From a bacterium (GTDB lineage: Bacteria > Armatimonadota > Zipacnadia > Zipacnadales > UBA11051), in contig JAUVVY010000036.1 of assembly GCA_030604405.1 (NCBI GenBank), forward strand, positions 1 through 42,266: a stretch of DNA of 42,266 bases, read 5' to 3'. The translations under genes were made by a program, and so were the position numbers. The first letter of the stretch is position 1. The number at the start of each line of letters is the position of its first letter. The notes beneath the pieces are model-generated. The model had not been told where the DNA came from and did no database searches. It was given only the letters and a program-made list of their open reading frames with translations. Shown here piece after piece: positions 1-42,266 of this stretch.

Positions 1-3
1 CAG

Positions 4-35
4 GCGGTGTGGTGGGGCATGCCCCACTACACCGC
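4..35. repeat. GC-rich perfect palindrome downstream of cooC
   Basis: A 16-bp stem on each side is centred on the GCATGC at 17-22; the only imperfect pair is a G/T at 11/28. It lies about 170 bp beyond the cooC stop, at the end of the CODH/ACS operon. No T-tract follows on either strand, so it is not a classical intrinsic terminator. It could stop transcripts or exonucleases, or be a dispersed palindromic repeat. It may also be the inner hairpin of the truncated left half of the element seen at 90-191. Confidence 0.6.
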
Positions 36-89
36 AGACCTTTTCCACCTGCATCCCCCACTCCCCTCCACCCAACAGAATAACCCATA

Positions 90-191
90 GGAGGGGCCGC
101 ATACGAGGCGGAAGCGCAGCTTCCGCCGAGAATCCGGCCCAGCCGTTAACAGCATTTGCATAACTACAGTCGAAGCCCGAGCTACGCGTTG
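90..191 (+). repeat. Partial copy (right half) of the ~330-bp hairpin element, copy A
   Basis: This begins with the GGAGGGGCC edge at 90-98, has a perfect 9-bp inner hairpin (107-115 pairing with 119-127, loop GCA) and closes with CGGCCC at 135-140. A tail at 154-191 matches the right end of the complete copy at 28578-28906 almost base for base, from ATTTGCATAACTACAG through CTACGCGTTG. The left half would lie before base 1 if the element is full length. It ends about 15 bp from the cooC stop codon, so it sits in the 3' region of the CODH/ACS transcript. Confidence 0.6.
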
Positions 192-205
192 GTGAGTGGT
201 GCGGA

Positions 206-970
206 CTACTCGGCGAGTGCGGAGTCTATCGCCTCGGCGAGGGCCCCGATCTCCCGGCGGAAAGCCGCCCCAGCCGGACCCGAAAAGACCCCCTCCGCCC
301 GGATGGCCTCGTGGTACGATATAGCGCCTACTACCGGCAGAGGCGCTACCTCCTGTGCGATCTGGTCTATCTCGCTCTCGGCGCGTACGCGGTTAGCAGC
401 CACGACTACCGGTTGCAGCTTCAGATCCTCGGCCAGACGCTGGATGCGGCCAACGCTTCTGAGTGCGGGGGCGGTTGCTTCGGTCACGGCTACCAGACCG
501 TTCATCGCGGTGGCAGTTCCGCGTCCCAGGTGCTCCAGGCCCGCGACCATGTCCACCAGAATGTCGGCGTCTTCTTCCACCAGCTCGCGCAGGATCGTCT
601 TGAGGGTAGCATTCTCCGGACACAGGCACCCCGCACCACCCTCCGTCACTGTCCCCATAGCCATCAGCTTGATGCCATCGCGCTCGACGGCGTAGTCGGC
701 AATCAGATCAGCCACAGGTGGCGACAGAGCGAACAGAGCCCGGCCTTCGGCGCCCCCGGTAGCCCGCCTGGCCAGCATGTCGCGCATCTCCGAGAGCGGC
801 CGGATAGCGGCCAGCAGTTCCTCAGGCCAGCCAAGAGCATAGCCTAACGTGGTGTTGGGGTCGGCATCCACGGCCCAGGGCTGCCGTCCTTGCTCTGCAA
901 GCCACAGCGCCAGCCCGGCGCAGATTGTGCTCTTTCCGATGCCGCCCTTGCCGGCAATTGCTACCTTCAT
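206..970 (-). CDS. cooC: CooC-type nickel-insertion ATPase for CODH/ACS
   Basis: This is a 254-residue cytoplasmic P-loop ATPase of the MinD/ParA-like CooC family, which loads nickel into CO dehydrogenase or acetyl-CoA synthase in an ATP-dependent step. The deviant Walker A motif GKGGIGKST is at residues 7-15, followed by the family's VDADPN at about 34-39. The CxC metal-binding pair typical of CooC is Cys115/Cys117 (GCLCPEN). Length matches the family. It is the last gene of the acs operon, 27 nt after the DUF166-like gene, and ends with TAG. No strong ribosome-binding site precedes the ATG, which suggests coupling to upstream translation. Whether it serves CooS, AcsB or both cannot be told from sequence. 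Confidence 0.93.
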   Translation of the reverse strand: MKVAIAGKGGIGKSTICAGLALWLAEQGRQPWAVDADPNTTLGYALGWPEELLAAIRPLSEMRDMLARRATGGAEGRALFALSPPVADLIADYAVERDGIKLMAMGTVTEGGAGCLCPENATLKTILRELVEEDADILVDMVAGLEHLGRGTATAMNGLVAVTEATAPALRSVGRIQRLAEDLKLQPVVVAANRVRAESEIDQIAQEVAPLPVVGAISYHEAIRAEGVFSGPAGAAFRREIGALAEAIDSALAE

Positions 971-997
971 AGCGTCAGTTTTCCATTCCTGGGTTCG

Positions 998-1714
998 TCA
1001 GGGCCGGTTGCGTATCACCGAGTCGCCCTCTGCCCGCCGCACAGCGCTGGCAGCGGCTCGCGCCATTATGTCGAGTGAAACATGCATCAGCGTGTCGCCA
1101 GATTCGCGCAGCAGCGCCATGCTGGCCATGCAAGGGCGACTGTGGTGCAAGACCTTGGCCCGCTCCACAACTTCTTCGATAGCTGTCCCGGGCAGTCGCT
1201 GGGCGACCCAGTGCGTAAGCCCGCACGGCGCTCCCTGCACGCAGCGCGCCGTTGTCACCAAACCATCGGAGACTTCTATCTCCAGCCTCGGGCGTCCTAC
1301 ATGGTACTGCTTGCAGAAGGCCCCAATGACGTCGCCGCCGCCAGCCAGCGCACAGAACGGCATGGGCACCGCACACTCGATCCCGGCGGCCCTGCACAAC
1401 CCCTGGAGCTGCCGTTCCAAGCCAGCGCGTACCCAGGACGGGTCTTCAACAGGCACCAGGAGTGCCCGGCAGCGAGTGTCGGCCAAGAAGGCTGGCAAGG
1501 CCGTGATGATGCCCGGCGGCAGCGCGATGGCGATAACCACATCCGCCTGGCCGAGTTCGCGGGGGAGACACTGCTCCGGATCATCTAAGGTCTGGAACGC
1601 GTCGGCCGGAAGCTGGTGAGTTGCGACGGGGGCTCCCTGGCTGCGCAAATAGTCTTCTACCAGCCCGGGATAATGGCCGCCGGTGTGTAATATCTGCACA
1701 GAAGGGCGTTGCAT
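998..1714 (-). CDS. DUF166-like protein of the acs operon, function unknown
   Basis: This 238-residue soluble protein resembles the DUF166 family (COG1810), often called thymidylate-synthase-like without biochemical support; the assignment is from recalled motif patterns. Visible features are a GAPCG motif at residues 161-165 followed by an amphipathic stretch, and nine cysteines (49, 82, 107, 114, 121, 134, 158, 164, 195). The number and spacing of cysteines would suit metal or Fe-S binding. A CGGAG ribosome-binding site lies 8 nt before the ATG. It sits between acsE and cooC in a single-strand operon, so a role in maturing or supplying the CODH/ACS machinery is a fair inference, but no reaction can be assigned. 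Confidence 0.7.
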   Translation of the reverse strand: MQRPSVQILHTGGHYPGLVEDYLRSQGAPVATHQLPADAFQTLDDPEQCLPRELGQADVVIAIALPPGIITALPAFLADTRCRALLVPVEDPSWVRAGLERQLQGLCRAAGIECAVPMPFCALAGGGDVIGAFCKQYHVGRPRLEIEVSDGLVTTARCVQGAPCGLTHWVAQRLPGTAIEEVVERAKVLHHSRPCMASMALLRESGDTLMHVSLDIMARAAASAVRRAEGDSVIRNRP

Positions 1715-1796
1715 ATTGTGTGCTCCGGAAAAGGCCTCGGGCTGGAAGCCTCTGCCCCAGGGTCATGAATAGTGCGGGGCGGAGGCGTGCTGGGCA

Positions 1797-2591
1797 TCAG
1801 CGGCGGCTGGCCAAATAGGCGCTCACGAAGTCGTCACAGTACACCTGGCGATTCAGAAGCACCTCCGCCGTAATCATGGCCTCCATCAGTTCCTGGTCGG
1901 TGACATCCATAATGGCGGCATCGAGTCCGTGGGCGAGAGCCATTACCAGAAAGGTCCGGTTCAGCAGCTCGCGTTGTGCGGCGCCCTGGGAGACATTGGA
2001 AAGCCCTAGAATCGTCTTGGGCGGTGGGTCTGCGAGCGCGGAGACCATGCCAATGGCCCGGCAGATCTCCGGCGGAACGTGCTGAAGTGCGTTGACGGGC
2101 AGGATTACCGCGTCAACGTAAAGGTGGTCGGTAGGGATTCCGTGCTCCATGCACGCGGCGACGAGGCTGAGGGCGATCTCCATTCGGCCTTCGGCATCCC
2201 GCGGCACGCCATCAGCATCAATGCACAGGCCAACGATGGGGCAATTGTATTCGGCGGCCAGAGGCAACATCTCCGCCATCTTTTCCGGCACGCCGGTGGT
2301 TGAGTTGATGATCTTCTCGCCGGTGCAGACTTCCAGGCCCGCACGGATTACCGCCGGTTTGGTGCTGTCCAACGACAGGGGCGCATCGGTGACCTCCCGG
2401 ATGGTCTCGACCAGCCATGCCATCGCCGCCTGCTCGTCTGCCGCCGCTGGTCCGACATTCACGTCCAGGACATCACCGCCTGCCGCAAGCTGGGTGCGGG
2501 CACAGTCCTGAATGACCTGCTTGTCGTGCTCGCCGATTGCCCGGCCAATGCTGCGAAACATGCCATTTATTCGTTCGCCTATGGCTTGCAT
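1797..2591 (-). CDS. acsE: Methyltetrahydrofolate:corrinoid/iron-sulfur protein methyltransferase
   Basis: AcsE moves the methyl group from 5-methyl-THF to Co(I) of the corrinoid protein AcsCD, the entry of the methyl branch into acetyl-CoA synthesis. The 264-residue protein is a single pterin-binding TIM barrel. Asp75 (SLDSTKP), Asn96 (INSTTG), Asp160 (YVDAV) and Asn199 (LSNVSQG) fall at the same numbers as the folate-binding residues and the catalytic Asn of the Moorella enzyme. The ribosome-binding site GAGGAGG is 7 nt before the ATG. A 178-bp gap holding a terminal-inverted-repeat element separates it from acsD upstream. Confidence 0.96.
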   Translation of the reverse strand: MQAIGERINGMFRSIGRAIGEHDKQVIQDCARTQLAAGGDVLDVNVGPAAADEQAAMAWLVETIREVTDAPLSLDSTKPAVIRAGLEVCTGEKIINSTTGVPEKMAEMLPLAAEYNCPIVGLCIDADGVPRDAEGRMEIALSLVAACMEHGIPTDHLYVDAVILPVNALQHVPPEICRAIGMVSALADPPPKTILGLSNVSQGAAQRELLNRTFLVMALAHGLDAAIMDVTDQELMEAMITAEVLLNRQVYCDDFVSAYLASRR

Positions 2592-2634
2592 CCAGAGTCC
2601 TCCTCAGAATAGCGGTATCGTTGGCATCGCGGCC

Positions 2635-2746
2635 TAGAAGCGGTTTCAAAACCTCGTTCGCGGAGACTCACAGGCTGGAAAGACGCTGCTGCTTCTTACC
2701 CAGGGGACAGTCCCCCCATCCACACCGGGTTTTGAAACAGCTTCTA
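2635..2746. repeat. 112-bp element with terminal inverted repeats, between acsD and acsE
   Basis: The ends are TAGAAGCGGTTTCAAAACC (2635-2653) and the inverse complement of TAGAAGCTGTTTCAAAACCC (2727-2746), matching at 18 of 19 positions. Inside are a 26-nt segment (2669-2694) repeated exactly at 42128-42153 and a small GGGGA/TCCCC hairpin at about 2704-2716. It has no coding capacity. The form is that of a miniature inverted-repeat element or the remnant of an insertion sequence. It lies inside the acs operon without separating the genes by a visible terminator. Confidence 0.7.
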
Positions 2747-2769
2747 GTGAAGCCGAGCCGCAGCCGGTA

Positions 2770-3726
2770 TCAACTCTTCGATAAGTCTTTAGCCAACCAT
2801 CTGGTGTGCTTCAGTGCCTCGGGATGCCAGAAGATGACCATATCAGTTCCTGCCAGCAAGAATAGTTCAGCAGTCGCTGCTTCCCATAGTATCCCGCGTC
2901 GCTCAAGGGATCCCCAGGCAGGCTCCTCCATCCACGCTTCTTTCGCCTTCCACGCCTCGGAGCCGACGATGGAGACCATCGGCATCCCCAGCATTGTGTC
3001 GCCGGTGAGTGCCGCCAGACGGGTTCGCTCCAGAATCGAATAGGCATATTCGACACCATAGCCGACAGCTCCGGTGACCTGGTACATGACGATGCGGTCT
3101 CCAGGTACGCCCTGTTCGGTAAGCAGAATATTAACCTGCTTCTGAATGCTGATATCGAGGGGGGACTCGCCGATGACCAGATGCCCGTCGGCGAGTGCGG
3201 AGGCTGCGATGGTCCTGTAGTTGTCTTCCCGCGCCGTGCCCAGCAGGCAGCGCTCGCCGGCGGCGACTTGACTGCACACCGGGATTACCTCGTTGTCCTT
3301 GTCATAGTCCCCGCAGCCCCAGATAATCAGCGGCACGCCTATGGCATCCAGTACCTTTCGCACGGTCTCAGCGCACTCATCCGGCGACGCATCCCGGCGC
3401 AGTGGATCGGCGCCTATCAGCTTCAGGCAGATGAGGTCGGCGTCGAACTCCTCGACGCACCTGGCAGCCCATGCCGCCGGGTCGCCAAGCACGTCTCCGA
3501 AGGGCGCTGCGAGTGGTTCAGGCCATCCCTCCGGCTCCGTATCCAGCACTTCCATAGCCAGGACGGGAGGGTTCGGTGCCTCACCCTCGAAGTCGAGAAA
3601 TGGGAGTGTGGCTGCCCCTCCCAGCGTAACGGTACTGGTGCGCGTGCCACCATCTTCGGAGGTAGCGCCGAGGACCACTGTGCTTACGCTATCTGACCAC
3701 TGCTCAATGGGAAGCTCTAGTTCCAT
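2770..3726 (-). CDS. acsD: Corrinoid/iron-sulfur protein small (delta) subunit
   Basis: AcsD is the small, TIM-barrel subunit of the heterodimeric corrinoid/iron-sulfur protein, which carries the methyl group between AcsE and the A-cluster of AcsB. At 318 residues it has the usual length. The N-terminal segment with TVTLGGAATLPFL and the middle ADLICLKLIGADP stretch are typical of the family. The ribosome-binding site AGGTGG precedes the ATG by 6 nt. It starts 14 nt after acsV and is split from its partner gene acsC by acsV, an order also known in acetogens. Nothing in it looks damaged. Confidence 0.95.
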   Translation of the reverse strand: MELELPIEQWSDSVSTVVLGATSEDGGTRTSTVTLGGAATLPFLDFEGEAPNPPVLAMEVLDTEPEGWPEPLAAPFGDVLGDPAAWAARCVEEFDADLICLKLIGADPLRRDASPDECAETVRKVLDAIGVPLIIWGCGDYDKDNEVIPVCSQVAAGERCLLGTAREDNYRTIAASALADGHLVIGESPLDISIQKQVNILLTEQGVPGDRIVMYQVTGAVGYGVEYAYSILERTRLAALTGDTMLGMPMVSIVGSEAWKAKEAWMEEPAWGSLERRGILWEAATAELFLLAGTDMVIFWHPEALKHTRWLAKDLSKS

Positions 3727-3740
3727 ACCTTGCCACCTAC

Positions 3741-5675
3741 CTATGTGTTGGAACTGCTGCCCCCGGCCCGACCTTGCTCTGATGAGACGAGCGATGGGAA
3801 GCGCTCCAGGTCGGTGTGGGGCAGCATCTGTGCGGCTACGAACTCCTCCATGAAATGGGAGGCGGTACTCAAATCTACGTATGTCGTGGCCCGTGCGAGA
3901 CTGCTGACCTGCTCGCGGGCCTCAGAAGAAAGCAGCGTTATGTACGCGCCTACAAGCGCCGTGTTGCCCGCCACTGTTACGCGCTCAGCGGGCAGGTCTG
4001 GGAGCAGGCCGATTTCGACCGCCGTTCTCACGTCGAGATGGCTGCCGAAGGCCCCGGCCAGGTAGAGCCGATCAATCTGCGCGATGTCCAGCCCTAACTC
4101 CTCCAGCAAAGTGCTGACAGCGGCAAATACCGCGGCTTTGGCCCTCAGCAGGTTGTCAATCTCGCCCTGGCGCAGAACGAGATCCTTGGCGGTGGCGGTG
4201 TCTTCTCTCCATAGGAGCACAAACTGCGGTTCGCCGTTGGCCTCGCGCATCCGTGGCGAGGGAAAATCGGGTACCAGATTCCCTACACGGTCAATAACAC
4301 GGGCGTCAAGCAGACTGGCCAAGGTCTCCACAAGTCCGTTGCCGCAGAGTCCGACGGGCGGGTCGTCGCCGATGGTTCGCACGGTGGTGCGGTCCTGGTC
4401 CGGATCGTAGGCCAGGGACTCGATGGCCCCGGGCCGGGCCGGCAGACCGCACTCAATTCCCACGCCCTCAAAGGCGGGTCCAGCCGAGCAGGAACAGCAC
4501 ACCATCCAGTCTTTGCTGCCGATGACTATCTCGCCGTTAGTGCCGACATCAATCAGAAGCGTTAGGCTGTCGGCCTCGAACAGGCCAGTGGCGAGGATGC
4601 CGCCAGTGATGTCGCCGCCGACGTAGCCATTGATGGCGGGCAGACAGAAAACGGCGGCCTGCGGATGGACTTGCAGCCCCAGGATGGCGCCCGAGATCAT
4701 CGGCGGCAGCCCGACTGGTGCGATATGCGGGGCCCGGCGAATCGCGTCGGCGGGAATACCGAGCCGGAAACTAATCATAGTTGCGTTGCCGGCGCAGGAG
4801 ACGGCAATGATTTGGTCCTGACTTGCGCCCGTTTCCTGCAGCAGTTCCTCAATCAAACTGTTGACGGTGGAGGTGACGGCATCCTGCAATTCGTCTGCGC
4901 CACGCTCGTGCTCCTGTGCCCAGATGATGCGAGAGATGACATCCTCACCATAGCGCACCTGTGCGTTCAACTGAGCGGCGCCTGCCAGGACGCGGCCGGT
5001 GCGGAGTTGCACCAGTTCGGCCTTGACGTTACTGGTGCCGATGTCCACCGCCAGACCCAGTGCTTCTTCCTGCTCGGGCTGGCCTAGTGCAATGAGGCGG
5101 TGGTGGCAGCCCTCGTCCACCAGGGTTGCAGATACCGAGAAGTCAAGCGCCCGCAACTGTGGCGGTATTTCGCGCAACACATCCAGGTTTGCAGTTATGT
5201 TTCGCCGTCCGTAGCGCGCCTGCCTGAGCCCCTCCAGGAGGCGCTCCCAGTCCGGGGTAGGATCGTCGAAGGAGGGCGGGCTGAGTTGGACTGGGGTTCT
5301 CTCGCCCAAGGCAAAGCCAGTACGGCCGGGCCGCAGAAATGCTGCCGCCTCAGGGCCCATGTATCCAGTGATGCGCTCATCGGGTGGGCATAAGCGCGTT
5401 TCGGGCGGAACGTGGACCACCAAGTCCCCGGCCGCCGCGGTCTGGCACGCCAGAACCTCCTGCGGAGCGGCGATCTGCTCTTCCAGCCCGGAGCGATTCA
5501 AGAAGCGGACGCGCCCGCTCTGCACCTGTACCCGACATGAGCCACAGGTTCCCTGACCGCCGCACTCGCTAAGCAATGGCAGCCCGGCAGTCAGGGCCAA
5601 GTCCAACAGCAACTCGCCTGCCTGCCCCTCGACGACGACGCCGTCTGGTTCGAAGAGCACTCGAACTTGCTTCAC
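3741..5675 (-). CDS. acsV: Reductive activator of the corrinoid/iron-sulfur protein (RACo)
   Basis: RACo uses ATP and an electron to bring inactive Co(II) of AcsCD back to Co(I). The 644-residue protein has an N-terminal [2Fe-2S] ferredoxin domain with Cys38, Cys44, Cys47 (ECGGQGTCGSC) and Cys77. A linker/middle domain follows, then a C-terminal ASKHA-type ATPase domain (DUF4445) beginning with LAVDIGTSN near residue 208 and including LLIDVGTNGEI and AGNTALVGA. The start is a GTG at 5675 that overlaps the acsC stop as GTGA, so the two genes are translationally coupled. This is the usual neighbour of acsC and acsD in acetogens. Confidence 0.94.
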   Translation of the reverse strand: MKQVRVLFEPDGVVVEGQAGELLLDLALTAGLPLLSECGGQGTCGSCRVQVQSGRVRFLNRSGLEEQIAAPQEVLACQTAAAGDLVVHVPPETRLCPPDERITGYMGPEAAAFLRPGRTGFALGERTPVQLSPPSFDDPTPDWERLLEGLRQARYGRRNITANLDVLREIPPQLRALDFSVSATLVDEGCHHRLIALGQPEQEEALGLAVDIGTSNVKAELVQLRTGRVLAGAAQLNAQVRYGEDVISRIIWAQEHERGADELQDAVTSTVNSLIEELLQETGASQDQIIAVSCAGNATMISFRLGIPADAIRRAPHIAPVGLPPMISGAILGLQVHPQAAVFCLPAINGYVGGDITGGILATGLFEADSLTLLIDVGTNGEIVIGSKDWMVCCSCSAGPAFEGVGIECGLPARPGAIESLAYDPDQDRTTVRTIGDDPPVGLCGNGLVETLASLLDARVIDRVGNLVPDFPSPRMREANGEPQFVLLWREDTATAKDLVLRQGEIDNLLRAKAAVFAAVSTLLEELGLDIAQIDRLYLAGAFGSHLDVRTAVEIGLLPDLPAERVTVAGNTALVGAYITLLSSEAREQVSSLARATTYVDLSTASHFMEEFVAAQMLPHTDLERFPSLVSSEQGRAGGSSSNT

Positions 5676-7012
5676 TTAGCAGCCCAGCCCTGCTCGCGGA
5701 AGAATTGGGCAATCGCAGAAGACTCTCTGGGGCCGACTTTGACCTCCCAGCCGGCCTCTTCCTCCAGTTTGCCCTGAAGCACGGCAACACCGCCGGGCAG
5801 AACCAAGGTTTTGTGGGAGACTTTGTCGGCTATGTCGAACTTCTCTATGTGCTCGGCGATGACTTCAGCGGTCAAGTCGCCGGCGGCCCACGCGGTCATC
5901 ACTGAAGTACCGTTGGTGTCAACCGCCAAGATGTGGGCGGGCACCTTGCTGGCCATCGTGTCGCCCTCAACGAGATAGTAGGTCAGCGAGAAGTTGGTCG
6001 TAATCAGCACCGGTGAGTCCTCGTCAGGCTCGCCAACGGGATATATTCCCGGCTCAACCTGGATCGGCTTCTGCGGGTCGGTGTAGATGTTCATGCGTGC
6101 CGTAACCAGGGGCAGAAGGTACTCATCATCAGCCACATCTACAACTACAATTCCGGCGTACTTGGCGATGGCAGAGCACGCCTGCAGCATCTGTTGGGTC
6201 GGATCGGCGGCCGAGCAGGCTACCAGAGTAGGAAAGCCCAGAGGCCTGAACTTCTTGTTCAGCGCCATTCGGCGGATGATGGTTTGATCACTCTGAATTC
6301 GTCCGATCTCCTGCGCGCCGGTATCCAGGAACAGTTGGTCCGAGCCCGCTTCGGCAGCAGTCTCGCTCAAGGGTACAAGGCTTTCAAGGCTGTCCGCTGT
6401 CAGGACTAGAGGACAATTGTACTCCTTGGCCAGAGGCAGCATCGCCTCGATATTGTCCGTCGTCGCGCCGCACAGCAGGGGCCGGCCGTCCGCACAGACT
6501 TCCAGAGCCGCCTTCATGGCCCCCGCGTCCGTGCTCATCAGAACCAGTGGCAGACTGCTGTGCTCGCCGGCGAGGCGCGCGCCCTGGGCCAGCCGTCCGT
6601 CTCCGCCATCCTGCAAGGCAATCAGATCAACCCCCAGCATGAAGCCCACGCGGTCGTAGCGTGCGGCTTCGAGCTGCTCGATGCGTTGTTGGATCTGCTC
6701 ATCGGGAAGCGATGTATCAAGCGTGACAGCCAGGCCGCAAGGATTGTGGAAGGTTTCGTCGTGACGGAAAAGGACAGTCTCGCCGCCGATTTTCAACTCG
6801 CGCTCTCCCCGGCCGACCGTGACAGTAGCCATCGGTGGGGCGGCGGAGCCCTCCAGTTCTTGCTTGGCCTCTTCAGTAACGTGCGGACATTCGTCCAACG
6901 CGGCTTGCTTTTGCGCCAACTTCATGGCGAAGGCGAGGCATGTGGCCACTCCACAGTCCCCACAGTTGGTCTTAGGAAGAAACTTATAAATCTCCACTGC
7001 GGTCAGAGCCAA
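5672..7012 (-). CDS. acsC: Corrinoid/iron-sulfur protein large (gamma) subunit
   Basis: AcsC carries the [4Fe-4S] cluster and, in its C-terminal half, the corrinoid of the methyl-carrier protein. Cys17, Cys20, Cys25 and Cys42 in the N-terminal segment give the family's cluster motif, followed by a TIM-barrel domain and the C-terminal cobalamin-binding domain with TNFSLTYYLVEGD. At 446 residues it is full length. The start is an unusual TTG at 7012: the protein then begins MALTAVEIYK as the family does, and AAGGAGG lies 10 nt upstream. An ATG abutting that site is out of frame. The stop overlaps acsV by 4 nt, and acsB ends 25 nt upstream. Confidence 0.95.
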   Translation of the reverse strand: MALTAVEIYKFLPKTNCGDCGVATCLAFAMKLAQKQAALDECPHVTEEAKQELEGSAAPPMATVTVGRGERELKIGGETVLFRHDETFHNPCGLAVTLDTSLPDEQIQQRIEQLEAARYDRVGFMLGVDLIALQDGGDGRLAQGARLAGEHSSLPLVLMSTDAGAMKAALEVCADGRPLLCGATTDNIEAMLPLAKEYNCPLVLTADSLESLVPLSETAAEAGSDQLFLDTGAQEIGRIQSDQTIIRRMALNKKFRPLGFPTLVACSAADPTQQMLQACSAIAKYAGIVVVDVADDEYLLPLVTARMNIYTDPQKPIQVEPGIYPVGEPDEDSPVLITTNFSLTYYLVEGDTMASKVPAHILAVDTNGTSVMTAWAAGDLTAEVIAEHIEKFDIADKVSHKTLVLPGGVAVLQGKLEEEAGWEVKVGPRESSAIAQFFREQGWAAK

Positions 7013-7037
7013 TTCCGGTCATCCTCCTTGACTGAAC

Positions 7038-9242
7038 TCAGAAGAGCGGGTCCATGGACAGTGCCGGGTGCCCGCCCTTTTCCAGGAAGGCCAGCAGTTC
7101 GTCGAGGGTGGTGGCGTCTTCCTCAGTCGCTATCTGGCCGGGCAGGTCCGGCATTTCCAATTTCTCGGCCCGCTCGCCCAGCCCCTCAAGCAAGTCGTCT
7201 TTCAGGTCCTTGGTCATCCACACCAGCCGAGGCAGTCCGCCATCGGCGGAGATAAATTTGGGGCTGATGACATAACGGCGTCCTACGCCGAGGAAGCCGG
7301 GGGTCACGTGCCCGCCACCGACGCTACCCGCCAGGGTACTGAACGCGAGTCCCAGAGGCGTCATCCCGGTGTATTCGCGATTGACGATCATGAAGCCGTT
7401 CACTTCCGGCAGCACCGCCATAATACACTCAAAGCATCCGCAGGAGGTCATCGGCGCATCCATCAAGGAGTAGAGGCAGACCCGCTCGACGCTGCGGTGG
7501 GAATTGTCGTACACGAATTGGTTAACGCTCTCCCATTCGCCCTTGACCGGGTCTATACAACGGCCCTTCTCAACCGGCTGGTTGGGCCCGTGCGGGTTCA
7601 TCTCGTAGGCCGCCCGCCCGTCCAGCCAGTTATAAGCCCCGCAAAGCCCCAGGCGTTCGGGACTGATGACGCATACGTGGTTGGGAGCATAGGACTGGCA
7701 CAGGGTGCAGGAATAGAACAGGTCCACACTCTCGTCAGTCATTCCTGCGATGCGCTCGTCACGCTCCAGATAGGCCGGGCGCGCCAACTCCTGTAGCTGC
7801 TTCGCCTCTTCGTCCACGCTGGTCACTGTAACCTGGGCCTTGTCCACGATTACGCCGAACTCGTTCTTAAGGTGAGCAATGACCACTTCACCGAAATGCC
7901 GCAGGCGCCAGCCGGCTTTGAAGGTGTCCTTGGAAACGCGGAGCCAGGCCATGTCGCGCTGACCCATGTGAAAGAGGCCCATGGCATGATTGATGGCGGT
8001 GTGAGTTTGGCGTTCCAGAATCGGCTCGAAGTCCTTCTGCATCTTGCGGCCTGCCACTTCAATCAGCAGCCCCAAAGGCAGCGCTCCGCCTTCGTCTGCG
8101 GTGTCGAGGTCGGGCCCGCTGACCTCAACCTTACCGTCCTCTATTTCGTCGCCGTCGATCATGCGCAGATATTCGATGGCGGTAGAGTACTTGCTGCCGA
8201 ATTCGACCTGCATATCCTCGCGGCGTATGACCTCGCCTTCGAAGGCTGCAGCTACCGGTACCGGCACATCCACTTCTCGGACGGTCACCTTGACTCCGCG
8301 GACATCAATGCAGGTCTGCACGATGCGGTCGTGATCCAGTTCGCGAACCAGCTCCTCGTAGGTGCAGACTCCGGTCGGCCGAATCTCAGGTATCTCTGTG
8401 TCCGCAATCACCGGGAAGCCCATGGTGATGGCCCCGGCGCCGCTGGCGTATTTCAGATCATCTATCGTGCCCAGGCCCAGCCCGAAGGCAAAGATGTGGG
8501 CTCGGGTGTAATCGAGACAGCCCTTCCAGTCGCCCTTCTGCACGCCGCCGAAGGTCAGCGCTCCGCGAATCGCCCAATTCAGCGCGTAGATTATTGAGTC
8601 AGTGTCCGGCCCCAATGGCACTATATATATGTCCCAGCCACTGGCGGGATCCTCTACGATGGCATCGGTCAAGACACCTGCCTCAAGTAACTGGTCGCGC
8701 ATCGTCTGACCTTCGTGGTTGCCGATGAGGAAGGTGAGAATACTACGCTTTTGCAGTTCACGGATAATATACTCCGCTGTCTCCAAATCGGGAGCGGCTC
8801 CGACGACCGCCGCAAAGCCCGGCATGCGCCCGTCCACGAGCTGAATGCCGAGAGTGCGCAGGACAGTATCGGAGATGAAACCGTGCCATCCATCCTGCGG
8901 CGCGGTGCCATCCAGATAGTCGAGGGCTTTGAGGGTCTCCTGAGATAAGAGCGTTGCGATGCCTGCATCCAGGACTCCCGACAGATACGGGAGCCAGACT
9001 GCCTCCGACGGCTCGTCCACCAGAAGCCCCTGGGCGTATTCGAGCACCTCTCTCAGTTCCCCCAGGGTCTCGACTTCGGCGCCAAGCAGAGCACAGGCCA
9101 TCGGCAGGTAAAAGGCAGTCTCCGGGAAGGCCACTTGTTGGTCTTCGCCGTGCTCCTCGAGGGCGGCCTTGAGGCGCGCATCAGCCCGGCTTACTGCGTC
9201 GTGGGATCCCCGTATCGCTGCTGTTGCAACAATCTTAGACAT
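7038..9242 (-). CDS. acsB: Acetyl-CoA synthase, CODH/ACS complex beta subunit
   Basis: AcsB condenses CO, a methyl group from AcsCD and CoA at the A-cluster. The 734-residue protein has the three-domain bacterial form, including the N-terminal domain that docks to CO dehydrogenase. Archaeal homologues lack that domain. The [4Fe-4S] ligands are Cys512, Cys515, Cys524 and Cys534, and the Cys-Gly-Cys that binds the distal nickel is 601-603. All are offset by exactly six from the Moorella numbering, so spacing is perfectly conserved. A strong AAGGAGGT site lies 9 nt before the ATG. It lies 69 nt downstream of the four-cluster ferredoxin gene and 25 nt upstream of acsC. Confidence 0.97.
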   Translation of the reverse strand: MSKIVATAAIRGSHDAVSRADARLKAALEEHGEDQQVAFPETAFYLPMACALLGAEVETLGELREVLEYAQGLLVDEPSEAVWLPYLSGVLDAGIATLLSQETLKALDYLDGTAPQDGWHGFISDTVLRTLGIQLVDGRMPGFAAVVGAAPDLETAEYIIRELQKRSILTFLIGNHEGQTMRDQLLEAGVLTDAIVEDPASGWDIYIVPLGPDTDSIIYALNWAIRGALTFGGVQKGDWKGCLDYTRAHIFAFGLGLGTIDDLKYASGAGAITMGFPVIADTEIPEIRPTGVCTYEELVRELDHDRIVQTCIDVRGVKVTVREVDVPVPVAAAFEGEVIRREDMQVEFGSKYSTAIEYLRMIDGDEIEDGKVEVSGPDLDTADEGGALPLGLLIEVAGRKMQKDFEPILERQTHTAINHAMGLFHMGQRDMAWLRVSKDTFKAGWRLRHFGEVVIAHLKNEFGVIVDKAQVTVTSVDEEAKQLQELARPAYLERDERIAGMTDESVDLFYSCTLCQSYAPNHVCVISPERLGLCGAYNWLDGRAAYEMNPHGPNQPVEKGRCIDPVKGEWESVNQFVYDNSHRSVERVCLYSLMDAPMTSCGCFECIMAVLPEVNGFMIVNREYTGMTPLGLAFSTLAGSVGGGHVTPGFLGVGRRYVISPKFISADGGLPRLVWMTKDLKDDLLEGLGERAEKLEMPDLPGQIATEEDATTLDELLAFLEKGGHPALSMDPLF

Positions 9243-9311
9243 CCAGATGAAACCTCCTTGCGAATGCCAGCTCCTTCATCGCTTCCGCCCTCTGGGGGCG
9301 GTCCGACCAGT

Positions 9312-9896
9312 CTATTGCTTTTCGTCACTGGAGCCTGACACGGACAACGCCGGCTGCGGGATCTGTTGAAGTTGGTCGAGTGCTGCGGCCAACTCCTGCA
9401 CTGTAACTAAGCGGCCTTGCGCGGCCGCCGCCTCGGGGTCCATCAGCGCCAGCGCCCCGGTCGGACAAGCCTCCACGCAAGCCGGTAGCAGGCCTCGACC
9501 GATGCGCTCAACACACATGTCACACTTGATTATGGTCTCAGCTTCCTCGTCTCGGCTGATCGAGATGACCCCGAATTCGCCAAGCGGGCAGACTTTGATA
9601 CAGACCTTGCACGCGGTGCAAAGCTCGGAGTCAACAGTCACGACCCCATCGCTGTCGCGCTTTTGCATGGCGTCTGTGGGACATTTTTCGACGCACGGTG
9701 GGTCATCGCAGTGGCGGCACTGGACCGCAACTGGCGTGTTGCCAGCCAACAGTACCGAGATGCGCGACTGGACGGGGGGCTCTTGTTGTGCCGCTTCGAA
9801 CAGAGTTTTGGCGTCGGAGTGGGCCAGGGCACACGCGATCTGACAACTGTGGCAGCCCACACATTTCTCGATGTCTATGGCGATGATTTGCTTCAC
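9312..9896 (-). CDS. Four-cluster [4Fe-4S] ferredoxin, CooF/HycB-like
   Basis: This 194-residue soluble polyferredoxin has four cysteine sets: CVGCHSCQIAC, CRHCDDPPCVEKC, CTACKVCIKVC and CDMC...CVEAC. That arrangement is shared by CooF, HycB and DmsB-type subunits. It lies 12 nt after cooS, so it is the likely electron acceptor or donor of CO dehydrogenase, as CooF is. It closely resembles the HyfA-like protein at 22098-22634, which links it to hydrogenase electron transfer. The start is GTG at 9896, with AGGAGA 9 nt upstream. The last 30 residues or so carry no cysteines and look unstructured. Confidence 0.9.
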   Translation of the reverse strand: MKQIIAIDIEKCVGCHSCQIACALAHSDAKTLFEAAQQEPPVQSRISVLLAGNTPVAVQCRHCDDPPCVEKCPTDAMQKRDSDGVVTVDSELCTACKVCIKVCPLGEFGVISISRDEEAETIIKCDMCVERIGRGLLPACVEACPTGALALMDPEAAAAQGRLVTVQELAAALDQLQQIPQPALSVSGSSDEKQ

Positions 9897-9908
9897 TGAT
9901 AGTGTCTC

Positions 9909-11831
9909 CTAGGTACTGGCCGCCTCGGCGTACATCATGGGCTCCAGGCGCAGGGCTTCGCGCTTACGGTTCATGCGGTCAATCATCAGTTGAGCGGCCT
10001 TGATCGGATCAGGCTCGAAGGCGAAGCAAGCGCCCACTATCTCCTCCATGTCCTCGCACAAGAACCGGGTGACATTCTCCGAGCCGAGAACCGGATGTGG
10101 CGTCCCAAAGACGGTGAATATTCCTGAGCCGACGACATAGAAGCCGATAGAAATGGCCTTCTCTGACATCCACTCGGGGGCGGCGCCGGCGACAGGCAGA
10201 TCGGAGATGTCCTCACCCAGTCCGCCTTCCAAGAGCACATTGCAGCAGGCGATCAGGATGCGGCTGTTATCTACGCATGAGCCCACGTGCAGCACCGGCG
10301 GCATTCCCACTGCCTCACAGACCTCGCGCAGCCCCGGGCCGGCCATCTCCAGAGCGGCGTCCGGCTGCAGCAGGCCGGCGCGAGCATCGGCCAGTGCGGA
10401 GCAGCCGGTGACAAGCACCAGCACATCATTCTTGATGAGCTCCTCGGCCATTGTCACATGTCCGTAGCCCTGGGGAATTTGGGGGTTCTCGCACCCGACT
10501 ACCCCGGCAACGCCTCGAATCCGCCCTTCAATAATGGCATTATTCAGTGGCCGGTAGGAGGGGCGGAATCGGCCGCCGAGCATGGTATGGACGTACTCGG
10601 CGGAAAAGCCGCCAATTAAATCCATCACGTGGTCAGGTATTTGCACGCGGCTGTCGCGACGGTTGGGGAAATTCTCGATGCCCGCGGCTACAATCTGCTC
10701 GGCTACCACCATCGCCTCGTCTTCGCTGAACTCGATGTGCTCGACTCCGGGCATCTTCGCCTTGGGTGAGGTGGTGACCAGCTTGGTGGTGAATGAGGGG
10801 CTCAAGTCGGCCAGGGCCGGCATAATGCACTGCACGTCCACCACCATTGCGTCCACGGCTCCCGTCAGTACCGCCAGCTCCTGCATCAGGAAACTACCCG
10901 CCGAGGGGATTCCCTGGCGCATGAGCAGCTCGTTGCCGGTGCAACACATTCCGGCCAGGTTGATGCCCTTGGCGTCCACCTGCTCGGCCTTGGCGAGCAT
11001 TTTCTGGGAGCGCGCCGCCTCCACCAGCATCTCAGACAGGGCCGGCTCGTGCCCATGCACTACAATGTTGACGTAGTCTTCTTTTAGCACGCCCAGATTA
11101 GTCTGAGAGCGGATCGGCTCTGGCGACCCAAACAACACATCCTGCAGGTCGGTGGCAAGCATCGAACCACCCCAGCCGTCGGCCAGAGAGGCACGCAGAC
11201 CTTGCATCAGAATATTGCGATAGTCGGCATCTACACCCATGTGCGTTTGATGCATTATCTGCACGATTTCTCGATCGATTCCCCGAGGCATGATCTTGTG
11301 GCGCCGCCACAGTTCCTGCCGTGGCTGAGGCGCGCGGTGAGTTGGAATTACCTCGCCTTCCTGCCGGCCAAACTCTTCCAGGGCTTTGTGAGCCAACTCG
11401 GCGGCGATCTCATTTGTCTGGCGGCCGTCGGTGGGAATGTCGAACTCCTCGGCCAGCCAGAGCAGTTTGGCTTCGTCTTTGATCAAGTAGCTGCCTTCGG
11501 GATTTTCCGCTGCTTGCAGTAGTGCGTGCGTCACATCGCGGCCGTGATCGGAGTGTGCGGCAGCACCTGCGGCGACCATGCGCACCAAGTTGCGCGCGGC
11601 AATTACGTCGGCGGTCGCTCCGCATACTCCCTCTTGCGGTCCATCCCCAAAGGGATCAATACGGCACGGGCCCATGTGACAAATTCGGCAGCAGATACCC
11701 AGTTGGCCGAAGCCGCACTGCGGCTGCATTGCGTCATAGCGGTCCCAGGCAAGGCCGATGTCGTCGTCCTGTGCCCGGGCGATCATCTCTTGCGCGGCTT
11801 TGTCAACAGAACGGTCACTTGCATCTGCCAT
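9909..11831 (-). CDS. cooS: Ni-Fe carbon monoxide dehydrogenase catalytic subunit
   Basis: This enzyme interconverts CO and CO2 at the Ni-Fe-S C-cluster and supplies CO to AcsB. From the ATG at 11831 it is 640 residues, the family length. Cys39 and Cys47 (D-cluster) and Cys48, 51, 56 and 70 (B-cluster) have the same numbers as in Carboxydothermus CooSII. C-cluster ligands are visible as His261 (VVHGHE) and the cysteines in MCCTGNE, VQCIMP, VGCENPQ, VTGCSA and VGSCVDN. A longer reading to 11906 adds 25 unrelated residues and is not supported. AGGGA lies about 7 nt before the chosen start. In acetogens the ACS-partner gene is also named acsA. Confidence 0.95.
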   Translation of the reverse strand: MADASDRSVDKAAQEMIARAQDDDIGLAWDRYDAMQPQCGFGQLGICCRICHMGPCRIDPFGDGPQEGVCGATADVIAARNLVRMVAAGAAAHSDHGRDVTHALLQAAENPEGSYLIKDEAKLLWLAEEFDIPTDGRQTNEIAAELAHKALEEFGRQEGEVIPTHRAPQPRQELWRRHKIMPRGIDREIVQIMHQTHMGVDADYRNILMQGLRASLADGWGGSMLATDLQDVLFGSPEPIRSQTNLGVLKEDYVNIVVHGHEPALSEMLVEAARSQKMLAKAEQVDAKGINLAGMCCTGNELLMRQGIPSAGSFLMQELAVLTGAVDAMVVDVQCIMPALADLSPSFTTKLVTTSPKAKMPGVEHIEFSEDEAMVVAEQIVAAGIENFPNRRDSRVQIPDHVMDLIGGFSAEYVHTMLGGRFRPSYRPLNNAIIEGRIRGVAGVVGCENPQIPQGYGHVTMAEELIKNDVLVLVTGCSALADARAGLLQPDAALEMAGPGLREVCEAVGMPPVLHVGSCVDNSRILIACCNVLLEGGLGEDISDLPVAGAAPEWMSEKAISIGFYVVGSGIFTVFGTPHPVLGSENVTRFLCEDMEEIVGACFAFEPDPIKAAQLMIDRMNRKREALRLEPMMYAEAAST

Positions 11832-11887
11832 TTGCCTATCCCTCTGTGCATTGATGCGGCGCGTAATGCCGCCGCTGTGCCATACTG

Positions 11888-11916
11888 CCGCCCCGGTGAA
11901 CCGCACAGCGGGGCGG
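11888..11916 (-). promoter_or_regulatory. Leader hairpin just upstream of cooS
   Basis: CCGCCCCG at 11888-11895 pairs perfectly with CGGGGCGG at 11909-11916, giving an 8-bp GC stem about 57 nt before the cooS start. A smaller 5-bp stem (11856-11860 with 11868-11872) lies between it and the ribosome-binding site. Both belong to the long untranslated leader that starts near 12052. They could stabilise the mRNA or affect initiation. No known riboswitch class was recognised. Confidence 0.45.
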
Positions 11917-11961
11917 ATTCGCGATCAAATGTGTAGCTGTGGGCCACATCCTATAGACTTG

Positions 11962-11991
11962 AAAAAATCGGAGGCTTAAGTATCGCTCCGA
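11962..11991 (-). terminator. Terminator-like hairpin (possible attenuator) in the cooS leader
   Basis: Read on the minus strand, TCGGAG (11991-11986) pairs with CTCCGA (11973-11968) across a 12-nt loop, and six Ts follow immediately (11967-11962). This is the shape of a Rho-independent terminator, although the stem is only 6 bp. It lies 60-90 nt after the predicted transcription start and about 130 nt before cooS, in the place where an attenuator or riboswitch expression platform would be. Confidence 0.5.
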
Positions 11992-12010
11992 CCCATACTC
12001 CCCTGGATAT

Positions 12011-12032
12011 GCCATTGCTGTCGGGCAACGGC
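12011..12032 (-). promoter_or_regulatory. First hairpin of the cooS leader
   Basis: GCCGTTGC and GCAATGGC on the minus strand form an 8-bp stem with one G-T pair and a 6-nt loop. It lies 20-40 nt after the predicted start of transcription and ahead of the terminator-like hairpin at 11962-11991. Whether it competes with that hairpin cannot be decided by eye. It may be part of a sensor domain. Confidence 0.4.
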
Positions 12033-12058
12033 TATCTACCAAGCTTTTCAACCCAGCC

Positions 12059-12087
12059 AGTATATGTCTCAGCCAGAATCTTGTCAA
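12059..12087 (-). promoter_or_regulatory. Sigma-70-type promoter for the CODH/ACS operon
   Basis: On the minus strand the -35 box is a perfect TTGACA (12087-12082), the spacer is exactly 17 nt, and the -10 box is TATACT (12064-12059). This is one base from consensus in all. Transcription would begin near 12052, about 220 nt before the cooS start. It shows that cooS through cooC can be transcribed independently of the hydrogenase genes immediately upstream. A hairpin at 12093-12128 between hyfI and this promoter has no T-tract. Confidence 0.75.
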
Positions 12088-12137
12088 GCATCACCTGGAC
12101 TGCAAACAGCAGGTTGGTCGTGCCAGGTCTGAGCAGT

Positions 12138-12629
12138 TCAGCTTGCGTCGTGTTCCACTTCGCGCTGTTCGCTAGCGATGGCGCTCAACGCCACTGGCGC
12201 TACCTTTTTGGGCACCAGGCCCAGAGCGACAGCCACGCCGTACAGAATTGCCTCGGGGCGCGGCGGACAGCCCGGAATATAGTAGTCCACCGGCAAGACC
12301 TTGTCCACACCACCCAGCACGCTATAGCTGTCGTACCACATACCCCCGCCGACCGCGCAGTTGCCAATCGCAAACACCAGCTTCGGCGGCGGGACCGCGT
12401 CGTAGAGCCGGCGAAGTGCCGGCGCCACTTGTCGCGTCACCGGGCCGCAGACCAGCAGAACATCGGCATGACGCGGGGAGCCGACCAGCTTGATACCGAA
12501 TCGCTCTACGTCGTAATAGGGCGTCAGTACGTCAAGGACTTCAATATCGCAGCCATTACACGCGCCGGTGTTGACGTGATAGACCCACAGTGATTTGGGG
12601 AAGTACTTGCTCAGCAATTCCTTGAACAT
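12138..12629 (-). CDS. hyfI: Hydrogenase-4 small subunit, NuoB/HycG-like
   Basis: This is the [4Fe-4S] proximal-cluster subunit that pairs with the NiFe large subunit HyfG and passes electrons to HyfH. Cys24 and Cys27 (GACNGCD), Cys91 (GNCAVGG) and Cys121 (PGCPPRPE) are the four cluster ligands of the NuoB/EchC/HycG family. At 163 residues it is shorter than E. coli HycG/HyfI (about 255) and closer to NuoB or EchC, so the C-terminal extension is absent. GGAGG lies 5 nt before the ATG. It is the last gene of the hydrogenase cluster; the CODH/ACS promoter lies directly after it. Confidence 0.93.
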   Translation of the reverse strand: MFKELLSKYFPKSLWVYHVNTGACNGCDIEVLDVLTPYYDVERFGIKLVGSPRHADVLLVCGPVTRQVAPALRRLYDAVPPPKLVFAIGNCAVGGGMWYDSYSVLGGVDKVLPVDYYIPGCPPRPEAILYGVAVALGLVPKKVAPVALSAIASEQREVEHDAS

Positions 12630-12724
12630 GATTGCCTCCAGCGGCTTATAAGTGCGGCTGCCGGTTCATCTTCTGCAAATTGCAGGATAGAGCACACCGG
12701 CAGCAGTAACCGCGCGAGCCCATC

Positions 12725-14242
12725 TTAGTGCGTAGCTCCGCCCAGCGCGTGCATAACACTTCGCGCAGCCGTGTCCAGCAGCGGATAGGCGGCCTGGGGA
12801 TACAGCCCCAGCAGTACACATAGAGCGGCCAGCAGTATCATAGGGATGAGCAATGCGGCCGGCGCTTCCTTGACATTAGCCAAAGAATCGTCATCGCACT
12901 CACCCCAAAAGACCCGATAGGCGGCGTGCGCCATGCAAGCCAGAGTCAGCAGACTGGTGATAATGCCAATGACCGCTGCCCATAGCAGCCGTTGTTCGGC
13001 CACGGCGATAAAGAGCGTCAATTTACTCATAAAGCCGTTGAGCAGCGGGACTCCGCCCATTGCCAGAGCGCCGATGAAAAAGCAAGTTGCCGTGATCGGC
13101 ATTTTCTTGCCCAGGCCACCCAGGCGGCTGATGGCGCGCATGCCGCCGGTTGTGTACATAATCGCGCCTACCGACATAAACAGCAGCGCCTTGAAGAGTG
13201 TGTGATTGAGCAAGTGAAAAAGGCCGCCGTAGATGCCCAGGTACGTCCCCAGGGCCAGCCCTTCGACGACATAGCCCATCTGGCTGACGCTGTGATAGGC
13301 CAGGAGCCGCTTGAGATCATCCTGTGCCCAGGCCATGAATATGGCCAACAACATGCCTACGGAGGCCAGTATAGCCACGAAAACGACGATCGCGTGGTAG
13401 TGAGGCGCCAGGACCGTTATTGTGCGGGTGAGGGCGTAGGCTCCCACCTTGATAACCACGCCCGACAACAAGGCACTTATCGGTGTCGGCGCTTCGGCAT
13501 GAGCGTCTGGTAGCCAGGCATGGAACGGCATCAATCCGGCCTTGGTGCCGAAGCCGACTACGAAGAATGCCGCGGCGAGCAAAGCCAAGTTCACCGGAAG
13601 CTTGTCGGCGATTTGGCCCAGTGAGGTCAACAGTAACGCTTCCGACCCCGGCAGGACTTGCAGGCCCGCGACATATAGCAGGATGAAACCAAGCAGCGCA
13701 AAGGTGATGCCCACGCCGACTAGAATCAGGTACTTGTACGCCGCCTCCAGTGTCTCGCGCCGCCAATAGAAAATAAGCAGAAGCGCCGTCGCCAGTGTGG
13801 TGGCCTCCACCGAGAGGTACAGCAGGATCATATGATTGGCAGCGCACGTCAGACTTAGCGCTCCCAGGAACATGAGCAGTAGTCCGTAGTAAAGGTTGAG
13901 CTTGCGGGGCGTTCTTTGCTCTTCGGGCAAATGCTGGGGGATATAACGCAGAGAATAGGGAATGACGACGATGACCATAAGGCAGCCGAGAAGCACCATC
14001 AAGGCGCTCAGTCCGTCCACGTACAGCAGCCTACCCCAGCCAGTCAGTACGTGGCCGGCCATGGCCTCCTGCGCAACTTGGACAGCTATAGCGCCCGTGG
14101 CCAGCGCCCCCACAAACGCCAGCAGCTCTCGGCACCATCTGCAGGTTGGCCCGGCCAGCAATATGATCGCGCCGAACGCAATCGGCACCACGAAAACTAA
14201 CACAGGCAGCGGCGACGCTATTGTCGTAACTAACTCATTCAT
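12725..14242 (-). CDS. hyfF: Hydrogenase-4 membrane subunit F, antiporter-like
   Basis: This 505-residue polytopic membrane protein belongs to the NuoL/M/N and MrpA/D antiporter-like family and is a candidate ion-translocating channel of the hydrogenase. Hydrophobic segments run almost throughout. Key charged residues expected within membrane helices are present: Glu146 (LYLSVEATT), Lys234 (FGTKAGLMPFHAWLPDAH) and Lys265 (VVIKVGAY). It is one of three such subunits here, which marks the complex as the larger hydrogenase-4 type rather than hydrogenase-3. Assignment as F rather than D rests on the HAWLPDAHAEAPTP segment and its place between hyfE and hyfI, as in hyf operons. Confidence 0.85.
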   Translation of the reverse strand: MNELVTTIASPLPVLVFVVPIAFGAIILLAGPTCRWCRELLAFVGALATGAIAVQVAQEAMAGHVLTGWGRLLYVDGLSALMVLLGCLMVIVVIPYSLRYIPQHLPEEQRTPRKLNLYYGLLLMFLGALSLTCAANHMILLYLSVEATTLATALLLIFYWRRETLEAAYKYLILVGVGITFALLGFILLYVAGLQVLPGSEALLLTSLGQIADKLPVNLALLAAAFFVVGFGTKAGLMPFHAWLPDAHAEAPTPISALLSGVVIKVGAYALTRTITVLAPHYHAIVVFVAILASVGMLLAIFMAWAQDDLKRLLAYHSVSQMGYVVEGLALGTYLGIYGGLFHLLNHTLFKALLFMSVGAIMYTTGGMRAISRLGGLGKKMPITATCFFIGALAMGGVPLLNGFMSKLTLFIAVAEQRLLWAAVIGIITSLLTLACMAHAAYRVFWGECDDDSLANVKEAPAALLIPMILLAALCVLLGLYPQAAYPLLDTAARSVMHALGGATH

Positions 14243-14300
14243 GCTCTCAACTCAGCACGCACAAACGCGCATCATGGCACAGCGAAGTTTATGTTCTTAC

Positions 14301-14981
14301 CTATCGCCTCAACCGCGATAGTGTGGTTACGTCCGTGGTTCCCATCAGTCGGTATATTCCGGCGGTGAGATAGAGCAGTAGCCACGCCAAGACTATTACG
14401 TTTGTCGTCACGCCCACTATCGTCGTCTCTGGCACCGTTGGCGCCAGGCTCAACAGCGTCAGATGGACTCCGTTTTCCATCAGGATAATCCCGATTACCA
14501 GCTTGATTGCGTCCCGCCTTACGGCCAGCACGTAGAGGCCCAGAGCGATCACTGTGAAAGCAATCGCCCAGCCGGTTAGCGCCGGTTCGGCGGCCGCCCC
14601 TGCCCCCGGGGCGACGAAGCCCAGGTACCCATGCAGGAAGCGATAGAACCCTACCAGAGCTATGGCTACCACGATAATTGACCATTGCAGCCCCACTATG
14701 GGCCGTGTTTCCCGCGGCGGCAGCTCATTGGAGTAGTGCCACAGCAGCAGCGGGATGAGTGCAACCTTAGTAAGTACGCAGACGGCAGCCCACAGGTACA
14801 GGTGTGGTGTTCCGGTCGCGTAGCCAACCGTTGCAAAGATCGCGGCCAGCAGCGCAGACTGAATCATCAACCACATAATGGCGCACTTGAGGTGTCCAAC
14901 CTCAGCCGCGGCCAGTGACGCGATCAGATGAGCCGCCATCAACGAAACAAGCTGGCTATTGTGTGCCAGTACGTCCTCCAT
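14301..14981 (-). CDS. hyfE: Hydrogenase-4 membrane subunit E, NuoK-like
   Basis: A 226-residue membrane protein made of about seven hydrophobic segments, matching HyfE (216 residues in E. coli), which corresponds to a fusion including a NuoK/MrpC-like part. The C-terminal stretch with KLVIGIILMENGVHLTLL is the NuoK-like region with an intramembrane Glu. AGAGGT lies 4 nt before the ATG. It lies between hyfC and hyfF, the same relative order as the E-F pair of E. coli. Presence of this subunit, absent from hydrogenase-3, supports the hydrogenase-4 identification. Confidence 0.85.
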   Translation of the reverse strand: MEDVLAHNSQLVSLMAAHLIASLAAAEVGHLKCAIMWLMIQSALLAAIFATVGYATGTPHLYLWAAVCVLTKVALIPLLLWHYSNELPPRETRPIVGLQWSIIVVAIALVGFYRFLHGYLGFVAPGAGAAAEPALTGWAIAFTVIALGLYVLAVRRDAIKLVIGIILMENGVHLTLLSLAPTVPETTIVGVTTNVIVLAWLLLYLTAGIYRLMGTTDVTTLSRLRR

Positions 14982-15069
14982 TGTGACCTCTTCTCGCAGA
15001 GTAGGAGCTCATGGGCCCCTGAGACCGTTTGAAGCCGTTGTATGCGCTGCGGCTCTTCGCTCGAGTATA

Positions 15070-16002
15070 CTAGATGCCGACTATGGCAAAGGCCAGCCCA
15101 ATGGCCGCCAGGAAAATGATGCTCACGAAATAGAGCATGGCCTGTTCTATGCGCAGCCGTGGGTTGACGGCATCTATCAAGGCCACCAAGACCACCACTA
15201 CCAGCACCTTGGCCAGCAGCAGCAGGACACTAACAGCGTAACCGAGGGCTACGCTGCCGGCGAGCGCGGCGGCTACAGCGGGCCAGGGGGCGAATATCTG
15301 CACCAACATTGCTACGAAGACAAACTGCTTTGCCCACAGTGCCCACTCGAACATAGCAAGCTTCGGCCCGCTCAGCTCGATAAAGGGCCCACCCATGATC
15401 TCCTGGTCCGCCTCCGCGATGTCAAAGGGGAGTTTTCCCACCTGTGCCTGGATGGCCAGTAGCACCGCCAGGCCGGCTATTATCATTGACACGGAGGGGC
15501 CATGCTCGAGATTCCATGCGGCCATGTCCGACAGGTTCAAGGATCCCGCGCTGAGCGCAGCGGTAACCAGCCAGATGATCAGTACCGGCTCCACGGTCAA
15601 CATCATCATTATCTCGCGTGCGAGGCCCAGGAAGGCGTATGTCGAAGCCGACATTGCGCCCGCCAGCACGATAGCCACTACCGATGCGGTCATCAAGTAG
15701 ATGAATAGAATGGCGTCTCCGTAGTCGCCCAGGACGGCCTGGCCAAATACCGGCACCAGCAATGAGGCCGTGAGAATAGTTGCCATGCACAACACCGGTG
15801 GTAGTGCATAGATCCAGCTTGTGGTCGGCTGCACATCGGCTTTGACCAGCAGCTTGAAGATGTCGTAAAAAGGCTGCAATATCGGCGGCCCCTGGCGCGA
15901 ATGGATTCGTGCTCGCACCAGCGTCCGCATGAGCCCCTCAAGCAGCGGCCCCAACAGCAGCACCAGCCCAATTTGAATACTCGCGCCAATTACAGTCGTC
16001 AC
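15070..16002 (-). CDS. hyfC: Hydrogenase-4 membrane subunit C, NuoH-like
   Basis: This 310-residue integral membrane protein of the NuoH/EchB/HycD family couples the soluble hydrogenase arm to the antiporter-like subunits. The conserved acidic loop is seen as KLPFDIAEADQEIMGGPFIE, and the N-terminal segment RIHSRQGPPILQPFYDIFKL is the typical quinone-site-like region of NuoH homologues. The start is GTG at 16002 with a purine-rich GGGAGACAGAAG upstream. It follows hyfG by 48 nt. Confidence 0.92.
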   Translation of the reverse strand: MTTVIGASIQIGLVLLLGPLLEGLMRTLVRARIHSRQGPPILQPFYDIFKLLVKADVQPTTSWIYALPPVLCMATILTASLLVPVFGQAVLGDYGDAILFIYLMTASVVAIVLAGAMSASTYAFLGLAREIMMMLTVEPVLIIWLVTAALSAGSLNLSDMAAWNLEHGPSVSMIIAGLAVLLAIQAQVGKLPFDIAEADQEIMGGPFIELSGPKLAMFEWALWAKQFVFVAMLVQIFAPWPAVAAALAGSVALGYAVSVLLLLAKVLVVVVLVALIDAVNPRLRIEQAMLYFVSIIFLAAIGLAFAIVGI

Positions 16003-16050
16003 GTTATCTTCTGTCTCCCGACCAACACTACTCGCTCCGTCCGAATTACC

Positions 16051-17733
16051 TCAATCGGATAGTCCATCCTGCAAGCGACACATATTGATCATTTCTTCAT
16101 GACTGTAGGCCCGCACCGATCCGGTCTTGCAATCTACTACTTCCATGCGTTCCGTGCAGGAAAAGCACGGGTCAAGGCTCCCGATAGCGATCGGCACATC
16201 GGCGATATTCTGATCCTGGAGCATGCCTGGCACGGCCTGAAGATTGCAGTAAGTTGGTGCACGCACTCGCCAGCGGGCCAACTGGTTGTTTGATCCGGTG
16301 AGCACATAGTGAATGGCCTCGCCGCGGGGGGCCTCGACCGTGCAAATTCCCTCGCGACCGGCTGGAATCTCCTCGATTTCGGCCATAATGTCACCGTCCG
16401 GCATATCCTGCAGTGCCACCCGGATCTGTTTGATCGAGTTGAGGGTCTCCTCGATACGAACGAGTGTTCGGGCGAGGACGTCGCAACTGTCGAAGGTAAT
16501 TACGTTTACCGGCAAATCCGCATAGGCGGCATAGGGGTGATCCACACGTGCATCGCGCGGTAGGCCTGAGCCGCGCACGGTGGGCCCAGCCACGCACATT
16601 GCCCTGGCATAGTCGGGCGTTATCGGCCCGACATCGGCCAGGCGCATCAGTAAAGTGGTGTCATCCTGGATCGCGCTGTACAGCTCCGACCATTCTTTCT
16701 CCACCGTGTCCAAGACGTTGAGTATGTCCGGATGAATATCAGTGGGGAGGTCTCGTCTCACCCCACCCACCTGGTTCATGCCATAGGTCTTGCGGTTGCC
16801 GGAGATTCTTTCGCAAAGCCACATTAGCGGCTCGCGCATTCGCCACGACTGCATAAAAGCGGTCTCGAAGCCTACAATGTGAGCAGCGATTCCCAACCAC
16901 AGTATGTGGCTGTGAATCCGCTCCAGTTCCAGCATTATTGAGCGAATGTATTTGGCCCGTGGCGGTGCCGGAATACCGATGGCTATTTCGACTGCTTCGC
17001 AGTAGCAACTGCTGTGAATAAAGCCGCAGATGCCACAAATGCGCTCGGCGATGAACGGCACTTGCTTGTAGGTCAGGGCACTGTCGCCGAGCTTCTCGAT
17101 GCCGCGGTGGTTGTAGAACCCGCGATAGTCGCTGCCGACTATTGTTTCACCATCCACAAACAGCCGGAAGTAGGCTGGCTCTTCCAGCACCGGAAAGAAC
17201 GGTCCGATGGCGACGACTGTGGCCCCTTCAGGCGGCTCGCGCCGTTGTGGCTCTGCCCCTGTCACCGGTTCTGGGCGAATATCGTGTGGAACATCCCGGC
17301 GCAGCGGATGGAGGTCTTCGGGCCAATCATCCGGCAGCACCAGGCGGCGGGAGTCGTCCAGGCCAACCACTCTGATGCCCAGCAAATCCTGCATTTCCCG
17401 CTCCGCCCAGGACGCGCCAGGGACAATTCCTGTTATGGACTGAATCTGCGGGTCCTGTGGCTCGAGGCGTATCTGCAAGGTCAAGAAGATGTGTTCTTCG
17501 TCCAGCGAGAATATGTGGGACACGCAGAAATCGCCGCGAGGCTCCCGATCGTCTGTGCCTGCCGTAATCAGGAACCTGCCACCCAGTTGATTGACCACAT
17601 ACTTGGCCGTAGCTACGACCTGTTCCGGTGCTACAGTGGCGTAAAGCTGCTGTGGAGCCCGCTCCTCTATTTCCTGAAGGAGACCTGGCGCTCCGAGGCT
17701 CATCTGTTTAATAATGTCTTGTACTACAGACAC
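16051..17733 (-). CDS. hyfG: Hydrogenase-4 NiFe large subunit (NuoC-NuoD-type fusion)
   Basis: This is the catalytic subunit of a group 4 [NiFe] hydrogenase, aligning throughout with E. coli HycE/HyfG. The N-terminal third is a NuoC-like domain with WAEREMQDLLGI and DDWPEDLHPLR; the rest is NuoD-like. All four NiFe ligands are present: the CGIC of ERICGICGFIHSS and the DPCFSC near the C-terminus. After DPCFSCTER comes a tail of about 31 residues, as in HycE, which a HycI-type protease removes after Arg. The gene could be read to 17823, overlapping hyfB, but the family N-terminus fits a GTG at 17733 (AAAGGT upstream) or an ATG at 17703. The hydrogenase is therefore predicted to be active, not a Complex-I-like relic. 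Confidence 0.94.
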   Translation of the reverse strand: MSVVQDIIKQMSLGAPGLLQEIEERAPQQLYATVAPEQVVATAKYVVNQLGGRFLITAGTDDREPRGDFCVSHIFSLDEEHIFLTLQIRLEPQDPQIQSITGIVPGASWAEREMQDLLGIRVVGLDDSRRLVLPDDWPEDLHPLRRDVPHDIRPEPVTGAEPQRREPPEGATVVAIGPFFPVLEEPAYFRLFVDGETIVGSDYRGFYNHRGIEKLGDSALTYKQVPFIAERICGICGFIHSSCYCEAVEIAIGIPAPPRAKYIRSIMLELERIHSHILWLGIAAHIVGFETAFMQSWRMREPLMWLCERISGNRKTYGMNQVGGVRRDLPTDIHPDILNVLDTVEKEWSELYSAIQDDTTLLMRLADVGPITPDYARAMCVAGPTVRGSGLPRDARVDHPYAAYADLPVNVITFDSCDVLARTLVRIEETLNSIKQIRVALQDMPDGDIMAEIEEIPAGREGICTVEAPRGEAIHYVLTGSNNQLARWRVRAPTYCNLQAVPGMLQDQNIADVPIAIGSLDPCFSCTERMEVVDCKTGSVRAYSHEEMINMCRLQDGLSD

Positions 17734-17791
17734 AAAACCACTTACCTTTGCCGAGGTTCTGCAAACCTGTTTTGAACAGGCCGCTTCTCGT

Positions 17792-19846
17792 TTAACTTCC
17801 ACCCAACCACAATAGCACTGCAACGGCTGCGACTGTTCCTATGACCATCCACAGTAGATACAACTGCGCAATTCCCGAGTGTGTTTCTGAAAACCGGCCT
17901 ACCAGGCGCGCACCCCAACGGATGAAGGGATAGTACGCCCACTGGTCGAAGTCGAACAGCCTCCGCAGCCAGCCAAACCCGGGAGCACGCAATCGCGGCA
18001 AGCGCGGATAGATGCCTTCGGTCTCGTACGGCCCGATGCGAACCCGCAGCATGTCCTTGAACGGCCGGTACAGACTGTGAGCCAGGTACGCTGTTTCCTC
18101 GTCGGTGTGTTCCTCTCCGCAGTACCAGACTGGTGATACGAGCACTTCGGCGTCACCGGCCCGGTAGATGACATAGGCCAGCGCCGCGGTCGCCGCCAGC
18201 GCTATCAGTATTGGCCACGGCATCCAGGCCCCTTGGATACCGACCCCGGTGTTCAGTGCCAGGCCTGCCGAGCCGCTGCCGAATACTGCCGCAAAACCGG
18301 GGATCTCCCCGCCGGTCAGCATACCGGCAATGCCCGCATAGACAGGCTTGGCGGCCAGCATCGGTGCGACTCCGAACACCACGCAGAGCACGGCCAGGAC
18401 CCCCTGTGGAAGCACCATGCTCAACGGCACCTCTCTGAGTTCTCGCTTGGGGTCAGGAGTTCGCAATTTCCCAAAGAATGTGATGGTGACAAACTTCAAG
18501 AATAACGCCAGAGTAGCAATGGCGACGAACATTGCGATTAGGCCAAGAACCAGCGTGAAGGGCGCGGTCTTGCCGCCCATGAAGGCCGCATGATACAGCA
18601 GCCACTTGCTGGCGAAGCCGCTAAACGGAGGGATCCCCGATATGGCCAGGGAGGCAAATATCGCGGCTACAGCGGTCAGCGGCATGAGGCCGGCCAGCCC
18701 ACCTATCAGGTTCAGGTCGCGGGTGCCGGTGCGGTGCTCCACTGCCCCCGCGCTAAGGAACAAGCACGACTTGTAGCACGCGTCGTTGACCATATGGAAT
18801 AGTCCGCCCACAACGGCCAGCGCGGCCAACGCCGGAACCAGCGGGCGGAAGTACACGCCGAGACCGACCCCCAGCAGGATGTAGCCCATCTGGCCCACCA
18901 CACTGAACGACAGCAGCCGCTTGGAGTCGTCTTGTGCCAGCGCGGTCAAGGTTCCTATGGCAATCGAAAGCGTCCCGAAGGCGGCGAGAATCGCGCCCCA
19001 CACCAGGCAAGTATCATACACAGGCAAGAACTGAAAGAACACGCGAACCAGTCCGTAGATGCCAAGCTTGGTCATAGTTCCCGAGAAGGCTGCCGTCACC
19101 GGAGCGGGGGCCGCAGGATACGCGTCCGGCAGCCAGTCGCCGAAGGGAAAGATCCCGGCCTTTGTGGCAAACCCAACGAACAAAAGCCCCAGCACCACAT
19201 GCAGCAGGCCCGGCGCATGCACGGCCAGGTTAGTGACGCCCACGCGCATGGCCTCGAAGCTAAACGAACGCCCGCCGTGGACGTAAAGAATGATTACCGC
19301 CGCGATCAGGCAGGCTGTGGCAACGTGGGTCACGATGAAGTATTTGAGCCCGGCCCTCAGTGCAACGGCATCGTCGCGGTGATAAACCACCAGGAAGTAC
19401 GAGGCCAGCGTCATGAACTCCCAGAATACAATGAAAAACAGCATGTCCCAGGTGCACACGACACCGACTACGCCGCCGAAGAACAGCAGCAGCATTGGAT
19501 AATAGCGCAAGGCACTTTCCTGCGGGTGGGCCTCGAGGTAGCGGATCGAAAATAGCGTCGTGACAGTGGCAATGAGGGCGACTACAATAAGAAACAGGGC
19601 CGAGAGGTAGTCAACGTGTACTGTCAGGCTCGCGCCCAGGTCAGCTATCCGCAGCAGCGGGGCATCCGCTGCCGGCCCATTCAAGAATACCCTTACCCCA
19701 GCGGTGCTCGCCGCCGCAGCCGCGGCCAGTACGAACACAAACGCGATGTATCCGCAGCGGATACGATCGCGAGCCAGCACCGCGCTACAAACCGCTCCGA
19801 TGACAAATAGCGCCATGCTCAATACTGCCAAGTCAGTCGGACTCAT
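17792..19846 (-). CDS. hyfB: Hydrogenase-4 membrane subunit B, NuoL-like
   Basis: This 684-residue polytopic membrane protein of the HyfB/HycC family is the largest antiporter-like subunit (E. coli HyfB is 672 residues). Family landmarks are FIVFWEFMTLASYF with an intramembrane Glu, FATKAGIFPFGDWLPDAY and SGTMTKLGIYGL with key lysines, and a C-terminal extension ending in an ETHSG motif before the last helix (LYLLWMVIGTVAAV). The stop lies just upstream of hyfG. The gap to hyfD upstream holds a double palindromic repeat. Confidence 0.9.
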   Translation of the reverse strand: MSPTDLAVLSMALFVIGAVCSAVLARDRIRCGYIAFVFVLAAAAAASTAGVRVFLNGPAADAPLLRIADLGASLTVHVDYLSALFLIVVALIATVTTLFSIRYLEAHPQESALRYYPMLLLFFGGVVGVVCTWDMLFFIVFWEFMTLASYFLVVYHRDDAVALRAGLKYFIVTHVATACLIAAVIILYVHGGRSFSFEAMRVGVTNLAVHAPGLLHVVLGLLFVGFATKAGIFPFGDWLPDAYPAAPAPVTAAFSGTMTKLGIYGLVRVFFQFLPVYDTCLVWGAILAAFGTLSIAIGTLTALAQDDSKRLLSFSVVGQMGYILLGVGLGVYFRPLVPALAALAVVGGLFHMVNDACYKSCLFLSAGAVEHRTGTRDLNLIGGLAGLMPLTAVAAIFASLAISGIPPFSGFASKWLLYHAAFMGGKTAPFTLVLGLIAMFVAIATLALFLKFVTITFFGKLRTPDPKRELREVPLSMVLPQGVLAVLCVVFGVAPMLAAKPVYAGIAGMLTGGEIPGFAAVFGSGSAGLALNTGVGIQGAWMPWPILIALAATAALAYVIYRAGDAEVLVSPVWYCGEEHTDEETAYLAHSLYRPFKDMLRVRIGPYETEGIYPRLPRLRAPGFGWLRRLFDFDQWAYYPFIRWGARLVGRFSETHSGIAQLYLLWMVIGTVAAVAVLLWLGGS

Positions 19847-19874
19847 GGTCAGTCCACCACTCTAATCTCGCGTA

Positions 19875-19923
19875 TGTCGGGCTTCCAGCCCGACATTTTT
19901 GGCGACAGGCGAGACGCCTGTCG
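19875..19923. repeat. Double palindromic repeat between hyfD and hyfB
   Basis: Two hairpins lie side by side. TGTCGGGCT/AGCCCGACA (19875-19883 with 19887-19895) is followed by five Ts on the plus strand, and CGACAGGCG/CGCCTGTCG spans about 19903-19923. On the minus strand, the direction of transcription, the T-run becomes As, so this is not a terminator for the hydrogenase operon. The first palindrome recurs inside moaA at 34624-34642. Such sequences are dispersed repeats in several GC-rich environmental phyla. Confidence 0.65.
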
Positions 19924-19955
19924 TACCAGACTATGTGCTCGCATTCATGTTCCCA

Positions 19956-21410
19956 CTAGAGCAAATGACTTACGACTACCAGCGCCGCCAGTGGCGCCGC
20001 TATGACAAGGGCCGCCAGGATGATTAGCGATCCGCTCATCTGCCAGGGCGGATCAGCACCGAGCTCGGCTGCTTCCGAGGCGGCTCCGAAAAAGACCCGC
20101 TGTGTCACGTACAGCAGCCATGCGAATACGACCATGCTCTCGACGAGCAGAAATACGCCCACCAACGGCCCCAAGGTTCCCGGCAGGCTAAAGGCCCCGG
20201 CTATGATATAGAACTTGCTCCAGAAGGTGCCGAATGGTGGCACCCCCACCACGCCTAACAGCCCTACTACAAAGCAAACGGCCACCAGCGGCATCTTGGC
20301 CGCAAGGCCCCTCAGGTCGGGGATACGACGGCACCCCGTCGCATAGGCGATGGCTCCCACGCACAAGAACAGCAGACCCTTCGCGCAGCCGTGAGCCACA
20401 ATGTGCAAGACAGCCCCTTTATAGGCTAGCGTTGAGCCGAATATTCCCAGACACGCCCCCAGGATTATGTAGGACAATTGCGAGATGGTGGAAAGCGCCA
20501 GTAGTCGCTTGAGATCGGTCTGGAAGAAATACAAGAATACAGCGACGGCCATGGTTACCAACGCGGCGATAATGCCGACCAGAGCGGCGTTTCCTGGCAG
20601 CCCGCCGTTGGCCAAGACCAATCTGCAGATCAAGTACACGCCGGCCTTGACCATGGCGGCCGCGTGCAGGTAGCAGGAGATCGGTGTGGGGGCTGTCATA
20701 GCCTCCGGCAGCCAGGTGTAGAAGGGTACTTGAGCCGCCTTGGCCCACGCAGCTATCAGGAACAGTATAAACAGCGTCGAAGCCAGAGCCGGCGACGCCA
20801 AACTGAGCGCACTGAACTCCACTGACCCGACGGATACGTACAGAACGATGATGGCGATCAGGAAGCCCAGCCCGCCCAGATGAGTCATAATCAGCGCCTT
20901 GTAGCCGGCCCTGAGAGCGGACTTTTCATGGGTGTGTGAGATCAGCGCCCAGGAGCATATCGTGGTCAACTCCCAGAACATGAACAACTGCAGCAGGTTG
21001 GGCGACAGTGCCACCCCGGTCATGGCGCCGACGAACAGTAGAAGCCAGAAGTAATACCGGGCCTGGCCGTTCTCGTGAGGGTGCTCGCGGTTGCGCCGGC
21101 TGATGTACTCGTTCGAGTACAGTACCACAAGAAAACCGATGACTGCGACAACCAGCAGCATCAGCAGGCTGAGCGGGTCGAGCAGAATACCGAATAGGTC
21201 AGTATCGGCCAGTTCTGCCATCCACGGGAGAGTTCCGACTTTCAGCTCGGTAATACCGGGGAAACTACCTATTCCGGCGAAGATAGCCAGCGCAGCCGTC
21301 ACCAGAGCGATGAACAGGGCCAACCGCGCCGCAGCCCGGCCCGGGCTCAGGCCCACGAACACCGCCCCGAGTATGGGCAGCACAATCGTTGCCAGCAGTA
21401 GGTACTCCAT
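19956..21410 (-). CDS. hyfD: Hydrogenase-4 membrane subunit D, MrpD/NuoN-like
   Basis: A 484-residue membrane protein of the antiporter-like family, matching HyfD in length (479 in E. coli). Landmarks include LFMFWELTTICSWALI with the intramembrane Glu, AWAKAAQVPFYTWLPEAM and AAAMVKAGVYL with the lysines proposed to relay ions, and LLALSTISQLSYIILG. With HyfB and HyfF it would give the complex three potential ion pathways. It lies upstream of hyfB, a shuffled order compared with E. coli. The letter assignment is less certain than the family. Confidence 0.85.
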   Translation of the reverse strand: MEYLLLATIVLPILGAVFVGLSPGRAAARLALFIALVTAALAIFAGIGSFPGITELKVGTLPWMAELADTDLFGILLDPLSLLMLLVVAVIGFLVVLYSNEYISRRNREHPHENGQARYYFWLLLFVGAMTGVALSPNLLQLFMFWELTTICSWALISHTHEKSALRAGYKALIMTHLGGLGFLIAIIVLYVSVGSVEFSALSLASPALASTLFILFLIAAWAKAAQVPFYTWLPEAMTAPTPISCYLHAAAMVKAGVYLICRLVLANGGLPGNAALVGIIAALVTMAVAVFLYFFQTDLKRLLALSTISQLSYIILGACLGIFGSTLAYKGAVLHIVAHGCAKGLLFLCVGAIAYATGCRRIPDLRGLAAKMPLVAVCFVVGLLGVVGVPPFGTFWSKFYIIAGAFSLPGTLGPLVGVFLLVESMVVFAWLLYVTQRVFFGAASEAAELGADPPWQMSGSLIILAALVIAAPLAALVVVSHLL

Positions 21411-21500
21411 GCTATCAACCTAAGTCATAACAACTGCGATTAGAATGGGACCGATCTCGTACCGCCTTGTATGGCTGTGCCTCTGGGTATCAGCGGCCGG

Positions 21501-22031
21501 CTATTGTTCAGGTGCTTGTAAGTCTCGCGCGGTTTCCAGACTGCGCTTCCGCTTGCACTCTGCGCACAATTGCAGCCAGGATATCTGATCCACAGAAATG
21601 CCGGTCTTTTCAGGCATCTCGGCGGCCAGCTTCTCGATCTCCCGCCGCGTGCCCACCACCTCGCCACACTCTTCACAGCGCACCAAGTCGAACCGGGCTG
21701 TGACGCGGAGGTCGTCAACGCTGTCCGTGGCCAGTTCGAACTCGCTGGACAGGACGATGGCCTCTTCCGGACAGACTTCCTGGCAGCGGGCGCAGTACGA
21801 ACAGCGATCCAGACAATAGAGCATGGTCCGCTGGTCGGCTTCGTCGGTGATCTCGATACAGCGAGCGGGGCAGGCCATGCTGCAGGCCCCGCAGCCGGTG
21901 CATTTGTCAATGTCAAGCTGTGGCTGACCGTGAAAGCCCTCGGGCACAACGGATGGTTCGAACGGATAACGCAGGGTCACGCGGCCGGCCCGCAGGCAGA
22001 TGATGGCTTCTTTGAGCTTGCCGATGATCAT
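21501..22031 (-). CDS. hyfH: Hydrogenase-4 ferredoxin-like subunit H, NuoI/HycF-like
   Basis: This subunit carries two [4Fe-4S] clusters between HyfI and the outer ferredoxins. Motifs CTGCGACSMACP and CSYCARCQEVCP are visible, followed by a C-terminal region with CEEC and CAEC pairs, as in E. coli HycF/HyfH (CRVC, CPEC). The N-terminus (IGKLKEAI...RYPFEP) is the membrane-associated part of NuoI-like proteins. The start is the ATG at 22031 with GAGGTG 10 nt upstream; a TTG at 22049 lies within that site and is unlikely. Length from this start is 176 residues. Confidence 0.92.
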   Translation of the reverse strand: MIIGKLKEAIICLRAGRVTLRYPFEPSVVPEGFHGQPQLDIDKCTGCGACSMACPARCIEITDEADQRTMLYCLDRCSYCARCQEVCPEEAIVLSSEFELATDSVDDLRVTARFDLVRCEECGEVVGTRREIEKLAAEMPEKTGISVDQISWLQLCAECKRKRSLETARDLQAPEQ

Positions 22032-22097
22032 TTGCTTGTCACACCTCAACGGCCAGGATAGCTGCCGCAGACGCCAGTGTAAAGTGTAGTGGTGATG

Positions 22098-22634
22098 TCA
22101 ATCCGAGCCGCTCGTCGCCTTTTGCACGGCGCCGGCCGGGCGGTCGGGCATTGTGACCACGGTGCCGGTCTCGCCGACGGCCGATACTAAGGTCAGGCCC
22201 GGCTTAGCCCGGGCCCGCGCCATTATCTCCTCGAACTCGCCGTATTGGATGCAGCGGGTCGGGCAGGTCAGCACGCAGGCCGGCTGCCGGCCGTCGGCCA
22301 GCCTGTGAGCGCACAGATCACACTTGTCCGCAATCTTACCGGCCTTGTCCAACTCGATGACGCCAAAGGGACAGGCGATCACACACAGTCCGCAAGAGAT
22401 GCACTTGTTGGTATGGATGATAACCGCGCCTTCATCAGTGACCTCGATCGCATCCACCGGGCAAGCCTCGACACACGGATGCTTTTCGCAGTGGCGGCAG
22501 GCCACCGGCACTGGCTCGGTCCAGTCCAGTAGCGTCACGAAGATGCGGGAGACACCGCCGTGCTCCCGTTCGCAGGCCACCTCGCAGGCCCGGCAGTAGA
22601 TGCAGCGGTTGAGGTCAAGGTAGAGGACGTTCAT
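22098..22634 (-). CDS. hyfA: Four-cluster [4Fe-4S] subunit A, HycB/HyfA-like
   Basis: This soluble electron-transfer subunit would connect formate dehydrogenase to the hydrogenase. Four cysteine sets are complete: CIYCRACEVAC, CRHCEKHPCVEAC, CISCGLCVIAC and CDLC...CVLTC. The start is the ATG at 22634, 6 nt after GGAG; a GTG at 22664 adds ten atypical residues. Length is 178 residues. It resembles the ferredoxin beside cooS (9312-9896), and either might dock to the same HyfH/HyfI site. The C-terminal 40 residues are not conserved in appearance. Confidence 0.88.
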   Translation of the reverse strand: MNVLYLDLNRCIYCRACEVACEREHGGVSRIFVTLLDWTEPVPVACRHCEKHPCVEACPVDAIEVTDEGAVIIHTNKCISCGLCVIACPFGVIELDKAGKIADKCDLCAHRLADGRQPACVLTCPTRCIQYGEFEEIMARARAKPGLTLVSAVGETGTVVTMPDRPAGAVQKATSGSD

Positions 22635-22697
22635 AGCCAACTCCGCTAAGGGCGGCTGGTGCACGATATTTCAGGTACTGATGTAGTTATTCCGCGA

Positions 22698-23228
22698 CTA
22701 TTTCCACTTAACTGAGCAGCCGACCGGCTCAGTATCCGTGACAGTAATCTCCTGGCCGGCCAACAGCTCATCCAGGGCCTCACGCAGGTCATGGCGGGTC
22801 ACGTCATCTGGCGCCATGGTGTTGTCGTCAATGCGACCGTGGTAAACTACGGTGCCCGTGGCATCAACGACGAAGACCTCAGGCGTCGCCGAGGCTCCGT
22901 AGGCGCGGGCTACCTCCTGGGTCTCATCCCGCAGGTACGGGAAGTTGAAACCCTTCTCAGCCGCCCTCACCTTCATCGCTTCGAAGCTGTCGGCTGGATA
23001 CTGGATCTCATTGTTGGGATTGATTGCCACAACCTGGACGCCCCTATCGGCGTAGTCGGCTTGCAGCTTTACCATGCGATCCTCGTTGGCCACGACATAC
23101 GGGCAATGGTTGCAGGAAAAGATCACCACTACCGCCTGCTTGTCGGCAAAGCTCCCTAGCGCATAGTTCCGGCCGTCCACGGCAGGCAAGTTGAAGTCCG
23201 GTGCTTTTGCACCGACTGAAATGGTCAT
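22698..23228 (-). CDS. Thioredoxin-fold redoxin (AhpC/TSA-type)
   Basis: A 176-residue thioredoxin-fold protein with a CxxC site at Cys39/Cys42 (FSCNHCPYV) and the PDFNLPAVDG start common to the AhpC/TSA and TlpA-like redoxins. No signal peptide is visible, so it is probably cytoplasmic. A strong AAGGAGG lies 7 nt before the ATG, and the gene begins only 2 nt after the ferredoxin:thioredoxin reductase subunit. That suggests a functional pair: the reductase takes electrons from ferredoxin and reduces this redoxin, which may protect or regulate the neighbouring oxygen-sensitive enzymes. Its substrate is unknown. Confidence 0.85.
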   Translation of the reverse strand: MTISVGAKAPDFNLPAVDGRNYALGSFADKQAVVVIFSCNHCPYVVANEDRMVKLQADYADRGVQVVAINPNNEIQYPADSFEAMKVRAAEKGFNFPYLRDETQEVARAYGASATPEVFVVDATGTVVYHGRIDDNTMAPDDVTRHDLREALDELLAGQEITVTDTEPVGCSVKWK

Positions 23229-23230
23229 CT

Positions 23231-23569
23231 CTATGCCTCCTTGTCTTTGGTCTCAGCTTTTCGGGCTTGCAGGAACTCCCTGCTGACGAACAGCCTGCAC
23301 TCGCAGTGACCGTCCCTGGCAATGTCCTTCTGGTGGCTCCGGCAAGGGCAGATATTCAACCTGTCCACTTGGTCGTCGCCAGTTACCTCGCGGCACGGAC
23401 AGTAGGGCTTCCCATATTCAACGAGATTGCGGGCCATCTTCGCCAGCACGTTCCGCACCACAACCTCGTCGGGAAACAACTCATACGGCCCGCGCTGTGC
23501 ATAGCGGGTCACACGCTGAGTAACCCTCTCCAGCGCCGCAGCAAGCGCCCTGTTTGCGTCTTCAGTCAT
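23231..23569 (-). CDS. Ferredoxin:thioredoxin reductase catalytic (beta) subunit-like
   Basis: FTR catalytic subunits use a [4Fe-4S] cluster next to a disulfide to pass electrons from ferredoxin to thioredoxin. The six characteristic cysteines are present as Cys57-Pro-Cys59, Cys74-Pro-Cys76 and Cys89-Glu-Cys91. The last pair is normally Cys-His-Cys; here Glu replaces the His that lies near the cluster in plant FTR. The start at 23569 gives 112 residues, the usual size. A reading from a TTG at 23722 adds a basic stretch unlike the family. The variable FTR subunit is absent, as in most non-photosynthetic bacteria. Confidence 0.85.
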   Translation of the reverse strand: MTEDANRALAAALERVTQRVTRYAQRGPYELFPDEVVVRNVLAKMARNLVEYGKPYCPCREVTGDDQVDRLNICPCRSHQKDIARDGHCECRLFVSREFLQARKAETKDKEA

Positions 23570-23737
23570 GGGGATGTAAGTTTCGCCGCTCCGATCTGCG
23601 TTTACACCCCATTGGGTTCTCGACTGAAGCAATTTCACCTTCCGTAAGCCCTTGGCCTTGCACGGGAAGGCGGTAATAGCGCTCTCCCCCAGCGTCGGTC
23701 GCTTGGTTCGCGGTCTAAGCAAGAAGGTCCTCTGTTG

Positions 23738-25795
23738 TCACCGGGGCGACTTCTCGATCTGGCAAGCAGCGACCTTGTATTCTGGAATCTTGGCGGTCGG
23801 ATCGAGTGCATCGGAAGTCAGTATATTAGTGCCTGAGAAGTGAAACGGCATGAAAACGACGCCGGCCGCCACCGTCGGCACCACTCGCGCGACGCAATCA
23901 GTGTATCCGCGACACGTGGCCACGCGGACAAGCTCGCCATCTTCAATTCCGCGCTCGGCGGCATCGGCTGCGGAGATCTCCACAAAAAGTCGCGGCTCGC
24001 GGCTGAGCAGCGCCTTAGTGCGCCGAGTCATCGAACCGGAATTGTAGTGAAGCACCAGGCGGCCGGTGGTCAGTGTCAAGGGGTATTGCTCATCAGGCGT
24101 CTCCGCCGGGGGCCGGTACGGAGTAGGCGTGATGTGACCGAGGCCGTCTTCAGTGCCGAACTTCTCCTGGTGCAGGATCGGTGTGCCAGGGTGATCTTCA
24201 TCAGGACAGGGCCAAATGAGGCCGCCCAGAGCCTGGACACGCTCGGGCGTTATGCCCCCATAGGCCGGTGACACGGTGTTGATTTCCGTCAGGATGTCTC
24301 CGGGCGAAGCAAACGGAAAGCAGTCCGCATAACCTGTCCGGCGTCCCATCTCGCAGATGATTTGCCAGTCCGGCAGGGCTTCTCCGGGCGGCGCAACGAG
24401 TGTCGGCTGCCACTGCACGCGGCGCTCGGTGGACGTGTAGCTTCCGGATTTCTCCGCCCACAGCGCTGCGGGAAGCACGTAATCGGCCAGCTCAGCCGTC
24501 TCGGTCATGAAGATGTCTTGTACGACCAGTAGGTCAATGTTATCCAGGCCCTGGCGCACATGCTGCACGTTCGGGTCACTGACGATAGGGTTCTCGCCCA
24601 TCACATAGAGGCTGTGCAGGTCACCAGAGGCCGCGGCGTTCATCATCTCCACGACGGTCAGTCCCCGCGCCGTAGGCAGCTCGGTGACGCCCCACTTGGC
24701 GGCGATCTGGCGGCGTCGCTCGAAATCGGTCACCGCAACGTAACCGGGCAAGACGTTAGACAGCGCACCCATGTCGCAGGCGCCTTGTACGTTGCTCTGG
24801 CCGCGTAGTGGCATCAAGCCCGCCCCGGGACGCCCCAGGTGTCCGGTGATGAGGGCCAGGTTAGCCAGAGACATGACGTTGTCAGTGCCTGTGATATGCT
24901 GGGTGATGCCCATTGACCACATAATGACCGAGGCTTCTGCTGTGGCATAATGGCGGGCTGCCTCCTCGATGGCATCCGCGGGCACACCGCTGATCTCTTC
25001 AACCTCGGAAAGTTCCACGGTCTGAAGCAGCTCACGCAGTTGCTCAAGCCCACTGGTGCGCGAGCCAATGAACTCCTCGTTGCACAGGCCCGCCTCGACG
25101 ATGATCTTCATCATCCCGTTGATCAGAGCGACGTCGGAGCCGGGGCGCAGTTGCAAGCACAAATCAGCATGCCACACTGTCGGGGTCACCCGGGGGTCGG
25201 CCACCATCAGGAATGCTCCCTGCTCCAGTGCGTCCCCAACCCAACGAGCAGCCACGGGATGACATTCTGCATAGTTGGAGCCGATTACGAAGATGCAATC
25301 GGCGTTGACTGTGTCAGTGACCGGGTTGGTCATCGCGCCGGCGCCCAGGGTCTTACCCAGGCCGGCGACCGTAGAGGCGTGGCACAGACGCGCACAGTGG
25401 TCCACGCTGTTGGTGCCCACCAGACGCGCCCACTTCTGCATCAAATAGTTCTCTTCATTGCTACACTTGGCAGAAGCCAGGAAGGCCAAAGCATTGGGGC
25501 CATGCGCCTCCCTGATTTCCAGGATCCGTTCGGCAATTTCCTGCAGAGCCTGGTCCCACGAAATGCGTTCGAAGCCGTCGCCGACGCGCTTGAGCGGATG
25601 CAGCAGGCGGTCGGCGTGGTGCACCGTGTCCAGCGCAGCATTGCCCTTGGGGCAAAGCGCACCCTCGGACACCGGATGTTCGATCAGGTACTCGAGCGCG
25701 ACCAGGCGGCCGCGGTCAACGCCGGCGAGGAACCCGCAGCCGACGCCGCAGAATGGACAGACGCTGGGCACCCAATTTATGTGTTGTTGGTTCAT
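23738..25795 (-). CDS. fdhF: Molybdopterin formate dehydrogenase, cysteine type (FdhF/FdhA-like)
   Basis: This is the catalytic subunit interconverting formate and CO2, 685 residues long (E. coli FdhF 715). The N-terminal [4Fe-4S] ligands are Cys13, Cys16, Cys20 and Cys48 (CPFCGVGC...GALCPKG). The metal ligand is Cys138, followed by His139 (ARLCHASTVAGL), in the place of selenocysteine140-His141 of E. coli. A C-terminal molybdopterin-dinucleotide-binding domain follows, beginning near YPLTLTTGR. There is no Tat signal, so it is cytoplasmic. It heads the cluster with the hydrogenase genes, which supports a formate-hydrogenlyase role, and the Moco genes lie 7 kb away. Whether the metal is Mo or W cannot be read from sequence. 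Confidence 0.93.
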   Translation of the reverse strand: MNQQHINWVPSVCPFCGVGCGFLAGVDRGRLVALEYLIEHPVSEGALCPKGNAALDTVHHADRLLHPLKRVGDGFERISWDQALQEIAERILEIREAHGPNALAFLASAKCSNEENYLMQKWARLVGTNSVDHCARLCHASTVAGLGKTLGAGAMTNPVTDTVNADCIFVIGSNYAECHPVAARWVGDALEQGAFLMVADPRVTPTVWHADLCLQLRPGSDVALINGMMKIIVEAGLCNEEFIGSRTSGLEQLRELLQTVELSEVEEISGVPADAIEEAARHYATAEASVIMWSMGITQHITGTDNVMSLANLALITGHLGRPGAGLMPLRGQSNVQGACDMGALSNVLPGYVAVTDFERRRQIAAKWGVTELPTARGLTVVEMMNAAASGDLHSLYVMGENPIVSDPNVQHVRQGLDNIDLLVVQDIFMTETAELADYVLPAALWAEKSGSYTSTERRVQWQPTLVAPPGEALPDWQIICEMGRRTGYADCFPFASPGDILTEINTVSPAYGGITPERVQALGGLIWPCPDEDHPGTPILHQEKFGTEDGLGHITPTPYRPPAETPDEQYPLTLTTGRLVLHYNSGSMTRRTKALLSREPRLFVEISAADAAERGIEDGELVRVATCRGYTDCVARVVPTVAAGVVFMPFHFSGTNILTSDALDPTAKIPEYKVAACQIEKSPR

Positions 25796-25872
25796 TTGCT
25801 CACAAGTTCCCCGCCGGCAATCCGAAAACGCTGACGCGCTATTCGCCGTCCCGCGACGTATGACCTTCTTGC

Positions 25873-25904
25873 TATAAATAATCGCTACCTGTCGGCGCGG
25901 TCAG
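25873..25904 (-). promoter_or_regulatory. Weak promoter candidate upstream of fdhF
   Basis: In the 185-bp gap between the glycosidase-like gene and fdhF, the minus strand has CTGACC (25904-25899), an 18-nt spacer and TATTTA (25880-25875) within an A/T-rich block. The match to sigma-70 consensus is modest. The same gap has a TAAGCGAC octamer at 25924-25931, also present twice around the promoter at 27650-27678. No other feature was seen in this gap. Confidence 0.3.
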
Positions 25905-25980
25905 ATGGAGATCCACGCCACGATAAGCGACCGCGCTTGTGCGATATTTCAAGCCCTGACGTGGTGACGCCTCTAACTGT

Positions 25981-27528
25981 TCATTCTATCCAGAACGAGT
26001 ACAGCTTCGCATTCTTCAGTTCGAAGGCCAGGCGCAGACTGGTTTTGGCCGGACGTTGGAGTGTGTCCGCTGCTGCCCACGTGATGCGACCCTCAAAGAC
26101 GTCGTCAGTAACCGGCTGGCAGTTTGCCAGGCTGTAGGGCTCAACAACCTCCCCCCAAACCGTCCGCAGTTCAGCCTTGACGTAACCGCCTTCATCCACC
26201 TCAGCATTGACGAGCAGTCGCTTGCCATCGAAAGTCAGCGGCCGTGTCACCACCGTGCCGGGCTCATCGCCGGCGTTGAGCGAGGCAAATCCGTCGAGGC
26301 GCAGCGTGGCCAGGCCAAGCGCGCCGGCAGTGCGTTCTTCGACATCCATGCGGCGGTAATCCCGCCAGTCGGAGTAGTAGAACCACAGTTCGTTGCCCAC
26401 CCGAATGGGAACCCCCGATGGCACACATGGATAGTCCATGTCCCACGCATCCAGGCTCTCTGGCACCGGCAGGATGGGGCTGCGGTCGGGAATGCGGCTG
26501 AAATTGCGGCCGTCTCGACTCACTGAAAGTTGCAGCTCGCAGTGCTTCCAGTTGCCTTTTTCGGTCGGGATTATGACCATTGTCTTAATCAGACCGAACC
26601 ACATGCTTTCATAATTGAAGGTGATGTGCGCGTAGAACTGCATCTTTTCGGGATCCTGCTCGTCTCGATAGAACATCATCCTCGGCGCTGTCCAGTGGAT
26701 GAGGTCGTCGCTCTCGCAGATACCGTAGGCCCGGTATTTGCCCGGAAGTACGAACTTGGCGTTGCAGATGTACTTGCTCAAAACGGGGTCGTATCGGAAT
26801 GAGCTGGTGTCACCGATGCCGGTCTGAGGCATCTTATAGCCGAGGTTGCTTGAGGCTACTGGGTCCTGGCGGGCTCGTGTCCAGTGGATGCCGTCCGGGG
26901 AAGTGTACAACCAGTATCCCTCGATGGGCTCCGGCTGGTTGTTGTCATTGCCAGGCTCCATGTGCGCCAGGCCCTTGTAGCGGCGGCTTGGGTCTTGCTC
27001 CCACGGTTCATAGAACATGCCCTCAAGCGACTTTTCAAACACATAATTGTTCTCGGTGCTGCCGTTGGCCTCAACCACCCCCAACTGCGACGCACGCCAG
27101 TGAAGCCCGTCATCCGACTCGATGTAGCAGGTGGGATGACGTCGCTGGTTGCCCTGGCTATCCGTGTAGTAGAGCCCGTGTACCTGGTGCCACAACCGGA
27201 AAAGGCCGCTTTCATCGCGCATGACGTAGAACAGCATGGCCATTCCCTTTGGCGGCGCCGTATAGATCGGGTTGCCGGGATAGCGCTGCAACTTGTGATA
27301 CTCTCGTTCGAGGCCAGAGAGGGACTTGACTAGATAGTCATCCACGAAAAGCTGGTGCCTTGAGTCGATCTTGACCGGCCAGTCGCCCATGTCCGCCGGG
27401 AAGAGATACTCCTGACGACCAATGATGCCGTAAGCTTCTGGGAACAAATCTTGTGCGCTCACAGCCATTTGCGCCACACCTAGCAAGGCCAAGATCGTCC
27501 CGAAACGCAGGATCGCGTATGGCTCCAT
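25981..27528 (-). CDS. Secreted beta-propeller glycoside-hydrolase-like protein
   Basis: A 515-residue protein with an N-terminal signal-like segment (ILRFGTILALLGVAQMAVSAQ) followed by a domain beginning with HQLFVDDYLV. Repeated blocks of the form DGIHWTRARQDP, DGLHWRASQL and DGRNFSRIPD suggest a five-bladed propeller of the GH32/43/68-like superfamily. The C-terminal third looks like the beta-sandwich common in these proteins. Such LFVDDYLV proteins are frequent in Planctomycetes, Lentisphaerae, Verrucomicrobia and Armatimonadota. GGGAGGA lies 9 nt before the ATG. No catalytic acid was identified with confidence and the substrate is unknown. It has no evident link to the neighbouring energy genes. 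Confidence 0.75.
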   Translation of the reverse strand: MEPYAILRFGTILALLGVAQMAVSAQDLFPEAYGIIGRQEYLFPADMGDWPVKIDSRHQLFVDDYLVKSLSGLEREYHKLQRYPGNPIYTAPPKGMAMLFYVMRDESGLFRLWHQVHGLYYTDSQGNQRRHPTCYIESDDGLHWRASQLGVVEANGSTENNYVFEKSLEGMFYEPWEQDPSRRYKGLAHMEPGNDNNQPEPIEGYWLYTSPDGIHWTRARQDPVASSNLGYKMPQTGIGDTSSFRYDPVLSKYICNAKFVLPGKYRAYGICESDDLIHWTAPRMMFYRDEQDPEKMQFYAHITFNYESMWFGLIKTMVIIPTEKGNWKHCELQLSVSRDGRNFSRIPDRSPILPVPESLDAWDMDYPCVPSGVPIRVGNELWFYYSDWRDYRRMDVEERTAGALGLATLRLDGFASLNAGDEPGTVVTRPLTFDGKRLLVNAEVDEGGYVKAELRTVWGEVVEPYSLANCQPVTDDVFEGRITWAAADTLQRPAKTSLRLAFELKNAKLYSFWIE

Positions 27529-27640
27529 GTCAACAGGTCCTCCCTATTCCAGTCGGCATTTCTCACATAGCTTATTCCTTGTTGTCACATTCTCTGAGGG
27601 CGACATCAATTCCTCCCATCGCAGGCGTCTGTCCCCGAAT

Positions 27641-27702
27641 TAAGCGACTTTGACATGACAAATCCGCTTCCTTATGCTTCGCTTATGAAACGATGTCGCT
27701 TA
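27641..27702 (+). promoter_or_regulatory. Sigma-70 promoter flanked by an inverted octamer pair
   Basis: TTGACA (27650-27655), a 17-nt spacer and TATGCT (27673-27678) form a strong plus-strand promoter about 150 nt before the TiaS-like gene. TAAGCGAC at 27641-27648 touches the -35 box, and its inverse GTCGCTTA lies at 27695-27702, just beyond the expected start site. The arrangement looks like paired operators bracketing a promoter. The rest of the 296-bp divergent gap shows nothing else recognisable apart from the ribosome-binding site of the glycosidase-like gene. Confidence 0.55.
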
Positions 27703-27824
27703 CCCTTTCTGAAGTTCGTGCAAACAACTAAACACCAAGAGAGGATGTGGTGTGCTGAGTGAAGAACTTAAGCTGCGCGGAATATCGAAGTGTCCACGAG
27801 AAGCGCAGGCGACCAGAGACGATC

Positions 27825-28547
27825 ATGATCAAGTTGATCATCGCAGTGGACGATACCGACACGGCGGAACAGGGCGGAACGGGGCGGCTGTGCCGCGGCC
27901 TGGCCGAAGCGCTTGCCAATCGCTGCGAAATCTGGGGCGTTACCCGACACCAGTTGGCCATCCTACCCGAAATCCCCTATACGCGCAAGAACAGTGCCAA
28001 CGCCGTCCACCTGATTTGCCCGCCGGCGGAATTGGATGAGTTGCTCGATTATGCAACCGAGTGGGTCGCGGCGCATTGCTGCTCAGGAAGCCGCCCCGGT
28101 CTGTGTCAGGGGACTGCTGAGGCGCTGACGGCTGTGACCCTGGGCCGCTCCGCCCAGCACAGGCTGGTGACAATGCAGGAAGCCCGGCAGGCCGCCGAGG
28201 CAGCCGGTGTTGTCCTGCGGTCAGTGGCAGGCGATGGTCACGGGATTATCGGCGCATTGGCGGCTGCTGCCCTGGCCGGCTCGGGCAACGACGGACGCTT
28301 CGTGGAGGTTGGCCAGGTGCGGGCGCTGCAGGGGCCGGTGTCTATTCTCCAGGCACACGACGCCGGTATCGCCCAGGTAAGACAAGTAGGCGGTAAAGCT
28401 GTAACCGACGGAGAGATCATCGCGGCAAACGGACTGCGCCCCGCGCTGTGCGAGGGCAAGAGCGTCCTGTTCGTCATGCGAGAAGGCAGCCACTGGCTCC
28501 CCGTCAGAGGCTGGCCTGCCGCAGAGCTGCCTCAGGGGCAGACCTGA
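27825..28547 (+). CDS. TiaS-N-terminus-like protein (DDTD motif), function unknown
   Basis: A 240-residue protein resembling the N-terminal region of archaeal TiaS, the tRNA-Ile2 agmatinylcytidine synthetase. It has IAVDDTDTAEQGGTG at the start, a middle PEIPYTRKNSANAVHL stretch and GHGIIGALAAAAL. It lacks the OB-fold and zinc ribbon that bind tRNA in TiaS. Bacteria read AUA codons with TilS-made lysidine, so a TiaS role is unlikely. The chosen ATG at 27825 starts at the conserved IKLIIAVDDTD; an earlier in-frame start at 27759 adds 22 unrelated residues. It stands alone under its own promoter, and its reaction is unknown. Confidence 0.65.
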   Translation: MIKLIIAVDDTDTAEQGGTGRLCRGLAEALANRCEIWGVTRHQLAILPEIPYTRKNSANAVHLICPPAELDELLDYATEWVAAHCCSGSRPGLCQGTAEALTAVTLGRSAQHRLVTMQEARQAAEAAGVVLRSVAGDGHGIIGALAAAALAGSGNDGRFVEVGQVRALQGPVSILQAHDAGIAQVRQVGGKAVTDGEIIAANGLRPALCEGKSVLFVMREGSHWLPVRGWPAAELPQGQT

Positions 28548-28577
28548 CACAACTCCCGCGCCCACTGACTACGCCCA

Positions 28578-28906
28578 GTCGGGAGTTCTACAGTAGTTAT
28601 GCAGATTCTTGGTTTGTGACCGGCGCACGCCTGATCGTAGGCGATGGCGGGATGATAAGCCGTGGGCCGGATGGGGACCCCACCCACGCCTTGGGGCGTG
28701 GGTTACCCCCATTCGGCCCCTCCGGAAGGCTACGGCAGTAGCAAGTAGCTGTTGCCGTCAGGAGGGGCCGAATGGGGATGAGAGTTTCGAAGAAACTCAA
28801 AGGGGCCCCCATCCGGCCCAAGGCGCATCACAGTACCAGCGCCTACAATTACAGATGCGATGAGCCACAGACCAGAGATTTGCATAACTACAGTAGAAAG
28901 CCCGAC
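28578..28906. repeat. Complete ~330-bp inverted-repeat hairpin element, copy B
   Basis: The 29-bp ends (28578-28606 and 28878-28906) are inverted repeats agreeing at 25 of 29 positions and begin GTCGGG. Inside are two opposed modules. Module 1 (28664-28723, minus) and module 2 (28761-28819, plus) each have a 13-bp outer stem (GGGCCGAATGGGG type, one G/T pair) and an inner hairpin. The inner stems are unrelated: CCCACGCC/GGCGTGGG at 28683-28702 and GAGTTTC/GAAACTC at 28782-28798. The element fills the convergent gap between the TiaS-like gene and acs. It has no coding capacity. Confidence 0.75.
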
Positions 28907-29029
28907 CTACGCGTTGACCAATAATGCGGGCTGGGCAGTGGCCAGTTGCTCTGCCTGCTGCGGTTACCCCACAAGCTTTAGCAGACTCGCCTGAGCGCCC
29001 GGCGATTCGTGGCTTGGTGGCGGAGTTTC

Positions 29030-30994
29030 TCAGCCGCCCTCCTGCTGCTCATAGCGCTGTTTCAGCTCATCAACCACTGAGGCGTCGGCGAGCGTGGTTG
29101 CATCGCCCAGCACGCGCCCCTCTGCGATGTCGCGCAGCAGCCGCCGCATTATCTTGCCACTGCGTGTCTTTGGCAGATCGGCGGCGAACATCACGCTCTG
29201 AGGGCGCGCGATCGGACCGATCTTCTGCGCCACGTGGTTCCTGAGCTCCTCGCTGAGCTCCGGGGTGGGTTCATTGCCCTCCCTGATGGTGACGAAGGCC
29301 GCGATCGCCTGGCCCCTGAGCTCATCGGCTATGCCCACCACCGCCGCTTCGGCCACGGCTTGATGGTCAACCAGGGCGCTTTCCACCTCCATGGTGCCGA
29401 TGCGATGGCCCGACACATTGAGCACATCGTCCACGCGCCCCAGCAGCCCGAAGTACCCATCCTCTTCTTGCTTCGCCCCGTCGCTGGTGAAGTACGTGCC
29501 CTTGTCCCACATGGTCCAGTACTGCTCCACATATCGCTCCGGATCGTTGTAGAGGGTGCGCAGCATAGCCGGGTACGGGCGGGTGATGGCCAGGTAGCCG
29601 CTTGCCGCCGGCTCGCCGGCGTCGTTGAGCACTGCCGCACTCACGCCGGGGAACGCGTGCCCGGCATAACTGGGGCGCATATAGTCAATGCCGGGGAGGG
29701 TGGTGAGCAGAATCATTCCCGTTTCCGTCTGCCACCAGGTATCCACTACGGGGCAGCGTTCGCCGCCGATCTGTTGATAGTACCACATCCACGCCTCCGG
29801 GTTGATCGGCTCACCCACGGTACCCAACAGCCGTAACGACGAGAGGTCGTGGGCCTGGGGGTACTGGTCGCCCCATTTCATGAAGGCGCGGATGGCGGTG
29901 GGCGCGGTGTAGAAGATGGTGACCCCGTGCTCCTCCACAATCTGCCAGAAGCGGTCGCGGTCCGGCCAGTCCGGTGAGCCCTCATACATCAGCATCGTGG
30001 CCCCCGCCGCCAGCGGGGCGTACACGATGTAGCTGTGGCCGGTAACCCAGCCGATGTCGGCAGTGCACCAATACACGTCGTCGTCCTTGAGATCGAATAT
30101 CCACCGTAGGGTCGCCAGCACCCCCGTCATGTAGCCTCCGGTGGTATGCACTATCCCCTTGGGTTTGCCGGTGGTGCCGGAGGTGTAGAGGGTGTATAGT
30201 ATGTCCTCTGAGTCCATCGGCTCTGGCTCGCAGTAGGGCTCGGCGTTCTCAATGAGCTCATGATACCAGTGGTCGCGTCCCTCGACGAACTGCACCGGGA
30301 ACTCTCCGCGCTGGACGATAATGACGTGTTCGATGCTGGGCGTCTCCTCCAGGGCCTCGTCGGCAGCGTCCTTCAGAGCGATTACCTTGCCCCGCCGATA
30401 GCCGCCGTCGGCAGTTATCAGCACCTTGGCGCCGGCATCCTGGATGCGCTCCCGCAGCGCCTCAGCACTAAAGCCGCCGAAGATCACCGAGTGGATCGCG
30501 CCGATGCGCGCGCAGGCCAACATCACGATGGGCAACTCGGGAATCATCGGCATGTAAATGGCGACCCGGTCGCCCTTTTCCACCCCCAGGTTCTTGAGCG
30601 CGTTGGCGAGCTTGTTGGTCTCCCGGTACAGATCCCAGTAGGTGAGGGTGCGCCGCTCCCCCGGCTCCCCCTCCCAGATTATCGCCGCTTTGTTGCGCCG
30701 ACCACTCTGCAGATGCCGGTCCACGCAGTTGTAGCAGGCATTGAGCTTGCCGCCCACGAACCATTGCGCGTGAGGCGGCTCCCACACCAGCACCTCATCC
30801 CACCTCTCGTACCAATCGAGCTGCTCGGCCATCTCGGCCCAAAACGCCTCCGGATCAGCCGCAGCTCGTTCGTACACCGAGGGATCCTGCACCACCGCCA
30901 CAGCCACGAACTCCTCCGGGGGCTGGAACACCCGCTCCTCTACGAGCAGTTTGGACAGGTCCTGTTCTTCTCTGGTGGAATCATCGGACATCAT
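29030..30994 (-). CDS. acs: Acetyl-CoA synthetase, AMP-forming
   Basis: This enzyme activates acetate with ATP and CoA through acetyl-AMP, giving acetyl-CoA, AMP and pyrophosphate. The 654-residue protein shows the AMP-binding P-loop-like [15 protein letters not shown], the TWWQTETGM motif, and a C-terminal RSGKIMRR whose Lys is the catalytic and acetylation-controlled residue of the family. GGGAGA lies 6 nt before a double ATG. It is a single-gene unit on the minus strand. With CODH/ACS it would allow acetate assimilation or, in the opposite pathway direction, acetate oxidation. No acetate kinase or phosphotransacetylase is in the window. Confidence 0.96.
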
Positions 30995-31373
30995 CGGCCA
31001 TCTCCCATTCTCTAGTTCCTGCGGATTTCAACGACAATGTTGCAGCCCTGTGTGTTCGAGGCTCACAAGTGCCGGCAGATGCGCACTGCCCCCGTCACAA
31101 ATCCAGAGCTACCTTGACACTTCATTTCGCCTCCTGTGAGTGCCTCTCCTTCCACCCCCAGAAAATTATTCGCAGCAAAAGAGCTGCTTCAAGCTTCATT
31201 TCGCGCTGTGCGAGTATTGCCGCTGCTGGCCATCGGGGAAATTATCGCTGTGTCGTTGAAGGAGAATGCCGCGCACTAGCGAAATGAGATTACACAAGAC
31301 CGTTCTCTCATAGGTCGAAGAGCTGAACGTTGGTGTGAGAAGAGCACGGGAATCTGAAAGGGGATTGCGAGAC
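30995..31373. other. Divergent intergenic region between acs and the lipoprotein gene
   Basis: This 379-bp gap has an imperfect direct repeat: CTTCATTTCGC at 31120-31130 and 31194-31204, each followed by a C-TGTG-GAG pattern. The first copy follows a TTGACA at 31114-31119, but no good -10 box lies 17 nt downstream. TCATTTCGC recurs at 38820-38828, just upstream of moeA. No RNA gene or small ORF with a ribosome-binding site was seen. Confidence 0.35.
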
Positions 31374-32720
31374 ATGAGGACTTGGGCAAAGATCGCGGGG
31401 ATGTTGCTGGTGCTGGTCATGCTGACATCCTGCCACGGCACAGGCACCATTCCTGGCGACGGGGCTGAGGACATCCAAACAACCTTCGATGTGGAGTGGG
31501 ATCCGAACACCACGTTTGTGGACGAGGATCAACTCAACCTGGTCAAGGACGCCGACACCGAGAACCACGTGTACACATTCGACGCCGCCGGAGTGCAGCA
31601 AAGCGGCCTGGACCTTTCAGTCGGACGGGTCCTGGTCATCCACGGCGTGGCGCTGCGCACGATTAGCTCGGTGCAGCAAGTCGGCCCGAACCTGGTGTTG
31701 GAGACAGAGTACGCGGCGCTCACCGATGCCATTACTGACGGGACGATCGAGTGGGATTACCGGCCGAGGTTCACCCCTGAATCGGTGACAGAGGCGTCCG
31801 CTGACGTTCAACGGCTCAGGCCAATGCAAGGCGCGGTGTTACCGCAAAAGCAGTTCACATACGGTGGCTACACGTACGACGTGGACATTGAAGCGCTGGG
31901 CGACAAGGTGAAGTTCAAGTTCTCCGTTGAGAAGAGCCTCGCCGGTCCTGCGGGTGCAAAGTTAATCGCCGAGGGCGAGGTTCAGCGCTTCCGCAGCCAG
32001 GGCCGTGTATCTATCAAGGACAAAAAGGTCGAAGAGTTCGCCAATAAGCTGGACAAAATGCAAGGCGAGGCCACTCTCACCGTGGTCGTGGCCGGTTCGG
32101 GGCAAGACTTCATCAACTACAAGCCGGACTTTACCTTGATAAAGCTGCCCTTTATGGTCGGGCCTATCTACATGGAGCTGGCCATAAAGGTCCAGTTCGT
32201 GATCCAGGCAAGTGTGCCGGTAGAGGGTTCGGCGAATCTGAAGATCAAGTTAACGTACGACAGTGACCTGGGCTTTCGCTTAACGGGTGCGGAGCCGGAA
32301 GTGGACGGCGGTCTGCGGTCTCTAGGCTCGACTGACAAGAAGACCGAGGTGGGCGCAGTAATGGCCATCGGAGCAAACTTCGGCGTGGGCTTTCCGCGCG
32401 TTGAACTCAGCATATATGACAGCTTGACTGGCTGGATACAACCCGCATTCCTGCTGGGCGGCAGCTTCACGTTCACACCGCCTTGTGTGGAGGTGAAGGC
32501 CAGCTTCATCGGCGCGGCCGGTGCCGAGGTCGGGACAAAGATCTTCGGCAAAGACTTCAAGTACACTATCTGGAATAAGACCTTGATTAACGAAGAGAAA
32601 GTGCTATTTCGGAGTGCCGAGTGCCCCGATGCGGCCAGTTTGGGGCTGACCGCGCCGGGTGCCATAGAACTTCTAACGGGGGTCGAACAGCCAAACGTTC
32701 TCTATCACCTGGAGCCTTAG
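31374..32720 (+). CDS. Unknown secreted lipoprotein
   Basis: The protein is 448 residues from the ATG at 31374, preceded by AGGGG 10 nt upstream. The N-terminus MRTWAKIAGMLLVLVMLTSC is a lipoprotein signal peptide with LTSC as lipobox, so it is predicted to be anchored in a membrane. The mature part is rich in alternating hydrophobic and polar residues and in Thr, Val and Gly, consistent with beta-sheet. No known domain was recognised. A longer reading from 31335 adds 13 charged residues in front of the signal peptide and is unlikely. No operon partner is visible. Confidence 0.7.
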   Translation: MRTWAKIAGMLLVLVMLTSCHGTGTIPGDGAEDIQTTFDVEWDPNTTFVDEDQLNLVKDADTENHVYTFDAAGVQQSGLDLSVGRVLVIHGVALRTISSVQQVGPNLVLETEYAALTDAITDGTIEWDYRPRFTPESVTEASADVQRLRPMQGAVLPQKQFTYGGYTYDVDIEALGDKVKFKFSVEKSLAGPAGAKLIAEGEVQRFRSQGRVSIKDKKVEEFANKLDKMQGEATLTVVVAGSGQDFINYKPDFTLIKLPFMVGPIYMELAIKVQFVIQASVPVEGSANLKIKLTYDSDLGFRLTGAEPEVDGGLRSLGSTDKKTEVGAVMAIGANFGVGFPRVELSIYDSLTGWIQPAFLLGGSFTFTPPCVEVKASFIGAAGAEVGTKIFGKDFKYTIWNKTLINEEKVLFRSAECPDAASLGLTAPGAIELLTGVEQPNVLYHLEP

Positions 32721-32827
32721 CCGTGCGCTGAGGGCGCCGCCCGGGGCATGTTGACAGCGGCTATGGCGAACGTGCGAATAATCAGCTATTGCGCTGGTCC
32801 TGTGAGGCGCACAGCGTGATGTGTGCG

Positions 32828-33748
32828 CTAATCAGCCAAGACCTGTGTCAAGTCGCCCGGTCGGAGGGTGCCGGGCTGGACGACCCGCACAAAAATGCCC
32901 TCCCGGGGCATTACGCAGTCGCCCAGTTGGCGGCCGATCTCGCAGGGCGACTCGCATTGCTTGCCGATCTGGGTAACTGCACCGACCGCCGAAGCGCCCA
33001 GCAGCAGGTGAGTTCCAATAGGCAACGAGGGCAGCTCCAGGCCCTCGGTGGTGATGTTTTCAGCAAAGTCGCCGGGCCCGACTTCCAGGCCCCGCGCCCG
33101 GACGGTGGCGATGCTCTCATTCGCCAGCAGGCTCACCTGGCGCAGACCGGGCCCGGCATGGGCATCGCCGCGGACGCCCGAATCAGTCTCCAGCGTTATT
33201 TCTTCAACGTTGTGCTTCCTGGTGCCCCTTTGCTCGCTGAGCGAAACAGCCACCACCCGACCAACGCCATCAGCTTGCCAGCAGCCGCTGCGACCGCCCA
33301 CCTTAGTCAGCAGCCGGACGTGTCGTATCTCCGCCGCGCGATCCATGCCTTTGCACATATCATACACAGTCAAGGCAGCAACGCTTGCCGCAGTCAGCGC
33401 CTCCATCTCCACCCCGGTCCTGGCGACAGCCGTAGCGACAGCCTGGATGCAGACGCGCCCCAGGGACGGGATCGGTGTGAGGTTGACCTCGACATGGGTC
33501 AAGGACACGCTGTGACACAGAGGCAGCAGTTGCGGAGTTTGCTTGGCCGCCATGATGCCGGCCAGCCGGGCGGTCGCTGTCACGTCGCCTTTGGGGAGTT
33601 GGCCGCTGAGGATGCGCTCGATGGTGTCTGGCGCGAGCCTCACCTCGGCGGCCGCCGTCGCACGCCGCTGGCTTGGCTCTTTGTTGGTAACATCAACCAT
33701 GCGTATGTCTGCGGCTGATGTTGGCTGCTCGGAATCTGTGTCCGACAT
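32828..33748 (-). CDS. moaC: MoaC-MOSC fusion protein, molybdenum cofactor synthesis
   Basis: The 306-residue protein joins MoaC, which makes cyclic pyranopterin monophosphate from the MoaA product, to a MOSC domain, a fold associated with sulfur and Moco handling. MoaC motifs are KGDV (about 53-56), LPLCHS (76-80), GVEMEALTAASVAAL (112-126), MCK (131-133) and KVGGRSG (149-155). The MOSC part begins near residue 160 and has GVRGDAHAG and FAENITTEGLEL. The start at 33748 has GAAGG 8 nt upstream; a reading to 34021 runs through the upstream hairpin element and is rejected. It is the last gene of the Moco operon. MoaC-MOSC fusions are known elsewhere. Confidence 0.92.
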   Translation of the reverse strand: MSDTDSEQPTSAADIRMVDVTNKEPSQRRATAAAEVRLAPDTIERILSGQLPKGDVTATARLAGIMAAKQTPQLLPLCHSVSLTHVEVNLTPIPSLGRVCIQAVATAVARTGVEMEALTAASVAALTVYDMCKGMDRAAEIRHVRLLTKVGGRSGCWQADGVGRVVAVSLSEQRGTRKHNVEEITLETDSGVRGDAHAGPGLRQVSLLANESIATVRARGLEVGPGDFAENITTEGLELPSLPIGTHLLLGASAVGAVTQIGKQCESPCEIGRQLGDCVMPREGIFVRVVQPGTLRPGDLTQVLAD

Positions 33749-33768
33749 GATGTACCTTCTCCCATCGT

Positions 33769-34098
33769 GTGGGGCTGGAACAGTGGTTATGCGAATCTTG
33801 CGGCGATTCGGGTCTGAGTATGAAGAGATGGAACCGGTGTGACCTACGTGTACGAAAGGAGGGGCCGCGTCGAGTTGCGGTCGTCGCAGACGACCGCAAG
33901 GAGCCCGGCCCGCGCAGGACGCTATCCTGGCGAGGTCTCCACACCCAAACGGCCAACGACAACAGCTGGGCTGGCCTTGTGAGCTTTGCTCTGCAAAGCT
34001 CCCTGTGACAGGCCCCTCCATTACGACTTGCGGCTACAAGCCATCACCCCGCAAGCAGAAGTACCCAAGATCTACACAACCACAGTAGCAGCCTGACC
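33769..34098. repeat. Complete ~330-bp inverted-repeat hairpin element, copy C
   Basis: The ends (33769-33797 and 34070-34098) are inverted repeats agreeing at 20 of 29 positions and related to those of copy B (28578-28906), whose length is almost identical. It contains two GGAGGGGCC modules facing each other: plus at 33858-33911 with a perfect 10-bp inner stem (33876-33885 with 33889-33898), and minus at 33973-34019 with a perfect 9-bp inner stem (33981-33989 with 33993-34001). Inner-stem sequences are unrelated to those of copies A and B. It fills the gap between moaA and moaC in the Moco operon and would be transcribed. Confidence 0.7.
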
Positions 34099-34113
34099 GA
34101 CGCGACAAGGCCA

Positions 34114-35121
34114 CTAGCCGCCGACACGACACATGGCGGGGCCGCCAGTCCACTGTCCGGTCAGGTGCGCTCCCTGCGCCGGTTTCGCGGCCACTGCCTC
34201 TCGCAGTGCCTCGGCGATAGCGGGCCCGGGCCGCGGCGCTGCCAAAGCCGGCCGCAGATCAATCTCCGTATTGTCGGTAAGACACGGGCGGAGCGTGCCA
34301 TCGGAGGTCAGTCTGAGCCGGTTGCACGAGGGGCAGGGCGGATTCGTCAGCGACGAGATGATGCCAACCGTTCCGCGGCCCAGGCGCCATACTTGAGCCG
34401 GCCCCGGGCCTGGTCTATCCTCCCGGTGCAAGCGGTCTGTCCGAAGCTGCCGGAGCACTTCTGCCGCAGGATAAAAGAGAGGGCCCGCCTGCGATGCCGC
34501 AGGACCGGCCGGCAGCACTTCGATGAAGCGCACGTGCAGCGCCCGGTCTCGGGCTAACTCAGCAAACTGGACTATTTCGCAGTCATTGTACCCGCGCACC
34601 AGAACGACGTTGATCTTAGTGGTGTCGGGCTGGAAGCCCGACCCACGCTGGGCAGAGATCGGCCGCAAGCTTGCGCTCTGCGCGCTCTCTATTCCCGCCC
34701 ATACACGCTCGAGGCTGCCGCCTCCGGTCAGCGAGCAATATGTCTCGGCATCCAGGCTGTCGAGGCTGATATTCACGCGCTGCAGGCCGGCGCAGGCCAG
34801 TTCGGCAGCACGCTCAGCCAACAACTGGCCGTTAGTAGTCATAGACAGGTCGTCAATCTCCGGTATGGCACTCAGCTTCCGTACCAGCATCTCCAGACCG
34901 GCGCGCATCAGCGGCTCACCGCCGGTCAGGCGTACGTGACTGACGCCCAGCTCACCGGCCACGCGGGCCACGGTTGCGATCTCGTCGCAACTCAATTCTT
35001 CGCACGGGGTTTCGCTTCGCGGGCAGTCTGACGGCCGGCAGTATATGCAGTGCAGGTTGCACTTGCTGGTAACCGAAATCCGCAGATAATCTATTCGCCG
35101 TCCGAAGCGATCAATCAGCAT
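34114..35121 (-). CDS. moaA: GTP 3',8-cyclase, radical SAM enzyme of Moco synthesis
   Basis: MoaA converts GTP to 3',8-cH2GTP, the first step of molybdopterin synthesis. The radical-SAM cluster cysteines are Cys21, Cys25 and Cys28 (SKCNLHCIYC), the C-terminal cluster set is seen in PPCPSCNRLRL and LRPCL, and the protein ends in the double glycine needed for activity. At 335 residues it is normal length, but residues about 156-168 (SAQRGSGFQPDTT) are extra relative to the family and are encoded by a palindromic repeat at 34624-34642. The start codon overlaps the mogA stop as TAATG. Confidence 0.95.
   Translation of the reverse strand: MLIDRFGRRIDYLRISVTSKCNLHCIYCRPSDCPRSETPCEELSCDEIATVARVAGELGVSHVRLTGGEPLMRAGLEMLVRKLSAIPEIDDLSMTTNGQLLAERAAELACAGLQRVNISLDSLDAETYCSLTGGGSLERVWAGIESAQSASLRPISAQRGSGFQPDTTKINVVLVRGYNDCEIVQFAELARDRALHVRFIEVLPAGPAASQAGPLFYPAAEVLRQLRTDRLHREDRPGPGPAQVWRLGRGTVGIISSLTNPPCPSCNRLRLTSDGTLRPCLTDNTEIDLRPALAAPRPGPAIAEALREAVAAKPAQGAHLTGQWTGGPAMCRVGG
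34624..34642. repeat. Palindromic repeat inserted in frame within moaA
   Basis: GTCGGGCT (34624-34631) pairs perfectly with AGCCCGAC (34635-34642) around a GGA loop. The same palindrome, in the opposite orientation, lies between hyfD and hyfB at 19876-19894. In moaA it encodes the GSGFQPD segment, placed between LRPI and KINVV, which are adjacent in typical MoaA proteins. The reading frame stays open. Confidence 0.75.
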
Positions 35122-35651
35122 TAAGGTTGCGAACTCCTTCTATTATCAGCCGGGTGCGCGGTGTGGCCGTGGAGCAGTTCAACCGCATGTGCCAGCGCCG
35201 GCGCGAGCACCTGGAACTGTTGCTCGACCGCGCGCGGGCTTCCGGGCAGATTCACGACCAGCGTGCTGCCGATAACGCCCGCTACTGCTCGCGACAGCAT
35301 TGCATGTGGCGTGTGGGCCAGGCCGGCTGCGCGCAGTGTCTCTGCTATGCCCGGCACTTGACGCTCGATGACATCCAGCGTGGCCTCGGGCGTTACATCT
35401 CGCGGTCCCAGGCCGGTGCCGCCACAGGTAAGAAGAATATCCGCTTTGGCGGCACGCCGCCGCAGCCATCCGGCGATCTCGGCCCGCTCATCCCCTACTG
35501 TTTCCGCAGCCACTACGACCATGCCTTCCGCCGCGACCAATTTCGCCAGCGTCGGGCCGCTGACATCTTCTTTGTCGCCACGGGCCGCCGAATCGCTGAC
35601 GGTAAGTATTGCCACACGTACCGGGCTGTCGGCCGGGGTGCTATTGCTCAT
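35121..35651 (-). CDS. mogA: Molybdopterin adenylyltransferase, MogA/MoaB family
   Basis: MogA adenylates molybdopterin before metal insertion. The 176-residue protein has AILTVSDSAARG at the start and the family's nucleotide and pterin loop LLTCGGTGLGPRDVTPEA in the middle, followed by VVNLPGSPRAVEQ. The last 12 or so residues are an unconserved tail. The stop overlaps the moaA start by one base, and the start lies within the end of the MoeA-PBP gene (11-nt overlap), so the three are translationally coupled. It could equally be called MoaB; the two are not separable by eye. Confidence 0.92.
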   Translation of the reverse strand: MSNSTPADSPVRVAILTVSDSAARGDKEDVSGPTLAKLVAAEGMVVVAAETVGDERAEIAGWLRRRAAKADILLTCGGTGLGPRDVTPEATLDVIERQVPGIAETLRAAGLAHTPHAMLSRAVAGVIGSTLVVNLPGSPRAVEQQFQVLAPALAHAVELLHGHTAHPADNRRSSQP

Positions 35652-37563
35652 GGACAGCCTCCCCGGTGCTGCGGAGCGAATAGCCGCCTAGCTGCGTCAC
35701 TTCACTTTGAAAACTCGGGTCGCGCAGGAGCTGGAGCACGGCCGCCACTTTGTCCAGGTCCAGAAACACTTTCGGAATAGCCAAATCGTAGCGCTCTTCG
35801 GTCACGGGGACGAAGTCCAAGCCGAAGACCCGCGCTGCGGCCAGGATGCCCAGACCCGCGTCGGCACTTCCCTGTCTGATGGCCTCCGCAACCATCGTAT
35901 GAGTGTAGGCCTCCCGTTCGTACCCGCGCACCGCCTGGGGCTGGATGCTGCGCTGCTGAAGCAGGAAGTCCAGCAGTACCCGCGTGCCGGAGCCGGGCTG
36001 TCGGTTAATCAAGGTCACGTCATCGCGGGCCACGTCGCCGACGTCGCTTATGGCCTTTGGATTGCCAGGGCTGACCAGAAGCCCCACTTGCCGGAAGGTC
36101 AAGTTGACAAGTATCAGGGGCAGCTCCCGCAGCCAGCGTTGAATGTAGGCGATGTTGTACTGTTGGGTTGCGGGGTCGAGCAGATGCGTGCCGGCCATAA
36201 ACCCTTCTCCCCGGCCCAGCGCTGCCAGCCCCTCGGCGCTGCCCGTGCTCAGAGAGAGCAAGGCCAGTGGCGGTCGGCGCTGCGCCAATCGCTCTGCAAG
36301 CACCGCCAGCGCCAGATCGTGGCTGCCTATGGTCACGATGCTGCGCTGGATCTCCTCGAGTGAGACCAGCAGTTCCACGTCCGCCTCGCTTCCCGCATCG
36401 AGGCCTTCGCTGCCAGCCTCGATAGCCAGCAGCCCGTGCGCCCTCGCCAGGGAGGTAATTGACCCACTTGCGCGCGGCAGCGGCACAGCGATCGGCTTCT
36501 CATCGCCGCCGCTATCGCACAAGGCGACCCGGATCACTTCCCGCATCCCGGCACTGGATGGCAGCTTCCGTTGCACGCGCGCCTGCACCCGCGGCCGCTC
36601 CGGTACCGCAACTCCGAGCAGGTGACAGATCAACGGCCGGGCGTAGTTGTCCAGGGCGATCCACGCGGCTACGCAATAGCCCGGCAGGCCGATTACGGGC
36701 GTATCCGCTATCCATCCCAGGGCCAGCGGCTTGCCCGGCATCATCCGCACACCGTGAACCAGCAACTCCCCAAGCTCGGAGATCACATGCGGCACGAAAT
36801 CTTCCCTGCCAGCCGAGGAGCCGGCAATAACGGCGACCAGATCGCTGTCCTCAGTCGCCCCCACAATCGCGTCGGCCAGCGCGTCTGGCTGATCCTCAAC
36901 CGGCGCGAGCAATTGCGGCTCTGCACCCCACTCAGTAAGCGCCGCCGCCAGCATCGGGCCGTTATACTCGACGAACTGTCCGTCACCGGGTTCATCTCCG
37001 GCCGGCACACATTCTGTTCCGGTAGGTATCAGCGTCACTACAGGCCTGCGCCGGACCGGCACCGACCAAACCTGCGCTGCCAGCAGCAACCCGATGTGCT
37101 GTGGGCCGATCCATTCGCCGGAGGTGACCAGCAATTCGCCGGCTGTGACCTCCTCACCCACCAGCCGCACGTGCTGCCCCGGCCACGCAGCCGCCAGCAC
37201 CGTGATACTTCCCTGCTCTTCATGCACGTCCTCGATCTTATAGACCGCATCTTTTCCCTCGGGCAAAGCATCCCCGGTATCTGCCGGCTCGGCCTCCTGT
37301 GGAACGCACAGTGATACAGGCTGGGCTTCCGAGGCGCCGAAAGTCAGCGCCGACACCACCGCGTAGCCATCCATTGCCGCCGCTGGAAAAGTGGGAGCCG
37401 AGGTGCAAGCATATATCGGCGCGGCGGTCACCCGGCCCGATGCCTGAGTCGTCGGGATGCTTTCAGCGGGCAGCACCGGCAGCTCACCAGCACGGCTCAG
37501 CAGCATCTCCAGGGCCTGCTCGGCGCCTGTCATCTTCAGATATACTCGTCGGTCAGCCGACAT
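35641..37563 (-). CDS. MoeA fused to a periplasmic-binding-protein-like domain
   Basis: The 640-residue protein joins a MoeA domain (about residues 1-400), which inserts metal into adenylated molybdopterin, to a substrate-binding-like domain (about 415-630; PF12727, COG1910 type). MoeA features include SIPTTQASGRVTAAPIYA, AMDGYAVVSA and the SSAGREDF loop. The second domain has INRQPGSGTRVLLD, the anion-binding type segment of this family. There is no signal peptide, so the binding domain acts inside the cell and may sense or deliver molybdate or tungstate. The start at the ATG in MSADRRVYLK fits the family N-terminus. A separate plain MoeA is encoded immediately upstream in the transcript (37574-38812). 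Confidence 0.9.
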   Translation of the reverse strand: MSADRRVYLKMTGAEQALEMLLSRAGELPVLPAESIPTTQASGRVTAAPIYACTSAPTFPAAAMDGYAVVSALTFGASEAQPVSLCVPQEAEPADTGDALPEGKDAVYKIEDVHEEQGSITVLAAAWPGQHVRLVGEEVTAGELLVTSGEWIGPQHIGLLLAAQVWSVPVRRRPVVTLIPTGTECVPAGDEPGDGQFVEYNGPMLAAALTEWGAEPQLLAPVEDQPDALADAIVGATEDSDLVAVIAGSSAGREDFVPHVISELGELLVHGVRMMPGKPLALGWIADTPVIGLPGYCVAAWIALDNYARPLICHLLGVAVPERPRVQARVQRKLPSSAGMREVIRVALCDSGGDEKPIAVPLPRASGSITSLARAHGLLAIEAGSEGLDAGSEADVELLVSLEEIQRSIVTIGSHDLALAVLAERLAQRRPPLALLSLSTGSAEGLAALGRGEGFMAGTHLLDPATQQYNIAYIQRWLRELPLILVNLTFRQVGLLVSPGNPKAISDVGDVARDDVTLINRQPGSGTRVLLDFLLQQRSIQPQAVRGYEREAYTHTMVAEAIRQGSADAGLGILAAARVFGLDFVPVTEERYDLAIPKVFLDLDKVAAVLQLLRDPSFQSEVTQLGGYSLRSTGEAVHEQ

Positions 37564-37573
37564 TTCCCGCCAT

Positions 37574-38812
37574 TCAACTCCATAGAATTACGTTGACCAG
37601 TTCTCCCTGGTCCATTCCCTCTGTTCCTGCCGGGATCTCGACCAGTCCGTCAGCATCCGCCAGACACGAGATGGATGCCGACTTGCCGAAAAGCGGCTCG
37701 GCAAGCCACTGCTCATCCTCGCAGCTCAGACGCGCCCGCACGTACTCAGTAAGCCCGGGCTCTGACGGTACAGTACGGGTTATTCGCGCAGAAAGCCACG
37801 CCTCACGCGGCTCAGTTCCGCTCAGCCACGCCACGACCGGACGCACCAGGCGGTGGAACACAACCAGCGCCGAAACCGGATGTCCCGGCAAGCCGAAAGC
37901 CAGTTTGCCCTGGGCGGAGGCGATGATCGTGGGCTTGCCCGGCCGTAGAGCAATGCCATTGACGAACACACCCGGCGAGCACAGCCGCTGAAGCACCTCC
38001 AGCGTCATATCTCGCGCTCCCAGCGAACTGCCCCCCGAGATGATCAACAGGTCACAGTCGTTCAGAGCTTCTTTAGCCGCTTCGTACAGCGCCTCGGGTT
38101 CATCATGCACTATTCCCAGCACTACCGGCTCGCCGCCGCTCTGCCCACACAGCGCAGCCAAGCCGTGAGCATTGGCATCCCGGGTCTGCGCGGGACCCGG
38201 CTCGGACTCGGCCGCGACTATCTCATCGCCGGTACTGACTAGCGCCACTCGCGGCCGGCGGTAAACCTCGACTTCCATCCTCCCCAGCGCGGCGAGCAGA
38301 CAAATATGGGCGCTGGTCAACAGCGTCCCGGTAGCGAGCGCCTCGGTCCCATCCGCCATATCCTCGCCAACCTGCTGGACGTGCTGCCCCGGGGCTACCG
38401 GTCGGAAGGCCTGGACGGTGTCGTCGCCCATCAATTCGGCGTATTCGAGCATTACTACCGCATCAGCGCCGGCCGGCAGCATCCCGCCTGTGGGAATCTC
38501 CGCCGCCTCGCCGGCTTGTAACACAAAGTCTGGCGCTTGCCCTATATGTATGCAACCGACAAGCCGCAGCATCACCGGTGAGGCTGCCGAGGCGCTGAAG
38601 GTATTGCTCGCCCGCACCGCATAGCCATCCATCGTTGAGCGCGGAAAGTGGGGCAGCGGCACATCTGCCCGCACTGGTGACGCCAGCACGCGTCCAAGCG
38701 CCTGCTGCAGCGGCACAAGCTCCTTCTCAGTCCGCCGGCCCTCAAGCTGCTGCCGGCACAGCTCCAGTGCCTCGTCTAAAGATGTCAGGTCGCGGAAGGT
38801 ATCCTTGGCCAT
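37574..38812 (-). CDS. moeA: Molybdopterin molybdenumtransferase MoeA
   Basis: MoeA inserts molybdate, or in relatives tungstate, into molybdopterin-AMP. At 412 residues it has the standard length and order of domains. Visible motifs are STMDGYAVRA, GDEIVAAESEPG, ISGGSSLGARD, LRPGKPTI and FGLPGHPVSALV. It is the first gene of the Moco operon, starting divergently from mobA across a 128-bp gap, and ends 10 nt before the MoeA-PBP gene. Two MoeA proteins in one operon could reflect separate handling of Mo and W, but the sequence does not prove this. Confidence 0.94.
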   Translation of the reverse strand: MAKDTFRDLTSLDEALELCRQQLEGRRTEKELVPLQQALGRVLASPVRADVPLPHFPRSTMDGYAVRASNTFSASAASPVMLRLVGCIHIGQAPDFVLQAGEAAEIPTGGMLPAGADAVVMLEYAELMGDDTVQAFRPVAPGQHVQQVGEDMADGTEALATGTLLTSAHICLLAALGRMEVEVYRRPRVALVSTGDEIVAAESEPGPAQTRDANAHGLAALCGQSGGEPVVLGIVHDEPEALYEAAKEALNDCDLLIISGGSSLGARDMTLEVLQRLCSPGVFVNGIALRPGKPTIIASAQGKLAFGLPGHPVSALVVFHRLVRPVVAWLSGTEPREAWLSARITRTVPSEPGLTEYVRARLSCEDEQWLAEPLFGKSASISCLADADGLVEIPAGTEGMDQGELVNVILWS

Positions 38813-38940
38813 GGCAGTCTCATTTCGCCCCTGAGAGGGAAGATACCTCCGCCAGAGTCGTTTCGCCCGCAGGTCTTGACCGCGGGGGCAAAGAATGGTT
38901 CACGTAGTATCAAGCCGGTGACCGAGAGGCAGAAAGCTCG

Positions 38941-39600
38941 ATGAGCGCAAAGCACGTTATCGGCATGGTGCTGGCGGGCGGAGCAGGGCGGCGACTCAGC
39001 AGCGACAAGGGCCGGCGTCTGGTCGGCGGAGTTGCGATAATAGACCGCGTCCTGGCAGCGCTGATCCCGGTCACAGATGAGACGATTGTCGTCGGAAGTG
39101 CGTTGGCGCTGGAGGATGTGCGCGTGGTGGCCGATGACCAGCCCGGGGCCGGACCTCTGGCGGCCATCTGCACCGGCATGAAAGCCGCCCCTGCTGACGT
39201 TTATCTGGTCGTAGCCTGCGACATGCCCTTTATCACCAGCGACCTGCTGCGGCATTTGCTTGTTGCCGGCGACGGATTTGATGCTGTCGTACCAGTGGTC
39301 GGCGGGCGAGATCAGCCGCTGTGCGCTGCCTATGGCCGTAGCTGCTTGCCTGCGATTATCGAGGCGCTGGCGGCTGGCGAGAGTAGGGTCGCCAGTTTTT
39401 TCTCAAAGATGCGCCTGTGCAGGCTGCCCGAAGAGGAATTGGCCCAGTTCGGCTCGCCTGAGGTCTTGTTTTTCAACGTCAATACACCTGAGGAGCTTTC
39501 GCTGGCGCAGCAGATGGCTGCGCAAAGCGAAGACCTCGGTCGCCGTGATGCCACCTTCCCCCTCTCCCCCCGGGAGAGGGGGCCAGGGGGTGAGGGTTGA
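38941..39600 (+). CDS. mobA: Molybdenum cofactor guanylyltransferase MobA
   Basis: MobA adds GMP to Moco, giving the bis-guanine dinucleotide form used by formate dehydrogenase. The 219-residue protein begins with the nucleotide-binding MVLAGGAGRRLSSDKG and has ACDMPF, the Mg-binding aspartate region, near residue 103. The family's usual Arg-Met-Gly is replaced by RRLSSDKG, a modest deviation. The C-terminal stretch PLSPRERGPGGEG is encoded by a palindromic repeat (39558-39582) and is not part of the enzyme fold. It is followed by fdhD in the same direction. Confidence 0.9.
   Translation: MSAKHVIGMVLAGGAGRRLSSDKGRRLVGGVAIIDRVLAALIPVTDETIVVGSALALEDVRVVADDQPGAGPLAAICTGMKAAPADVYLVVACDMPFITSDLLRHLLVAGDGFDAVVPVVGGRDQPLCAAYGRSCLPAIIEALAAGESRVASFFSKMRLCRLPEEELAQFGSPEVLFFNVNTPEELSLAQQMAAQSEDLGRRDATFPLSPRERGPGGEG
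39558..39582. repeat. Palindromic repeat forming the 3' end of mobA
   Basis: An 11-bp perfect stem (39558-39568 with 39572-39582) with a CCC loop is followed by a G-rich stretch and the mobA stop codon. Sequences of the CCCTCTCCC...GGGAGAGGG type are common dispersed repeats in bacteria. No T-tract follows, so a terminator role is unlikely. Here it supplies the last coding residues of mobA. Confidence 0.7.
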
Positions 39601-39654
39601 TCCCCAGAGTGCTCTGCGATCATGCTAGCGTCAGTAGAGACTGGTGGTGAATAG

Positions 39655-40428
39655 ATGCGCAGTGAATCTCATTTGGTTGAGGTCTTCGGAGCAAAAGAGC
39701 AGCCCGGCCAGCAGGAGGTCCAGGTGCCGGTGGAAGCGCCGTTGCATCTCCGCGTCAACGGCGAGCCCGCCGCGACCATCATGCGTCAGCCAGGCGACGA
39801 CATCGAGCTGGCTGTGGGGTACTGCCTGACCGAGGGGCTGATCGGGGATCCCAGCGCGCTTCTCACGGTGCGGCACTGCGAGACCGATGCCAATACAGTT
39901 GATGTATTGATCCAGGGCGAGCCGCCTGAGCGGCCGCGGCTGGTGGGGACCAGTTGCATGGATGGCGAAGAGCTGTCCGAAGATATGCTCCCTGGGCCTC
40001 TTGAGCTTGCTCCCGAGACAACCTGGCGTGCGGCGGACCTGTTGGCTATGCCGCCGCAGTTCCGCGACCACCAGGAGCAGCATCGGCTTTCAGGCGGTGT
40101 GCACGCGGCGGCGCTGTTCGACCGGGAGGCGAAGCTGGTAGTCCTGCGCGAAGATGTGGGCCGCTACGCCGCAGCCGACAAGGTGGTCGGCGGCTGTGCC
40201 ATACAGAAGTTGCCGACCGCTGATATGCTGCTGATGGTCAGCGGTCGTGCGAGTTCGATGATGGTGGTCAAGACGGTGCGGGCAGGCATCCCGGTGCTGG
40301 CCACAATGTCGAATACTAGCTCCCTGGGGTTAGAGCTGGCCGACCACCTCGGCCTGACCCTGGTGACCTATCTGCGCGGCAAGCATTTCCGGGTATGCAC
40401 TCACCCTTTCCGCATCTGCCAGAGGTAG
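39655..40428 (+). CDS. fdhD: Formate dehydrogenase accessory sulfurtransferase FdhD
   Basis: FdhD transfers sulfur from cysteine desulfurase IscS to the molybdenum cofactor of formate dehydrogenase, which is essential for activity. The 257-residue protein has family motifs GYCLTEGLI, GGVHAAALFD, REDVGRYAAADKVVG, VSGRASSMMVVKT and the final LRGKHFRVCTHPFRI. In E. coli the sulfur passes through a CxxC pair (Cys121/Cys124). Here only the first is kept (Cys101 in GTSCMDG) and the second position is Gly104. GGTGA lies upstream of the ATG. It is the natural partner of the fdhF gene at 23738-25795. Confidence 0.93.
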   Translation: MRSESHLVEVFGAKEQPGQQEVQVPVEAPLHLRVNGEPAATIMRQPGDDIELAVGYCLTEGLIGDPSALLTVRHCETDANTVDVLIQGEPPERPRLVGTSCMDGEELSEDMLPGPLELAPETTWRAADLLAMPPQFRDHQEQHRLSGGVHAAALFDREAKLVVLREDVGRYAAADKVVGGCAIQKLPTADMLLMVSGRASSMMVVKTVRAGIPVLATMSNTSSLGLELADHLGLTLVTYLRGKHFRVCTHPFRICQR

Positions 40429-40458
40429 GTGAGTAGTTAGCCTTTCCGAGGTTTCCAG

Positions 40459-40477
40459 GCCCTACGGGGGCGTTTTT
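40459..40477 (+). terminator. Weak intrinsic terminator after fdhD
   Basis: GCCC at 40459-40462 pairs with GGGC at 40468-40471 and is followed by G and five Ts. The 4-bp stem is short for an efficient terminator. It lies in the 63-bp convergent gap between fdhD and the acyl-CoA synthetase gene, where a terminator would be expected. Confidence 0.4.
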
Positions 40478-40491
40478 CAAGGTCCAGCTAA

Positions 40492-41967
40492 TCATGCCAG
40501 CGTGTCGCGCAGTTCGCGTTTGAGCACCTTGCCCATGGTGTTGCGGGGCAGCTCCTCCACGAATACGATGCGGCTGGGCCGTTGATAGTCCACCAATCGC
40601 TCGGCCGCGTAGGCCATAATCGTTGCCTCATCCGCTTCAGAGCCCTGTCTGACCACAACTGCAACTACACATTCGCCTTTGCGGTCATCCGGCACGCCGA
40701 TGACAGCCGACTCGCGCACTGCCGGGCAGGAGTTCAGCACGCGCTCCACCACCGGCGGATAGACGTTGAAGCCGCTGACGATTATGAGGTCTGTCGCGCG
40801 ACCTCGCAAGCTCAGAAACCCGTCTTCATCCAGTTCCCCCAGGTCGCCGGTTTCGAACCAGCCGTCCGCCTCGAATGGGTCCGGCATGTTCCAGTAGCGG
40901 TCAAACAGATTCGGCCCTCGCACCCAAACCTGCCCGACCTCATCCACGTCGGCCGCTTGCCCGGCCTTATTCCTGACGGCCAGCTCGATACCGGGCAGAG
41001 CGAGGCCGACCGAGCCCTGCTTGTGAGGGCCGGCGAGCGGCAAGCTGGTGTTCACGTGCGTTTCGGTCATCCCGTAGCGGTTAATTATCGGCTGGCCGAC
41101 GATCTGCTCCAGCTCCGGCAGCACCTCAGGCCGGATCGGCGCAGAGCCGCAGGTAATCAGGCGCAGGTCCTTCCACTGACGAGCGTAGTCCCGGAATTCC
41201 GGCCGCTTTATGAAAGCGTAGTGGAACGGTGGAATTCCGTAGAAAACCGTCGCCTCCCGCATCTTTTGCATCGCCTCGCGGGGGTGGAAGCGGTCTTCGA
41301 GCATTATCTCGCAGCCGCACACCAATGCAGTATGGCACGCAAAAGACAGGCCGTGTATGTGGTATAGTGGCAGGCAATTCAGAAGTCTATCGTCTGGTGT
41401 AAATTGCCAGCACCGGGCAATTGCGGCGACTGCAGCCAGTAGATTACCATGAGTGTGAACCGCGCCCTTGGGCTGGCCGGTAGTGCCCGAGGAATAAAGC
41501 ATCAGAGCGTCGTCAGCGGCTCCCAACGACGGCTCGGTCAGGGGCACACCGTCCTCCTGCGCCAGCCCGTGCGCGTCCAGCACTTGACAGGCTGCCGATT
41601 GCTGCTCGATCAGCTCCGCGAGCAGCCCGGCCGCAGCACCGTCAGCAATTGCCAGACGGGGTGTCGCGTCAGCAAGGAAATACCCAAGCTCGTGCACGGT
41701 GAAGCTGGGATTCAGCGGAACCGAGGTCCCGCCGCCAAGCATAGTCGCCAGATGGGACAGCAACAGCGGCAGCTTCTCCTCGCAGAGCACCAGCACCCGG
41801 TCGCCCTTCTGAAGGCCGCGGTCGCGCAGTGCCCTGGCGATTGCCAGCACCCGGCGAATCAATCGCTCGTAGGACCAGACTTCACCCTTGTGGCGCAAGG
41901 CCGGGTCTGCAGCGCGTTCTGTGGCGACCTCCAATAAGCGATTTCCAAATGGCGCAGGTTCAGACAT
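40492..41967 (-). CDS. AMP-forming acyl-CoA synthetase
   Basis: The 491-residue ligase activates a carboxylic acid as its CoA ester. The AMP-binding signature LYSSGTTGQPKGAVHTHG, GMTETHVNTSL and DLGELDEDGFLSLRGRATDLI are clear, and the C-terminal PRNTMGKVLKREL holds the catalytic Lys. Overall it resembles the medium/long-chain fatty-acyl- and malonyl-CoA-ligase branches, and the acid used cannot be named. No beta-oxidation genes are next to it. It stands alone on the minus strand. Confidence 0.88.
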   Translation of the reverse strand: MSEPAPFGNRLLEVATERAADPALRHKGEVWSYERLIRRVLAIARALRDRGLQKGDRVLVLCEEKLPLLLSHLATMLGGGTSVPLNPSFTVHELGYFLADATPRLAIADGAAAGLLAELIEQQSAACQVLDAHGLAQEDGVPLTEPSLGAADDALMLYSSGTTGQPKGAVHTHGNLLAAVAAIARCWQFTPDDRLLNCLPLYHIHGLSFACHTALVCGCEIMLEDRFHPREAMQKMREATVFYGIPPFHYAFIKRPEFRDYARQWKDLRLITCGSAPIRPEVLPELEQIVGQPIINRYGMTETHVNTSLPLAGPHKQGSVGLALPGIELAVRNKAGQAADVDEVGQVWVRGPNLFDRYWNMPDPFEADGWFETGDLGELDEDGFLSLRGRATDLIIVSGFNVYPPVVERVLNSCPAVRESAVIGVPDDRKGECVVAVVVRQGSEADEATIMAYAAERLVDYQRPSRIVFVEELPRNTMGKVLKRELRDTLA

Positions 41968-42127
41968 CAGTCAAGCCAACTCCTTGCCGTCGGCACTCGC
42001 AGTGTCTCTGGCAGCGTACGCTCAGGATTGGCTTCACCAAGCTCGCCACGTTTCCCTTCCGCGAGCGCAAACTTGCTGCATATTGCACAATTCTAAGGTA
42101 CTTTGCCTGAGGACAACGGCAAAGGCA

Positions 42128-42153
42128 CACAGGCTGGAAAGACGCTGCTGCTT
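42128..42153. repeat. 26-nt repeat shared with the element at 2635-2746
   Basis: The 26 bases from CACAGGCTGG onward match 2669-2694 exactly, 39.5 kb away. The flanks do not match, and the terminal inverted repeats of the 2635-2746 element are not seen here. The final 299 bp of the window (41968-42266) otherwise hold no convincing gene or promoter. Confidence 0.6.
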
Positions 42154-42266
42154 TTTGAGATACGAAGCGATTATTACCTGAATAGGTTTGAGTGCGCTAT
42201 TGCTGTTCCTCGAAAGTCTTGTCGTGTTTGTTAGAGAGTCTCAACAGTTCATTGAAAGCAGCCTGC

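Follow-up and report, generated by a model that had tools for sequence, protein, structure and literature searches.

In E. coli, the REP sequence y is built as GTAG-GCCGGAT...ATCCGGC, with a lower stem that resembles that of the palindromic modules considered here. These modules also have in common with it the tag at the foot, the obligatory mismatch and the non-specific upper stem, and differ from it by the tag itself (GTAG in E. coli) and by the phylum in which they occur. For E. coli TnpA_REP, the upper stem and loop can be swapped for their complement and their removal abolishes binding, and the bulge must be unpaired, a C within it being contacted by the protein (PMC8266576). Detailed in vitro analysis of such RAYT-REP recognition is so far limited to a few systems of Proteobacteria. 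More generally, in the REP/REPIN-RAYT systems, i.e. the REPtrons, a 5' tetranucleotide directly precedes a GC-rich imperfect hairpin with a kept mismatch and a C on its 3' side, the repeats reach hundreds of copies and form head-to-head and tail-to-tail pairs, and cognate hairpins flank a Y1/HUH gene related to 4er8 (PMC2817692, PMC3686654, PMC6006769, PMC8266576). All these traits recur in the modules; unlike the REPtrons, which have a GT[AG]G tag, the modules are tagged GGAG, their upper stems are hypervariable within one genome, their loops show a preference for C(GNA)G and many of them lie inside a MITE. The GTAG- and CGTC-tagged palindromic repeats are likewise tagged palindromes found in dimers, some families having self-complementary variable inner regions as is the case here (PMC3733652), whereas the modules have another tag, an outer stem fixed class-wide and an inner stem that is almost free.

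Regarding the carrier, IS701-family MITEs are short and non-coding, create short target duplications and have the same inverted ends as an autonomous IS. The elements reported here are likewise short and non-coding, with ends found on an IS as well, and exact short duplications are seen in part of them; they differ from these MITEs in targeting the apex of a REP hairpin and in having another REP-like family as payload. Insertion specific to REP palindromes is known for members of the IS3 (IS1397/ISKpn1, ISPsy8), IS110 (IS621/ISPpu9/ISPa11), IS4 (ISRm22), IS256 (ISRm5) and IS5 (ISNm1106) families (PMC1525189), a survey of REP-targeting IS in which the IS701 family has no occurrence; here, MITEs share this target preference. 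A literature search among openly accessible papers returned no match for the combination described below. Very probably, the repeats in the window, that is the whole stretch of 42,266 nucleotides analysed here, are MITEs with IS701-type ends, inserted in the apices of GTRG-REP hairpins and carrying GGAG-tagged REP-like hairpins cognate to one RAYT clade. Most likely, they represent a variation on the REP/RAYT theme, for which IS701-type MITEs serve in part as carriers, and not a separate category.

Elements and modules in the window

The window corresponds to contig C81 of a Candidatus Zipacnadia (Armatimonadota) genome of 4.37 Mb (96 contigs, 96.9% complete), which belongs to a little-studied bacterial class. 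The first-pass annotation, made from the sequence of the window, had described two complete copies and one partial copy of an element with related inverted ends, together holding five modules edged by GGAGGGGCC and GGCC(C), and all of these were located in place. The edges given to the complete copies were about 12 bp too wide at each end, the surplus being halves of GTRG-REP hairpins, i.e. of the target site. The core of copy 1 (28590..28894, + strand, 305 bp), a MITE-like element bounded by ACAGTAGTTATGC and GCATAACTACAGT, starts with the left terminal inverted repeat (28590..28606, +) and stops with the right one, ATTTGCATAACTACAGT (28878..28894, +). It contains two GGAG-tagged hairpins of the GAATGG type, namely hairpin 1 (28664..28723, -), with the inner stem ACCCACGCC/GGCGTGGGT, and hairpin 2 (28761..28819, +), with the inner stem GAGTTTC/GAAACTC and the loop GAA. 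The core of copy 2, also MITE-like (33780..34086, +, 307 bp), contains hairpin 3 of the GCGTCGA type (33858..33911, +; inner stem TTGCGGTCGTC/GACGACCGCAA, loop GCA) and hairpin 4 of the TGTC.CAG type (33968..34019, -; inner stem GAGCTTTGC/GCAAAGCTC). In the partial copy, hairpin 5 of the GCATAC type (90..140, +; inner stem GGCGGAAGC/GCTTCCGCC, loop GCA) precedes a right terminal inverted repeat (154..170, +); this copy may have been truncated by the end of the contig, since the first base of the window is also that of the contig. Over the five modules, the loops have the 3-4 nt first reported and the perfect inner stems, then put at 7-10 bp, range from 7 to 11 bp. The modules occur in both orientations and one window copy lies between convergent genes; the intergenic position of the modules was examined for the window copies.

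Two further features of the window touch on these copies. At the contig start, upstream of the third copy, positions 1-53 hold another palindrome, GTGGTGGGGCATGCCCCACTACACC. Besides, a mechanically called ORF (32828-34021, -) encoding MoaC (from residue 108) and MOSC runs some 80-90 codons upstream into copy 2; its true start probably lies downstream of copy 2, the other option being an N-terminal extension supplied by the element. The vicinity of Moco and Wood-Ljungdahl genes, pointed out in the first-pass annotation, is incidental given the copy number of the family.

Probable IS701-type MITEs and their REP targets

The family extends well beyond the window and its abundance far exceeds chance, so that the check for further copies set by the first-pass annotation was passed. 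With copy 1 as BLAST query, more than 80 matches were obtained in its own genome, where the 15-nt element end occurs at 99 sites, as opposed to 11 with the reversed pattern. From three genomes of the genus, 43 distinct MITE-like elements with the inverted ends ACTGTAGTTATGCARAT were collected, each spanning ACTGTAGTTATGCA to TGCATAACTACAGT with at most 3 mismatches (from stretches of the window's genome, G000, and of G001 and G002, plus one from G034). These elements measure about 200-470 bp (199-472 bp), have no transposase inside and contain modules in variable number and order; among the class genomes compared, the exact terminal inverted repeat is confined to the genus of the window.

The target is apparent from the flanks, as a REP half stands on both sides in 37 of the 43 elements, reading GTRG(G/C)TCGGGCT-TTCC or TCC-AGCCCGA. 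In the window, copy 1 lies between a degenerate left half, CCAGTCGGGAGTTCT (28569..28589, +), and a right half delimited by flank comparison (28895..28914, -; reverse complement GTAGGTCGGGCTTTCT, REP match at 28900-28910); copy 2 is followed by a degenerate right half, AGCAGCCTGACCGACGCG (34087..34104, -), and the right end of the partial copy adjoins a REP half (171..189, -; reverse complement GTAGCTCGGGCTTCG). Exact target duplications of 3-4 bp (GGA/TCC, TTCT, GGAA and others) were seen in 14 of the 43 elements, those of the rest being eroded or ambiguous. Intact hairpins of the target kind number 190 in the genome and 0 in the control. Two of them are in the window, one with the GTRG tag, GTGGGTCGGGCTTCCAGCCCGA (34625..34646, -), which is an unoccupied site of the kind the elements enter, and one with a variant tag, GTATGTCGGGCTTCCAGCCCGA (19872..19893, +). 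The target hairpin has the GTRG tag of REPs and adjoins the single gene for a Y1 transposase in this genome. This gene, L148 (G000:C2, ~14000-15000), is next to GTGGGTCGGGCTTTCCAGCCCGA REPs and to a tandem array of units of about 30 bp, CGGCGCGGTACAAGCCCGCGCCCTACAACA.

The first-pass annotation had found no transposase and no class to which the element could belong, and both statements hold for the window taken alone. Elsewhere in the genome, many contigs start or stop within a sequence that bears an element-type end, TTTGCATAACTACAGT, some 100 bp into it, with two kinds of edge, one coding for a C-terminus (REKLRALIKIYETTNDIDQVFAAAGCA) and the other for an N-terminus (MANTGLNAATFNAELAKD), the signature of a collapsed multicopy insertion sequence. 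The IS body is absent from the assembly, all 14 matches of its end lying at contig ends. A 16-nt end is common to the MITEs and to this IS; as expected of MITEs, the elements have their inverted ends in common with an autonomous element of their own genome. The IS has the same target as well, 23 of 23 sequenced flanks beginning with a 3-nt loop remnant and AGCCC. When the 27-residue C-terminus of the IS was used as query, one relative was retrieved in the class, G017:C93, 50% identical, a full-length element from the same order, where a 404-aa ORF lies between ACTGTAGTCATGCGTTTT and its inverse. There is strong support for placing this relative in the IS701 family, its transposase scoring 186 bits against NCBIfam NF033540 (IS701; cut-off 150) with a Pfam DDE_5 match. 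A search of the class with this transposase gave no further copy, and a scan of viral contigs gave no junction of terminal inverted repeat and REP. It is not clear from the flanks of the relative that it occupies a REP. For the partner IS of the window's genome, the IS701 assignment is inferential, as the link consists of these 27 C-terminal residues at 50% identity and of the two ends. The element ends match a known insertion sequence family, IS701, an outcome that the first annotation had listed as counting against its own proposal, and in this respect the elements can be classified.

On these grounds, the MITEs would be mobilised in trans by an IS701-family transposase, which would insert them at the apex, 3-4 nt long, of GTRG-REP hairpins (GTRG.TCGGGCT-TTCC/TCC-AGCCCGA). 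As cargo they carry one to a few REP-like hairpins, each tagged GGAG on the 5' side; the lower stem, GGGCC(G)/(C)GGCCC, is fixed, whereas the upper stem can have any sequence provided that it pairs. It is extremely improbable that the modules are instead independent small elements inserted by the same IS701 transposase; the variation of their number and order within elements would fit, yet the module edges are unlike the MITE ends and modules occur where these ends are absent.

Pairing, mismatch and loops of the GGAG-tagged hairpins

The first reading of the five modules, namely unrelated inner stems with preserved pairing, extends to a set of 22 distinct modules of one type aligned without gaps. 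In this set, the outer stem is invariant, 8 of the 11 inner pairs have changed on both sides and the inner helix is 94.6% paired, with a covariation score of 0.341 compared to 0.117 +/- 0.014 after shuffling and at most 0.096 for slid partners. The covariation of the inner stem is thus real and exceeds background, as the initial annotation had proposed to verify. Strong covariation alone is, as a warning, no evidence of an RNA. A regulatory RNA or structured leader, whereby modules are transcribed and maintained for their RNA structure, was one of the two proposals made at the outset, and the strength of the covariation speaks for it, as does the kept A.C mismatch described below, which would be a G.U on the strand opposite to the tag. 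Over 161 stems, departures from inner-stem pairing amount to 18 G.T and 16 A.C; as both are equally rare, the wobble pattern of an RNA is absent from both strands. No module matched an Rfam model at the gathering threshold, and modules are found in both orientations, with one copy between convergent genes and others on the flanks of RAYT genes.

The mismatch and the loop point the same way. In the G-N-AT/AT-C-C types, which make up one large subfamily, the base after GGGCCG (position 7) faces a C, as A.C in 75 cases, C.C in 37 and paired in 2, i.e. it is kept unpaired in 112 of 114, and the 37 C.C cases are unpaired on both strands. Among distinct inner triloops read on the tag strand, GNA outnumbers TNC by 36 to 3, always closed by C-G, with a p-value of 4e-8 that is optimistic because related cores are not fully independent. 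C(GNA)G forms an unusually stable DNA mini-hairpin. The equal G.T and A.C departures and the 36:3 polarity of C(GNA)G triloops on the tag strand point to a constraint acting on single-stranded DNA and not on RNA. With wobble symmetry, C.C mismatches and a loop polarity of DNA type, the RNA reading was rejected and is rated highly improbable.

Identical arms were also observed with mutually reverse-complement loops (ATT/AAT, GCA/TGC, AG/CT, GAA/TTC, ACT/AGT), which suggests that hairpin inversion or template switching is active too, and that part of the covariation may stem from either. Taken further, inner-stem variation could be neutral, template switching copying one arm onto the other so that pairing is kept by mutation rather than by selection. 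Such loops are a mark of hairpin inversion and the symmetry of the rare mismatches agrees with this account, but a process expected to repair mismatches has left position 7 unpaired in nearly all modules of the subfamily, free inversion would not yield the excess of GNA loops on the tag strand, and neither the lower stem nor the tag has drifted; this account is rated unlikely. Edges that stay fixed, a mismatch that persists and an upper stem that varies while remaining paired, as in the modules, are what the recognition mode established for TnpA_REP predicts (PMC8266576). Altogether, there is support for the first proposal of a mobile element that lacks a transposase of its own and has structured cargo, the constraint being on pairing rather than on sequence.

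Distribution across the class and association with a RAYT clade

Modules of the form GGAGGGGCC-N25-55-GGCCC number 217 in the window's genome against 7 for the control. The stricter pattern GGAGGGGCCG-N25-50-CGGCCC is present in 37 of 46 class genomes, some of which have one or two matches and do not exceed their control; the copies number 132 in the window's genome, 174 in G017 (the maximum), 160 in G010, 135 in G033 and 112 in G045, the reversed control giving mostly 0-5 per genome and per strand. As GC-rich imperfect palindromes that can fold as a single strand and reach high copy numbers, the modules have the general properties of REPs. They are nevertheless named REP-like and not canonical REPs, because their tag, GGAG, misses the published definition, GT[AG]G at the hairpin foot. 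GGAG does not occur in the main texts of PMC3733652, PMC6006769, PMC8266576, PMC2817692 and PMC3686654. A BIME-like array in one class genome is made of alternating pairs of GGAG hairpins, repeated in tandem about every 159 bp (L094, G045:C134 74-937).

Regarding their relation to the MITE, 37 of the 119 testable modules of the window's genome are bracketed by MITE ends, 38 have one end nearby and 44 have none. In other genera, 2 of 99 modules are bracketed, shuffled ends bracketing 0-1. With a terminal inverted repeat exact in the genus only and ends nearly absent elsewhere, the modules are more widespread than the MITE and their origin is probably earlier.

Genes for Y1_Tnp (PF01797) were found in 34 of the 46 class genomes, HUH motifs being present in nearly all Y1 rows. 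Inspection of 47 Y1 genes showed 10 enclosed by GGAG modules that read inward and 17 with a module at most 600 bp away, the fixed limit by which a gene was counted as flanked; a generous background expectation is 2.7 of 39 Y1 genes with a module nearby. In a tree of 43 rows (L337 and some others left out), the flanked genes that could be used, 16 in all, account for 16 of the 20 rows of a single clade (support 89/95) and for 0 of the 23 rows outside (Fisher 2e-8), and 3 of the remaining four RAYTs of the clade are flanked by GGAG hairpins with other stems. For one RAYT of the clade, the best match among solved structures is E. coli TnpA_REP, 4er8 (E 1.1e-12). As read by eye, module types track RAYT subgroups: those of the kind seen in copy 1 (GAATGG/GCATGG) stand near L318, L338 and L351, and those of the kind seen in copy 2 (G.GTCGA- or TG.CGAAG-like) near L350, L355 and L359.

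From this association, one clade of Y1/HUH transposases of the TnpA_REP type (RAYTs) in the class would have the GGAG hairpins as its cognate repeats. The RAYT would bind and cleave the GGAG strand as folded single-stranded DNA, reading the tag, the lower stem and the mismatch, while the upper stem would support the fold, in line with measurements on E. coli TnpA_REP (PMC8266576); in the window's genome, the IS701-type MITEs would offer a second route for hairpin spread. A RAYT of the GGAG clade was not found in this assembly (96.9% complete), whose only Y1 gene belongs to another clade. Either MITEs may at present be the main means by which the modules spread in this genome, or the assembly may lack the gene. 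The GTRG RAYT, tried as partner of the GGAG modules, was discarded, since this sole Y1 gene adjoins GTRG REPs and falls outside the GGAG clade. The modules might be looked upon as mere passengers of the IS701-type MITEs in this genome, with no role for a RAYT; the missing gene, the 37 of 119 modules between two MITE ends and the 38 beside one are in keeping with this, but 44 of the 119 have no end nearby, modules are found class-wide, including in genomes devoid of MITE ends, and G001 and G002, of the same genus, have RAYT genes between GGAG hairpins, which makes the passenger role doubtful.

Under the cognate-repeat reading, it is somewhat favoured that an entire RAYT clade has shifted to a GGAG tag and recognises in its hairpins the tag, the lower stem and the mismatch, and that the IS701-type MITEs of one genus act as a second vehicle, which homes to the hairpin apices of the competing REP system, tagged GTRG. 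If true, with recognition limited to these three features, the upper stems would have diversified widely under the constraints of pairing and of the GNA loop. The modules then form a natural counterpart to the in vitro mutagenesis of E. coli TnpA_REP, with hundreds of copies across the class in which tag, lower stem and mismatch are fixed and the upper stem is varied yet paired, and a RAYT clade is available for testing alongside these natural hairpin variants. It is also suggested that the tag repertoire is broader than GTAG/GTGG, CGTC and CnGA, that entire clades are overlooked when REPs are sought by the GTRG tag alone, and that two REP systems of one genome can nest via REP-targeting IS.

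Besides, the RAYTs L335, L347 and L316 are flanked by GGAG-AGGCGGGA, GGAG-GGGCGGGA and GGAG-CGGCCGGGC, respectively, i.e. by quite different stems; as GGAG is combined there with other stems, the tag may predate the GGGCC stem.
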